From Pelagibius marinus (GTDB lineage Bacteria > Pseudomonadota > Alphaproteobacteria > Kiloniellales > Kiloniellaceae): a DNA stretch of 64,000 nucleotides. The stretch is from positions 1-64,000 of the forward strand of contig NZ_JACSDK010000005.1 of assembly GCF_014925385.1 (NCBI RefSeq), given 5' to 3'. The position numbers and the translations under genes were made by a program. The notes beneath the pieces are model-generated. The model ran no database searches, was not told the DNA's origin, and saw only the letters and a list, made by a program, of their open reading frames with translations. This document shows positions 1 to 64,000 of this stretch, one piece after another; position 1 is the stretch's first letter; each line of letters begins with the position of its first letter.

Positions 1-1488
1 CCCGGCTCCGGCGGCCAGGCGCGCTTCCTCGGCACCCTTGGCCTCCTCAGCGGCCTTGGCCTCGGCGGCCAGCCGTTCCTCTTCGGCGGCCTTGGCTTCG
101 GCGGCCAGGCGCGCTTCCTCGGCGGCCTTCGCCTCTTCGACCGCCTGCTGTTGCGACACCTGCTGTTCCGGCACCTGCTCTTCTGCCGGGGCCGGGCCGG
201 AGGCCGGGGCGACCTCGCCGCTGGCCAGTTCCTCTGCCGGGGCCGGCGCCTCGGCAACCGCCGTGGGCTCGGATTCCGCAGCCTGGGGGACCGCCTCCGC
301 GGCCGGCTTCGCCGGCGCAGGCGACGGCGCCTGGGCCACCGGCGCCTGCGGCGCTTGACCGCTCTGGTGCCAGGCGAAATAGCCGCCGGCCGCGATCACC
401 GCAATGCCCGCGGCCATCGCCGGCACCAGCCAGGTCTTCTTACCCTGCGACGCCGCCGCGGGGCGCGACGCCGGCTCGGCGGCCAGCGACGGCTGCGGCG
501 CTGCGGCGGGCGCCGGCGCCGCCGCCGCGGCGGGCTTCTCCGCTTCGGCGGGTTTTCGCTCCCGGGGCTCCCCTTCCCCCGCCCCGCGCAGCTTCTGGTC
601 CAGACCGACCACGTCGCGCATCGACTGCGGGCGGTCGGCGGGATCCGGTTCCAGCATGGAGCCGAGTTCGGGGCGCAGTTCCTCCGGCACCGAACTGAAG
701 TCCGGAATGCGCTTGCGCGCCTCGATGACCGAAACCAGGGATTCGCTGATCTCGCCCATGTTGAGGGCCTTGCCGGTGGCAGAGGTGGCCAGCACCAGCC
801 CCAGGCTGTAGATGTCCGAACGCGCATCGACCTGGCCGCCGTAGAGGCCGATCTGCTCCGGCGAGGCATAAGCGTAGCGCCCGGCGAAGTCGTCGCCGAT
901 GATGGTGGTGGCCGAAGAGTCGGCCAGCTTGGCGATGCCGAAGTCGATGATCTTGGCCTGCGCCAGATCGCCGTTGCCGAGGATGATGTTGTCCGGCGAC
1001 ATGTCGCGGTGGATGACGCCCTTGTCGTGGGCGGCGGCCAGGCCGCGCGCCAGGCGGTCACGCAGATGGCGCACCTCCTCCAGGGTCAGCACCCGGTCCT
1101 CGATGAAGGTAGTAAGCGACGGCCCGTCGACGTACTCCATGACCAGGTAGACCCGGCCTTCCTCGTCGCGCAGCACGCCGTCGTAGCCGACGATGGCGTC
1201 GTCGCGCACGGTGCGCAGAACCGAAGCCTCGCGGCGGAACAGCTCCATGATCTTGTCGTTGTTGGCCAAGTCCGGCCGGACGATCTTGATGGCGTGTTCG
1301 GTGCCGATCTCGGTATGGCGGGTGCGGTAGACCTCGCCCATGCCGCCGCGGGCCAGCAGCGATTCGACCTCGTAGGTGAAGCTGATCAGACTGCCGGGCT
1401 CGAAGATGCCGCCCTGACCGTTGTCGCCCGTCGAGCCAGACCCGAACCGGCTGGTCGATCCGCCACGGCTGTTTGGCTCATCACTCAT
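1..1488 (-). CDS. Membrane serine/threonine protein kinase (C-terminus cut by window edge)
   Basis: Hanks-type kinase that would phosphorylate protein Ser/Thr residues in the cytoplasm. The ATG at 1488 opens a frame that is still open at base 1, so the protein is partial at its C-terminus (496 codons seen). Visible motifs: glycine loop ARGGMGEVY (46-54), Lys68 in HAIKIV, Glu87, HRDMSPDN (160-167), DFG (182-184) and a SPE activation-segment end. The usual Lys two residues after HRD is Ser here, which some bacterial kinases tolerate. One membrane segment lies at about 353-373. It is followed by an Ala/Pro-rich stretch and then TolA-like repeats of E-E-A-R-L-A-A-E-A-K type running off the edge, predicted periplasmic. 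The PP2C phosphatase and the FHA/cyclase gene upstream on the same strand point to a reversible phospho-signalling cluster. The kinase call is firm; substrates are unknown. Confidence 0.93.
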   Translation of the reverse strand, partial: MSDEPNSRGGSTSRFGSGSTGDNGQGGIFEPGSLISFTYEVESLLARGGMGEVYRTRHTEIGTEHAIKIVRPDLANNDKIMELFRREASVLRTVRDDAIVGYDGVLRDEEGRVYLVMEYVDGPSLTTFIEDRVLTLEEVRHLRDRLARGLAAAHDKGVIHRDMSPDNIILGNGDLAQAKIIDFGIAKLADSSATTIIGDDFAGRYAYASPEQIGLYGGQVDARSDIYSLGLVLATSATGKALNMGEISESLVSVIEARKRIPDFSSVPEELRPELGSMLEPDPADRPQSMRDVVGLDQKLRGAGEGEPRERKPAEAEKPAAAAAPAPAAAPQPSLAAEPASRPAAASQGKKTWLVPAMAAGIAVIAAGGYFAWHQSGQAPQAPVAQAPSPAPAKPAAEAVPQAAESEPTAVAEAPAPAEELASGEVAPASGPAPAEEQVPEQQVSQQQAVEEAKAAEEARLAAEAKAAEEERLAAEAKAAEEAKGAEEARLAAGAG

Positions 1489-1660
1489 CTTTGCTGTCCT
1501 ACACGGCGCGGATCGCTTTCCGTCGCCTCGTCAACTCGCGCCTCCCGGGCGCGGGAAATCGCCCCTGGAGCAGTCTTTATCACCTTCGCCCGCCCCCCGG
1601 CCAGCGCCACTTGCCACGGCCTGCCGCCAGGGCCGATGGAGCCCCCGGCAACCGACCTGG

Positions 1661-2458
1661 TCAATGCCCGCCTCCGGCCCGGGGGAACCCGACCAGGACC
1701 ACGGTCACATTGTCGTTCCCGCCGTGCTCCAGGGCCAGCGAAACCAGCTGATCGACGGCCGCCTGGCCCTGGCCGTTCCCCGGGTCGTTCGTGCTCAGAT
1801 GGCCGGACAGAACCTCGGCGATCTCCTCGTCGCAGACCTCGGAGGTCAGGCCGTCACTGCACAGCAGCAGGCCCTGGCCCGGTTCGAGGGAGCCGGAGAC
1901 CTGCTCGGAGTCGGCGGCGGTGCCGTCCGGGCCGCCCAGGACCCGGGTGATGACACTGCGATGGGGATGGTTGCGTGCCTCACTCTCGTCGATCATGCCC
2001 GCATCCAGCAGTTCCTGGATCCGGGAGTGATCGCGCGAGACGCGTCGCAGCCCATCCCCCCAGACATAGGCCCGGGCGTCGCCGACCCAGGCAATGGTGT
2101 AGTCGCGCCCGTTGAACTGCGCGGCGACCACCGTCGAGCCCATGCCCGGCTTGCCGCGCCCGGAGGCGGCGGCGTCCAGGATAGAGCGGTTCGCCTCGGC
2201 AATTGCCTGCGGCAGATCGGCGCCCTGTTCGACGGCGCGGGGGACCACTTCGACGACGATGGCACTGGCCACCTCGCCCGCGGCGGCGCCGCCCATGCCG
2301 TCGGCGACGATCCAGAGGCCGAGGTCCTCGCGCGCGGCGAAGCTGTCCTCGTTGTGGCGGCGGACCCGTCCGACATTGCTCTGCAAGCCAAGGGTCGCGG
2401 CAGCATTCGAGGCCGCTGCCGAATCGGCATTTTCCTGGCCATTGCCGTTTTGCAGCAT
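1661..2458 (-). CDS. PP2C-family serine/threonine protein phosphatase
   Basis: Metal-dependent (PPM/PP2C) phosphatase of 265 aa, expected to remove phosphate from Ser/Thr proteins in the cytoplasm. The family signature is complete: RRHNEDS near residues 33-39, VADGMGG at 51-57 (metal-binding Asp/Gly), GSTVV in the middle, CSDGLT and the C-terminal GGNDNVTVV. There is no signal peptide or membrane segment. The length is typical of the minimal bacterial enzyme (PppA/Stp type). It lies 172 bp upstream of the kinase and 121 bp downstream of the cyclase/FHA gene, all on one strand. Opposing the neighbouring kinase is the simplest role and is an inference from position. PpkA/PppA/Fha trios regulate type VI secretion in other bacteria, but no secretion gene is visible here. 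Confidence 0.95.
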   Translation of the reverse strand: MLQNGNGQENADSAAASNAAATLGLQSNVGRVRRHNEDSFAAREDLGLWIVADGMGGAAAGEVASAIVVEVVPRAVEQGADLPQAIAEANRSILDAAASGRGKPGMGSTVVAAQFNGRDYTIAWVGDARAYVWGDGLRRVSRDHSRIQELLDAGMIDESEARNHPHRSVITRVLGGPDGTAADSEQVSGSLEPGQGLLLCSDGLTSEVCDEEIAEVLSGHLSTNDPGNGQGQAAVDQLVSLALEHGGNDNVTVVLVGFPRAGGGH

Positions 2459-2579
2459 CAGCTCCCCGCTTCACTTCTTCGGCCGCGGCGATTCTTTGCG
2501 TCGCCGCCGGCGGCCTTCGCCCTTCTCCACATCGCTGCCCGCCGGGCCTGAACCCCGGGAAGCGACACAATCAACACGT

Positions 2580-3473
2580 CTACGGCAACTTGAAGGCTAT
2601 GCCGTCTTCCTCTGCAAGCTCCGGCTCGCGACCGAGAAAGATGGTCCCCTTGCCGATGAGCTGCACCATTTCGCGCTTCACAAAGACCACCTCTCCCTCC
2701 GCATTGCGGACATAGGTGCCGTTGGTGCTGTGGTCCTTCAGGAAGACCTTGCCGCGAACCGCCTGAATGGTGGCGTGACGCCGCGAGGCGTAGGTGCTCT
2801 CGGTCACCAGGTCGCAGATGTCCTGGCGCCCGATCACGAACTCGGGCATCGGCTCTTCCAGGGTGAAGCTCTTGTCGCGATAGCGCAGGTCGAGGCGCAG
2901 CACCTCGCTTTCCGCCGACACCAGCGGAGAGCGGATCACGGTGACGTTCTCGTCCTCGGAAATGATCATGTAGACGCCGACCGGCTCCTTCTTGCCCTTC
3001 ATCGAGGCCTTGTCCAGCCAGCGCGTCGCCGCGCGCAGCGCCGGCGAGAGGCGAACCACCGTGTCCTCGGTAACCAGGATCTCGCCGGCCTTGGCCAGGT
3101 CGGTGACGCGGGCGGCAACGTTGACGGTATCGCCGTAGAAGTCGCCGGCGTGCTCGATGACCGGCCCGAAGTGGAACCCGGCATGGATCGAGACCTCGGT
3201 GCGCTTCTGCGCGTCTCGCATCAGGGTTGCGGCACGGAAGGCCTCGTCCGGGGTGGCGAAGACGCACATCACCCCGTCGCCGGAGGTCTTCACCGTCCGC
3301 CCGCCGGCAAGGCCGGCCTGGGCATCGAGAACCGTCAGGCACTCGGCGGTCAGCCGGTGCGCCGTCTCGTCGCCGTGAACCTCGTACAGCTTGGTGCTGC
3401 CGTCGATGTCGGCAAAAAGAACGGCTAGGTTCTGGCTGTCCTTGGCGTCCTTATCAAAGGGGCCTTCGCTCAT
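2580..3473 (-). CDS. Class III adenylate/guanylate cyclase domain fused to an FHA domain
   Basis: A 297-aa two-domain protein. Residues about 14-170 are a class III nucleotide cyclase: metal-binding Asp22 in LFADIDGS and Asp66 in SGDGV, and transition-state Asn118/Arg122 in NVAAR, so it looks catalytically competent. Residues about 190-285 are a forkhead-associated domain: IGR at 214-216, Ser230/His233 in SRRH, and Asn251 in STNGTYV, all positions that read phosphothreonine. There is no membrane segment or signal peptide. It is the first gene of the cyclase/PP2C/kinase run. Binding of the FHA domain to a protein phosphorylated by the neighbouring kinase is a natural hypothesis that would couple phosphorylation to cyclic nucleotide synthesis. 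Whether the product is cAMP or cGMP cannot be told from the sequence. Confidence 0.92.
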   Translation of the reverse strand: MSEGPFDKDAKDSQNLAVLFADIDGSTKLYEVHGDETAHRLTAECLTVLDAQAGLAGGRTVKTSGDGVMCVFATPDEAFRAATLMRDAQKRTEVSIHAGFHFGPVIEHAGDFYGDTVNVAARVTDLAKAGEILVTEDTVVRLSPALRAATRWLDKASMKGKKEPVGVYMIISEDENVTVIRSPLVSAESEVLRLDLRYRDKSFTLEEPMPEFVIGRQDICDLVTESTYASRRHATIQAVRGKVFLKDHSTNGTYVRNAEGEVVFVKREMVQLIGKGTIFLGREPELAEEDGIAFKLP

Positions 3474-3611
3474 GGCGTCATTTTCACCGGAAATAGTCCG
3501 ACCTGCTTGGGGCCGCTGTCCACGTCACTATCTATCAAATCGAACGGGCGCTGTGGACATTTTTTCACGTCCCCGCAAGGCTTTGCCGGAACCTTGGCTC
3601 ACCTAAAACGG

Positions 3612-4220
3612 CTACCAGCCGCCTCTTTGCAACCACAAATCAACCTGTTCCAGTCGGTCATGCCCCCAGAACGGCTCGCCATCAACGACGATTAGGGGGG
3701 ACCCGAAAACGCCTTTGGAGATGGCGGCGTCTACTTCTTTCCTCAGGCGCTCTTTTACCGCCGAGTCGTTGAGTGCGGCGGTGAGTTTTTCGCCATCAAC
3801 GCCCAGGGAACCGGCCAGCGCCACCACCGAAGCGGCGGAATCGACCGCCCGCCCTTCGGCGAAGGCCTCCCGGTAGAGCGCCTTGGCCAGGGCCACCGCC
3901 TTCTCCGGGTCCTGGTCCTGGTCCTGCAACCAATAGAAGGCCCGGCAGGCGGCCACCGACATGAAGGGAAACTTTTCCGGCACCTGAAAGGAAATGCCCA
4001 GCAGACGGGCCGAGCGCTCCATGTCGCGCCGCGCGTAGTCGCCCTTCAGCGGGATGTTCAGCAACGGCTGGCTGCCTGTCTGGGGGAAGACCGCGCCCAG
4101 CAGGATCGGCCGCCAAGCCACCTCGCGGCCATGCTTGGCGGCCAGGTCCTCGATCTGCTCGGCGGCGAGATAGCCGTAGGGACTGGAGAAGTCGAAATAG
4201 AAATCGATGGCAGCGCTCAT
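3612..4220 (-). CDS. 2-hydroxychromene-2-carboxylate isomerase / kappa-class GST (DsbA-like fold)
   Basis: A 202-aa thioredoxin-fold protein of the DsbA/kappa-GST family. The N-terminal FYFDFSSPYGYLAAEQ carries the catalytic Ser of glutathione-dependent isomerases where thioredoxins have CxxC. The C-terminal GVFGSPLIVVDGEPFWGHDR is the family signature. The family isomerises hydroxychromene carboxylates in naphthalene breakdown, but most alphaproteobacterial copies have unknown substrates. No aromatic-degradation genes are seen nearby, so the catabolic role is unproven. It is probably a cytoplasmic glutathione-linked enzyme. It is separated by 138 bp from the cyclase gene downstream and is likely transcribed alone. 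Confidence 0.88.
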   Translation of the reverse strand: MSAAIDFYFDFSSPYGYLAAEQIEDLAAKHGREVAWRPILLGAVFPQTGSQPLLNIPLKGDYARRDMERSARLLGISFQVPEKFPFMSVAACRAFYWLQDQDQDPEKAVALAKALYREAFAEGRAVDSAASVVALAGSLGVDGEKLTAALNDSAVKERLRKEVDAAISKGVFGSPLIVVDGEPFWGHDRLEQVDLWLQRGGW

Positions 4221-4284
4221 GCGAATCCGAGCCTCGTTGTCAGGTCAGCTTGAAATGAAAGGCGGACAAATCGGCTGTGCACTA

Positions 4285-4950
4285 TCAACCGCTGCAACCG
4301 CCGCCACAACCTCCCCCGTCGCCGCCACCGCCATCACCACCTCCGCCGCCGTCATTGGAGCCGTTACAGGCACCGCCGCCGCAGCCGACCGAGCTGCAAC
4401 CGCCCCCCAGGGCCGCCGCACTTCGGCTCATCGACTGCCCGGCCTCCAGCCGCGCCATGGACTTGACGTGGCGCGCCTTGAGGTCGGCCGCCGAGGAAGG
4501 CAGCTTGACTTTCGACACCTGCGGCAAAGGCCAGAGATCGTCCGGCGGCGCTTCGCCGAAGACCACCTTGTAGTCGATGAGAAACTGCAAATAGCGGGCC
4601 CGCCAACCCGCGCCCTGCCGTGTCCGCCCCGGATGGTGATGCAGGAACTTGCCGGCATGCCGTTCGCAGAAATCCTGATAAAGCTGGGTGTGGAGCACGA
4701 AGTGGTGCCACAGTTCGTCGACCGGGCCGTACATCCCGTAGTCGCCACGCCCGCTGTGCGCCACCATCATGAGAAAGCGGGCAAGTTCCCGCCACACGCG
4801 CCGGGACTCGATCGGCCCCAACCGCTGTTCCGCGTCGAAGCGGTCGAGGACCGGCTGAATCTTGAAATCAACAGCGGCTGTCGCCGCCGACACCACAGTG
4901 TCGCGCGCGCCGACGATCTCGTTTTGATTTCCCGAGAACAGGCTCAGCAT
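4285..4950 (-). CDS. Glycine-rich domain protein with a Gly/Cys C-terminal tail
   Basis: Function unknown. About 180 residues form a helical domain containing VDELWHHFVLHT and LYQDFCE, resembling the globular part of proteins named glycine-rich domain-containing. The last 40 residues are almost pure Gly with five Cys and several Asp, in GGGC and GGGDGGGC patterns. Similar tails occur in this loosely defined family. The ATG at 4950 is preferred because GGAGG sits 5 nt before it; an ATG at 4962 would add four residues. There is no signal peptide. The His, Cys and Asp content could mean metal binding or surface assembly; both are guesses. No modification enzyme is adjacent, so a peptide natural-product role is unsupported. 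Confidence 0.75.
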   Translation of the reverse strand: MLSLFSGNQNEIVGARDTVVSAATAAVDFKIQPVLDRFDAEQRLGPIESRRVWRELARFLMMVAHSGRGDYGMYGPVDELWHHFVLHTQLYQDFCERHAGKFLHHHPGRTRQGAGWRARYLQFLIDYKVVFGEAPPDDLWPLPQVSKVKLPSSAADLKARHVKSMARLEAGQSMSRSAAALGGGCSSVGCGGGACNGSNDGGGGGDGGGGDGGGCGGGCSG

Positions 4951-5045
4951 CGCTCCCTCCAACTGCGGAAAACGAAGCAGAACACACGCAGCGCGTCAAT
5001 CTCAAGAATACAATTCGCGTTGACCGCTTCTGCTGATCGCCCGCT

Positions 5046-6182
5046 TCAGTCGGCAGTGATCTGCCGGGCGATGACGAGACGCTGAATGTCGGAGGTGCCT
5101 TCGTAGATCTGGCAGACGCGGACATCGCGGTAGATGCGCTCCACCGGGAAGTCGCTCAGATAGCCGTAGCCGCCGTGGATCTGGATGGCGTCGGAACAGA
5201 CCTTCTCCGCCATCTCGGAAGCCTGAAGCTTGGCCATGGCCGCTTCCTTGAGGCAGGGCCTGCCGGCATCCCGCAGCGCGGCCGCGTGCAGGACCATCAG
5301 CTCGGCGCCTTGAATCTGCGTCGCCATGTCGGCGAGGCGGAAGGCGACGGCCTGGTGCTCGAGGATCGGCTTGCCGAAGCTCCGGCGCTCGCGCGCATAG
5401 GCCAGCGCCGCTTCGAAGGCGGCGCGCGCCATGCCCACCGACTGCGCTGCGATGCCGATGCGCCCGCCTTCCAGGTTGGAGAGCGCGATCTTGTAACCCT
5501 GCCCCTCCTCGCCCAGCAGCAGGTCCGGGGTCAGGCGCAGGTCATCGAAAACGATCTGGCAGGTGTCGGACGAGCGCTGGCCGAGTTTCTTCTCCACCGA
5601 GGCGACGCGATAGCCGGGCGTATCCGTCGGCACGATGAAGGCGCTGATGCCGTGCTTGCCCTTGTCGGGGTCGGTCACCGCGAAGACGATGGCGACGTCG
5701 CCGTTCTGGCCGGAGGTGATGAACTGCTTCACCCCGTTCAGCACATAGTGATTACCGTCGCGTTCGGCCCGCGTCTTGATCGCGGCGGCGTCGGATCCGG
5801 CCTGCGGCTCGGTCAGGCAGAAGGCGCCCAGCATCTCGCCGCGCGCCATGGGCTTCAGGAAGCGCTCCTTCTGTTCCGCCGAGCCGAACTTCTGGACCGG
5901 CATGCAGCCGACGGAGTTGTGCACCGACATGATGGTCGAGCAGGCGCCGTCACCCGCCGCCACCTCGATCAAGGACAGCGCATAGGACACGTGGTCCGCG
6001 CCGGCGCCGTCGAATTCAGGCGCCACCAGCATGCCGAGGAAACCGAGCTCGCCCATGGCCGCGACGGCTTCCTTGGGAAAGCGCGACTCACGGTCCCACT
6101 CCGCCGCCTTGGGCGCCAGCTGTTCCTGCGCAAACTGGCGGGCGGTCTCGCGGATCAGGCTCTGTTCTTCGGTCAGCAGCAT
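5046..6182 (-). CDS. Acyl-CoA dehydrogenase, short/branched-chain type
   Basis: A 378-aa FAD flavoprotein that oxidises acyl-CoA to enoyl-CoA and passes electrons to ETF. It starts [18 protein letters not shown]; the in-frame extension up to 6458 has Arg/Ser-rich shadow composition, and GAAGGG lies upstream of the ATG at 6182. Signatures: [15 protein letters not shown] (FAD/substrate loop), QIHGGYGY, and YEGTSDIQ holding the catalytic Glu in the short- and medium-chain position. The length is standard. Isovaleryl-CoA dehydrogenase is encoded 1.7 kb upstream on the same strand, and propionyl-CoA carboxylase lies farther along, so branched-chain amino acid or fatty acid catabolism fits. The exact chain-length preference is not decidable. 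Confidence 0.94.
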
Positions 6183-6201
6183 GGCTCGGCCCTTCCCCGC
6201 T

Positions 6202-6699
6202 TCAGGCGCAGGGCTCCACCTGGCGCACCAGGGCGCCTCGGTCGATCGGCTGTCCCGCCGCGTCGAAGGGAGCTTTGAAGGTGAAGGCTTCCGACGTCGG
6301 CCCCTTGTGGTCCAGGATCGCCAGGCGGCGCATTCCCTCCGCCGCGCTCGGCAGTTCGCCGGCAGGCAGCCACCACAACGCCATGAAGGCGCCGGTCGGC
6401 TTCTCGAACCACTGGCGGCGCTGCGCCATGACCTGCAGATGGTCGGAACGGTAGACATAGGCGAAGAGCGCTTCGAGGTCTTCCCAGACCGACATGTTGA
6501 CGATCAGCTTCGGATCGTCGGAGACCTGGATGTCAGTGGCGTTGCCGCTGTCGCTCTGCAGGCGCCAGACGAAACCCGGGCTGCCGTCGGCAAGGGCGTT
6601 GATGTCGTCGAGACGCTCGACGAAGCCCGCGAGCCTGGGGTCGTCCAGCGGCGCCAGCGCCCGCGCCACATTGATCTGCGCCAAATGAAACCGGCTCAT
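6202..6699 (-). CDS. DUF3291 domain-containing protein
   Basis: A 165-aa protein of the DUF3291 family, related to antibiotic-biosynthesis-monooxygenase-like ferredoxin folds. It begins [17 protein letters not shown] and contains [26 protein letters not shown], and the conserved ending [14 protein letters not shown]. No catalytic residue is established for this family. It has no membrane segment. Only 19 bp separate its end from the start of the downstream acyl-CoA dehydrogenase, so the two are probably cotranscribed. Family assignment is confident; function is unknown. Confidence 0.85.
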
Positions 6700-6747
6700 C
6701 GCGCCGTCTCCTCTTTGTTTGCTTTCTTGCCTCGATGCGATGGCCTT

Positions 6748-7428
6748 CTACCACGGCAACGCGGTGCCGTCATAGTTGTAGAACTTGCCGTTGTCGGCAG
6801 TGGAAAGGCCGGCGATGACCTTCCGCATGCCGGCGACCGCCTCCACCGGCGCGATGTCGGCGCCCTCGCCGCCCATGTCGGTCTGCACCCAGCCGGGGTG
6901 GAAGGAGACGACCGTGAAGCCGCGTTCGCCCAGGTCGTTCGACAGCGTCTTGGTGACCATGTTCAGCGCAGCTTTGGAGCTGCGGTAGATGTAGGAGCCG
7001 CCGGAACTGTTGTTGCCGATCGAGCCCATGACGCTGGAGATGTTGACGACGGTCTTGCCTTCGCCCTGTTCGAGCAGGCCGACGAAACGTTCCACCATGC
7101 GCAGCGGCGCCAGGGTGTTCACCTGCAGGACGTTCAGCCATTCTTCGTAGTCGGTTTCACCGAAACCGGTGCGCGGACCATAGACGCCGGCGTTGTTGAT
7201 CAGCAGGTCGATCGGCTGCTCCGCCAGCTCGCGCGCCAGGCTGGCCACCTTCAGCCCGTTGGTGACATCCAGCTTGTGGCAGATCACATTGCCATCAAGG
7301 GCGCGCAATTTTTTCGATTTTTCGGCGTTGCGCGCGCAGGCGTGGACGCGCCAGCCGTCCGCCGCAAATGTCTTCACAAACTCAAACCCGATGCCGCGGT
7401 TGGCGCCGGTAATCAGAACTGTCGGCAA
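6748..7428 (-). CDS. Short-chain dehydrogenase/reductase (SDR), TTG start
   Basis: Classical SDR of about 226 aa: TGANRGIG nucleotide-binding loop at the N-terminus, NNAGVYG, the catalytic Ser, and YRSSK (YxxxK). The end FHPGWVQTDMGG is typical of the C-factor/carbonyl-reductase-like subgroup, usually NADPH-dependent. The start is an interpretation: TTG at 7428 has AGGGAG six bases upstream and places the Rossmann strand at residue 4, while an in-frame GTG at 7449 would lie across that ribosome site. It is 48 bp upstream of the DUF3291 gene and may lead a small SDR/DUF3291/acyl-CoA dehydrogenase transcript. The substrate is unknown. Confidence 0.88.
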   Translation of the reverse strand: MPTVLITGANRGIGFEFVKTFAADGWRVHACARNAEKSKKLRALDGNVICHKLDVTNGLKVASLARELAEQPIDLLINNAGVYGPRTGFGETDYEEWLNVLQVNTLAPLRMVERFVGLLEQGEGKTVVNISSVMGSIGNNSSGGSYIYRSSKAALNMVTKTLSNDLGERGFTVVSFHPGWVQTDMGGEGADIAPVEAVAGMRKVIAGLSTADNGKFYNYDGTALPW

Positions 7429-7522
7429 TACTTTCTCCCTAACAGGCACCGCCGCCTTGCCGGAGCATCAGCGGCGGCCAAAGAAGAGTCCGAAGTGGCG
7501 CGACGGACCCTGGATATCGACC

Positions 7523-7714
7523 TCAGGCGACAGCGGGCGGCGCCGCGCGCCGCGGCCGGGCGACCAGTTCGCCGCCGCAGTTGGGACAGCGGCGCGCCAT
7601 CGCCTCGGCGCAGGTTGCGCAGAAGGTACATTCGAAACTGCAGATCCAAGCTTCCCCGTCCAGGGCGAGACCGATCTCGCATCGCTCGCAGGCGGGTTTC
7701 ATCTGCAAGGCCAT
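7523..7714 (-). CDS. DUF1272 small zinc-ribbon protein
   Basis: A 63-aa protein starting MALQMKPACERCE at the ATG preceded by AAGGGAGAG. It has eight cysteines arranged as CERC, C, C, CATC and CPNC, with GGELVARP after them. This is the DUF1272 family of small treble-clef or ribbon proteins likely to bind two zinc ions. It is soluble and has no other domain. Function is unknown. The 206 bp upstream up to the isovaleryl-CoA dehydrogenase contain no other gene that I can support. Confidence 0.85.
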   Translation of the reverse strand: MALQMKPACERCEIGLALDGEAWICSFECTFCATCAEAMARRCPNCGGELVARPRRAAPPAVA

Positions 7715-7920
7715 CCGCTCTCCCTTGGGCCGTACCTTTGCGGCATAGAGAACATCACTTGACCCGCCGAGACAACACCCCAGGGCGCCTCTCTGCAACA
7801 GACTGAAATCTCTACGTAATACGCGACAAGGGCGGGTAGTCGGCGGGGACTCCGCTTGCAGGCTCAATCCCCTGGCCTCCCGGCCGGCGGGAACAATAAT
7901 GAACCGCAAGTCTTGCGCCG

Positions 7921-9093
7921 CTACTTTGTTTCGTTGAACAGCTCGCGGCCGATCAGCATGCGGCGGATCTCGCTGGTGCCGGCGCCGATCTCGTACAGCT
8001 TCGCGTCGCGCAGCAGGCGCCCGGCGGGGTACTCGTTGATGTAGCCGTTGCCGCCCAGGGTCTGGATGGTTTCCAGCGCCATCCAGGTCGCCTTCTCCGC
8101 GGCGTAGAGGATCGCTCCGGCCGCGTCCTTGCGCGTCGTCTCGCCGCGATCACAGGCCTTGGCCACGGCGTAGACGTAGGCCTTGCAGGCGTTCATCGTC
8201 GTGTACATGTCGGCGATCTTGCCCTGGATGAGCTGGAACTCGCCGATCGGCTGGCCGAATTGTTTGCGCTCGTGGATATAGGGCACCGCCAGGTCCATGC
8301 AGGCCTGCATGATGCCCAGCGGACCGGCGGCCAGCACCAGGCGCTCGTAGTCGAGGCCGGACATCAGCACCTTGATGCCTCTGTTCAACTCACCGAGCAG
8401 GTTTTCCTCCGGCACCTCGCAGTCCTCGAAGACCAGCTCGCCGGTGGGCGAGCCGCGCATGCCCAGCTTGTCCAGCTTCTGGGCGACGGAGAATCCCTTG
8501 AAGTCCTTCTCGACGATGAAGGCGGTGATGCCGCGCGACCCGGCCTCCGGATCGGTCTTGGCATAGACCACCAGGGTGTCGGCCTCCGTGCAGTTGGTGA
8601 TCCACATCTTGGAACCGTTCAAGACAAAGCGGTCGCCCTTCTTGTCGGCGCGGGTGCGCATGCCGACCACGTCGGAGCCGGCGCCCGGCTCGCTCATCGC
8701 CAGGGCACCGACCTGCTCGCCGGAAATCAGCCCCGGCAGGTAGCGGCGCTTCTGCTCGTCACTGCCGTTGCGGCGGATCTGGTTGACACAGAGATTGGAA
8801 TGCGCGCCGTAGCTGAGCCCGATGCTGGCCGAGGCGCGGCTCACCTCCTCCATGGCCACGCAGTGTTCCAGATAACCCATGCCGGCGCCGCCGTAGTCCT
8901 CCTCCACGGTCAGGCCGTGCAGACCCAGCGCGCCCATCTTCGGCCAGAGCTGGCGCGGGAAAGCATCCGTGCGGTCGATCTCTTCGGCGAGCGGCGCGAT
9001 CTCCTCCGAGGCGAAGCTCATCACCGAGTCGCGCAGCATGTCGGCGGTCTCGCCCAGGTCGAAGTTCAGACTGGGCATCTGGTTGAGGCTCAT
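7921..9093 (-). CDS. ivd: Isovaleryl-CoA dehydrogenase
   Basis: A 390-aa acyl-CoA dehydrogenase matching the isovaleryl-CoA type, which converts isovaleryl-CoA to 3-methylcrotonyl-CoA in leucine breakdown. The diagnostic feature is the catalytic Glu in [15 protein letters not shown] (helix G) rather than at the usual YEGT site, where this protein has [12 protein letters not shown]. Other signatures: [40 protein letters not shown] and [17 protein letters not shown]. The ATG at 9093 gives the family-standard N-terminus [15 protein letters not shown]; the longer in-frame extension is a shadow. The usual partners (MCC carboxylase, HMG-CoA lyase) are not adjacent, so the leucine pathway is dispersed in this genome. 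Confidence 0.95.
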
Positions 9094-9332
9094 GTCCTGA
9101 CGACTCTCCCTTGGTCTTCCTTTGCGCCGCACTCTAGGCCGCCGGGCGCAGACCTGCCAGAGGCAAAACGCCCCATGTGACCAGCGGTGGAGCGGGAGCA
9201 TCCGGAGTAGCGCCGTGGCGCAAAGGAAGCAGTCCGTACCCCTGGCCCGCGAAGGAGGCTATACTTGCAGCCGAAAAATCACAGCTGTCTTGCAAGGTGC
9301 GGGCGAAGCATCATCGCCCTGGGGAGGGAAAG

Positions 9333-11363
9333 ATGGCCAAACCGCTAGACGAAGACCTTTCTGCAACCGCGACGTCAAGCGATGCCGGCTCCGGCACGAA
9401 CACGGCTCAGCATCCGCTTCACGGATCGGACGCGCTGGACTGGGCAACGAAGTCCTTTGGCTTCGACCTCAACAGGACGGGCACGCAGCCTGGAGTCGAA
9501 GACCTCCAAAAATGGCTGCTCAGCAACGACAAGTCCGTCACCCCGGACGGCGTCTGGGGACCGCAGACGCTACGGGCCATGGAAGAGGCTTACAGCGAAG
9601 GTCTCTCCGCCGAGCGAGTCGAGGTAGGGAGCGAAGCCCCGAGCTCCGGCTTCGACAAGGCGCCGCCGGGTTCCTTCGCGCAGCAGGCAAGAGTCGACGA
9701 GCCGGAACCGACCCCCACGCCAGCGCCCGCCGATGAAGACGTCTCCGCCCAACCGGTCGCGTTGAGCGACAGCGCCATCGAGGACATCAGCCAGGACCGT
9801 CTCGGCTTCCGTCCCTACGTCGAAGCCGTCGCCGAGTTCATTCTCGCCAAGCAGACGCGCCCGCCCCTGGCCGTCGCCATCAACGCGCGCTGGGGCCAGG
9901 GCAAGACATCCTTCATGAAACTGCTGGAAAAGCAGCTGAAGAGCGAGGCCGAAGGAACGAAGACACGCATCGGCACAACCTGGTTCAACCCCTGGAAATA
10001 CAGCGAGCCGGCCCAGGTCTGGGCCGCCTTCGTCGCCAACGTTACCCGCTGCCTGCAGGACAACCTGACGCCCGAGCAAAGCCGGCAGTTCAAGTGGGGT
10101 CGCTTCAAGCAGAAATGGCATCGCCACGCGGACCTCGCTTTCGTGCTCCGCCTCCTGGTCGCGGCCGCCTTCCTCATCCTGGTCATCGGCATCGCCTTCA
10201 CCATGAAGTGGACGGAGTTCACCGCCTGGTCGTCACAAGGCAACTCCTTTCTCAGCGCCGCCTACAAGGCCCTCTCCGCTTCGCTTGCGACCGGCTGGGG
10301 CTACCTGCTGATCGGGCCCTTCGCCCTGCTGGCCCTGATCTACGGCTACGTGACCTTCGCCAAGAAGCTGGGGCTGAACCTCTTGGAGTACGTCGAGAAG
10401 ACAGATTTCAAGGACAAGATCGGCACGCTTTCCCAATTCGAGGACGAAATGCAGCGCCTCGCCAAGGCGGTGCCGGAGGACCTCAAAGTCGTTGTCTTCA
10501 TCGACGACCTCGACCGCTGCAAGGGCCGCGTGCTCGGCGAGATCATCGAAGCTCTGCAACTCGCGGAAGTCTCGCATACCTGCGTCTTCGTCATGGGCAT
10601 GGACATGCACATCGTCGCCAATGCCATCGAGACGGAACGCGCCGAACTGGCGCAGTCGGCCGGGAGCGCGGCCCAGATGGAACACAGCGTCGGCTACAAG
10701 TTCCTGGAGAAGATCATCCAGGCGCGGCTCACCCTGCCCGCGCACGACAAGGGCCAGATGGAGAATCTCGTTACGGCGGCCATGGCGACGTCCGAGCCTC
10801 CGGGGGATCGGGCCTCCGAGAGCACGCCTCCGAGAGAGCAAAGCGGCGGGGATCGCCCGCCCAACCTGGCCGCCCGGGTGCGCAAGGGCCTGGGCATGGA
10901 TGCACCCGAGGAGCGCGAGCCGCCCAGTGATTCCGAAGTGGTGATCTCAACCGCCAAGCACTACGGCAGCGGTCACTTCAACAATCCACGCCGCCTGAAG
11001 CGTTTTATCAACGGCTTTCGTCTGCAGTCCTACCTGACCGAAGCGGTGCGCCCCGGAAAGACCTCGGTGGACCGCCTGGCGCGATTCCTGGTGCTGGCCG
11101 AGAAATGGCCCGCGGTCGTCAACTACATGCTGGAACATGAGCTTGGTTCTCTTGGCCTCATGGCGGACGAGGCCGATCTCTCGACGAATTCAATAAAAAC
11201 CGACATCGCCTCGCTGCCAAAGGAAGACAAGGAGCAGCTTTTCGAGTTGCTCGACGGGCGAAACGGCAAAGACCATCTGACGGCAGACGAGTTGAAGGAC
11301 CTCGCCGACTGGTACGGCTTCGACTATTACCGCAGTGCCAGGGCCGCCGCCGCGCCGGCCTAG
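9333..11363 (+). CDS. KAP-family P-loop NTPase with N-terminal peptidoglycan-binding-like domain
   Basis: A 676-aa protein with GGGAGGG upstream of the ATG. Residues 36-88 resemble a peptidoglycan-binding type 1 domain: paired helices and TPDGVWGPQTLRAM (70-83) with the family's DG-x-x-GP-x-T. An acidic, Pro-rich linker spans 91-145. The KAP NTPase follows: P-loop NARWGQGKTS (184-193), two membrane segments at about 268-290 and 321-343 inserted between the nucleotide motifs as is typical of KAP proteins, Walker B VVVFIDDLDR (387-395) and FNNPRRLKRFINGF near the end. KAP NTPases are mostly uncharacterised; one member, PifA of plasmid F, excludes phage T7. There is no signal peptide, so the N-terminal domain is predicted cytoplasmic, which sits oddly with wall binding. 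It is a lone gene, convergent with the thioesterase. Confidence 0.9.
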   Translation: MAKPLDEDLSATATSSDAGSGTNTAQHPLHGSDALDWATKSFGFDLNRTGTQPGVEDLQKWLLSNDKSVTPDGVWGPQTLRAMEEAYSEGLSAERVEVGSEAPSSGFDKAPPGSFAQQARVDEPEPTPTPAPADEDVSAQPVALSDSAIEDISQDRLGFRPYVEAVAEFILAKQTRPPLAVAINARWGQGKTSFMKLLEKQLKSEAEGTKTRIGTTWFNPWKYSEPAQVWAAFVANVTRCLQDNLTPEQSRQFKWGRFKQKWHRHADLAFVLRLLVAAAFLILVIGIAFTMKWTEFTAWSSQGNSFLSAAYKALSASLATGWGYLLIGPFALLALIYGYVTFAKKLGLNLLEYVEKTDFKDKIGTLSQFEDEMQRLAKAVPEDLKVVVFIDDLDRCKGRVLGEIIEALQLAEVSHTCVFVMGMDMHIVANAIETERAELAQSAGSAAQMEHSVGYKFLEKIIQARLTLPAHDKGQMENLVTAAMATSEPPGDRASESTPPREQSGGDRPPNLAARVRKGLGMDAPEEREPPSDSEVVISTAKHYGSGHFNNPRRLKRFINGFRLQSYLTEAVRPGKTSVDRLARFLVLAEKWPAVVNYMLEHELGSLGLMADEADLSTNSIKTDIASLPKEDKEQLFELLDGRNGKDHLTADELKDLADWYGFDYYRSARAAAAPA

Positions 11364-11836
11364 CCCGCCTGGGGCATGTCCGGGCGGCCGGCCAGGCACA
11401 TCAACGTCTGGGCCATGCGCGCGCAGGTCTTCTCCCGGCCGTCCTTGACCACCAGGACTTCGGCTTCCGTCACCGTCAGGGTGCGCCCCGGCTTCACCAC
11501 GCGGCCCACGGCGCGCAGCAGCTCGCCATCGGCCGGGGCCAGCAGGTTGATCTTGAATTCCACCGTCAGCACCGAGGCATCGGCGGGGAAAAGGCTGAAG
11601 GCCGCGTAGCCGCCGGCGGAGTCGGCGATGGTGCTGGTGACCCCGGCGTGAAAGAAGCCGTGCTGCTGGCAGAGGTCCGCGCGATAGGGCAGCTCGATCT
11701 CGGCCTCGCCGGGCTCGACCCGCGTCATGCGGGCGCCGATCAGGCCCATGATCGTCTGGCGGTCGAAGCTGTCGCGGACCCGCCGCGCGAATTCGGGGTC
11801 CTGAGCCTGGAAGTCAGGGGCTTGGAAAACCGGCAT
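11360..11836 (-). CDS. PaaI-family hotdog thioesterase
   Basis: A 158-aa hotdog-fold acyl-CoA thioesterase, predicted to hydrolyse a CoA thioester in the cytoplasm. The family signature QQHGFFHAGVTSTIADSAGGYAA includes HGG/HGF-like turn residues, an Asp near the helix end and the later LTVEFKINLLAPADGE strand. Length and order match PaaI/YbgC-like proteins. It converges on the KAP gene: its TAG stop and the KAP TAG stop share the four-base palindrome CTAG at 11360-11363. The substrate cannot be assigned from the sequence. It could serve the nearby acyl-CoA dehydrogenases, but it is not in an operon with them. Confidence 0.88.
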   Translation of the reverse strand: MPVFQAPDFQAQDPEFARRVRDSFDRQTIMGLIGARMTRVEPGEAEIELPYRADLCQQHGFFHAGVTSTIADSAGGYAAFSLFPADASVLTVEFKINLLAPADGELLRAVGRVVKPGRTLTVTEAEVLVVKDGREKTCARMAQTLMCLAGRPDMPQAG

Positions 11837-11895
11837 CTCGGGAGCTCTCTAGCGGAAATAGGAACAAGGGCGCCAGCATATCGCCGCCTCGTGAC

Positions 11896-11925
11896 TTGCA
11901 CAGCCCCCCTGGAACGCGCCATATT
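11896..11925 (+). promoter_or_regulatory. Candidate sigma70 promoter of the small lipoprotein gene
   Basis: TTGCAC at 11896-11901 and CATATT at 11920-11925 are separated by 18 bp and lie 55 bp before the lipoprotein start. Spacing is acceptable and each box differs from consensus at a few positions, so this is a modest prediction. A perfect 8-bp GC stem with a 4-nt loop (11935-11954) lies in the predicted leader. Confidence 0.4.
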
Positions 11926-11980
11926 GCCCGGCGTCGGCGGGGGGCGCCCCGCCGGGAATGTCTGCGCCAAGGAAGTGAGC

Positions 11981-12214
11981 ATGTTTGACGCCAAGAATAG
12001 CCGGCTGATTCTCGTCGCGACAGTGCTGGCCCTCGCCGGCCTGACGGCGGCCTGCGAGTCCGCCGTCGAGCGCGAGATGCGCCTGGAGCGCGAAGCCCTG
12101 AAGGAATCCGGCGAACTGGAAGAGCTGGAAAAGCAGGTCGAGACCGTGAACCCGGACCCCTACGACCCGAAGACCACGGGCACCAAGAACATCGGGCGCT
12201 TCAAGAACAACTGA
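11981..12214 (+). CDS. Small putative lipoprotein
   Basis: A 77-aa protein starting at the ATG preceded by AGGAAG. The N-terminus has Lys/Arg, a hydrophobic stretch ILVATVLALAGL, then TAAC, a plausible though not ideal lipobox since position -3 is Thr rather than Leu. The mature part is a charged Glu/Arg/Lys helix, probably a short coiled coil, ending in a Pro-rich tail with NIGRFKNN. No family recognised. It would be anchored in the inner or outer membrane if lipidated; otherwise it is periplasmic. It is divergent from the thioesterase and convergent with mgtE. Confidence 0.7.
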   Translation: MFDAKNSRLILVATVLALAGLTAACESAVEREMRLEREALKESGELEELEKQVETVNPDPYDPKTTGTKNIGRFKNN

Positions 12215-12251
12215 TCCGCCCGCCCCGGTCCGCTTGTGGCCCGGCCCTCAA

Positions 12252-13655
12252 TCACAGCAGGAAGACGGTCGCCAGGCCCAAGAAGGCGAAGAAACCGATG
12301 ATGTCGGTCACCGTGGTCAGCACCACGCTGGAGGCCACGGCGGGATCGACCCCCACCTTTTCCAGCCCCAGCGGCACCAGGGCGCCCGACAGCGCCGCCA
12401 CCACCAGATTGATCACCATGGCCGCGGCGATAATGAAACCGATCGCGGGGGTGTCGAACCAGGCCCAGGCGACCCCGCCGGCCACCACCGCGAACATCAG
12501 CCCATTGGCCAGGCCGACCAGCAGCTCCTTGCCGACGAAACGCAAGGCGTTGCCGGAACTGAGGTCGCGCATGGCGATGGCGCGCACCGCCACCGTCAGG
12601 GTCTGGGTGCCGGCATTGCCGCCCATGGAGGCGACGATGGGCATGAGCACCGCCAGGGCGACGATGCGCTGCAGCGTGTCTTCAAAGAGGGCAATGACCA
12701 CCGAGGCGGCAACGGCCGTGAAGAGGTTGACCAGCAGCCAGGTGAAGCGGGCCTTGGTGGTGTCCAGCACGGCGCTGTAGAGGTCGGTCTCCTGCACGCC
12801 GGCCAGTTTCAGCAGGTCTTCCTCGGCCTCTTCGTCGATGATGTGGACCACGTCGTCCACGGTGACCACGCCGACCAGCCGCCCGGCGTCGTCGACGACC
12901 GGGGCCGAGACCAGGCCGTACTGGCGGAACAGGTAGGCCACCTCTTCCTGGTCCATTTGGATCGGGATGGTGCGCATGTCCTCGTTCATGATGTCGGTCA
13001 GCAGCACCGGGCGCCGGGTGCGCATCGCCCGGCTCAACGGCACGTAGCCGATGGGCTGGTGCTTGGGGTCGACGATGTAGAGGTCGTAGAAGTCGTCAGG
13101 CAGGTCCTTGGAGGCGCGCATGTAGTCGATGGTCTCGCCCACCGTCCAGCTTGACGGCACCGCCAGCAGCTCTCGCTGCATGATACGGCCGGCGGAATCT
13201 TCAGGGAAGCTGAGGCTCTCCTCCAGCACCACCCGCTCGGCATGCGGCAGGGCGGCCAGGACGCGCTGCTGCGCCTCTTCGTCCAGGTCCTCGATGATGT
13301 CGACGGCGTCGTCACTGTTCAGGTCCGACAGCGAGGAGGCGATGTGCTTCGGCTCCAGCGCCTCGACGACTTCCTCGCGCACCGAGTCATCGAGGTAAGT
13401 CAGAACCTCCAGGTCGAAGTCGCCACCCAGCGCCTCGATGAGTTGCGGGCGCTCGTCGCGGTCCAGGTTCTCCAGCAGGTCGGCGAGGTCTGCTTCGTGC
13501 AGCTCGGCGGTGAGGTCACGGGCCTCCGCCGTCTTGCCCTCTTCCAGGGCCTCGGCCACCGAGCGCACAAGCTCGGGAGAGATGCCGTAGGTCTCCGGCT
13601 GCACCTCGGGCAACCAGGCGTCTGCGTCGTCTCGCTCGGGCGGGGTCTGAGACAT
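12252..13655 (-). CDS. mgtE: Magnesium transporter MgtE
   Basis: A 467-aa Mg2+ channel/transporter. The cytoplasmic N domain of MgtE helical repeats (EADLADLLENLDRDERPQL) is followed by two CBS domains (about 130-255) that sense Mg2+, a plug helix, and five membrane segments including the pore sequence GGNAGTQTLTV near residue 350. It is complete and of standard length. It lies 48 bp downstream of maeB on the same strand, so cotranscription with the malic enzyme is possible. I see no leader long enough for a magnesium riboswitch, so control by the CBS domains at the protein level is the likelier regulation. Confidence 0.96.
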   Translation of the reverse strand: MSQTPPERDDADAWLPEVQPETYGISPELVRSVAEALEEGKTAEARDLTAELHEADLADLLENLDRDERPQLIEALGGDFDLEVLTYLDDSVREEVVEALEPKHIASSLSDLNSDDAVDIIEDLDEEAQQRVLAALPHAERVVLEESLSFPEDSAGRIMQRELLAVPSSWTVGETIDYMRASKDLPDDFYDLYIVDPKHQPIGYVPLSRAMRTRRPVLLTDIMNEDMRTIPIQMDQEEVAYLFRQYGLVSAPVVDDAGRLVGVVTVDDVVHIIDEEAEEDLLKLAGVQETDLYSAVLDTTKARFTWLLVNLFTAVAASVVIALFEDTLQRIVALAVLMPIVASMGGNAGTQTLTVAVRAIAMRDLSSGNALRFVGKELLVGLANGLMFAVVAGGVAWAWFDTPAIGFIIAAAMVINLVVAALSGALVPLGLEKVGVDPAVASSVVLTTVTDIIGFFAFLGLATVFLL

Positions 13656-13703
13656 GGCCTGACGCTTTTCCTTGCTAGCCTTCGGGGCGAGGCCCCTCGG
13701 GGA

Positions 13704-15998
<2,295 letters not shown>

Positions 15999-16154
15999 TC
16001 TTTCTTCTTGTCCCTACCCATAATCCGGCTTCGGCCGGAGAAGCTGCCGATGCCCGGCGGCGCTCAGAAAATGACCCGCACCGTGCCCCAGCGCAAGTGC
16101 CTAAGCAAATGAAAGAGATAGCAATCTTCGGTATAGGAGCTATCTTCCCTGGTC

Positions 16155-16886
16155 ATGGAGCCGCACGCAGCCCTTCAGGAAGCCCAGCCCGTCGAATGGC
16201 GGATCGAAGCGGGCCTCACCCCCTATCCCGCCGCGGTTGCGGCGATGGAGGCGCGGGTGGCGGCGATCCGCGCCGGCGAGGCGCCGGAACTGGTGTGGCT
16301 GGTCGAGCATCCCTCGCTCTATACCGCCGGCACCTCCGCCGACCAGGCGGACCTGCTGCAGCCCGACCGCTTCCCGGTCTACCGCAGCGGGCGCGGCGGC
16401 GAGTTCACCTACCACGGCCCCGGCCAGCGGGTCGTCTACGTGATGCTGGACCTGAAGCGCCGCGGCCCCGACGTGCGCCGCTTCGTCCAGGACCTGGAGG
16501 AATGGATCATCAGGGCGCTGGCGAGCTTCGCCGTCACAGGGGAGCGGCGCGACGGCCGGGTCGGTATCTGGGTGGAAAGAAAAGATCCGCTGCTGGGCGC
16601 CCGCGAGGACAAGATCGCCGCCATCGGCGTGCGCGTGCGGCGCTGGGTCACCTACCACGGCATCGCCATCAACGTGGAGCCGGAGCTGGAGCACTTCAGC
16701 GGCATCGTCCCCTGCGGCATCAGCGAGCACGGCGTCACCTCGCTGGTCGACCTGGGCCTGCCGGTCGGTCTGGCCGACCTCGACGCCGCCCTGCGCGCCA
16801 GCTTCCCCGGCGTCTTCGGCGCCACCGAGTGGCTGGAGGCTGAAGAAGCGCCAGAGGATCAGCCGGCCAGCGCCAGGACCGCCTGA
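16155..16886 (+). CDS. lipB: Octanoyl-[ACP]:protein N-octanoyltransferase (lipoyl synthesis)
   Basis: A 243-aa LipB enzyme that moves octanoyl from acyl carrier protein to lipoyl domains of 2-oxoacid dehydrogenases and the glycine cleavage H protein. The signature [12 protein letters not shown], catalytic Lys in [18 protein letters not shown], and Cys in [15 protein letters not shown] are present. Its partner LipA is not in the window. AGGAG at 16135-16139 is 15 bases before the ATG, farther than usual, and sits in the loop of a 7-bp hairpin (16116-16145). The last 28 bases overlap the convergent permease gene. Confidence 0.95.
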
Positions 16887-17902
16887 AGCGTAAAGCCCGC
16901 CAGCAGAGACCCGGTCAGGGCCACTGCCAGATACCAGAAGAACACCGACCGGCGCACCAGCGCATGGACGGCCATGGCCGCCGGCAGGCTGGTGACGCCG
17001 CCGGCGATGAGGAAGGCCAGGGCGGCGCCCGGGGCCATGCCGAGGTCCATCAGCTCGCCGACCAGCGGAATGGCGGCGAAGCCGTTCAGGTAGGCCGGCA
17101 CGCCGACGGCGACGGCCAGGGGGATCGCCTGCCAGGACTCGCCGCCCAGCGCGCCGGCGACGACTTCGGCGGGCAGCCAAGCCGACATGAGGCTCTCGAT
17201 GGCGAAGGCGAGCAGCAGCCACTTGGAGAGGAAGAAGGCCGTCGAACGGGCTTCGCCGGCGAAAGCCTGGCGCCGCTCCGCCTCATGCCAAAAGGCCCAG
17301 CGCAGGGGCACGGCCTCGACCTTGGGGCGGCAGCCGCCGCAGCCGCCGACGCCGGCGCGCAGCGGCTGGCCGAACCAGCCGGCGCGCTGCAGGGCCAGGG
17401 TCGCCCCGCCGGCCAGCAGGCCGAGGCCGATCGCCGCCAGGGTCTTGGCGAGGGTGAAGGGCAGCCCCAGGGTCGCGGCCATGAGCACGAACTGCTCCGG
17501 GTCCATCAGCGGCGAGGCGACGCAGAAGGCCAGCACCGGCGCCAGCGGCACCCCGGCCGCCAGCAGGGCGGCCATGAGCGGCACCACGCCGCAGGAGCAG
17601 AAGGGCGAGAGCGCGCCGGCCGCCGCGGCGATCACCAGCGCCGACAGCGGCGCCCGGTCGACCATCCCGGCCACCAGGCTGTCCGCCCCGGCCGCCTTCA
17701 GCCAGGCCGCCAGGATCACCGACAGCGCCAGGAAGGGCAGCAGCCGCAGGAAGGCGTCGAGGGTGAAGACCAGGCTGTCGCCCGCCTGGGCGGGCACCGC
17801 GAGGGCGAGCCCGGCGAACAGCAGGCCGAGGGTCAGCCAGACGCGATCGACGGATCGCAGGAAACTTCCGGCGGAGGTCGCGGCAGTCGTCAGAACGGTC
17901 AT
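16859..17902 (-). CDS. ArsP/SO_0444-type metal efflux permease
   Basis: A 347-aa polytopic inner-membrane permease of the DUF318/ArsP superfamily, closest to the SO_0444 Cu/Zn efflux group. About eight membrane segments are visible in two repeats. The first repeat has [11 protein letters not shown], a conserved Cys motif of the family, and the second has [11 protein letters not shown] cytoplasmic loop carries GGCGGCRP, a likely metal-binding site. The ArsR-type repressor gene lies 66 bp upstream on the same strand, and each gene has its own copy of one promoter/operator. Efflux of arsenical or soft/transition metal is the likely role. The exact ion is uncertain. Confidence 0.85.
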
Positions 17903-17922
17903 CTTCGGGATCTCGCTTGATT

Positions 17923-17956
17923 CTATTATTCTAGGATTATCGAACTAATGGGTCAA
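17923..17956 (-). promoter_or_regulatory. Promoter/operator of the metal permease
   Basis: Read on the minus strand, TTGACC (17956-17951), a 17-bp spacer and TAGAAT (17933-17928) form a good sigma70-like promoter. The -10 lies inside an imperfect palindrome centred on CTAG: CGATAATCCTAGAATAATAG at 17942-17923. The same arrangement precedes arsR, so this is the probable ArsR site. Repressor bound here would cover the -10. Confidence 0.75.
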
Positions 17957-17968
17957 AAAAAGGGGCCG

Positions 17969-18286
17969 CTACCCGGCGTCACGCTGCGTCTCGGGCTTGC
18001 CGGTCAGCATGCAGCACTCCGCGGTCAGGAAGTCGATCAGCCCGTCCATCAGGGCGAAGTCCGGCTTGCAGATGAGCTGGCGCCCCTCGCGCTGCTGCGC
18101 CACCAGGCCGGCGTTCACCAGGTGGCCGATGTGGTGCGACAGGGTCGAGGCCGGGATGCCCAGGTGGTCCTGGATCTCCCCCACCGACAGGCCCTCGTGG
18201 CCCGCCCGCACCAGCAGGCGGAAGACCTCCAGGCGGGTCGGGTTGCCGAGCTTTTCGAGGCAGCGGGCTGCTTGGTTCAGATTCAT
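17969..18286 (-). CDS. ArsR-family metal-responsive repressor
   Basis: A 105-aa winged-helix repressor. Helix-turn-helix region: LSVGEIQDHLGIPASTLSHHIGHL, the canonical ArsR recognition segment with SxLSHH, then the wing QQREGRQLICKPDF. A C-terminal ECCMLTGKP gives two adjacent Cys, a possible thiol sensor site for As(III) or a similar ion. It probably represses itself and the downstream permease, since both promoters carry the same 20-bp palindrome over the -10. The family usually releases DNA on metal binding. Confidence 0.93.
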   Translation of the reverse strand: MNLNQAARCLEKLGNPTRLEVFRLLVRAGHEGLSVGEIQDHLGIPASTLSHHIGHLVNAGLVAQQREGRQLICKPDFALMDGLIDFLTAECCMLTGKPETQRDAG

Positions 18287-18322
18287 GGCGGCAAGCCTAC
18301 GCCTCCGCGCTCAGATATGCAA

Positions 18323-18356
18323 CGATAATTCTAGGATTGTCGAAATATAGGGCCAA
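18323..18356 (-). promoter_or_regulatory. Promoter/operator of the arsR gene
   Basis: On the minus strand TTGGCC (18356-18351), a 17-bp spacer and TAGAAT (18333-18328) precede arsR by about 40 bp. The palindrome CGACAATCCTAGAATTATCG (18342-18323) covers the -10 and matches the permease operator at 17 of 20 positions. This indicates autoregulation. Confidence 0.75.
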
Positions 18357-18388
18357 CTCGAGATCGTTTTTTGCATCAAGACAATCCA

Positions 18389-18667
18389 TTAAGCCGTTGG
18401 TTTCACGCCGAAACCAGGTTCAACAGGCGCGCCGTGCTCGAAGCGGTCGATGGCGGTCACCTGGGCCAGTGGCGGGCCCTCCCAGAGCGCCTGGATCATG
18501 TTCTCGACGACCTCGGCCTCGCCCGCCAGCACTGCCTCGACGGTGCCGTCGCGGCGGTTGCGCACCCAGCCGTCGAGGCCCAGCGCCCGCGCCTGCTGCT
18601 CGGTCCAGGCGCGGTACCACACGCCCTGGACCCGCCCCGAGACGACGACCCGCACGGTCATGCTCAT
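18389..18667 (-). CDS. acyP: Acylphosphatase
   Basis: A 92-aa acylphosphatase that hydrolyses carboxyl-phosphate mixed anhydrides. The active-site loop GRVQGVWYRAWTEQQA holds the phosphate-binding loop and catalytic Arg, and GWVRNRRDGTVEAVLAG holds the catalytic Asn. Its length is standard. The start overlaps the stop of the upstream gene by four bases (ATGA type), so the two are translationally coupled. It is cytoplasmic. Its physiological role is poorly defined in bacteria. Confidence 0.95.
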   Translation of the reverse strand: MSMTVRVVVSGRVQGVWYRAWTEQQARALGLDGWVRNRRDGTVEAVLAGEAEVVENMIQALWEGPPLAQVTAIDRFEHGAPVEPGFGVKPTA

Positions 18668-19104
18668 GCCTTATCTCCGGCCTCCGACGCCCTCTCGCCG
18701 GCGGCAGGATAGAGCGCGGAAAAGGCGATGACCACCGCGCGGCGCGCACGCTCCTCCCAGAGGTCGCGGCGCAGCCACTGGTCCTCTACCGTCAACTCCG
18801 GGTCGTTGCGGTTCTCATGGCTGAGGCGGTTGCGCAGGGCGCGCAGCCAGCGATAGTCGCGGTCGGCAACGCCCGGCAGGGTCTCCCTCTTGGACCCGCC
18901 TTGGGCCTCGGTAACGGCGCAGGCCAGCATCACCGTGGCCGCCCAGGCGCCGGCGCAGAACACCGACTGCAGGTCGATCATCAGGGCGCAGGCCTGCTCG
19001 CTGGGGGCCGCGGCGCCGGCGCGGGCATGGCGCGCCTGGGTCTCCTCGAACCAGAGGCGCCGCTCGTCCCAGACCTCCCCGGACGGTCGTTCGAGGTGTT
19101 CCAT
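18664..19104 (-). CDS. Hypothetical helical protein with RNxxxH motif
   Basis: A 146-aa protein with no family I recognise. It is mainly helical and has a hydrophobic middle (VFCAGAWAATVMLACAV) that could be a buried helix. LRALRNRLSHENR at 88-100 has the R-N-x3-H arrangement seen in HEPN domains (RNases and nucleotidyltransferase partners). That match is short and may be chance; no nucleotidyltransferase is adjacent. Its stop overlaps the start of acylphosphatase by four bases, so the genes are coupled. Expressed status is supported by this overlap and normal codon use. Confidence 0.65.
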   Translation of the reverse strand: MEHLERPSGEVWDERRLWFEETQARHARAGAAAPSEQACALMIDLQSVFCAGAWAATVMLACAVTEAQGGSKRETLPGVADRDYRWLRALRNRLSHENRNDPELTVEDQWLRRDLWEERARRAVVIAFSALYPAAGERASEAGDKA

Positions 19105-19148
19105 GGTTGGACTTGTAGCAGAGCTCTACCCCCGCCACAGCCACCGTT

Positions 19149-19180
19149 GTCGTCCCGGGACTTGATCCCGGGACCCATTG
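19149..19180. repeat. REP-like palindromic repeat, copy 1
   Basis: A 32-bp repeat containing a perfect 9-bp hairpin: GTCCCGGGA, loop CTTGA, TCCCGGGAC (19152-19174). It is 29/32 identical, in inverted orientation, to the copy at 19487-19518. Two bases separate it from the stop codon of the GIY-YIG gene. Similar CCCGGG palindromes are scattered between genes in many alphaproteobacteria (general knowledge); no third copy was noticed in this window. Confidence 0.85.
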
Positions 19181-19182
19181 AC

Positions 19183-19470
19183 CTAGCCGTTCAAACGGTC
19201 GTAGAGGTCTTCCCACTCCGGATTGTCGCGCTTGATCAATTGGATCTTCCAGGCCCGTTGCCACTCTTTCAGGGTCTTCTCGCGCTGGATTGCCTGCTCG
19301 ATCTCCTCGTGAGCCTCGACAAATACCAGATGTGTGACACGGTATCTCTGAACAAACTTCGAACCGCGCCCCTGCCGATGCTCCCAGACCCGGCGGACAA
19401 CGTCGTTGGTGACGCCGATGTACAGTGTTCCGTGCTTACGGCTGGCAAGGATATAAACGTAGTAGGCCAT
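19183..19470 (-). CDS. Small GIY-YIG nuclease family protein
   Basis: A 95-aa single-domain GIY-YIG protein (YhbQ/UPF0213-like). YYVYILASRKHGTLYIGVTND gives the paired YVY and YIG strands, Arg in DVVRRVWEH and the catalytic Glu in IQREKTLKEW follow in order. The ATG at 19470 is chosen because it opens the domain directly; an upstream in-frame ATG at 19557 would translate through the repeat. The gene is bracketed by two inverted 32-bp palindromes, 2 bp beyond its stop and 16 bp before its start. The family would nick or cut DNA; no natural substrate is established. Confidence 0.92.
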   Translation of the reverse strand: MAYYVYILASRKHGTLYIGVTNDVVRRVWEHRQGRGSKFVQRYRVTHLVFVEAHEEIEQAIQREKTLKEWQRAWKIQLIKRDNPEWEDLYDRLNG

Positions 19471-19486
19471 TGCCTCACGCCAACGC

Positions 19487-19518
19487 CATTGGGTCCCGGG
19501 GTCAAGCCCCGGGACGAC
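19487..19518. repeat. REP-like palindromic repeat, copy 2 (inverted)
   Basis: The second 32-bp copy carries GTCCCGGGG, loop TCAAG, CCCCGGGAC (19493-19515). Relative to copy 1, the ninth base pair of the stem has changed from A-T to G-C on both sides, a compensatory change that keeps the hairpin. With copy 1 it forms a 370-bp unit around the GIY-YIG gene. Confidence 0.85.
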
Positions 19519-19564
19519 AGTGGAGTACTTATTGAGCCACTGAAAAGCCGACCACACCGACCTT

Positions 19565-20140
19565 CTAGCAGGCAGACAGGAGCAATTTGCCCAACTTCTT
19601 TGAAATCTCCTCTCTGCCCTTCTTCTTCAGAAAGTGGCTGGGAATGTGGAGGAGAAAAGCCTTCCATTTGCCGTCGCGCTGTCGGGTTTCCGAGCGCACA
19701 TAGTCCAGCAGCACCGTCGCCGACTCCCGGTCAAAGGCCCACAGCACCTTGCCCTTGTAGTCGATCTGAAAGTAGGCCTCGTCTGGCCACTTGAGGGTGT
19801 GCATCCTGCGACAGCCGCAGGCGTGACACGTCACAGATCCGGCGCTGAGCCCATGGCTGTGGTGCCAATCTTCCGCCCGGCATCCTTCGGGCAGATCGCT
19901 GACCTCGCCCAAGGTAATCCCGCCGAGGCCGTGATAGAACACGGCGCCATGCCAACGACTGCCACTGCTGTCTTCAAAGAGGTGGTATTCGAAGGAGCCG
20001 CTTTTCTGGAAATATTCTATGTCCGCTTTCCGCTTAATCCTGGCGACCGCAGCGAACTCGTACTCGGCCGGCGAGCCGCAATTGGGACACCGGATGCTGA
20101 CCCGATGAGGCATGCGATACCAATCGTAAGCTTCGGTCAT
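19565..20140 (-). CDS. Hypothetical protein with CPNCG and CHACGC zinc-ribbon pairs
   Basis: A 191-aa soluble protein of unknown function. RCPNCGSPAEYEF at about 17-29 and VTCHACGCRRMHTLKWP at about 103-119 supply two CxxC pairs that probably bind one zinc. Between them lies a segment rich in Trp, His and Gly. The C-terminal part is basic (FLKKKGREEISKKLGK). Composition is a little lower in GC and richer in Lys and Phe than the neighbours, and it sits next to the repeat-bracketed nuclease gene, so recent acquisition is possible but unproven. Confidence 0.75.
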   Translation of the reverse strand: MTEAYDWYRMPHRVSIRCPNCGSPAEYEFAAVARIKRKADIEYFQKSGSFEYHLFEDSSGSRWHGAVFYHGLGGITLGEVSDLPEGCRAEDWHHSHGLSAGSVTCHACGCRRMHTLKWPDEAYFQIDYKGKVLWAFDRESATVLLDYVRSETRQRDGKWKAFLLHIPSHFLKKKGREEISKKLGKLLLSAC

Positions 20141-20181
20141 CGCTACTCCTCCGGCATGTTGAACGGCCGCTGTTCTGGCCC

Positions 20182-22191
20182 TTATTCGAACTCCAGGATC
20201 GCCTGGTCGACGGCCAGGCTCTCGCCCGGCCCGGCGTGGACCTTCACGACCGTGCCGTCGCGCTCGGCGCGCAGTACGTTCTCCATCTTCATGGCCTCGA
20301 CCACCGCCAGTTCCTCGCCGGCCTTGACCGCCTGGCCCTCCTCGACCTTCAGCGACATCAGCAGGCCCGGCATGGGCGACAGCAGGAAGCGCGAGAGATC
20401 GGGCGGCTCCTTCACCGGCATGCGCTGGGCCAGCTTGGCGGCCAGCGGGGTCAGTACCAGGGCCTCGATGTCCGCCCCGTTATAGCCGAGGCGCAGCGCC
20501 GGGCCGCGGCGGTCGACCTGCACCGTGACCGGGCGGCTGTCGATGAAGCAGGGCAGCACGATGTCGCCCAGCTGCGCGCTGGTCTCGATCAGCAGGCCCT
20601 TCGCCCCGCCGGTGACGCGGAAGGCGCCATCCTCCGGCGTGACCGTTCGCGGGTGCGCCTCCTGGCCCGCCAGCATGACCACCCAGTCCGCCGGCTTGGT
20701 CGGGTCGAAAACCACGCCGCCGTCCATCTGGCCGGAAATCAACGCCGCGCGGGCGGAGCGCTGCTGCTCCAGGATGGCCGCCACTGCGATGAGGATGTCC
20801 AGTGTCTCCCCGGTCACCTCGGAGCCTTGGAAGCCGTCGGGGAACTCCTCGGCGATGAAGTTGGTCGACATGTTGCCCTCGCGGAAGCGCGGGTTGGCCA
20901 TGACCGCGTTCAGGAAGGCGATGTTGTGGTTGATGCCGCGGATGCAGTAGGCGTCGAGCGCCGCCTGCATGGCAGCGATGGCTTTCTCCCGGTCCGGGGC
21001 GTGGGTCACCAGCTTGGCGATCATGGGGTCGTAGAACATGGAGATCTCCGAGCCCTCCTCGACGCCGCTGTCGATGCGCACCGTGGCGGAGGCGTCCTCC
21101 GGGCTGCCCGGCGTGCGGTAGCGCACCAGGCGGCCGATCGACGGCATGAAGTCGCGCAGGGGGTCCTCGGCGTAGACGCGGGTCTCGACGGCCCAGCCGT
21201 CGAGCTTCACGTCCTTCTGCCCGAAGCTCAGCTTCTCGCCGGCGGCGATGCGGATCATCCATTCGATGAGGTCGAGGCCGGTGATCATCTCGGTCACCGG
21301 ATGCTCGACCTGGATGCGCGTGTTCATCTCCAGGAAGTAGAAGTTCTTGTCCTTGTCGACGATGAACTCCACGGTGCCGGCCGAGACGTAGTCCACAGCC
21401 TCGGCCAGGGCGACGGCCTGGGCGCCCATGGCCGCGCGCGTCTCGGCGTCCAGGAAGGGCGACGGCGCCTCCTCCACCACCTTCTGGTGGCGGCGCTGGA
21501 TCGAGCATTCGCGCTCGTGCAGATAGAGCGTATTGCCGTGGGTGTCGGCCAGCACCTGGATCTCGATGTGGCGCGGCTCCTCGATGAACTTCTCGATGAA
21601 GACCCGCTCGTCGCCGAAGCTGGAGCGCGCCTCGTTGCGCGCCGAGCGCAGGCCGTCCTTCACCTCGGCCTCGCTGCGGGCGATCCTCATGCCCTTGCCG
21701 CCGCCGCCGGCGGAGGCCTTGATCATCACCGGGTAGCCGATCTCGCCGGCGACTTTCACCGCCTCCGCCTCGTCGTCGATGGCGTCGGGGTGGCCGGGCA
21801 CGGTGGAGACCTTGGCCTCGGCGGCCAGCTTCTTGGAGGTGATCTTGTCGCCCATGGCGCCGATGGCCTTCACCGGCGGGCCGATGAAGACCAGACCGGC
21901 GGCGTCCAGCGCCTCGACGAACCTGGCGTTCTCCGACAGGAAGCCGAAGCCGGGATGGATCGCCTCGGCGCCGGTCTCTTTGGCCGCGGCGATGATCTTG
22001 TCCATCACCAGGTAGCTCTCGGCCGCCGCGGCCGGGCCGATGGCCACCGCCTCGTCGGCCTGCTGCACGTGCAGCGCCGCGGCGTCGGCGTCGGAGTAGA
22101 CCGCCACCGTCTGGATGCCCAGGCGCTTGCAGGTCTTGATGATGCGGCAGGCGATCTCGCCCCGGTTCGCGATGAGGATTTTCTTGAACAT
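20182..22191 (-). CDS. pccA: Propionyl-CoA carboxylase, biotin carboxylase/BCCP (alpha) subunit
   Basis: A 669-aa alpha subunit with biotin carboxylase at residues 1-450 (FKKILIANRGEIACRI, the ATP-grasp loop GGGGKGMRIA, HERECSIQRRHQK, EMNTRIQVEHPVTE), a BT linker domain, and a C-terminal biotinyl domain with AMKMEN holding the biotinylated Lys. It carboxylates biotin with bicarbonate and ATP for transfer to propionyl-CoA by PccB, giving methylmalonyl-CoA. Length and domain order match alphaproteobacterial PccA better than the shorter acetyl-CoA carboxylase AccC. PccB is encoded upstream on the same strand, with a GST gene between. Confidence 0.94.
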   Translation of the reverse strand: MFKKILIANRGEIACRIIKTCKRLGIQTVAVYSDADAAALHVQQADEAVAIGPAAAAESYLVMDKIIAAAKETGAEAIHPGFGFLSENARFVEALDAAGLVFIGPPVKAIGAMGDKITSKKLAAEAKVSTVPGHPDAIDDEAEAVKVAGEIGYPVMIKASAGGGGKGMRIARSEAEVKDGLRSARNEARSSFGDERVFIEKFIEEPRHIEIQVLADTHGNTLYLHERECSIQRRHQKVVEEAPSPFLDAETRAAMGAQAVALAEAVDYVSAGTVEFIVDKDKNFYFLEMNTRIQVEHPVTEMITGLDLIEWMIRIAAGEKLSFGQKDVKLDGWAVETRVYAEDPLRDFMPSIGRLVRYRTPGSPEDASATVRIDSGVEEGSEISMFYDPMIAKLVTHAPDREKAIAAMQAALDAYCIRGINHNIAFLNAVMANPRFREGNMSTNFIAEEFPDGFQGSEVTGETLDILIAVAAILEQQRSARAALISGQMDGGVVFDPTKPADWVVMLAGQEAHPRTVTPEDGAFRVTGGAKGLLIETSAQLGDIVLPCFIDSRPVTVQVDRRGPALRLGYNGADIEALVLTPLAAKLAQRMPVKEPPDLSRFLLSPMPGLLMSLKVEEGQAVKAGEELAVVEAMKMENVLRAERDGTVVKVHAGPGESLAVDQAILEFE

Positions 22192-22275
22192 CCGTCCCTA
22201 AAGCCTTGTTTCTAAGCCTTGTTCGTTTAGGCCACCCCTACCGCTGGCCGGCAAGCACTCACCACACTATCCCCG

Positions 22276-22908
22276 TCACGCCTTGCGGTCATCGTGTGCC
22301 TTCAGGCGGCCGGCGAAGGGCACGTAGCCCGGCAGCCCCGGAAAGCGCTCGATCCAGGCGCGCAGCGCCGGATAGGCGGAGAGATCGAAGCCGCCCTGGT
22401 CGGCCACGTGGGTATAGGCGTAAAGCGAGATATCGGCGATCGAGGGCTGTGCGCCCAGCAGCCAGTCCTGACCCGCCAGCGTCTTCTCCATGACCCCAAG
22501 GGCGTCGTAGCCCCGCTGCTCGCGCTCGGCCCACTGCGGCTCGCTCTCGCGCGTCTTGTCGGTGTGGCGCGTCCAGTACCGCAGCACGGCGATGTAGGGC
22601 TCGTGGCTGTACTGCTCGAAGAACATCCACTGCAGCGCGCGGGCCCGGCCCAGCCGGTCGTCCGGCAGGTAGGGCGTGCCTTCGGCCAGATAGAACATGA
22701 TGGCATTGGATTCCGGCAGCAGCGTCCCGTCGTCCAATTCCAGGAGGGGAATGCGCCCGTTGGGGTTCTTCGCCAGGAAGGCTTCCTTGCGCGTCTCGCC
22801 CTGGATGGCGTTCACCTCGACCAGATCGTAAGGAATGTCCAGAAGCGCCAGCGTCAACAGCACCTTGTAGCCGTTGCCTGAATCGGGATCGTCGTAGAGC
22901 TTCAGCAT
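22276..22908 (-). CDS. Glutathione S-transferase family protein
   Basis: A 210-aa GST: N-terminal thioredoxin-fold domain (LKLYDDPDSGNGYKVLLTLALL, NPNGRIPLLEL with cis-Pro, and DGTLLPESNAIMFYLAE for glutathione gamma-glutamyl binding) and a helical C-terminal domain containing PSIADISLYAYTHVADQGG. It belongs to the YfcG/beta-like soluble GSTs. It lies between pccB (8 bp upstream) and pccA (84 bp downstream) on the same strand, so it is likely cotranscribed. The reason for a GST in this operon is unknown; handling of reactive acyl or enoyl compounds is a guess. Confidence 0.9.
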   Translation of the reverse strand: MLKLYDDPDSGNGYKVLLTLALLDIPYDLVEVNAIQGETRKEAFLAKNPNGRIPLLELDDGTLLPESNAIMFYLAEGTPYLPDDRLGRARALQWMFFEQYSHEPYIAVLRYWTRHTDKTRESEPQWAEREQRGYDALGVMEKTLAGQDWLLGAQPSIADISLYAYTHVADQGGFDLSAYPALRAWIERFPGLPGYVPFAGRLKAHDDRKA

Positions 22909-22916
22909 GGGGGCCC

Positions 22917-24449
22917 CTAGAGCGGCAGGTTGTCGTGCTTCTTCCAGGGGTTCTCCAGCTGCTTGTCGCGCAGCATGTTGAGCGCCTTGCAGACCCGGCG
23001 GCGGGTGCCGTGCGGCTTGATCACGTCGTCGATGAAACCGCGCGAGGCGGCGACGAAGGGGTTGGCGAACTTCTGGCGGTACTCCTCGGTGCGCGCGGCG
23101 ATCTTCTCCGCGTCGCCGATGTCGCCGCGGAAGATGATCTCCACCGCCCCCTTGGGGCCCATGACCGCGATCTCCGCCGTCGGCCAGGCGTAGTTCACGT
23201 CGCCTCGCAGGTGCTTGGAGGCCATGACGTCGTAGGCCCCGCCGTAGGCCTTGCGGGTGATCACCGTGACCTTCGGCACCGTCGCCTCGGCGTAGGCGAA
23301 GAGCAGCTTGGCGCCGTGCTTGATGATGCCGTTGAACTCCTGCGAGGTCCCCGGCAGGAAGCCCGGCACGTCGACGAAGGTGACGATGGGGATGTTGAAG
23401 CAGTCACAGAAGCGCACGAAGCGCGCCGCCTTGATGGAGGAGGCGATGTCCAGGCAGCCGGCCAGGACCATGGGCTGGTTGGCGACGAAGCCGACGGTGT
23501 TGCCCTCCATGCGCCCGAAGCCGGTGATGATGTTGCCGGCGTAGGCGGGCTGGATCTCGAAGAAGTCGCCGTCGTCGACCACCTTCTCGATCAGCTCCTT
23601 CATGTCGTAGGGCTTGGTGGCGTCGGGCGGCACCAGGGTGTCGAGCGACAGGTCCTCGCGGGTCGCCGGATCGTCGGTCGGCCGCCAGGGCGGCGCCTCG
23701 CGGTTGGAGGCCGGCAGGAAGTCGACGAAGCGGCGCAGCTCCAGCAGGGCCTCGACGTCGTTCTCGAAGGCCAGGTCGGCGACGCCGGACTTGGTGGTGT
23801 GGGTGATGGCCCCGCCCAGGGCCTCGGCGGTCACCGTCTCGTGGGTCACGGTCTTCACCACGTCCGGGCCGGTCACGAACATGTAGGAGCTGTCCTTGAC
23901 CATGAAGATGTAGTCGGTCATGGCCGGGGAATAGACCGCGCCGCCGGCGCAGGGACCCATGATCATGGAGATCTGGGGCACGACGCCGGAGGCCAGGACG
24001 TTGCGCTGGAACACCTCGGCGTAGCCGGCCAGCGAGGCCACGCCCTCCTGGATGCGGGCGCCGCCTGAGTCGTTGAGGCCGATGACCGGGGCGCCGACCT
24101 GGATGGCCTTGTCCATGATCTTGCAGATCTTCTCGGCATGGGCCTCGGAGAGCGAGCCGCCGAAGACGGTGAAGTCCTGGCTGAAGACGAAGACCAGGCG
24201 GCCGTTGATGGTGCCGTGGCCGGTGACCACGCCGTCGCCCGAGACCTTCTGCTGCTCCATGCCGAAGTCGATGCAGCGGTGCTCGACGAACATGTCCCAC
24301 TCCTCGAAGGAGCCCTCGTCGAGCAGGATCTGCAGGCGCTCGCGGGCGGTCAGCTTGCCCTTGGCGTGCTGGGCCTCGATCCGCCGCTGGCCACCCCCGA
24401 TGGCCGCCTGATCCCGCATTTCCTCAAGTCGTTGGAGGATGTCCTGCAT
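22917..24449 (-). CDS. pccB: Propionyl-CoA carboxylase, carboxyltransferase (beta) subunit
   Basis: A 510-aa carboxyltransferase that moves the carboxyl group from biotin on PccA to propionyl-CoA. Both crotonase-like halves are present: the N-terminal half with [24 protein letters not shown] and [12 protein letters not shown] (oxyanion Gly-Gly), and the C-terminal half with [26 protein letters not shown] and [11 protein letters not shown]. Length and sequence are of the PccB type rather than the methylcrotonyl-CoA carboxylase beta subunit. It heads the pccB-GST-pccA run and is divergent from the receptor-globin gene. Confidence 0.94.
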
Positions 24450-24674
24450 GGCACCGCTTTCCCTGCTTTGTCGCCGCCGGGCTTCAGCCCCGCCCCTGTC
24501 GTTGGGCTTGCTGATAGCATGAGCGAACCGGCTATACCAGCGGCCGGGCGGCCTCCGGCGCCTTCAGGGCAACCTTTAGAATTAGCCAGTCGTTAACGGC
24601 GTTTCCTTACAAAGGCTCAAGAAATCTCGCAAGATCCGTCAGCGAACTCCCGGTCAAAGCAGGAACAACCGCCC

Positions 24675-25556
24675 ATGCCCGCCGATCCCGCCCGCGCAGC
24701 CGCCCCGCAATCCGCCCCCGAAAGCCTTGAAGACGAAGGCATCGCGGCGCAGATCCAGGCCCTGCGCAGCGAGGTCGAGAACGTCGCCGCCATGGCCGGG
24801 CAGATCGAGGCCATCGCCAAGCAGACCAACCTGCTGGCCCTCAACGCCACCATCGAGGCCGCCCGGGCCGGTGAAGCCGGCCGCGGCTTCGCGGTGGTGG
24901 CCGGCGAGGTCAAGCAACTCGCCGGGCAGACCGCCAAGACCACGGGCGAGATCGGCGAGATCGCCGACAGCCTGACCCACCGCATCGAGCGCCTGGCGGA
25001 GCTGACGGAGAAGGGCCTGCCCGCCGCCGCCCCCGAAGCGCCTTCCCGGCCGTCTGCCGACCAGACGGCTGCCGGCCAGCCCGCCGAAACCGGGGGCCCG
25101 GCGGAGACCTTCCAGCCGCCGGCCTTGTCCACCAAGGAAATAGAGCTGGTGCAGGAAAGCTTCGCCCTTGTCGATCCCATCGCCGACGACGCCGCCGGCC
25201 TGTTCTACAAGCGGTTGTTCGAGATCGACCCCAGCACCCAGGCGTTGTTCAAGGGCGACATGGCCGATCAGGGCCGCAAGCTGATGAGCGTGCTGAAGAC
25301 CGCCATCGCCGGCCTGGACAGGTTCGAGCAGTTGGTGCCGGTGCTGAAGATCATGGGCCAGCGCCACCTCACCTACGGGGTCGAGTTCAAGCACTACGAG
25401 AGCGTCGCCAAGGCCCTGCTGTGGACCCTGAAGGAAGGCCTCAAGGAGGCCTTCACCCCGGAGATGGAGCAGGCCTGGGCCAAGGTCTACAGCGCCCTGG
25501 CCGAGGTCATGATGCGGGGCTCGCAGGAGCCGCCGGCGACCCGGGCATTTTCCTGA
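24675..25556 (+). CDS. Chemoreceptor signalling tip fused to a C-terminal haemoglobin-like globin
   Basis: A 293-aa soluble protein. Residues 22-112 are a methyl-accepting-chemotaxis signalling hairpin: [20 protein letters not shown] (45-64) and [13 protein letters not shown] are the CheA/CheW-binding tip. There is no membrane segment, HAMP or sensor domain. After a Pro/Ala linker, 151-283 form a globin of the flavohaemoglobin/Vitreoscilla type: Tyr178 (B10), Gln199 (E7) and proximal His231 in [12 protein letters not shown], so haem binding is expected. Globin-coupled sensors normally have the globin first; here the order is reversed and the receptor part is unusually short. AGGAAC precedes the ATG. 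O2, NO or redox sensing is inferred. No che genes are adjacent. Confidence 0.88.
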
Positions 25557-25580
25557 TTTTCAGAGTCTTACCGTAACCGG

Positions 25581-26285
25581 CTAGCGAATGATCTCAAGTA
25601 GCCGGGCGGCGCTTTCCAGGTCCCGGCCCAGGCCCGCGCGGCGCTCCACTGCCTCGGCGTCCTCCCCCCACCGCTCCGCCTGATAGAGCTCGTCGAGCTG
25701 TGACAGGGCCACCGCCTCGCTGGCATCGATGCGGCCCTTGGAGAGGGCAAGGCCGATGAGCAGCGAGCCCGCCGCCTTCGCCGCGGCGGCCAGCCCCGTC
25801 AGTTCCAGATCGCTGTGCTCCTCCACCGCCAGCTTCAGGGCCGCGAGACTGTCCGGCGACTGGTCCTGCGGAGTGATGCCGCAGGTCTTCTTCAACGGTG
25901 CGCGCAGCTCCTCCGCCGCCCAGTCCAGCAGCGGCTGCCAGAGCTGCTGCTGGCGGCGCAGCAGCTCGCCGGTCTCGTCGGTCCAGTAGCACAGCAGGTC
26001 ATGGCTGCCGTAGTCGGCCAGCTCGGCGACAATCGCGGGACGGTGCGGCGCGACGATGTCGATGGCCGTGCAGACCAGGCTGTTGAGCGCCATCCCCCGG
26101 GGGTCCACCTCCTCGCCCTGGCTCTGCCATTCCGCGGCGACCGCCTCGGCGAGGGTCTGGGAGGGCACCACCAGCGGGGCCTTGGCCGGGGTGCGCACCT
26201 GCCGCCCGTCCAGTTCCACGGTGTAGCCGCCTTCCGCCGGCGCGGCAGCGGCCTGCTTGTAGAAGCGCTTGATCTTCTGCTGCAT
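25581..26285 (-). CDS. ATP12 family F1-ATPase assembly chaperone
   Basis: A 234-aa ATP12 homologue, a chaperone that binds the F1 alpha subunit during ATP synthase assembly (known from mitochondria, with homologues in alphaproteobacteria). It shows the N-terminal FYKQAAA, YTVELDGRQVRTPAKAPLVVPS, the middle SHDLLCYWTDETGELLRRQ and the conserved SLLIGLALSKG with downstream AVALSQLDELYQAERWGED. It sits 15 bp downstream of the AsmA gene and probably shares its transcript. Confidence 0.93.
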   Translation of the reverse strand: MQQKIKRFYKQAAAAPAEGGYTVELDGRQVRTPAKAPLVVPSQTLAEAVAAEWQSQGEEVDPRGMALNSLVCTAIDIVAPHRPAIVAELADYGSHDLLCYWTDETGELLRRQQQLWQPLLDWAAEELRAPLKKTCGITPQDQSPDSLAALKLAVEEHSDLELTGLAAAAKAAGSLLIGLALSKGRIDASEAVALSQLDELYQAERWGEDAEAVERRAGLGRDLESAARLLEIIR

Positions 26286-26300
26286 GGATTTCTTACCGAC

Positions 26301-28448
26301 CTAGTTGCCGAAGAGACTCTTCAAGCCTTCCTCGATCCCCTCGCCCACATCCTTCAGGGCCTTGCCGGCGTCGTCGATGATGCCGCCCGAGGAGGAGGAC
26401 GACTGGCCGCTCTCCGGGGCGGTCCCGGCCTCCCCGCCCCGGCCGATGGCCGCCAGGGCCTCGCTGCAGAGGGAGGCCGTGGCGCCGCCGCTCTGGCCGA
26501 TCAGCGGCCCGGTGCCGATCAGGCCGCCGACGCTGTCGACCGCGCCGCCGACGATATTGCCGCCGCTCTCCGCCACGTCGCCGACGGTGCCCACCGCGCC
26601 GGCCACCGCGCCGATCGGGTCGGGCACGAAGCTGGGGTTGTTCAGCGGGCCGGTGACTTTGAACGGGACGGCGAGGCTGGCCAGGCTGGGCTCGCTGGTC
26701 TCGGTGTCGAAAGCCAAATTCACCCGCTCGGCATCCAGGTCGATGCCGCCCCGCCCGGCGACCGCGAAGGCGCCGCTGTCCAGCACCAGGGCGCGGCTCC
26801 TGGCCTGGCCCTGCGCCACGTCGAAGCGGGTGACGAAGCACTCCAGGCGGGTCTGGTTCGACTGCCCGAACAGCGGCCCTGTGATGTCGCTCAAACCGGC
26901 GCTGAGAACACTCAGCATGGCGTTGTCGATGGTGCCGTCTTCCGAGACCGCCTGGACGTAGCCATCCAGGCCTGCGGCGATGGCATGCGGACTGGCGCCG
27001 CGGCCCTTCAAATCGACGTCGAGTTCCAGCTTGCCGCCGACGCCCTCGTTGACCTCCGCCCGCTTCAACAGTTCGCCGAAGTCGATGTCGCGCCCGGTGA
27101 GGGCCAGCGCCAGGTCCGGCTCCGCCTTGGCCCCGTCGAGGGCGAGGCGGCCGTCCAGGGTGCCGCCGGCCAGCAGTGCCGCCAGCGGTTCCACGGTCAG
27201 GGCCCCGCCCTTGAGGACCAGCGTCAGCTTGACCTCGTTGAGTTCCAGGCCCGGCGAGAGGCGCAGCAGCTCCGCGTCCAGCTTCACCTCGGCGTCGAGG
27301 GCGCGCAGGCCCTCCAGCGGCAGGGGCGTCTCAGAGAAGATCCGGTCACCCCCGCCTGCCGAGCCGCCGCCCGCCGAGCCGCCACCCGCGCTTCCTGGGG
27401 CCGCGCCTTCGCCGCCGCTGAAATCCCCCAGGTCGAGCAGTTTGGAGAGCAGCGCCGCCTTCAGCGCGGGGCGCGCAGCGGCCAAGTCCAGTGTGGCGTT
27501 GCCGCCCAGGTCGCTGCCGCCCACCGTCAGCCGCAGTCCATCAAATTCAATGGTTTGATTGGCTGCCTTCACGTCACTGGACAACTTGAAGGGACCCAGC
27601 GCCGGCAACTCCGCGCCGACGAAGGGCGACAACCCGGCGAGGCTTTCGCCCTCGGCGGTGACGGCCACCTCGGCGGTCATGTCCCCGGTCAGATCGCCGG
27701 CCCGGCCCGTCACCGCCAGCGTCACGCCCCCGGCGGCCAGGGTCATGTCCAGCGGCCCCTCGGCGCCGGAGAGCAGCGCCGGCAGGCCCGGATAGCTGCC
27801 CTCCAGGGTGAAGGGGTTGCCGTTGTAGGCGCCCACGAGACGCAGGCTGCGCGCACCGCCGCCGGCGGGCACCGCGCCCACCGCCTCTGTCACCTCCAGG
27901 CTCAGGGTCTCGCCGGAGCCGGCCTCCGTCATGGTGAGCTGGCCGCCCTCGATGCGGAAGTCCTGCACGTCGGGCAGGGAAACGGCCCCCGCCTCGCCCG
28001 CCGGCTCGGGCGCCTGCTCATCCGGGGCCTCCGCGGCCGCTTCCTCAAACTCCCAGTTGCCGCGGCCCTCGGCATCGGTCTCCAGCAGGATATCCGGCGC
28101 CACCGCGACCAGGCGGGTCACCACCACCTCGCCGAACAGCAGGGGCAGCAGCTCGACCTCGATCTCCAGGCGCCTGAAGGTCACCATATCGGGGCGGCTG
28201 CCCCAGGGCGCGTTGGCGAAGCGCACGTCCTGCAGGTCGATGGAGGGCACCAGGGAGACCCGCAGCGCCACCGGGCCATCGATCGCCAGGTCGCGGCCCG
28301 TGGCGGCCTTGACCTCCGTCCTTGCGAAGTCGGCGACCTGCTGCACATCCAGCGAGGCGATGATGGCGTAGCCCGCAACCAGCACCGCCACGGTGAGGGC
28401 CACCAGGGCGGCAAAGATCCGCCGCAGCCTGCCGCGTCGCTTCTTCAT
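26301..28448 (-). CDS. AsmA family outer-membrane biogenesis protein
   Basis: A 715-aa AsmA-like protein. A basic N-terminus and a membrane helix (IFAALVALTVAVLVAGYAII) anchor it in the inner membrane; the rest is a periplasmic beta-rich lipid-transport-type body. AsmA_N signatures are seen in VEVELLPLLFG-like and ITGPLFGQ segments, with ALRVSLVPSIDLQDVRFANA after the anchor. A Gly/Ser repeat (AGGGSAGGGSAGGG) lies near 355-370. Its start overlaps the HAD gene by four bases, so the two are coupled. AsmA proteins act in phospholipid or LPS transport across the periplasm; the exact role here is not defined. Confidence 0.9.
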   Translation of the reverse strand: MKKRRGRLRRIFAALVALTVAVLVAGYAIIASLDVQQVADFARTEVKAATGRDLAIDGPVALRVSLVPSIDLQDVRFANAPWGSRPDMVTFRRLEIEVELLPLLFGEVVVTRLVAVAPDILLETDAEGRGNWEFEEAAAEAPDEQAPEPAGEAGAVSLPDVQDFRIEGGQLTMTEAGSGETLSLEVTEAVGAVPAGGGARSLRLVGAYNGNPFTLEGSYPGLPALLSGAEGPLDMTLAAGGVTLAVTGRAGDLTGDMTAEVAVTAEGESLAGLSPFVGAELPALGPFKLSSDVKAANQTIEFDGLRLTVGGSDLGGNATLDLAAARPALKAALLSKLLDLGDFSGGEGAAPGSAGGGSAGGGSAGGGDRIFSETPLPLEGLRALDAEVKLDAELLRLSPGLELNEVKLTLVLKGGALTVEPLAALLAGGTLDGRLALDGAKAEPDLALALTGRDIDFGELLKRAEVNEGVGGKLELDVDLKGRGASPHAIAAGLDGYVQAVSEDGTIDNAMLSVLSAGLSDITGPLFGQSNQTRLECFVTRFDVAQGQARSRALVLDSGAFAVAGRGGIDLDAERVNLAFDTETSEPSLASLAVPFKVTGPLNNPSFVPDPIGAVAGAVGTVGDVAESGGNIVGGAVDSVGGLIGTGPLIGQSGGATASLCSEALAAIGRGGEAGTAPESGQSSSSSGGIIDDAGKALKDVGEGIEEGLKSLFGN

Positions 28449-29134
28449 ACACGTTCTCCGCTCATCCGAACAAGCTGTTGCTCCAGCTCGGAAAAATGAT
28501 CAATTACACAGTCGGCCCCGGCGCGCAGCAGCTGCTCCGGGGCGTGGTTGCCCCAGCTTACCCCGACTGCGGCGCAACCGGCGGCGCGGGCCATTTCCAC
28601 GTCGAAGGTCGTGTCGCCGATCATAACGGTTTGACCGGGTTCCGCGCCAACCTCCGCCATGGCCGTCTCCAGCAGGTGCGGGTGCGGCTTGCCGGGACCG
28701 TCGTCGGCGGTCTTCAGGTTATGGAAGCGCGGCTCCAGCCGGTGACGCTCCAATACCCGGCGCAGCCCGCGACGGTTCTTGCCGGTGGCGATGCCCAGGA
28801 AGACCTCCGGGTGGTCCAGGGCGTCCAGCAGCTCCAGGGTGCCGGGGAACAGCGGTTCCTCGTGCTTCGGATCGTCGAGCAGCGTGAAGAAGGCGCGGCG
28901 GTAGCCCTCGACCAGCTGCCAGGCCCGGGCCTCGTCGGGCTCCGGCAGCAGGCTGTTGATGGCCACCTCCAGCTTCAGGCCGATGGTACCGCGAATGGCC
29001 GCGGGCTCGGGCACCGGCAGGCCGTCCCCGGCGAAGGCCAGGCCCATGCAGTGGACGACCGTGTGCTGGCTGTCGACCAGGGTGCCGTCGACGTCGAAGA
29101 CGATGAAGCGGTGGGAAAAAGGCGGTGCCGTCAT
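28445..29134 (-). CDS. HAD-IA family phosphatase (phosphoglycolate phosphatase-like)
   Basis: A 229-aa haloacid-dehalogenase hydrolase. Motif I is FIVFDVDGTLVDS with nucleophile Asp and acid/base Asp; motif II is in LGIATGKNRRG; motif III Lys is in GPGKPHPHLL; motif IV is VMIGDTTFDVEMARAAG. The cap domain after motif I is the C1 type of phosphoglycolate phosphatase-like enzymes. It precedes AsmA with a four-base overlap and ATP12 beyond it. In many alphaproteobacteria this HAD gene lies between rluC and ATP12. Confidence 0.91.
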   Translation of the reverse strand: MTAPPFSHRFIVFDVDGTLVDSQHTVVHCMGLAFAGDGLPVPEPAAIRGTIGLKLEVAINSLLPEPDEARAWQLVEGYRRAFFTLLDDPKHEEPLFPGTLELLDALDHPEVFLGIATGKNRRGLRRVLERHRLEPRFHNLKTADDGPGKPHPHLLETAMAEVGAEPGQTVMIGDTTFDVEMARAAGCAAVGVSWGNHAPEQLLRAGADCVIDHFSELEQQLVRMSGERV

Positions 29135-29220
29135 TGGGCGTTGTCTCTATCACGTCGGGCCCGCATGCTTAAGACGATTCGTACGTCCGGGCCAGCCGTC
29201 AGCAGGGAGCCTCCGTCACG

Positions 29221-29778
29221 ATGCCGCCCTATCGCCGTCTCCCCCGTCTCGCCGGGCCCCTGCTGGCCGCCGCCCTCCTCGGCCCCGCCGCCTGCGACCA
29301 GGGCCCCTCCACGGTGACCCTCTTTATGCACCCCACCGGGGCCTTCGATTTTCTGGTGGCCGCGACCAAGAACGAGGGCCCGCTCTACCTGGAGATCGAC
29401 GGCATGCCCTTCGGCGAGAGCGACGGCCTGGAAGACCAGGTGGCCGCGGTCATGAAGCAGGCCGTGCAGAGCCGCGTCCTGCGCCTGACCACCGACCAGA
29501 CCGCCGCAGAGGACCCCCGCTTTCGCCTGGTGCTGGTCTTCAACCCGGCTGAGGGCGGCGGCGACCTCTTTGCCTTCTGCCGGGAACAGCCCGGCGGCGG
29601 TTCCCCGGAGAGCGGCGGCCGCATCAAGCTGCGCGCCGGGTTCTGCCGCGGCGACGACCTGCTGGCCGCCGTGGACGGCTGGGCCGAGGAAGTCGAGGCG
29701 CTGGACGATCCGAAGATCGAGCAGCTGATGCGTCAGGTGGCCCGGGACCTCTTCTCGCGCAAGCGCCGCGACGATTGA
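29221..29778 (+). CDS. Putative secreted lipoprotein, hypothetical
   Basis: A 185-aa protein with Arg-rich N-terminus, hydrophobic core LLAAALLGPAAC, and Cys25 as a probable lipidation site (the lipobox is Pro-Ala-Ala-Cys, hence uncertain). The mature part of 160 residues is mixed alpha/beta, with a Gly-rich loop around GGGSPESGG. No family recognised. It is read toward the TauD-type gene, 63 bp away. Role unknown; the conserved context is not apparent. Confidence 0.7.
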   Translation: MPPYRRLPRLAGPLLAAALLGPAACDQGPSTVTLFMHPTGAFDFLVAATKNEGPLYLEIDGMPFGESDGLEDQVAAVMKQAVQSRVLRLTTDQTAAEDPRFRLVLVFNPAEGGGDLFAFCREQPGGGSPESGGRIKLRAGFCRGDDLLAAVDGWAEEVEALDDPKIEQLMRQVARDLFSRKRRDD

Positions 29779-29841
29779 CGGACGGCGGTCGGGCGCCACC
29801 TGCGCTATGATGGCCGGCAAAAACAACAAGCGGGAGGGAAC

Positions 29842-30696
29842 ATGCCGGACGCCCCGGGCGCCAGCGCCCCGATCGCGGTCGCGCCCGTCGCCGGCGCCAT
29901 CGGCGCCGAGATCTCCGGTGTCGACCTGTCGGCGGAGCTGTCCGACGACACGGTGGGCGCGATCCGCCAAGCGCTCCTCGACCACCTGGTGGTGTTCTTC
30001 CGCGACCAGGAACTGACGCCGCAGCAATTCATGGCCTTCGCGGCGCGCTTTGGCCGGCCGGTGCCCTACCCCTTCGTGAAGGGCCTGGACGAACATCCTG
30101 AGATCACGCCGATCCTCAAGCGCGAGGAGGACCGCATCAATTTCGGCGGGCTCTGGCACAGCGACACCGCCTACCTGCGGACCCCTCCCATGGGGACGAT
30201 CCTCTACGGCATCGAGATCCCGCCCTACGGCGGCGACACCGAGTTCGCCAACCAGTACCTGGCCTACGAGACCCTCTCGGCGCCGCTGCGCCGCTTCCTC
30301 GACGGGCTGACAGCGGTGCACGCCTCAGGCAAGGGGGCGGTTCAGAAGACGCGCAGCGGAATGATGGAACAGGCCTCGGCCGGCCTGAAGGGCGACGAGC
30401 TGACCGCGCGCCACCCGGCGGTGCGCACCCACCCGGAGACCGGGCGCAAGGCGCTCTATGTGAACGTCGCCCACACCACGCACTTCGAGGGGATGACCGA
30501 GGAGGAAAGCCAGCCGATCCTGGACTTCCTGTTCCGCCACCAGGTGAAGGCCGATTTCACCTGCCGCTTCCGCTGGTCCCCGGGCGCCGTGGCGTTCTGG
30601 GACAACCGCTGCGCCCAGCACAACCCGATCAACGACTACCACGGCTTCCGCCGGCTGATGCACCGGGTGACGCTGGCCGGCAAGGTGCCCGCCTGA
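29842..30696 (+). CDS. TauD/TfdA-family Fe(II)/2-oxoglutarate dioxygenase
   Basis: A 284-aa dioxygenase with a strong GGGAGGGA site before the ATG. The facial iron triad is visible: His-x-Asp in LWHSDTAYL and the distal His in the C-terminal part with the 2-oxoglutarate Arg in the FRRLMHRVT segment. It has the N-terminal GAEISGVDLS motif of TauD proteins and a length near 280. The family oxidises taurine, 2,4-D, sulfonates, alkyl sulfates and similar compounds; substrate cannot be chosen here because no transporter or ssu/tau genes are adjacent. Confidence 0.92.
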   Translation: MPDAPGASAPIAVAPVAGAIGAEISGVDLSAELSDDTVGAIRQALLDHLVVFFRDQELTPQQFMAFAARFGRPVPYPFVKGLDEHPEITPILKREEDRINFGGLWHSDTAYLRTPPMGTILYGIEIPPYGGDTEFANQYLAYETLSAPLRRFLDGLTAVHASGKGAVQKTRSGMMEQASAGLKGDELTARHPAVRTHPETGRKALYVNVAHTTHFEGMTEEESQPILDFLFRHQVKADFTCRFRWSPGAVAFWDNRCAQHNPINDYHGFRRLMHRVTLAGKVPA

Positions 30697-31044
30697 CGGC
30701 CATTCCGGCCTTCCCGCACTGCCGCACTTTTTTGCCAGCCTCCTCCACGTCCGGCCGAACTAAGGCCGGGCAAGAAGCGGAATAATTTCGGGCAACCCAA
30801 ATCCACAGGAATAACCATCTGATTCTAAAGAGCACTCCAGAAAGGAGTCATATTCTCTGCACATTTGCCAAATTATTACCAAAATATTATCTAACTCCTA
30901 ACAACTCCTTTACTTGTAAGTGTGTGACAATTATGGATTTTATTACGTGCTTCCTGAGGATTTAAGGAAATAAAAAGTGAGGACATAGAGACTACTCCCT
31001 AGACACGCATTGAAGCTGAATGCTCACCAAAAGGGGTAGGCACT
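30697..31044. other. AT-rich intergenic region before the small secreted protein gene
   Basis: A 348-bp gap with no gene that I can support. The first 75 bp contain a 6-bp CCGGCC/GGCCGG hairpin (30751-30769) with no T tract. From about 30835 to 31020 the sequence is strikingly AT-rich in an otherwise GC-rich genome. No -35/-10 pair is convincing. The longest ATG frame here encodes ten residues. The AAGGGG Shine-Dalgarno at the right end belongs to the downstream gene. Confidence 0.6.
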
Positions 31045-31374
31045 ATGTTTTCCAAGCTTTCCATGACCTGCGCTGCGGCGGCGATCGTCATTTCCGCTGC
31101 TTGCTCCATCCAAGCCGGGGCTGCCGAGGCAAAGGACTGGCTGCGCACCATGGAGCGCCACGACACCGCGGCGCAGGCTGCCAAGTACACACCCAAGGGC
31201 GACAACCCCCAGTGGGACTTCGATCTGAACACGGTGGTCAACGACATGGCCTGGCGCAACCGCACGGCTTCGATGCTGCGCAACCTGCCGCGCCCGGGCG
31301 CCTCGCTGCGCAAGGACGCACCGGACCAGGTGGCCGATCGCGAGGAGTCCCCGCGCCTGCAGTTCCGCTTCTGA
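31045..31374 (+). CDS. Small secreted hypothetical protein
   Basis: A 109-aa protein with an N-terminal signal peptide (FSKLSMTCAAAAIVISAACSIQAGAAE), cleaved about at AGA/AE. The mature 80 residues are polar, with KYTPKGDNPQWDFDLN and an Arg-rich C-terminus ending in QFRF; the final aromatic residue resembles an outer-membrane-protein ending but the chain is too short to be a barrel. No family recognised. AAGGGG lies 9 bases upstream of the ATG, and an AT-rich leader precedes it, suggesting strong or regulated expression. It converges with rluC. Confidence 0.75.
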   Translation: MFSKLSMTCAAAAIVISAACSIQAGAAEAKDWLRTMERHDTAAQAAKYTPKGDNPQWDFDLNTVVNDMAWRNRTASMLRNLPRPGASLRKDAPDQVADREESPRLQFRF

Positions 31375-31384
31375 GCTGACGGGA

Positions 31385-32455
31385 CTACAGCGGCCGCTGG
31401 CCCTTGGCCGGCGAGTGGCTGAGTCCTTCGGCATAGGCAAGGAGCGCCTGGAGCGCCCCCTCGCCCTTCGCTTCCGTAAAGCCCAAGGCCTGCCAGGTCT
31501 CCGCCATGTGCGGCGGCAAGGGCGCCGTCACCCGCAGCGTGGTGCCGACTTCCGGGTCCGGCAGGGCAAGCTCGTGGGCCACCAGGTGCAGCGTCTTGGC
31601 GTTCGCCAGCGCCTCCGGGAAGGCGCCACGGCCGCCATACTTGCCATCGCCGACGATGGGTGTGCCCAGGGCCGCGCAGTGGACGCGCAGCTGGTGGGTG
31701 CGCCCGGTCAGCGGCAGCAGCACCAGCCAGCTCACCGTCTCGCCGCTGCGCCTGTCCCGGTGGCTCTCCACCACCTGGAACAGGGTGCGCGCGGATTTGC
31801 CTTCGGCCTCGTCCGGGGACACCGCCTCGCCGCGGCGTCCGCCCCCCAGGGCCTGCTTGGCGAGCGGCAGGTCGATGAGGCCGCGGCGCTCGGGCGGCTC
31901 TCCGGCGACCAGCGCCCAATAAATCTTCTGGGTGTCCTTGCCGCGGAAGGCCGCGGTCAGGCTGCGCGCGGCCGGCGCGTTGCGGGCCAGCAGCAGAACG
32001 CCCGCCGTGTCGCGATCCAGGCGATGCACCAGGCGTGGCCGTTCCACGGCGCCGAAGCGCAAGGCGTCCAGCATGCCGTCCAGGTGGCGGCGCTGGCCGC
32101 TGCCGCCCTGCACCGCCAGGCCGGCCGGCTTGTTGATCGCGATGACGTTCTCGTCCCTGTAGAGCACCGCCGCCTGCAGGGCCTCCGCCTCCGCGGCGGA
32201 GACCGTCAGGGCCTTGGAATCCGCACCAGGCACCGCCTCGGGCGCCGCCGCGGGCAGTGGCGGCACGCGCACGACCTGGCCGCTCTCCAGGCGCGCCGAG
32301 GCCTTGACCCGGCGGCCGTCGACGCGGATCTCGCCCTTGCGCAGCATCTTCTCCAGGCGGCCGTGGGTGACCTGCGGAAAGTGCTGCTTGAACCAGCGGT
32401 CCAGGCGTTGACCCTCGGCCGCCGCCTCGACCGGCACCTGCTGAACGCCGCTCAC
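31385..32455 (-). CDS. rluC: RluC/RluD-type ribosomal pseudouridine synthase
   Basis: A 356-aa pseudouridine synthase with an N-terminal S4 RNA-binding domain (about residues 15-75: RLDRWFKQHFPQVTHGRLEK) and the RluA-type catalytic domain. The catalytic Asp is in VHRLDRDTAGVLLLARN. It probably modifies 23S rRNA (RluC sites), with RluD as the alternative. It follows crcB by 10 bp on the same strand. The start at 32455 yields the standard S4-first layout. Confidence 0.92.
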   Translation of the reverse strand: MSGVQQVPVEAAAEGQRLDRWFKQHFPQVTHGRLEKMLRKGEIRVDGRRVKASARLESGQVVRVPPLPAAAPEAVPGADSKALTVSAAEAEALQAAVLYRDENVIAINKPAGLAVQGGSGQRRHLDGMLDALRFGAVERPRLVHRLDRDTAGVLLLARNAPAARSLTAAFRGKDTQKIYWALVAGEPPERRGLIDLPLAKQALGGGRRGEAVSPDEAEGKSARTLFQVVESHRDRRSGETVSWLVLLPLTGRTHQLRVHCAALGTPIVGDGKYGGRGAFPEALANAKTLHLVAHELALPDPEVGTTLRVTAPLPPHMAETWQALGFTEAKGEGALQALLAYAEGLSHSPAKGQRPL

Positions 32456-32465
32456 GCTGTTCTCC

Positions 32466-32852
32466 TCACGTCACGGCCGCGCGGACGAGGCCCAGCGCCA
32501 GGAAGAAGGCGCCGACCGAAAGCACCACCGAGGCGACGATATATCCCGCGCACTGCCAGATCGCGCCGCGCTCGTAGAGCAGGACGGTGTCCATGGAAAA
32601 AGTCGAGAAGGTGGTGAAGGCGCCCAGAAAGCCAACCGCGAGGAAGGCCCGCAACTCCGGCGAGGGCGACCAGACCAGAGCGCCCAGTTCGATGAGCAGC
32701 CCCATGGCGAAGGAGCCCAGGACATTCGCCGTCAGCACGCCCAGGGGAAACCCGTTGCCCGCCCAGTGGGTCACCTGGGCCACCACGAAATGGCGTCCCA
32801 CGGCCCCCAGCGCGCCCCCGGCGGCGACAGCGGCGATGATCTGAAGCTGCAT
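32466..32852 (-). CDS. crcB: Fluoride exporter CrcB/Fluc
   Basis: A 128-aa fluoride channel with four membrane segments. The signature GAVGRHFVV, VLTANVLGSFAMGLL and FTTFSTFSMDTVLL carry the conserved Arg, Asn, and Phe-box residues of the dual-topology Fluc pore. The ATG at 32852 fits family length; an upstream in-frame ATG at 32918 adds a polar segment not found in the family. It is 10 bp upstream of rluC. I looked for a fluoride riboswitch in the leader and did not see its conserved core. Confidence 0.95.
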   Translation of the reverse strand: MQLQIIAAVAAGGALGAVGRHFVVAQVTHWAGNGFPLGVLTANVLGSFAMGLLIELGALVWSPSPELRAFLAVGFLGAFTTFSTFSMDTVLLYERGAIWQCAGYIVASVVLSVGAFFLALGLVRAAVT

Positions 32853-33002
32853 GCCCTTTGTCCTCTCCCCCGGCCACTCTTGCCGGCCCCCCATTCGCTG
32901 GCTGGGGTCCCCTGCCACAATACGGCGGCGCGGCCCCGGCAGGCCGCCTGCCGCATCTAGCTAGCAAAGCGCGGGAGCAGGTGCAAACGGCGGATGCGGC
33001 GC

Positions 33003-33671
33003 TCAGGCGGCCTCGACGGAGCCCGAGGACCCGTTGGACATCCAGGACAGGCAGTTGGCGGTGTCCATCAGGTAGATGCCGATCCGCCCCAGTTCCTGGA
33101 CCGCCTCTTCGGTGGCGTTGCACAGGGCATCGGGCACCAGGACGATGCGGAAGTCGCGGGCGCTGGCCTCGTAGACCGAGGCGCGGCCGCCGGTGGAGAA
33201 GCTGAAGCCGCAGATCACCAGCGTGGTGATCTGCTGATCGCGCAGGCGCTGCTCCAGCCCGGTATTGTGGAAGGCGCCCCAGCGCGGCCGGTAGTGGACG
33301 AACTCGTTGGCGCCGATCTCCTGGAAGTCACCGGCGAAGAGCAGTTCCGGGTCCAGGCGCACGTCCCTGGCGGGCTTCAACTCGTCGATCAGCTCGGCGC
33401 CCAGCGTACCCGGCATGAAGTACCGCTGGCCCTCTTCCACCGCCTGGCGGCGGCAGGCATCGACGTTGGAGCCGTCGGGCTTGTAGAGGCGGACGGAATG
33501 GTAAATGGGCGCCCCGTGGCTGCGGAAGCAATCCACCAGCGCGCCGATGTTCGGCAGCGCCGTGTGGCTTCCGCAGGCCCGCACGGGCGAGCCGGAGGCG
33601 ACGAAGTCGCGCTGCGCGGAGATGCAGAGGAGAGCTGCTTTACCCTTTTCGGGCACGCAGTAGTTCGCCAT
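33003..33671 (-). CDS. Isochorismatase-fold (cysteine hydrolase) protein, probably catalytically dead
   Basis: A 222-aa member of the isochorismatase/cysteine-hydrolase fold: AALLCISAQRDFV at the N-terminus, a central VHYRPRWGAFHNTGLEQRL and LVICGFSFSTGGRASVYEA. In active relatives the triad is Asp in the first motif, Lys in the second and Cys in the third. Here I read Ser18, Arg128 and Gly/Arg (161-163) at those places. The fold is supported but catalysis is doubtful. The sequence is complete, without frameshift. The gene stands alone upstream of crcB. A sensory or binding role is possible. Confidence 0.8.
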   Translation of the reverse strand: MANYCVPEKGKAALLCISAQRDFVASGSPVRACGSHTALPNIGALVDCFRSHGAPIYHSVRLYKPDGSNVDACRRQAVEEGQRYFMPGTLGAELIDELKPARDVRLDPELLFAGDFQEIGANEFVHYRPRWGAFHNTGLEQRLRDQQITTLVICGFSFSTGGRASVYEASARDFRIVLVPDALCNATEEAVQELGRIGIYLMDTANCLSWMSNGSSGSVEAA

Positions 33672-33801
33672 TTAGACCCTCGTATACCTGCCAGCCGGCG
33701 CTCTTTGGCGACCGGCGATTATTGTATGGGTGACAAATTACGAGCTTTGCGGCCAGGCACAACCGGCAAGGATGAATGGCAGATTCGCACTGCACGCAAA
33801 G

Positions 33802-35145
33802 CTAACCGCCCGCCGGGTCCTTGCCGGCCCGGGCCGCCTGGGATCGCAGCTTTTCCCAGTACTCCAATCGTTTGCGTACATCCCTTTCAAAGCCGCGCTC
33901 GACCGGGCGGTAGAAGGATTGGCGCGGCAGTCCCTCGGGAAAATAGTCCTGACCGGAGAAGCCCTCGGGCGTGTCGTGGTCGTAGGCGTAGCCCTTGCCG
34001 TAGCCCAGCTCGCTCATCAGCTTGGTCGGCGCGTTGAGGATATGGGCCGGCGGCGCCAGGGAGCCGCTGTCGCGGGCGGCGCGCTGGGCCGCCCCGAAGG
34101 CCTTGTAGGCGGCATTCGACTTGGGGGCCGTCGCCAGATAGACCACCGCCTGGGCCAGGGCCAGCTCGCCCTCCGGGCTGCCGATGCGCTCGAAGGCCTG
34201 CCAGGCCGCCACCGACTGGGTGAGTGCGACCGGGTCGGCCAGACCAATGTCCTCCACCGCGAAGCGCACCAGGCGCCGGGCGATGTAGTGCGGATCCTCG
34301 CCCCCGGCCAGCATGCGCGCGAACCAGTAGAGCGCCGCATCGCAATCGGAGCCGCGCAGTGACTTGTGCAGGGCGCTGATCAGGTTGTAGTGGCTCTCCT
34401 GCCCCTTGTCGTAGACCGGCGCGCGCTTCTGCACCACCTGGGCCAGGGCGGCGGTGTCCAGCTTGTCGCCGGCTTTCCAGGTCCCTTCCCCCCCGGGCCC
34501 GCTGCCCAGCGCGAAGACCTCCTCGGCCAGGTTCAGCAGGTAGCGCCCGTCGCCGTCGGCCATGGCCATGAGCGCCTGGCGTGCCTCGGGGGTCAACGGC
34601 AAGTCGCGGCCCTCCGCCGCCTCCGCCCGGGCCAGCAGTTCGCGCAGGGCCGTCTCGTCCAGGCGCTTCAGCACCATGACCTGGGCGCGCGACAGCAGAG
34701 CGGGATTGAGCTCGAAGGAAGGGTTCTCCGTGGTCGCGCCGACCAGCACCACCGTGCCGTCTTCCACGAAGGGCAGGAAGCCGTCCTGCTGGGCGCGGTT
34801 AAAGCGGTGGATCTCGTCGACGAACAGCAGGGTGCCGCGCCCGGCCAGGCGGCGCTGCTTGGCTCGCTCGAAGACCTTGCGCAGGTCGGCGACGCCGGAG
34901 AAGACCGCCGACAGCGGCTCGAACTCCAGGTCGGTCTCCGCCGCCAGCAGGCGGGCGATGGTGGTCTTGCCGCAGCCCGGCGGCCCCCAGAGGATCAGCG
35001 AGGCCAGCCGCCCGGAGCGCACCATGCGCCCGATGGGCCCTTCCGGCGCCAGCAGATGGCCCTGGCCGACGACCTCGTCCAGCGCCTGGGGGCGCAGGCG
35101 GTCGGCCAGCGGCCGCGGTGCCTGGCTTTCGAAGAGTCCGGTCAT
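33802..35145 (-). CDS. rarA: Replication-associated recombination protein RarA (MgsA)
   Basis: A 447-aa clamp-loader-like AAA+ ATPase acting at stalled replication forks. Walker A GPPGCGKTTIA, Walker B LLFVDEIHRFN, sensor-1 VGATTENPSF, and the C-terminal region ALYWFARMLAGGEDPHYIARRL with PEGFSGQDYFPEGL define the RarA family. Full-length. It lies 22 bp downstream of the Deg protease gene on the same strand, so cotranscription is likely. Confidence 0.96.
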   Translation of the reverse strand: MTGLFESQAPRPLADRLRPQALDEVVGQGHLLAPEGPIGRMVRSGRLASLILWGPPGCGKTTIARLLAAETDLEFEPLSAVFSGVADLRKVFERAKQRRLAGRGTLLFVDEIHRFNRAQQDGFLPFVEDGTVVLVGATTENPSFELNPALLSRAQVMVLKRLDETALRELLARAEAAEGRDLPLTPEARQALMAMADGDGRYLLNLAEEVFALGSGPGGEGTWKAGDKLDTAALAQVVQKRAPVYDKGQESHYNLISALHKSLRGSDCDAALYWFARMLAGGEDPHYIARRLVRFAVEDIGLADPVALTQSVAAWQAFERIGSPEGELALAQAVVYLATAPKSNAAYKAFGAAQRAARDSGSLAPPAHILNAPTKLMSELGYGKGYAYDHDTPEGFSGQDYFPEGLPRQSFYRPVERGFERDVRKRLEYWEKLRSQAARAGKDPAGG

Positions 35146-35167
35146 GGCCGCCGCCGCATCCAGGGCC

Positions 35168-36634
35168 TCAGGAGTTGAACTCGACCCGGCGGACCTTGCC
35201 GTCGCGTTTGAAGGTGATCTGCCACTTGCCGCTGATGCGGTCGAGGGCGTTCGCGAGATTGCCGGAGTTCTGATAGCTCTCGCCGTTCAGGGAGAGAATG
35301 ATATCGCGGGCGCGGAAGCCGACCCGGTCGGCGGGCGTGCCGCGCTGCACCTTGGTGATCACCACCCCGGCCCAGTTGTCCGGCATGTCGAGTTCCTCGG
35401 CCAGGGCCGGCGACAGGCTGGCCACGTAGGCCCCGCCAAGGGGGTGATGGCCCAGCAGGCGCACCTCGTTGCGCGGCGGGCTTTCCGGGGGCGGCTCGAG
35501 CGGCAGTTCGGCGTTGAGCGTCTGGCCCTGGCGTACCATCTCGACCTCCAGGCTGTCGCCCAGCGCGCCGGTGGCCACGCGGTAGCGCAGCGACTGCAGG
35601 TCGTTCACCGGCTGGTCGTTGACGGCGACGATGACGTCGCCCGGGTCGATGCCGGCGCGGTCGGCCGGGCCACCGTCGTAGACGTCGCTGATGACAACGC
35701 CGCCCGGCCGCTCCAGGCGCAGCCCCTCGGCCAGGTCCGAGGTCAGGTCCTGGCCGATCAACCCGGTCCAGGCGCGCACCAGGGCGCGGCCGTCGCGGGC
35801 GCTGTCGACGACGGTGCGCACCATGTTGGCGGGAATAGCGAAACCGATGCCGACGGAGCCGCCGCTGCGCGAATAGATCGCCGTGTTGATGCCGATCAGG
35901 CGGCCGTCCAGAGTCACCAGGGCGCCGCCCGAGTTGCCGGGGTTGATGGCCGCGTCGGTCTGGATGAAAAAGCTGAAATCGGTGATGCCGACCTGGGTGC
36001 GCGCCAGGGCCGAGACGATGCCGCTGGTCACCGTCTGGCCGACGCCGAAGGGATTGCCCAGCGCCAGCACCAGGTCGCCGACTTCCACGTCGTCGGAATC
36101 GCGCATCTCGATGGTCGGCAGCTTCTCGCCGCCCGGATCGACCCGCAGCACCGCCAGATCGGTCCGCTCGTCGGTCAGCACCAGTTCGGCCTCGAACTCG
36201 CGGCGGTCGGTCAGCACCACCTTGATCTCGGTGGCGCCCTTGATGACGTGCTCGTTGGTGACGATGAAGCCCTCTTCGGCAACGATGACGCCGGAGCCCA
36301 GCGACGACTGCTCGCGCTTGCGGCGCTTCTGGTCGTCGAGGCCGTCGCCGAAGAAGCGCCGGAAAAAGGGATCGTCCAGCAGGGAGGAAACCGCGCTGCG
36401 CTGCTCGACCTGGCGCTTGGCGAAGATGTTCACCACCGCCGGGGCCGCCTTCTTCACCACCGGCGCGAAGGACAGCATGACCTCTTCGCGGCTCTGCGGC
36501 ACTTCACGCTGCTGTGCGGCGGCGGGCACGACGGTCAGCACGACAGCGACACAGAGCGCCGCCGGAACCGCCCTTGCGGTCCGGCGCAGCTTGACCAGCT
36601 TTGCGCGCAGTTCGGTCACCGGTTCTCTTCCCAC
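35168..36634 (-). CDS. Periplasmic Deg/HtrA serine protease with two PDZ domains
   Basis: A 488-aa DegQ/DegP-type protease. An N-terminal export signal (ALCVAVVLTVVPAAAQQ) is followed by a trypsin-like domain with catalytic His in TNEHVIKGA, Asp in ERTDLAVLRV and Ser in NPGNSGGALV. Two PDZ domains span about 280-370 and 400-485. It degrades or refolds misfolded envelope proteins. The deg gene lies downstream of rplQ, beyond a strong terminator, and just upstream of rarA. DegP, DegQ and MucD-type assignment cannot be separated here. Confidence 0.94.
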   Translation of the reverse strand: MGREPVTELRAKLVKLRRTARAVPAALCVAVVLTVVPAAAQQREVPQSREEVMLSFAPVVKKAAPAVVNIFAKRQVEQRSAVSSLLDDPFFRRFFGDGLDDQKRRKREQSSLGSGVIVAEEGFIVTNEHVIKGATEIKVVLTDRREFEAELVLTDERTDLAVLRVDPGGEKLPTIEMRDSDDVEVGDLVLALGNPFGVGQTVTSGIVSALARTQVGITDFSFFIQTDAAINPGNSGGALVTLDGRLIGINTAIYSRSGGSVGIGFAIPANMVRTVVDSARDGRALVRAWTGLIGQDLTSDLAEGLRLERPGGVVISDVYDGGPADRAGIDPGDVIVAVNDQPVNDLQSLRYRVATGALGDSLEVEMVRQGQTLNAELPLEPPPESPPRNEVRLLGHHPLGGAYVASLSPALAEELDMPDNWAGVVITKVQRGTPADRVGFRARDIILSLNGESYQNSGNLANALDRISGKWQITFKRDGKVRRVEFNS

Positions 36635-36693
36635 TTCATACGCCCGTCGGGGCCTGCCCCATATTTGGGTGCGCGGACGGGAGCGTCAAACAA

Positions 36694-36720
36694 GAAAGGC
36701 AGCCCAAAGGGCTGCCTTTC
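36694..36720 (-). terminator. Intrinsic terminator after rplQ
   Basis: A perfect 12-bp stem (GAAAGGCAGCCC pairing with GGGCTGCCTTTC) with a 3-nt loop lies 37 bp after the rplQ stop. On the minus strand it is followed by TTGTTTG, a short T-rich tail. It is the clear end of the ribosomal operon series and separates it from the Deg protease gene. Confidence 0.88.
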
Positions 36721-36757
36721 GAAATCGTCCTGCCGTGCCGGCCGGAGAGGAGCAAAC

Positions 36758-37180
36758 TCAGTCCTCGTCCGCTTCCTCGACGGCTTCCTGGCTCGGACCG
36801 GAGTCCTGGCCCTTGGCGTCGGGATCGCGGTCGACGAGCTCGATGACCGCCATGGGCGCCATGTCGCCGTAGCGGTAGCCGGCCTTCAGCACGCGGCTGT
36901 AGCCGCCGTTACGCTCCTTGTAGCGCTCTGCCAGGTTGTCGAAGAGCTTTGCGGTGATCTCGGTGTCGCGCAGCACGGAGAGCGCCTGACGGCGGGCGTG
37001 CAGGTCGCCGCGCTTGCCCAGGGTGATGAGACGATCGACGACGCGCCGCAGATCCTTGGCCTTCGGCAGGGTGGTCTTGATCTGCTCGTGCTTGATCAAG
37101 GAAGCCGCCATGTTGGCGAACATCGCTTTGCGGTGGCTGGCCGTCCGGTTGAAACGGCGGCCGTGGAGACCGTGACGCAT
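36758..37180 (-). CDS. rplQ: 50S ribosomal protein L17
   Basis: L17 of 140 aa: [20 protein letters not shown] and the [21 protein letters not shown] and [24 protein letters not shown] segments are diagnostic. The last 20 residues form an acidic tail ([15 protein letters not shown]), an extension common in alphaproteobacterial L17. It is a large-subunit protein near the exit-tunnel side. It is the last gene of the alpha operon and precedes a strong terminator. Confidence 0.97.
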
Positions 37181-37317
37181 CTTTCTATCCCTTCATCCCT
37201 GGCCTCGCGCACGAGACCGATCCTGTTGCCGTCCGCCAGAGCCGCCCTTCGGGCCGATGATCTGTACAAACGGGGGGAGCCGATTGCTCCAGTACTTTGA
37301 ATACCCCGACGGGGCCC

Positions 37318-38334
37318 TTAGTAGGGCTCCTCCAGGCGCTTGGCCAGTTCCTCGATGTTCTCGGGCGGCCAATTCGGAATTTCCATACCCAGGTGCAGCC
37401 CCATGGTGGCCAGCACCTCCTTGATCTCGTTCAAGGACTTGCGGCCGAAGTTCGGGGTGCGAAGCATCTCGCCCTCGGTCTTCTGCACCAGATCGCCGAT
37501 GTAGACGATGTTGTCGTTCTTCAGGCAGTTGGCCGAACGCACGGAGAGCTCCAGTTCGTCCACCTTGCGCAGCAGATTGCGGTTGAACGGCGGCTCGGAA
37601 GCGGCCTCTTCCTCGTGGCGCGCCTGCGGCTCCTCGAAGTTGATGAAGAGCTGCAGCTGGTCCTGCAGGATGCGCGCCGCCAGGGCGACCGCGTCCTCCG
37701 GCGTCACCGCGCCGTTGGTCTCCAGTTCCATGGTGAGCTTGTCGTAGTCGGTGACCTGACCGACACGGGTGTTCTCCACCTTGTAGGAGACCTTGCGCAC
37801 CGGCGAGAAGATCGAGTCGACCGGCACCAGGCCGATCGGCGCATCCTCGGGACGGTTCTGGCTGGCGGCCACGTAACCCTTACCGGTGTCGACGGTCAGC
37901 TCCATGTCGATGCTGGCGCCGTCGTCCAGGGTGCAGAGCACCAGGTTCGGGTTCATGATCTCGATGTCATGGCCGGTGTCGATCTGTCCGGCCGTGATTT
38001 CGCCCGGGCCCTCGGCGCGCAGACGCATCCGCTTGGGTCCCTCGCCGCCCATGCGCAGGGCGATGGCCTTCACGTTCAGCACCACGTCGGTCACGTCCTC
38101 GCGGACGCCCGGAATGGAGGAGAACTCGTGCAGGACGCCATCAACCTGGATGGAGGTCACCGCCGCACCCTGCAGCGACGACAGCAGCACGCGACGCAGG
38201 GCATTGCCCAGCGTCAGGCCGAATCCGCGTTCCAGCGGCTCGGCGACGACCTTGGCGACGCGATGGGCGTCCGGTCCGGGCTGGATGTCCAGCTTCGTCG
38301 GCTTGATCAGTTCGGTCCAGTTCTTTTGCAGCAC
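37318..38334 (-). CDS. rpoA: RNA polymerase alpha subunit (GTG start)
   Basis: A 338-aa alpha subunit with the N-terminal dimerisation/assembly domain ([24 protein letters not shown]) and the C-terminal domain binding UP elements and activators ([21 protein letters not shown]). The start is GTG at 38334 with GAGGG upstream; the in-frame ATG at 38478 would add Gly/Pro-rich shadow residues. It lies between rpsK and rplQ in the alpha operon. Confidence 0.97.
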
Positions 38335-38481
38335 GCTCGTGCCCTCACGACTTCTAGGCTGTTCCGATTCCACATCCGGCGGCGCGGGGTGTCCCTGCGA
38401 CGCCAAAAGGCCAGGTGGCGGGCAGCCTCCGCCATGGCCTCTCAACTGCCCGGGAACCAACGCCCCGGGAAGAACCACGTG

Positions 38482-38871
38482 TTAGACGCGGCGGCGCTTC
38501 GGCGGACGGCAGCCGTTGTGCGGGATCGGGGTCACGTCACGGATCGCCGTGATGGTGAAACCGACCGCCTGCAGAGCCCGCAGCGCAGATTCACGGCCCG
38601 AACCCGGGCCCTTCACGTTGACTTCAAGCGTACGCATGCCGTGCTCCTGCGCCTTCTTGCCGGCGTCCTCGGCGGCAATCTGAGCTGCATAGGGAGTCGA
38701 CTTACGCGAACCCTTGAAACCCTGACCACCGGCCGAAGACCAGGAGATGGTGTTCCCCTGCACGTCGGTGATGGTGATCATGGTGTTGTTGAAAGTAGCG
38801 TTCACATGCGCGATGCCGGAGCTGATGTTCTTCTTCTCGCGGCGGCGCAGACGCGCTTGAGGTTTGGCCAT
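38482..38871 (-). CDS. rpsK: 30S ribosomal protein S11
   Basis: S11 of 129 aa: [40 protein letters not shown] and the C-terminal [13 protein letters not shown]-like ending [16 protein letters not shown]. It lies in the platform of the small subunit near the mRNA exit. It follows rpsM by 44 bp and precedes rpoA. Confidence 0.98.
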
Positions 38872-38915
38872 GGCCTGTTGCCCGTTTCCTGGTGCTTAAA
38901 TCGTTTCTGGCGTCT

Positions 38916-39293
38916 TTACCTGGCGGCTTTCTTCTTGCCGGCAATCGGTCGCGCCGGGCCCTTGCGGGTCCGTGCGTTGGTGCTGGTGCGCTGACCGCGC
39001 ACCGGCAGGCCCTTGCGGTGACGCAGGCCGCGGTAGCAGCCAAGGTCCATCAGGCGCTTGATGTTCATTGCGACTTCGCGGCGCAGGTCGCCCTCAACCA
39101 CGTAGTCACGGTCGATGGCCTCGCGGATGCGCGCGACCTCGTCGTCGGTCAGCTCGTTGACCCGACGCTCCCGGGGGATACCGACCTGCTGGCAGATACT
39201 GGTCGCCTTGGTCCGGCCGATCCCGTGGATGTAGGTCAGAGCAATCTCGACCCGTTTCTGCGTCGGAATGTTGACGCCAGCAATACGTGCCAC
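38916..39293 (-). CDS. rpsM: 30S ribosomal protein S13
   Basis: S13 of 125 aa: [33 protein letters not shown] (helix-two-turn-helix) and [19 protein letters not shown] at the C-terminus that contacts tRNA. It is the first gene of the alpha operon and has its own strong promoter about 100 bp upstream, just after adk. Confidence 0.98.
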
Positions 39294-39396
39294 TTCGCGA
39301 ACTCCTTAAACGCCGCGGACCCGGGCCTGCGAGAGCCCGAAAGTCATGTCTAGACAAGCAGAAGCGTCCGGTCGCGGGAAGCGCCGGAAACGCTGG

Positions 39397-39424
39397 ATTA
39401 TATTAACAGAAAGCGGCGAGTCAA
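39397..39424 (-). promoter_or_regulatory. Sigma70-type promoter of the alpha operon (rpsM)
   Basis: Minus-strand TTGACT (39424-39419), 16-bp spacer, and consensus TATAAT (39402-39397). It starts 3 bp after the adk stop and leaves a leader of about 95 nt before rpsM. This is the best consensus promoter in the ribosomal block. Confidence 0.85.
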
Positions 39425-39427
39425 CCG

Positions 39428-40078
39428 TCATGCCGCCCCCAGTGCATTTTCGATCTGGGCGGTCACCTGGTCGATCCCGGCCATGCCGTCGACCGCCTTG
39501 AGGACGCCCTTGTCGCCGTAGTAGGGCAGGATCGGCGCGGTCTGGGCGTGATAGGCCTCCAGACGGGTGCGCACGGTCTCCTCGTTGTCGTCGGCGCGGC
39601 GCTTGAACTCGGTGCCGCCGCAGTTGTCGCAGACCCCGGCCACCTTGGGCTTCTGGAAGGTATCGTGGTAGCCGGCGCCACACTTCGCGCAGGTGTAGCG
39701 CCCGGTGATGCGCTCGACCAGGATCTCGTCGTTAACCTTCATCTCGATGACCGAGTTCAGCTTCAGGCCCTTTTCGGCCAGCATCTCGTCCAGCGCCTCG
39801 GCCTGGGCCGTGGTCCGCGGAAAGCCGTCCAGGATGAAGCCCTGGGCGCAGTCGGGCTGGTCGATCCGGTCGGAGATCATGGCGATCATCAGGTCGTCCG
39901 GCACCAGGTGCCCGGCATCCATCAGCGCTTTGGCCTTCTGGCCCAGCTCGCTGCCCGAGGCCACGGCCTCGCGCAGCATGTCGCCCGTCGAGAGCTGCAC
40001 CAGGTTATGGCTCTTTTCCAGGCGCTTGGCCTGGGTTCCCTTCCCCGCCCCCGGCGGGCCTAACAGAATCACGTTCAT
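39428..40078 (-). CDS. adk: Adenylate kinase
   Basis: A 216-aa long-type adenylate kinase (AMP + ATP to 2 ADP). P-loop [14 protein letters not shown] site [25 protein letters not shown], and a LID with four Cys (CAKCG and CDNCG) that would bind zinc. Its start overlaps the secY stop by four bases (ATGA), which suggests translational coupling; the secY-adk-rpsM order is typical of alphaproteobacteria. Confidence 0.97.
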
Positions 40079-41421
40079 CCACGGCGCCCCTTAAGCTTGG
40101 ACTTCTTGATGAGCCCTTCGTATTGGTGTGCGAGCAGATGTGCGTGGATCTGCCCGACGGTATCCATCGTCACGGTGACCACGATCAGCAGCGAGGTGCC
40201 GCCGAAGTAGAACGGGAGTTCCGGGTACTGGGCGCGCAGGGCCTCCGGCAGCAGCGCCACCGCCGCCAGATAGAGTGCGCCCACGGCGCCCAGGCGGGTC
40301 AGGATACGGCGCAGGAACTCGGCCGTGTTCTTGCCGGGGCGGATGCCGGGGACAAAGCCGCCGTGCTTCTTCAGGTTATCGGCCGTGTCGTCGGGATTGA
40401 AAACGATGCCGGTGTAGAAGAAGGCGAAAAAGATGATGAGGGCGGCATAGAGCGCCATAAACAGCGGCGTGCCGTGGGCCAGATAGATGCTCACCCAGCT
40501 CAGCCAATCCGGCCCGCCGGCGCCGGAGAAGCCGGAGACGGTCGCCGGCAGCAGCAGCAGCGAAGAGGCGAAGATCACCGGGATGACGCCCGAGGGGTTA
40601 AGCTTCATCGGCAGGTGCGAGGCCTCGCCGCCGAACATCTTGTTGCCGACCTGGCGCTTCGGGTACTGCACCACGATGCGGCGCTGGGCCCGCTCGATGA
40701 AGACGATGAAGGCCACCACGCCGGCGGCGCCGAGCAGCAGCAGGGCGATGAGAATCGGCGAGATCTGCCCAACCCGGCCCAATTCCAGCACCTCGACCAG
40801 GGCCAGCGGCAGGTTGGCGACGATGCCGGCGAAAATGATCAGCGAAATGCCGTTGCCGACCCCGCGCTGGGTGATCTGCTCGCCCAGCCACATCAGGAAG
40901 ACTGTCCCACCGGTCAGGGTGATGACCGTGGTGATGCGGAAGAACAGGCCGGGGTCGATCACCGCCGAGCCCGCCGTGCCCTGGGTGCTCTCCAGCCCCA
41001 CGGCGATCCCGTAGGACTGGAACATGGCCAGCAGCACGGTGCCGTAGCGGGTGTACTGATTGATCTTCTTGCGGCCCGCCTCGCCCTCTTTCTTCAGCGC
41101 TTCCAGGTTCGGCGAGACCGCCGTCAGGAGCTGCATGATGATCGAGGCCGAGATGTACGGCATGATGTTGAGGGCGAAGATCGTCATGCGGCTGAGGGCG
41201 CCGCCGGCGAACATGTCGAAAACGCCGATGATGCCGCCCGCCTGCTGCGAGAAGACGTCCTGCAGGATCTGCGGATCCACGCCGGGAATGGGGATCCAGG
41301 TGCCGAGCCGATAGATGATCAGGGCGCCGAGCGTGAACCAGAGTCGCTTCTTCAGTTCCGGCGCCTTGCCGAAGGCGCTGAAATTGATGTTGGCGGCGAG
41401 TTGCTCGGCGGCAGAAGCCAT
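40075..41421 (-). CDS. secY: Protein translocase subunit SecY
   Basis: SecY of 448 aa with ten membrane segments, forming the SecYEG channel. Signatures: [47 protein letters not shown] (plug region), and [24 protein letters not shown]. Complete and typical. It follows rplO and overlaps adk by four bases. Confidence 0.98.
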
Positions 41422-41463
41422 AGGGATCTATCTCACAGCTGCGGGTTGGCGGATCGCGCCCGT

Positions 41464-41958
41464 TTATTCGGAAGCGGGCGCGCTTTCACCGGCCGGAGCT
41501 TTGACAACCACGGTCACCGAACCACCGGCCTTCTCAACCGCCTCGACCGCGGCCTTGGACGCGCCCGCAACGGTTATATTGATCTTGGCCTTCAACTCGC
41601 CCTTTGCAAGGAGGCGAATGCCGTCCGGCGCCGACTTGATGAGGCCGGCTTCCTTCAGCGCCGCCGCATCGACCGGCTTGCCCGCGTCCAGACGGCCGGC
41701 GTCGATCGCGCCCTGCAGGCGGCCGGTGTTCACCACCTTGTAGTCCTTGGCGAAGATGTTGTTGAAGCCACGCTTCGGCAGGCGGCGGTGCAGCGGCATC
41801 TGGCCGCCCTCGAAGCCCTTGATGGCCACGCCGGAGCGCGCCTTCTGGCCCTTGTGTCCCTGGCCGGAAGTCTTGCCTTTGCCCGAGCCAATGCCGCGGC
41901 CGATGCGCTTGCGGCCTTTGGTGGCTCCCTGATTGTCGCTCAACTCATTGAGTTTCAT
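41464..41958 (-). CDS. rplO: 50S ribosomal protein L15
   Basis: L15 of 164 aa: [42 protein letters not shown] and [20 protein letters not shown] are conserved. The C-terminal extension [12 protein letters not shown] is low complexity and slightly longer than in E. coli. Assembly and 5S rRNA region. It is followed by secY after 42 bp. Confidence 0.97.
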
Positions 41959-42031
41959 TGCACTTTATCCTTCACCGGAGCGTCGCCCTGGACGCCTTTT
42001 CCCGGTCTTTCCCGTGGATGTCCCGGCGGCC

Positions 42032-42226
42032 TCAGGCCTCGCCCTCGACGCGCACCAGGTGCTTCACCTTGTTGATCATGCCGCGCACCGCGGGCGTGTC
42101 TTCCAGCTCGCGCGAGCGGTTCATCTTGTTGAGGCCGAGCCCGACCAGGGTCGCCCGCTGGTCCTTGGTGCGGCCGATCGGGCTGCCGATCTGGGTGACC
42201 TTAAGGGTCTTCTTCGCTGCAGACAT
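42032..42226 (-). CDS. rpmD: 50S ribosomal protein L30
   Basis: L30 of 64 aa: [29 protein letters not shown] and the [17 protein letters not shown] ending. Standard single-domain length. It lies between rpsE and rplO in the spc operon order. Confidence 0.96.
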
Positions 42227-42232
42227 GGATCG

Positions 42233-42808
42233 TTACTCCCGCGCCTCGGCGGCCGCGGTGTCGCGCTTGCCGAGGATGTCGGAGACCTTCTTGCCGCGGC
42301 GCTGGGCCACCATGCGGGGGCTGGCGCTGCGCCCCAGGGCTTCGAAGGTCGCCCGGATCATGTTGTGGGGGTTGGAGGAGCCGACCGACTTGGCGACCAC
42401 GTCCTGAACGCCGAGCGCCTCGAAGACGGCGCGCATCGGGCCGCCGGCGATGATGCCGGTACCGGCCTCGGCGGCGCGCAGCAGCACACGGCCGGCGCCG
42501 AAGCGGCCCCTGATGTCGTGGTGCAGGGTGCGGCCCTCGCGCAGCGGCACACGGACCATCTGCTTCTTGGCCTGCTCGGTCGCCTTGCGAATCGCCTCAG
42601 GCACCTCGCGCGCCTTGCCGTGGCCGTGGCCGACGCGGCCGCGGCCGTCGCCGACGATCACCAGAGCGGCGAAGCCGAAGCGGCGGCCGCCCTTGACCAC
42701 CTTGGCCACGCGGTTGATGCCGACCAGCTTCTCAATCAGTTCCGGCTCGTCGTTGTCACGCTGCCGGCGATCATCGCGGGACCGCCCTTCGCGGGGAGCT
42801 CGTGCCAT
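42233..42808 (-). CDS. rpsE: 30S ribosomal protein S5
   Basis: S5 of 191 aa: [52 protein letters not shown] and [20 protein letters not shown] with the S5 C-terminal fold. It is involved in decoding fidelity and mRNA entry. The N-terminal 20 residues are Arg/Asp rich and slightly longer than in E. coli. It follows rplR by 14 bp. Confidence 0.98.
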
Positions 42809-42822
42809 GGATCTATCTTCCC

Positions 42823-43185
42823 TTAAAACGTCAAACCGCCTTCACGAGCCGCGTCGGCCAAGGCCTTCACGCGCCCATGAAAGAGGTAACCACCGCGGTC
42901 AAAGAGGACTTCCTTGATGCCGGCCGCCACGGCCCGCTCGGCCAGCAGCTTGCCGACCTCGGCCGCCGCCGCCTTGTCCGAGCCGTTCTTCAGCTTCGCC
43001 TTCAGCGTGCTGTCGACGCTGGACGCCGCGGCAATGGTGCGGCCCTGGTTGTCGTCGATGACCTGGGCATAGATGTGCTTGCCGGAGCGGAAAACCGACA
43101 GACGCGGCCGCCCGCTGCCCTTGCGCGCGAGCGTGCTGCGCACGCGCATCTTGCGCCGATCGTGGAGTTGCTTTGAAGTCTTCAT
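42823..43185 (-). CDS. rplR: 50S ribosomal protein L18
   Basis: L18 of 120 aa, a 5S rRNA-binding protein: [36 protein letters not shown] and the C-terminal [26 protein letters not shown]. Standard length; the order rplF-rplR-rpsE is conserved. Confidence 0.98.
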
Positions 43186-43190
43186 GGCTC

Positions 43191-43724
43191 TTACTTCTTC
43201 TTGCCTTCCTTGCGCAGGATGACCTCGTCCGCGTACTTCACGCCCTTGCCCTTGTAGGGCTCGGGCGGGCGGTAGCTGCGGATCTCAGCGGCAACCTGGC
43301 CGACCTTCTGCTTGTCCGCGCCGGAAATAGAAATCGACGTCGGCTTCTCGCACTTGATGGTGATGCCCTCGGGGATCGGATAGGAGACATCGTGGCTGAA
43401 GCCGAGCTGCAGGTTCAGCGCCTGGCCCTGAACCGCGGCACGATAGCCGACACCGTTAATCTCCAGCTCCTTGGTGAATCCCTCGGAGACGCCCTGCACC
43501 ATGTTCTGGATGCGCGAACGGGCCGTGCCCCACATGGCGCGGGCCTTCTTGGTCTCGTTGACCGGCTTCACCCAGACCTTGTTGTCTTCCTGGGTGATCT
43601 GCACGTCGTCGGTCGCCTGGAAATCCAGGGTACCCAACTTGCCCTTCGCCGAGACGAGGCCTCCCTTGATGGCGACCTCGACCCCCGCGGGTACCTCGAC
43701 GGGGTTCTTTCCTACACGCGACAT
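43191..43724 (-). CDS. rplF: 50S ribosomal protein L6
   Basis: L6 of 177 aa: [44 protein letters not shown] and [19 protein letters not shown] with the basic end. It binds near the sarcin-ricin loop and the factor-binding site. It starts 28 bp after rpsH. Confidence 0.98.
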
Positions 43725-43752
43725 CAGTCAGTTCCTCAACACATCAGCGTCA

Positions 43753-44151
43753 TTAGTAGACGCGGCAGAGCACTTCACCACCCACGTTCGCAGCACGCGC
43801 TTCCTGGTCGGACATGACCCCGCGCGGCGTGGACAGGATGCTGATGCCGAGGCCATTGTAGACCCGCGGCAGCTCCTTGATCTTCGAATAGACCCGGCGA
43901 CCCGGACGCGAAACCCGCGAGATCTCCTGGATCACCGGTGCGCCCTCGTTGTACTTCAGCTCGATCTCGACTTCACTCAGTCCCCGATCGTCCGCTTCAG
44001 TACGATAGTCGCGGATGTAACCCTCTCGCTTCAGCACCTCAAGGACATTGGCACGCAGCTTCGAAGCCGGCGCGCGGACCTTCGACTTACCGGTCCGCTG
44101 TCCGTTGCGGATACGCGTCAGCATATCACCGAGGGGATCGCTCATAGCCAT
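43753..44151 (-). CDS. rpsH: 30S ribosomal protein S8
   Basis: S8 of 132 aa: [22 protein letters not shown], the central [13 protein letters not shown], and the ending [26 protein letters not shown]. It binds 16S helix 21 and in other bacteria represses the spc operon by binding its mRNA; that site was not identified here. Confidence 0.98.
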
Positions 44152-44165
44152 CGCCCGACTTCCTC

Positions 44166-44471
44166 CTACCAGCTCGACTTAACCATGCCAGGGATCTGAC
44201 CGACCGAAGCCAGCTCACGCAGGGTAATGCGCGACAGCTGGAACTTACGGTAGACGCCACGCGGGCGCCCGGTCACCTGGCAGCGGTTGCGCACACGACC
44301 CTTCGTCGAATTGCGCGGCAGCTCTGCAAGCTTCAGATAGGCCTGGAAGCGCTCTTCCGGCGGCAGCGTGCGGTCACGCGCAACCTGCTTGAGCGCAGCC
44401 CGCTTCGCCGAAAAGCGGTCCACCATCTTCTTGCGGGCCTTGTTCTTCTCTACGGCACTCTTCTTCGCCAT
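44166..44471 (-). CDS. rpsN: 30S ribosomal protein S14 (zinc-free type)
   Basis: S14 of 101 aa, the long Cys-poor form without the CxxC pairs of the zinc type: [20 protein letters not shown] at the start, [20 protein letters not shown] and [16 protein letters not shown] at the end. It assembles near the 16S 3' head. Located between rplE and rpsH. Confidence 0.97.
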
Positions 44472-44492
44472 TACTTTTTCCTTCCGCCCCTC

Positions 44493-45035
44493 TTAGGCCC
44501 GAAACGGCATGTCGAAACCCTTGAGCAGGGCATGGGCTTCTTTGTCCGTCTTCGCGGTGGTGCAGATGATGATGTCCATGCCGCGGATCTCGTCGACGCT
44601 GTCGTAATCGATTTCCGGGAAGACGATCTGCTCCTTCAGGCCCATGGCGTAGTTGCCACGGCCGTCGAAGCTCTTGCCCGACACGCCACGGAAGTCACGC
44701 ACGCGCGGCAGCGCGATGGTGATCAGGCGGTCGAGAAACTCATACATCCGCTCGCGGCGCAGGGTCACTTTGCAGCCTACCGGCATACCCTCGCGCAGCT
44801 TAAAGGTCGCGACCGACTTCTTGGCCTTGGTGACCACCGGCTGCTGGCCGGAGATCAGCGCCATTTCGTTGACGGCGGACTTGATCTTCTTGGAATCCGC
44901 CACGGCCTCACCGACACCCATGTTGATGACGATTTTCTCGAGGCGCGGCACTTCCATCGCATTCTTGTAGCCGAACTCTTCCATCATGGAAGCCTTCAAC
45001 TCAGTATCATAGTGCTCTTTCAAGCGCGGTTTCAT
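44493..45035 (-). CDS. rplE: 50S ribosomal protein L5
   Basis: L5 of 180 aa: [59 protein letters not shown] and [20 protein letters not shown]. It binds 5S rRNA and contacts P-site tRNA. It follows rplX closely. Confidence 0.98.
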
Positions 45036-45050
45036 ATCGCTGACCTTCGC

Positions 45051-45374
45051 TTAGAGATCGATTGTCTCACCGGAGCGCTTCGCGACCCGGGTCTTCTGTC
45101 CGTCCTTGTCGAACTTGTAACCGACGCGGGTCGGCTTGCTCGACTTCGGATCGATGAGGGCCACATTGGAAATGTGGACCGAAGCTTCCTTCTCGACGAT
45201 GCCGCCAGGCGACATCTGGGAGGGCGCGGTGTGGCGCTTGACCATGTTGACGCCTTGGACCAGGACGCGGTCGTCTTCGCGCAGCACGCGCAGGACCTCG
45301 CCTTCCTTGCCCTTGTCGCGGCCGGTGGTCACGACCACCTTGTCGCCCTTCTTGATCTTGAACTTCTTGGCCAT
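45051..45374 (-). CDS. rplX: 50S ribosomal protein L24
   Basis: L24 of 107 aa with a KOW motif: [22 protein letters not shown]. It is an assembly-initiation protein of the large subunit. The ATG at 45374 overlaps the rplN TGA stop by one base; a GTG directly before it is an alternative start that adds one residue. Confidence 0.97.
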
Positions 45375-45742
45375 CACAGCACCTCAGGGGCCAGAGAGAT
45401 GATCTTCATGAAATTCTTGGCACGAAGCTCACGCGTCACCGGGCCGAAGATACGGGTGCCGATCGGCTCACCCTGCTTGTTGATCAGCACCGCCGCGTTG
45501 TTATCGAAGCGGATGGTGCTGCCGTCGTTGCGGTGAATTTCCTTCGCCGTACGAACGATCACAGCCTGGTGGACGTCGCCCTTCTTCACGCGACCGCGCG
45601 GAATGGCTTCTTTCACCGAGACGACGATCACGTCACCGACGCCCGCCGTCTTGCGCTTCGAGCCGCCAAGCACCTTGATGCACTGCACGCGGCGCGCACC
45701 CGAATTGTCGGCGACGTCGAGCTGGGTCTGCATCTGGATCAT
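45374..45742 (-). CDS. rplN: 50S ribosomal protein L14
   Basis: L14 of 122 aa: [42 protein letters not shown], and [25 protein letters not shown]. It sits at the subunit interface. Its stop is linked to the rplX start. Confidence 0.98.
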
Positions 45743-45766
45743 CGGTCCTGCCCTTTCCTAGCTCTG

Positions 45767-46009
45767 CTAAGCCGCCTGTTCGCCGGTCACCACTTCCCAA
45801 GTCTTGGACTTGGAAATGGGACGGCACTCGCGAATCCGCACCGTGTCGCCGACGTGGCAGCTATTGCCCTCGTCGTGGGCACGGTACTTCTTCGACAGCT
45901 TGATGAATTTCTTGTAGACCGGGTGCATGACGCGACGCTCGACCAAGACGGTAATCGTCTTGTCGCCCTTATCGCTCACCACCACACCTTGCAAGATCCG
46001 ACGCGGCAT
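45767..46009 (-). CDS. rpsQ: 30S ribosomal protein S17
   Basis: S17 of 80 aa: [32 protein letters not shown] and [21 protein letters not shown], the OB-fold signature. It binds 16S helix 11 early in assembly. It follows rpmC by 11 bp. Confidence 0.98.
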
Positions 46010-46020
46010 AGCCGTTACTC

Positions 46021-46218
46021 CTAAGACGCCGCCTGCTGCTTATCGCGCAGGATCGTTTTGATTCGCGCGATATCGCGGCGAACCTGCCGCACGCGCGCCG
46101 TATTTTCCAGCTGACCGCTCGCCTGCTGGAAGCGCAGGTTGAACTGCTCCTTCCGCAAGCCGACCAGCGACTCCTTCAACTCGTCAGCGGACTTGGTCCG
46201 CAGATCTTCTGCCTTCAT
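46021..46218 (-). CDS. rpmC: 50S ribosomal protein L29
   Basis: L29 of 65 aa, a two-helix protein near the tunnel exit: [31 protein letters not shown] and [19 protein letters not shown]. Three bases separate it from rplP, so translation is tightly linked. Confidence 0.97.
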
Positions 46219-46221
46219 GAC

Positions 46222-46644
46222 TTAGTGCTCCTCACCGCCGAGGCGGGTGATGAACTTGGTGTTAACCGGCAGCTTCGCGGCGGCCAGCGTAAAGGCCTCG
46301 CGTGCCAGATCCTGGGGAACGCCCTCGAGCTCGAAGAGAACCCGGCCGGGCTTCACCCGCGCGGCCCACCATTCCGGCGAGCCTTTACCCTTACCCTGGC
46401 GGACTTCCGCCGGCTTGGAGGAGACCGGGACGTCCGGGAAGACGCGGATCCACAGCTTGCCGACGCGCTTCATGTGGCGCGTGATCGTGCGGCGGGCGGC
46501 CTCGATCTGCCGCGCCGAGACGCGGCCCGGGCTGGTCGCCTTCAAACCGTAGGCGCCAAAGTTCAGCTGCGTGCCGCCCTTGGCCTTGCCGTGGATACGG
46601 CCCTTGTGGGCCTTCCGGTACTTAGTTCGTTTCGGCTGCAACAT
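46222..46644 (-). CDS. rplP: 50S ribosomal protein L16
   Basis: L16 of 140 aa: [45 protein letters not shown] and [22 protein letters not shown]. It lies at the A-site and is needed for peptidyl transferase function. It follows rpsC by 54 bp. Confidence 0.98.
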
Positions 46645-46698
46645 AACCGTCGTTCCTCAAAACTTCTCGTCGCCCAAGCGGCCCTAGCGCGCCGCCCC

Positions 46699-47376
46699 TT
46701 ACCTCGCGGTTTGGGCTTCCTGCGCCCGCTTGTCCTGCGCCATCGGGTCGTGGGCCAGGATCTCGCCCTTGAAAACCCAGACCTTGACGCCGCAGGCGCC
46801 GTAGGTGGTCTTCGCCGTCGCCTCGCCGTAGTCGACGTCGGCGCGCAGCGTGTGCAGGGGCACGCGGCCTTCGCGGTACCACTCGGTCCGCGCGATTTCC
46901 GCACCGCCCAGACGGCCGCCGCAGTTGATGCGGATGCCGTTGGCGCCCAGACGCATGGCCGACTGCACGGCCCGCTTCATGGCGCGGCGGAAAGCGACAC
47001 GGCGCTCAAGCTGGTTGGCGATATTCTCGGCCACCAGCGTGGCGTCGATCTCCGGCTTGCGGATCTCGACGATGTTCAGGTGCACCTCGCTGCCGGTCAT
47101 GGCCTGCAGCGCCGAGCGCAGCTTCTCGATGTCCGCGCCCTTCTTGCCGATGACGACGCCGGGACGCGCGGTGTGGATCGTGATGCGTGCCTTCTTGGCC
47201 GGCCGCTCGATGACGATGCGCGACACGCCCGCCTGCTGCAGACGCTTGCGCAGGTACTTGCGGATGCGCAGGTCCTCGTGCAGCAGGTCCGCGTAGTTGT
47301 CGTCCGCGAACCAGCGGGAATCCCAGGTGCGGTTGATGCCCAGCCGAAGGCCGATCGGATTAACTTTTTGACCCAT
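46699..47376 (-). CDS. rpsC: 30S ribosomal protein S3
   Basis: S3 of 225 aa with a KH domain ([18 protein letters not shown]) and C-terminal domain ([33 protein letters not shown]). It forms part of the mRNA entry helicase. Its ATG overlaps the rplV stop by one base. Confidence 0.98.
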
Positions 47377-47756
47377 TACGCCGTTTCCTCGCGCTCACGG
47401 ACCACCACGGTGAGGCGGCTCCAGGGCTTCTCGATTCTTCCAGCGCGGCCGCGCGCCCGTGCGCGGAAACGCTTCATGACAAAGCTCTTGCCGGCAGTCG
47501 CCTCGGCCACATAGAGCCGGTCGACGTCGAGCTGATGATTGTTCTCCGCGTTGGCGATGGCCGACTGCAGAGCCTTCTTCACGTCGTTGGCGATGCGGCG
47601 CTTCGAAAAGGTCAGCTCCGCCAGGGCCTGCTCGGCGCTCTTGCCGCGGATCGACTGCGCCACCAGGTTCAGCTTCTGCGCGCTGGTGCGCAGGTTGCGG
47701 ACCACGGCGCGCGCTTCGTTCTCGGCCAGCTGACCGGGATGTTTCGGCTTACCCAT
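47376..47756 (-). CDS. rplV: 50S ribosomal protein L22
   Basis: L22 of 126 aa: [24 protein letters not shown], the long loop near [16 protein letters not shown], and [23 protein letters not shown] lining the exit tunnel. It follows rpsS by four bases. Confidence 0.98.
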
Positions 47757-47760
47757 GGAC

Positions 47761-48039
47761 TTAGCCCCTCTTGGCCTTCTTATCCGCCGCGTGCCCGAAG
47801 AAGGTGCGCGTCGGCGCGAACTCGCCGAACTTGTGGCCCACCATGTTTTCGGTCACCAGGACCGGCAGGAACTTCTTGCCGTTGTACACACCGAACGTCA
47901 GACCGACGAACTGCGGCATGATGGTCGAGCGACGGGACCAGGTTTTGATGATCTCGTTGCGACCCGAACCGCGCGATGCCTCTGCCTTTTTCAGCAGATA
48001 GCTGTCGACGAACGGACCCTTCCAAACAGAGCGTGACAC
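47761..48039 (-). CDS. rpsS: 30S ribosomal protein S19
   Basis: S19 of 92 aa: [43 protein letters not shown] and [20 protein letters not shown]. It is in the 30S head next to S13. It follows rplB by 13 bp. Confidence 0.98.
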
Positions 48040-48052
48040 TGCCTTCGCTCCC

Positions 48053-48883
48053 TTAGCGCTTCTTGTGACGACGACGCACGATCAGCGCGTTCGTCTTCTT
48101 GTTACGACGGGTCTTGGCACCCTTGGTCGGCTTGCCCCAGGGGGTCACCGGGTGACGGCCGCCCGAGGTCCGGCCCTCACCACCACCGTGCGGGTGATCG
48201 ACCGGGTTCATGGCCACGCCGCGCACCGCCGGCCGCTTGCCGGTCCAGCGCTTGCGGCCCGCCTTGCCCAGCTTGGCGTTGGCCTGGTCCGGATTGGACA
48301 CCGCGCCGATGGAGGCCATGCACTCGGCCCGCACCATGCGCACTTCGCCGGAGCCGAGGCGCAGCAGGGCGTAGCCGGCGTCGCGCCCGACCAGCTGCAC
48401 ATAAGTGCCCGCCGAGCGCGCGATCTGGCCGCCCTTGCCCGGCTTCATCTCCACGTTGTGGACGATGGTGCCGACCGGAATGGAGGCCAGCGGCATGGCG
48501 TTGCCCGGCTTGATGTCCGCCTTCTCGCCGGAGATCACCTGGTCGCCGATCGCCAGGCGCTGCGGCGCCAGGATGTAGCTCTGCTCACCATCCTCGTACT
48601 TCACCAGGGCGATGAAGGCGCTGCGGTTCGGATCGTACTCCAGGCGCTCGACCGTGGCCGGCACGTCGAACTTGCGGCGCTTGAAATCGACAATGCGATA
48701 CAGCCGCTTGTGGCCGCCGCCGCGACGCCGCGCCGTGATGCGGCCGGTGTTGTTGCGGCCGCCCTTCTTGGTCAGGCCCTCGGTCAGCTTCTTGACCGGC
48801 GCGCCCTTCCAGAGGTCACCACGGTCCACCAGCACGAGGTTGCGGCGGCCCGGAGTCGTCGGATTGAAATTCTTAAGCGCCAT
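48053..48883 (-). CDS. rplB: 50S ribosomal protein L2
   Basis: L2 of 276 aa: [26 protein letters not shown], the conserved [20 protein letters not shown] and C-terminal [28 protein letters not shown]. Close to the peptidyl transferase centre. It starts 3 bp from rplW. Confidence 0.98.
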
Positions 48884-48886
48884 CGC

Positions 48887-49219
48887 TTAGATCCCCGTGG
48901 TCACGTCGATGCTGTGACCTTCGTCCAGAGTCACAAATGCCTTCTTCACGTCGGAGCGCTTGCCCTTCAGGCCGCGGAAACGCTTCACCTTGCCCTTGTT
49001 GCGCAGGGTGTTCACCGCCTTGACCTTGACCTTGAAGATCTCCTCGATCGCGGCCTTGATCTCCGGCTTGGTGGCGTCCAGCGGCACCACGAAGGTGATC
49101 TGGTTGTGCTCCGAGCCCAGGGTGGACTTTTCCGTCACCACCGGGTGGCGGATCACTTCGTACATCCGCTCCGACGATACCTTGGTCGTCTCATTCTTGA
49201 ATGCGCGTGCCCGGCTCAT
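48887..49219 (-). CDS. rplW: 50S ribosomal protein L23
   Basis: L23 of 110 aa: [32 protein letters not shown] and the [25 protein letters not shown] ending. It is at the tunnel exit and docks SRP and trigger factor. The start at 49219 overlaps the rplD stop by four bases; a shorter start at an internal Met is possible because the first 18 residues are polar. Confidence 0.96.
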
Positions 49220-49836
49220 TTCAGTCGCGCCTCCAACGCTTCCACCGCGCCCTTGGTCAGCACCAGGGTGTCGCGGCGCAGAATGTCGTACACATTGGCG
49301 CCCTGCTGCGGCAGCACGTCGACCAGCGGCAGGTTGCGCGCCGCCTTGGCGAAACCGCCGTCGACCTGGGCGCCGTCGATGATCAGCACCGAGGACCAGC
49401 CCAGCGCGGCGAACTTCTTCGCCAGCTCACTGGTCTTGGGCTCCTTCACCGCCGCGTCTTCCAGCACCACCAGCTTGCCTTCGGCAGCCTTGGTGGAGAG
49501 CGCGGTCTTGAGGCCCAGTTGGCGAACCTTCTTGGTCAGCTCGTGGCTGTGGTCGCGCACCACCGGGCCGAAGACGGTGCCACCGCCGCGACGCTGGGTG
49601 GTGCGAGCCGAGCCCATGCGCGCGTTGCCGGTGCCCTTCTGGCGAAAGAGCTTACGGGTCGAGCCCGCGACTTCACCGCGGGTTTTCACCTTGTGCGTGC
49701 CGGCGCGGCGCTTCGCGAGCTGCCACTTCACCACGCGCGCAAGGATGTCCTGACGCGGCGAAAGCCCGAAGACGGAATCGTCGAGATCGATCTCGCCCGC
49801 CTTCTTATTGTCGAGTGTCGTAACCGGACACTTCAT
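49216..49836 (-). CDS. rplD: 50S ribosomal protein L4
   Basis: L4 of 206 aa: [24 protein letters not shown], tunnel loop [29 protein letters not shown], and ending [18 protein letters not shown]. In E. coli L4 represses the S10 operon; no leader element was tested here. It precedes rplC by 2 bp. Confidence 0.98.
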
Positions 49837-49838
49837 GG

Positions 49839-50612
49839 CTACTGATCCTTCTTATCCTCAGCCGGCGCGTCGGCAGACGCCTCGGCCGCCACTTCCGGCG
49901 CCTCTTCGGGGGCCGCTTCCGGCTGCTCCGCTTCCGGCTGGCTCTTCAGGCCGGCCGGATAGGGGACTTCCTCGGGACGGCTGCGCTTCACGGCGTCACG
50001 CACCATGACCCAGCTGCCCTCGGCGCCCGGCACCGCACCACGCACCAGAATCAGGCCCCGGTCCTCGTCGATCGAGACCACTTCCAGGTTCTGGGTGGTA
50101 ACCCGACGGTCGCCCATGTGGCCGGCCATCTTCTTACCCTTGAACACGCGGCCCGGGTCCTGGCTGTTACCGGTCGAACCGTGCGAACGGTGCGAAATCG
50201 ACACGCCGTGGCTGGCACGCAGGCCGCTGAAGTTGTGCCGCTTCATGGCACCGGCGAAACCCTTACCGATCGAAGTGCCGGTCACGTCAACGCGCTGGCC
50301 GGCAACGAAATGGGCCGCCGACAGCTCCTGCCCGACCTCGAGCAGCGCGTCGTTGGAGACGCGGAACTCGGCCAGCCGGCGCTTCGGTTCCACCTTCGCC
50401 TTGGCGTAGTGGCCGCGCATCGGCTTGGAAACGCGATTCGCCTTGGCCTTGGCCGCACCCAGCTGCACGGCGTCATAGCCGTCCTTCTCAGCGGTGCGGA
50501 CCGCCACCACCTGGCAATCCTTCATCTGCAGAACGGTGACCGGCACGTTCTCGCCTTCCGGCGTGAAAACGCGGGTCATGCCCATCTTCTGCGCAATCAG
50601 ACCAGTCCGCAT
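49839..50612 (-). CDS. rplC: 50S ribosomal protein L3 with acidic C-terminal extension
   Basis: L3 of 257 aa: [57 protein letters not shown] and the central [21 protein letters not shown]. The core ends near residue 215; a 40-residue Glu/Ala/Pro tail ([20 protein letters not shown]) follows, longer than the usual 210-aa protein. Tails like this are seen in alphaproteobacterial L3. It lies near the peptidyl transferase centre. Confidence 0.97.
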
Positions 50613-50616
50613 TACC

Positions 50617-50931
50617 CTAGCCCTTCAGCTTGATCTCGACGTCGACGCCGGCGGCGAGGTCGAGCTTCATCAGCGCGTCCACCGTCTGCGGGGTCGGATC
50701 GACGATGTCGAGCAGCCGCTTGTGCGTCCGGATCTCGAACTGCTCGCGGCTCTTCTTGTCGATGTGCGGCGAGCGCAGCACCGTGAACTTCTCGATCCGG
50801 GTCGGAAGCGGAATCGGGCCGCGCACCTGCGCACCGGTTCTCTTCGCCGTGCCCACGATCTCCGAGGTCGACTGGTCGAGCACACGGTGATCGAAAGCCT
50901 TCAGGCGAATGCGAATATCTTGGCTGTCCAT
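50617..50931 (-). CDS. rpsJ: 30S ribosomal protein S10
   Basis: S10 of 104 aa: [62 protein letters not shown]. The start at 50931 gives the usual MDSQ-type N-terminus; an upstream ATG at 50943 would add four residues. S10 also binds NusB/NusG in antitermination. It leads the S10 operon, after a hairpin behind tuf. Confidence 0.96.
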
Positions 50932-50953
50932 TTTCAGCGCCATCCAAAATTCA

Positions 50954-50979
50954 ACGCCGGCCCGGAATTGGGCCGGCGT
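50954..50979 (-). terminator. Terminator-like hairpin between tuf and rpsJ
   Basis: A perfect 10-bp stem, ACGCCGGCCC/GGGCCGGCGT, with a 6-nt loop lies 12 bp after the tuf stop. On the minus strand it is followed by TGAATTTTGG, a weak T run. It probably reduces transcription from tuf into the S10 operon. The S10 start lies close behind, so the S10 operon may depend on read-through or have a promoter that I could not identify. Confidence 0.65.
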
Positions 50980-50991
50980 TTCTCAAGTTAC

Positions 50992-52182
<1,191 letters not shown>

Positions 52183-52243
52183 CGGTCTTACTTCTCCGTA
52201 ACTCGGCTTTGACTGCTCGTTCTGGCTTAAACTCGGGCCTAAC

Positions 52244-54319
52244 TCAGGCCAACTTGGAGACCACTTCGTCGGCCACCGCCTGCGGGACCTTCTCGTAGTG
52301 GTCGAAAACCATCGTGTACTGGGCGCGGCCCTGACTCATGGAGCGCAGGTTGTTCACGTAGCCGAACATATTGGCCAGCGGCACCATGGCGTTGATCACC
52401 TGGGCGTTGCCGCGGCTGTCCATGCCCTGAACCATGCCGCGCCGGCTGTTCAGGTCGCCGATGATGTCGCCCATGTACTCTTCCGGGGTCACCACCTCGA
52501 CCTTCATCATCGGCTCCAGCAGCACCGGGCCCGACTTCGGCACGCCCTCGCGGAAAGCGGCGCGCGACGCGATTTCGAAGGCCAGGACGCTGGAGTCGAC
52601 GTCGTGGCTCGCGCCGTCGGTCAGCGTCACCTTGAAGTCGATCATCGGGAAGCCGGCCAGGACGCCCGTCTCCATCGCGGAGTTGAGGCCCTTTTCGACG
52701 CCCGGGATGAACTCCCTCGGCACCGCGCCACCGGTGATGGCGTTCTCGAAGACGAAACCCTCGCCCGGCTCCAGCGGCTCGAAGACCAGCTTGATGCGGG
52801 CGAACTGACCGGAACCACCGGTCTGCTTCTTATGGGTGTAGTCGATCTCGGACTGGCGGGTGATGGTCTCGCGGTAGGCCACCTGCGGGGCGCCCACGTT
52901 GGCGTCGACCTTGAACTCGCGGCGCATGCGATCGACGATGATGTCGAGGTGCAGTTCGCCCATGCCCTTGATGACGGTCTGGCCGCTCTCGGCGTCGGTC
53001 GAGACGCGGAAGGAGGGATCCTCCTGGGCCAGACGGCTCAGGGCCACACCCATCTTCTCCTGGTCGCTCTTGGTCTTCGGCTCCACCGCCACCTCGATGA
53101 CGGGATCGGGGAATTCCATGCGCTCCAGAATGATCGGGTTCTGCGCGTCGCACAGCGTCTCACCCGTGGTCGTGCTCTTGAGGCCCGCGATGGCGACGAT
53201 GTCGCCGGCATGGGCCTCCTTGATGTCCTCACGGTGATTGGAGTGCATCTGCAGCATACGGCCGACGCGCTCGCGCTGCCCCTTCACCGAGTTCAGGATC
53301 TGAGTGCCCGTGGTGATCACGCCGGAGTAGACCCGCACGAAGGTCAGCGAACCGACGAAGGGGTCGGTCATGATTTTGAAGGCCAGGCCCGCGGCCGGCG
53401 CGTCGTCGCTGGACGGACGGGTCTCGATGTCCTCCGAGTCCGGCTTCACGCCCTTGACGTCCGGCACTTCCACCGGCGAGGGCAGATAGTCGACCACGGC
53501 GTCCAGCAGCGGTTGCACGCCCTTGTTCTTGAAGGCCGTACCGTTCAGCACCGGCACGAAGGCCAGGCTGCAGGTGCCCTTGCGGATGCACTTCTTGAGG
53601 GTCTCCTCGTCGGGCTCGTTGCCCTCGAGGTAGGCCTCCATGGCGGCGTCGTCCTGCTCGACCGCCAGCTCAATCATCTTCTCGCGGTACTCGGCGGCCT
53701 TGTCGGCCAGGTCGGCCGGAATGTCCTGCTCCTCGAACTGGGCACCCAGCGACTCGTCCAGCCAGACAATGGCCTTCATCGAAATCAGATCGATGACGCC
53801 CTTGAAGTCGGCCTCGGCGCCCAGCGGCAGCTGCAGCACCATCGGCTGCGCGCCCAGACGGTCCACGATCATGTCGACGCAGCGATAGAAGTCGGCGCCG
53901 GTGCGGTCCATCTTGTTGACGAAGCAGATACGCGGAACTTTGTACTTATCGGCCTGACGCCAGACCGTCTCCGACTGCGGCTCGACACCGGCCACGGAAT
54001 CGAACACCGCCACGGCGCCGTCCAGCACGCGCAGCGAGCGCTCCACCTCAATGGTGAAGTCGACGTGACCCGGGGTGTCGATGATGTTGATCCGGTGGTC
54101 CTTCCAGAAGCAGGTCGTCGCCGCGGAGGTAATGGTGATACCGCGTTCCTGCTCCTGCTCCATCCAGTCCATGGTGGCGTTGCCATCGTGGACTTCACCG
54201 ATCTTGTGGGAGACACCGGTGTAGTAGAGGACGCGCTCCGTCGTCGTGGTCTTACCGGCATCAATGTGAGCCATGATGCCGATGTTACGGTAGCGGTCGA
54301 GAGGGGTTGTGCGTGCCAT
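52244..54319 (-). CDS. fusA: Elongation factor G
   Basis: EF-G of 691 aa: G-domain [50 protein letters not shown]; domains II-V to the C-terminus [19 protein letters not shown]. It catalyses translocation. Complete, with normal length. It lies between rpsG and tuf. Confidence 0.99.
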
Positions 54320-54339
54320 GACGGTCTACTCTTCGTGGG

Positions 54340-54810
54340 TTACCAGCGGTAGTGCGAGAAGGCCTTGTTGGCCTCGGCCATACGGTGGGTGTCTTCCCGC
54401 TTCTTGACTGCCGAACCCCTGTTATTTGACGCGTCCATTAGTTCACCGGCCAGACGCTCGGTCATCGTCAGCTCCGAGCGGGCGCGGGAGGCGTTGATCA
54501 GCCAGCGGATGGCAAGCGCCTGTCCGCGGTCGTGACGCACCTCGACCGGCACCTGGTAGGTGGCGCCGCCGACACGGCGGGAACGCACCTCGATTTCCGG
54601 CTTCACATTGTCCAGGGCCTCGTGGAACACACGAACCGGGTCCTGGCTGCCGCGCTCCTGAACACGATCGAGCGCGCCATAGACGATGCCTTCGGCGACG
54701 GACTTCTTGCCGTCGAACATAAGGCAATTCATGAACTTGCTGAGAACGACGTCGCCGAATTTCGGATCGGGCAACACTTCCCGTTTTTCGGCGCGATGAC
54801 GGCGAGACAT
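54340..54810 (-). CDS. rpsG: 30S ribosomal protein S7
   Basis: S7 of 156 aa: [43 protein letters not shown], and [22 protein letters not shown]. It binds the 3' domain of 16S rRNA at the E site and in E. coli represses the str operon. It follows rpsL by 17 bp. Confidence 0.98.
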
Positions 54811-54827
54811 GCCTCTTCTCTCCTACC

Positions 54828-55199
54828 TTACTTCGGCCGCTTGGCGCCGTATTTCGAACGGCGCTGACGGCGATCCTTCACGCCCTGGGTATCCAGCGTG
54901 CCACGGATGATGTGGTAGCGAACGCCAGGCAGGTCCTTCACACGGCCGCCACGGATCATGACCACCGAGTGTTCCTGGAGGTTGTGACCCTCGCCAGGAA
55001 TGTAGCTGGTGACCTCGAAACCGTTGGTCAGGCGCACGCGGGCGACCTTACGAAGAGCCGAGTTCGGCTTCTTCGGCGTCGTGGTGTAGACGCGGGTGCA
55101 GACACCGCGCTTCTGCGGGCAGGCCTCCAGGGCCGGCACCTTGTTGCGCGCAACCTCAGGTTTGCGCGGCTTACGGATCAACTGGTTGATCGTTGGCAT
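54828..55199 (-). CDS. rpsL: 30S ribosomal protein S12
   Basis: S12 of 123 aa from the ATG at 55199 ([20 protein letters not shown]). The decoding loops [13 protein letters not shown] and [13 protein letters not shown] retain the Lys residues that are altered in streptomycin-resistant mutants, so the wild-type form is expected. It is the first gene of the str operon, with a promoter about 170 bp upstream. Confidence 0.98.
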
Positions 55200-55374
55200 T
55201 AGCTTTCCTATGCGCCCGTTTTTCGAGACAAAGCACCGCAAAGGCCGAAGGCTCGGCCCTGCGGATGCGAAAACGCCGTCGAAAACAGCTTGCCTAAAAT
55301 TTCATTACCGTAATCGCCAGGGACTGCGTCTAGACCGCAACGGGCCTACCACCAGCCCCCCGAAAGGTTGGCGC

Positions 55375-55403
55375 AATATATTGATGCGCCTATGCCCCGT
55401 CAA
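55375..55403 (-). promoter_or_regulatory. Sigma70-type promoter of the str operon (rpsL)
   Basis: Minus-strand TTGACG (55403-55398), 17-bp spacer, TATATT (55380-55375). Both boxes differ from consensus at one position. It lies after the rpoC hairpin and leaves a leader of about 170 nt before rpsL, so the str operon can be transcribed independently of rpoBC. Confidence 0.82.
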
Positions 55404-55450
55404 GCACGTTAAGCCAAGGAAACCTTACTTTATCGGAGGCTTCCAAGGAT

Positions 55451-55497
55451 GCGCCGCAATCGGGATCGACGGCAACTTAATTTCCCGATCGCGGCGC
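55451..55497 (-). terminator. Hairpin downstream of rpoC
   Basis: A 14-bp inverted repeat (GCGCCGCGATCGGG and CCCGATTGCGGCGC on the minus strand, one G-T mismatch) with a 19-nt loop begins 29 bp after the rpoC stop. There is no T tract, so it may be a processing or mRNA-protecting structure or a Rho-assisted terminator rather than an intrinsic one. Confidence 0.55.
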
Positions 55498-55526
55498 AAT
55501 TTGGAACAAACTTACTCTTGTGGCCG

Positions 55527-59744
<4,218 letters not shown>

Positions 59745-59775
59745 TCAGTTGCCCCGGGCATCGGGGCCCGCGCGA

Positions 59776-63942
<4,167 letters not shown>

Positions 63943-64000
63943 GTTTCGTCGTGTCCTCGTTCACGTCGCTGGGCCGAACGCTTCGGCCTTGAGCCCTCTC

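Follow-up and report, generated by a model that had tools for sequence, protein, structure and literature searches.

CGTC REPs are a superfamily of palindromic repeats found in species of all alphaproteobacterial orders; neisserial and rickettsial repeats have been placed in it as well (Di Nocera et al. 2013, PMC3733652). As the cited part of this survey describes them, CGTC REPs have an unpaired terminal CGTC or TGTC tag, a stem of 8–9 bp with complementary A-T, almost invariably, at its first and second positions, a loop of 4–5 nt and a CCA tail; they are present in many copies, mostly as head-to-head dimers and frequently as heterodimers. In the same part of the 2013 survey no dedicated transposase was apparent, no associated transposase gene had been found, heterodimers were left without obvious explanation, and a broad spectrum of transposases was suggested as mobilising the repeats.

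The protein encoded at the locus described here is closest, by sequence and by fold, to the small GIY-YIG proteins of UPF0213 (1zg2, 1ywl), and we know of no link of these two proteins to repeats. Its PF01541 catalytic domain is shared with free-standing GIY-YIG homing endonucleases, in which this domain is found in a selfish context. IS-derived MITEs are known as full units accompanied by internal-deletion derivatives with the same ends, an arrangement that we also see for CGTC REP units. RAYT/TnpA-REP systems with GTAG REPs and REPINs (REPtrons), covered partly by PMC3733652, likewise have short hairpin repeats that form inverted pairs and are dispersed over intergenic DNA; their small nuclease gene has copies of its own repeat on both sides, and where one genome holds separate repeat families, each has a gene to itself. 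CGTC REPs, small GIY-YIG proteins and RAYT systems were all known before, and the link of the first two appears to be new; among the open PMC literature (preprints and most closed journals being outside this scope) we found no paper linking GIY-YIG genes to CGTC REPs.

The GIY-YIG locus and the REP families of its genome

The window, i.e. the whole analysed stretch of 64,000 nt from Pelagibius marinus, contains a small nuclease gene bracketed by two palindromes; the palindrome coordinates given here take in the tag base.

19148..19177, + strand: CGTC-type REP palindrome on the 3′ side of the gene; tag TGTC, stem GTCCCGGGA/TCCCGGGAC, loop CTTGA, tail CCA, head outward
19178..19200, − strand: 3′ end of the gene and its stop, beside the REP; several short family-A dimers have at their inner end a motif like this one (which reads CCTATCCGTT in the C11 copy)
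19183..19470, − strand: 95-aa single-domain GIY-YIG nuclease gene (P0001); PF01541, E 1.5e-16
19471..19489, − strand: leader from the REP to the start codon; the part nearest the REP is similar to sequence at the inner end of a number of short dimers of family A
19490..19519, − strand: CGTC-type REP palindrome on the 5′ side of the gene; tag TGTC, stem GTCCCGGGG/CCCCGGGAC, loop CTTGA, tail CCA, head outward

The earlier note had described two inverted 32-bp copies, 29/32 identical. Both a reading of the sequence and an independent inverted-repeat search recovered them at 19149–19180 and 19487–19518, with mismatches at 3 of 32 positions. Folding agreed with its claim that each copy is a 9-bp hairpin, the loop being of 5 nt (DNA energies −11.0 and −11.9 kcal/mol, z −3.57 and −3.16), and the compensatory stem change from A-T to G-C that it had noted is real, since two of the three differences are the two halves of one stem pair. 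The spacing, with the stop codon 2 bp from one repeat and the ATG 16 bp from the other, was also as described. Of the proposed 370-bp unit, the bracketed layout stands; as a whole mobile unit it is probably too small, because DNA conserved between copies, or absent at empty sites, reaches past the palindromes.

No head-out REP pair appeared in 200 shuffles of the window made in two-base blocks, which gave 17 REP-like matches in total; together with a shifted-window control (4/2142) this rules out a chance inverted repeat. One more strict-finder match in the window, at 17323–17351, was taken for chance. An ORF of 191 aa (19565–20140) that adjoins the GIY-YIG unit has no Pfam match; about 650 bp including this ORF are missing at the orthologous place in the related genome G022, and in another relative, G018, they are missing together with the unit. 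An anti-phage system was ruled out, there being no PADLOC match.

Judged by the TGTC tag, the 9-bp stem, the 5-nt CTTGA loop and the CCA tail of both copies, the window repeat is a member of the CGTC REP superfamily, the first stem pair being the exception. Stems of the family to which it belongs (family A, below) start with G-C followed by T-A and so depart from the A-T rule; as the cited part of PMC3733652 words this rule 'almost invariably', we treat the family A stem as a variant rather than as an exclusion. For the other matches of the strict finder the CGTC/TGTC tag is present by construction, because the finder requires it. What sets this case apart is that a GIY-YIG gene is the partner of the repeats, whereas no transposase partner was known to the cited part of PMC3733652.

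A scan of the window's own genome with the REP pattern (at most one mismatch) yielded 42 forward and 44 reverse matches, as against 1 and 2 for the reversed control. From these matches we compiled by hand a list of 34 head-out pairs, leaving out chance matches, partnerless REPs and pairs with the second REP outside the pattern (C3, C15, C18). The list comprises 13 pairs of family A (CCCGGG stems), the window palindromes being one of the 34 pairs, and 21 pairs of family B (CTCGGG stems). As is usual for CGTC REPs, there are many copies and they are mostly head-to-head dimers. All 34 listed pairs are heterodimers, a call that uses three A subtypes (GGCA, GGGA, GGGG), and none mixes A with B. We also examined a wider set of pairs, from the own genome, 1.6 Mb of G022 and genus loci, in which orthologous copies are kept. 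Here, too, no A-B pair occurred, and 41 of 41 B-B pairs consisted of B1 and B2; 13 A pairs, classified by two end types, were hetero and five were homotypic (L028 and L029 of the own genome among them), and one G022 pair joined a B1 REP to a different stem. The A pairs are therefore not all heterodimers, and the five homotypic pairs, like the last one, count against reading the gene as the mobiliser. In 14 more pairs of the wider set one or both REPs were untyped, some of these being chance matches of the loose finder.

Two more units were detected in the own genome with the 370-bp window query: a full one at C11:78500-78869 (78%) and, at C21, one that has diverged. Genes with PF01541 number four in this genome: those of C5 (the window), C11 and C21, and one in a 726-aa uvrC-sized frame. 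The three small genes all lie between head-out REPs; at the uvrC-sized gene no such repeat was found. The C5 and C11 units carry A ends and the C21 unit carries B ends; in either REP family, a head-out pair encloses a GIY-YIG gene particular to that family. The C21 gene (G000:C21:11299-11810) is bracketed twice, by two REPs and again by two more farther out. Some short A dimers have inner ends that resemble the ends of gene-bearing units, the best cases among eight tested dimers being 13/16 (p 0.0002) and 12/16 (p 0.0007); single-end p-values ranged from 0.0002 to 0.23, and the other cases were not significant. The motif of the gene 3′ end in these dimers may be read as a remnant of deleted gene copies.

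RAYT was rejected as a mobiliser in the own genome: the only Y1 transposase (RAYT-like) gene found there (L338:1456-2364, C18) has no CGTC REP in its 3.3-kb locus. A hairpin with a 14-bp stem lies upstream of this gene (L338, G000:C18).

The likeness to REPtrons is one of arrangement, a gene flanked by cognate repeats, and not of membership. RAYTs are HUH tyrosine transposases and their REPs have a GTAG tag; the window protein, in contrast, has a GIY-YIG domain in place of HUH and a catalytic tyrosine, and the tag of the repeats is TGTC/CGTC. Cleavage is reported for the E. coli RAYT in the cited part of PMC3733652; for the window protein it is a proposal.

In 40 aligned members of the nuclease family the residues Y6, Y17, G19, R27, H31, E64 and N83 are invariant; we take their roles to be catalytic, by I-TevI and UvrC. 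Five homologues with internal stops (L060, L061, L087, L112, L125) were kept out of the protein alignments. The dN/dS ratio of the window gene versus its G022 orthologue, about 0.08, indicates purifying selection. An AlphaFold2 model of the window protein had a mean pLDDT of 93, and a structure search with it returned UPF0213 proteins as the closest folds, only the first at an E-value below 0.001, followed by Slx1 and then I-TevI with weak E-values (0.05 and above for Slx1). By sequence, the closest solved relatives are the UPF0213 proteins 1zg2 (E 1.8e-8) and 1ywl (E 1.3e-5). Where seen, annotations of family members mostly read 'GIY-YIG nuclease family protein'.

Association of the gene with REPs across genomes

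A scan of genome contigs provided 79 named-record loci, by titles mainly of Alpha- and Betaproteobacteria; two had too short flanks, which left 77. An inverted repeat running from flank to flank reached the threshold in 52 of these 77 loci versus 4 of 2142 shifted windows. The two 150-bp flanks of the named loci held 95 strict REPs (4.11 per kb) versus 76 elsewhere (0.097 per kb). At least one strict REP was present in 45/77 loci, with REPs on both sides in 27 and a head-out bracket in 17. The strict finder saw no REP near the gene in 32 of the 77, of which 17 are from Bradyrhizobium, a genus that carries a longer repeat missed by this finder; 24 of the 32 still reach the flank-to-flank threshold. 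Missed in the same way were the inverted palindromes that visibly flank the gene in the sequence of Novosphingobium aromaticivorans. In a Sinorhizobium meliloti record the gene is situated between gltA and lpxB, with CCTCGGG-type REPs. In the betaproteobacterial loci L078, L104 and L106 the gene lies between two dimers and not inside one, which counts against reading the gene as the mobiliser of the repeats.

That REPs are merely common in intergenic DNA was ruled out, since a strict REP was present in 71 of 137 intergenic regions beside homologues and in 13 of 327 other regions of the same loci (p 7e-32). Nor are REPs found beside GIY-YIG genes of every kind. Strict REPs were present at 0/9 loci of small GIY-YIG genes that match the subfamily weakly or not at all (six of these control genes are from REP-rich genomes and one, G385, weakly matches the subfamily), and at uvrC-sized GIY-YIG genes a REP was found at 0/20 loci. 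Among the small GIY-YIG genes tested, REP flanking sets the window subfamily apart, a point of difference from the UPF0213 proteins.

The earlier note had asked whether homologues of the gene are always flanked by the repeat. Mostly they are: a REP lies at most 200 bp from the gene in 26 of the 30 best-scoring loci drawn across the class (23/27 without the window and two repeated named loci), and four of the 30 have no strict REP near the gene. Within the genus of the window, REPs accompanied 10/10 tested loci; the genus matches outside the own genome number 16, and the six left out, all in G018, are mostly fragments, and L053 and L056 are among the six.

Several records from this survey carry doubtful labels. 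A region of CP090106.1 (1680000-1729999; L297), labelled as plasmid pSymB of Sinorhizobium meliloti, contains rpsB, gltA, bamA and lpx genes; by this content it looks like chromosome, and the pSymB label may be wrong. Close relatives of the gene in MAGs labelled Parcubacteria, Flavobacteriales, Vogelbacteria and Vicingus (L066, L069, L125, L133) are likely contamination.

The nuclease family gave a strong match in 143 of 389 genomes of the class, with at most 13 candidates scored per genome; nine genomes in which the best match was weak (about 1e-15 to 4e-13) were counted as gene-less. Counting as REP-bearing those genomes with at least four REPs by two REP patterns, we observed 80 genomes with both gene and REPs, 63 with the gene only, 27 with REPs only and 219 with neither (odds ratio 10.3, p 3e-21). 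When the data were permuted within families, 0 of 20000 permutations reached the observed co-occurrence; permutation within genera was not significant (2899/20000). The 63 of 143 gene-bearing genomes with fewer than four matches should be seen in the light of the two patterns not covering all stems. The 27 of 246 gene-less genomes that still hold at least four REPs are the main result against the mobiliser reading. Eighteen of them were re-searched with PF01541, and 11 of the 18 have only uvrC-sized GIY-YIG genes, so that REPs either outlast the gene or have another mobiliser or route. On the earlier note's question of whether the repeats are spread without relation to the nuclease, the outcome is mixed, with co-occurrence overall but these 11 genomes against it.

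Stem and loop architecture of the REPs (an 8-bp stem with a 4-nt loop, or a 9-bp stem with a mostly 5-nt loop) changed 11 times on a tree of 81 nuclease proteins versus 26.2 times when shuffled, none of 500 shuffles being as low; few columns underlie the tree, and part of this fit may come from descent of the hosts.

Deletion derivatives and site polymorphism

In G018, two full units (L037, L044) coexist with two internal-deletion derivatives (L053, L056), and both ends are common to all four, as in MITEs. Unlike IS-derived MITEs, the units contain no DDE or HUH transposase, and no target-site duplication was seen. Likeness among the four copies reaches about 50 bp past the REPs, as far as a terminal inverted repeat that is imperfect (about CTACnGnATTCACACATC); the element may in fact end outside its REPs. 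One full-length copy, L037 (G018:C155), is changed at Y17 and H31, positions that are invariant in the alignment, and is perhaps inactive for this reason.

We queried 34 sites of the own genome against 2.4 Mb of G022 and found both flanks to be collinear at 19. The REP pair is present in both genomes at nine of these sites and absent from G022 at ten; the empty sites that the earlier note had proposed to search for do exist. One of the ten holds a single REP of the other family, and in four no more than 27 bp separate the flanks. The DNA missing at pair-less sites stretches some bases past the REPs. Neither a target-site duplication nor an exact boundary was seen at these sites, the flanks of which have diverged. 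Two further sources of empty sites were rejected: G018 for the window unit, since the intergenic region is too diverged for a boundary to be read, and the Bradyrhizobium loci, where flanks are collinear in about ten genomes.

G022 has the window unit at the corresponding place, and the C21 unit occupies one and the same position in the own genome, G022 and G017. At a dS of about 1.8 the window and C11 gene copies are, by this divergence, old paralogues. This dS and the same-place units in related species count against the mobiliser reading, in that for no gene-bearing unit was a recent move seen. Those examined look mostly kept vertically at fixed sites, while pairs turn over. RAYT genes, too, are mostly kept vertically at fixed sites.

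Two other repeats were met in these comparisons. A hairpin-like insertion of about 100 bp at L196:477-574 (G000:C1:111476-111573), GAGCAACCCGCGTCC...GGACGCGGACAAGTTGCTC, is missing at the same G022 site and represents a different small mobile-looking repeat. In Bradyrhizobium, a palindromic MITE-like stretch of about 100 bp starting TCTAGAGCTTCGGTTCTGATT (L082, and L115) occurs in one of the aligned genomes and is missing from others; it is unrelated to CGTC REPs.

Explanations of the association

The reading that we favour, and think probable on the sequence comparisons above, is that the GIY-YIG gene encodes a dedicated mobiliser of CGTC REPs and that the scattered pairs are its non-autonomous derivatives, a way of life like that of RAYTs and REPINs on an unrelated nuclease. 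The unit made of a REP, the GIY-YIG gene and an inverted REP would be the autonomous or helper copy; the scattered pairs, with REPs roughly 20–100 bp apart inside, would be internal-deletion copies spread in trans, each REP family by its own nuclease. The REPs may extrude as hairpins or as a cruciform in single-stranded or supercoiled DNA, the GIY-YIG domain, which in the related Slx1 works on branched DNA, would cut near the CGTC foot of each hairpin, and the freed or copied unit would enter a new intergenic site via host repair, a strand-transfer route that we propose together with the cleavage. The two slightly different REPs of a pair would be the left and right ends of the element; this view of heterodimers follows from a helper unit and non-autonomous pairs having the same two ends. 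The mini-element and RAYT analogy proposed in the earlier note is strengthened considerably by flanking, cognate families, deletion derivatives, presence and absence at sites and co-occurrence; the REP-rich genomes with only uvrC-sized genes and the loci with no strict REP near the gene make the outcome a mixed one. A wider claim, that a lone protein of about 95 residues is the sole element-encoded enzyme and the transposase of CGTC REPs in Alpha- and Betaproteobacteria, possibly also of neisserial and rickettsial repeats, that heterodimeric hairpins form the left end and the right end, and that this is a new class of bacterial transposable element, is more tentative; we would give it somewhat less than an even chance.

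An alternative is that CGTC REPs are moved by another enzyme, a RAYT or other transposase, or by replication slippage, and that the gene was caught between two REPs in an ancestor. REP-rich genomes lacking the gene exist, and a broad spectrum of mobilising transposases had been suggested by Di Nocera 2013 (in the cited part of PMC3733652), both of which would fit such a passenger. Still, the association is repeated across many different stem sequences and, in one genome, across two REP families, it is confined to this subfamily among the small GIY-YIG genes tested (others 0/9), the single Y1 transposase gene of the own genome has no CGTC REP in its locus, and alphaproteobacteria have none or only few tnpAY1 homologues, as far as the cited part of PMC6006769 goes; we consider this explanation unlikely. 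The nuclease could also act on REPs to a different end, cutting their cruciforms or hairpins so as to limit or remove them, or processing REP hairpins of mRNA, with proximity reflecting regulation rather than mobility. Such a role would agree with purifying selection, with related species having kept the gene at the same place, and with the weak match to the fold of Slx1, a nuclease acting on branched DNA; hairpins near the stop codon could stabilise or end the transcript. Yet a nuclease of this kind should not be carried between the two ends that the repeats also have, alongside internally deleted forms of the gene-bearing unit in one genome, and the repeats are more frequent, not less, in gene-bearing genomes, which makes this role quite improbable.

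GIY-YIG is a classical homing nuclease domain, and the window protein has a weak PHROG homing-endonuclease match (E 9e-4). A homing-type element, the nuclease of which cuts REP-bearing or empty sites so that the unit is copied in by gene conversion, would find in REPs its repeated targets, and its spread would need pre-existing REPs. However, at nine collinear pair-less G022 sites the strict finder sees no REP, and insertion thus seems not to need a resident one, unless a degenerate REP, which this finder can miss, was overlooked. No intron or intein is involved, and homing endonucleases have one conserved target, whereas here three gene-bearing units with hairpin ends occupy different, unrelated intergenic places and pairs occupy many others; a homing-type element seems very improbable to us.

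If the nuclease is indeed the mobiliser, a concrete small enzyme family could be named for CGTC REPs, which the cited part of PMC3733652 left without a spreader, and their heterodimers would be explained as the two ends of an element. It would also suggest a second origin of the RAYT/REPIN way of life, this time with an unrelated nuclease, and would assign a function to a family that has strong matches in more than a third of the genomes of the class (143/389).
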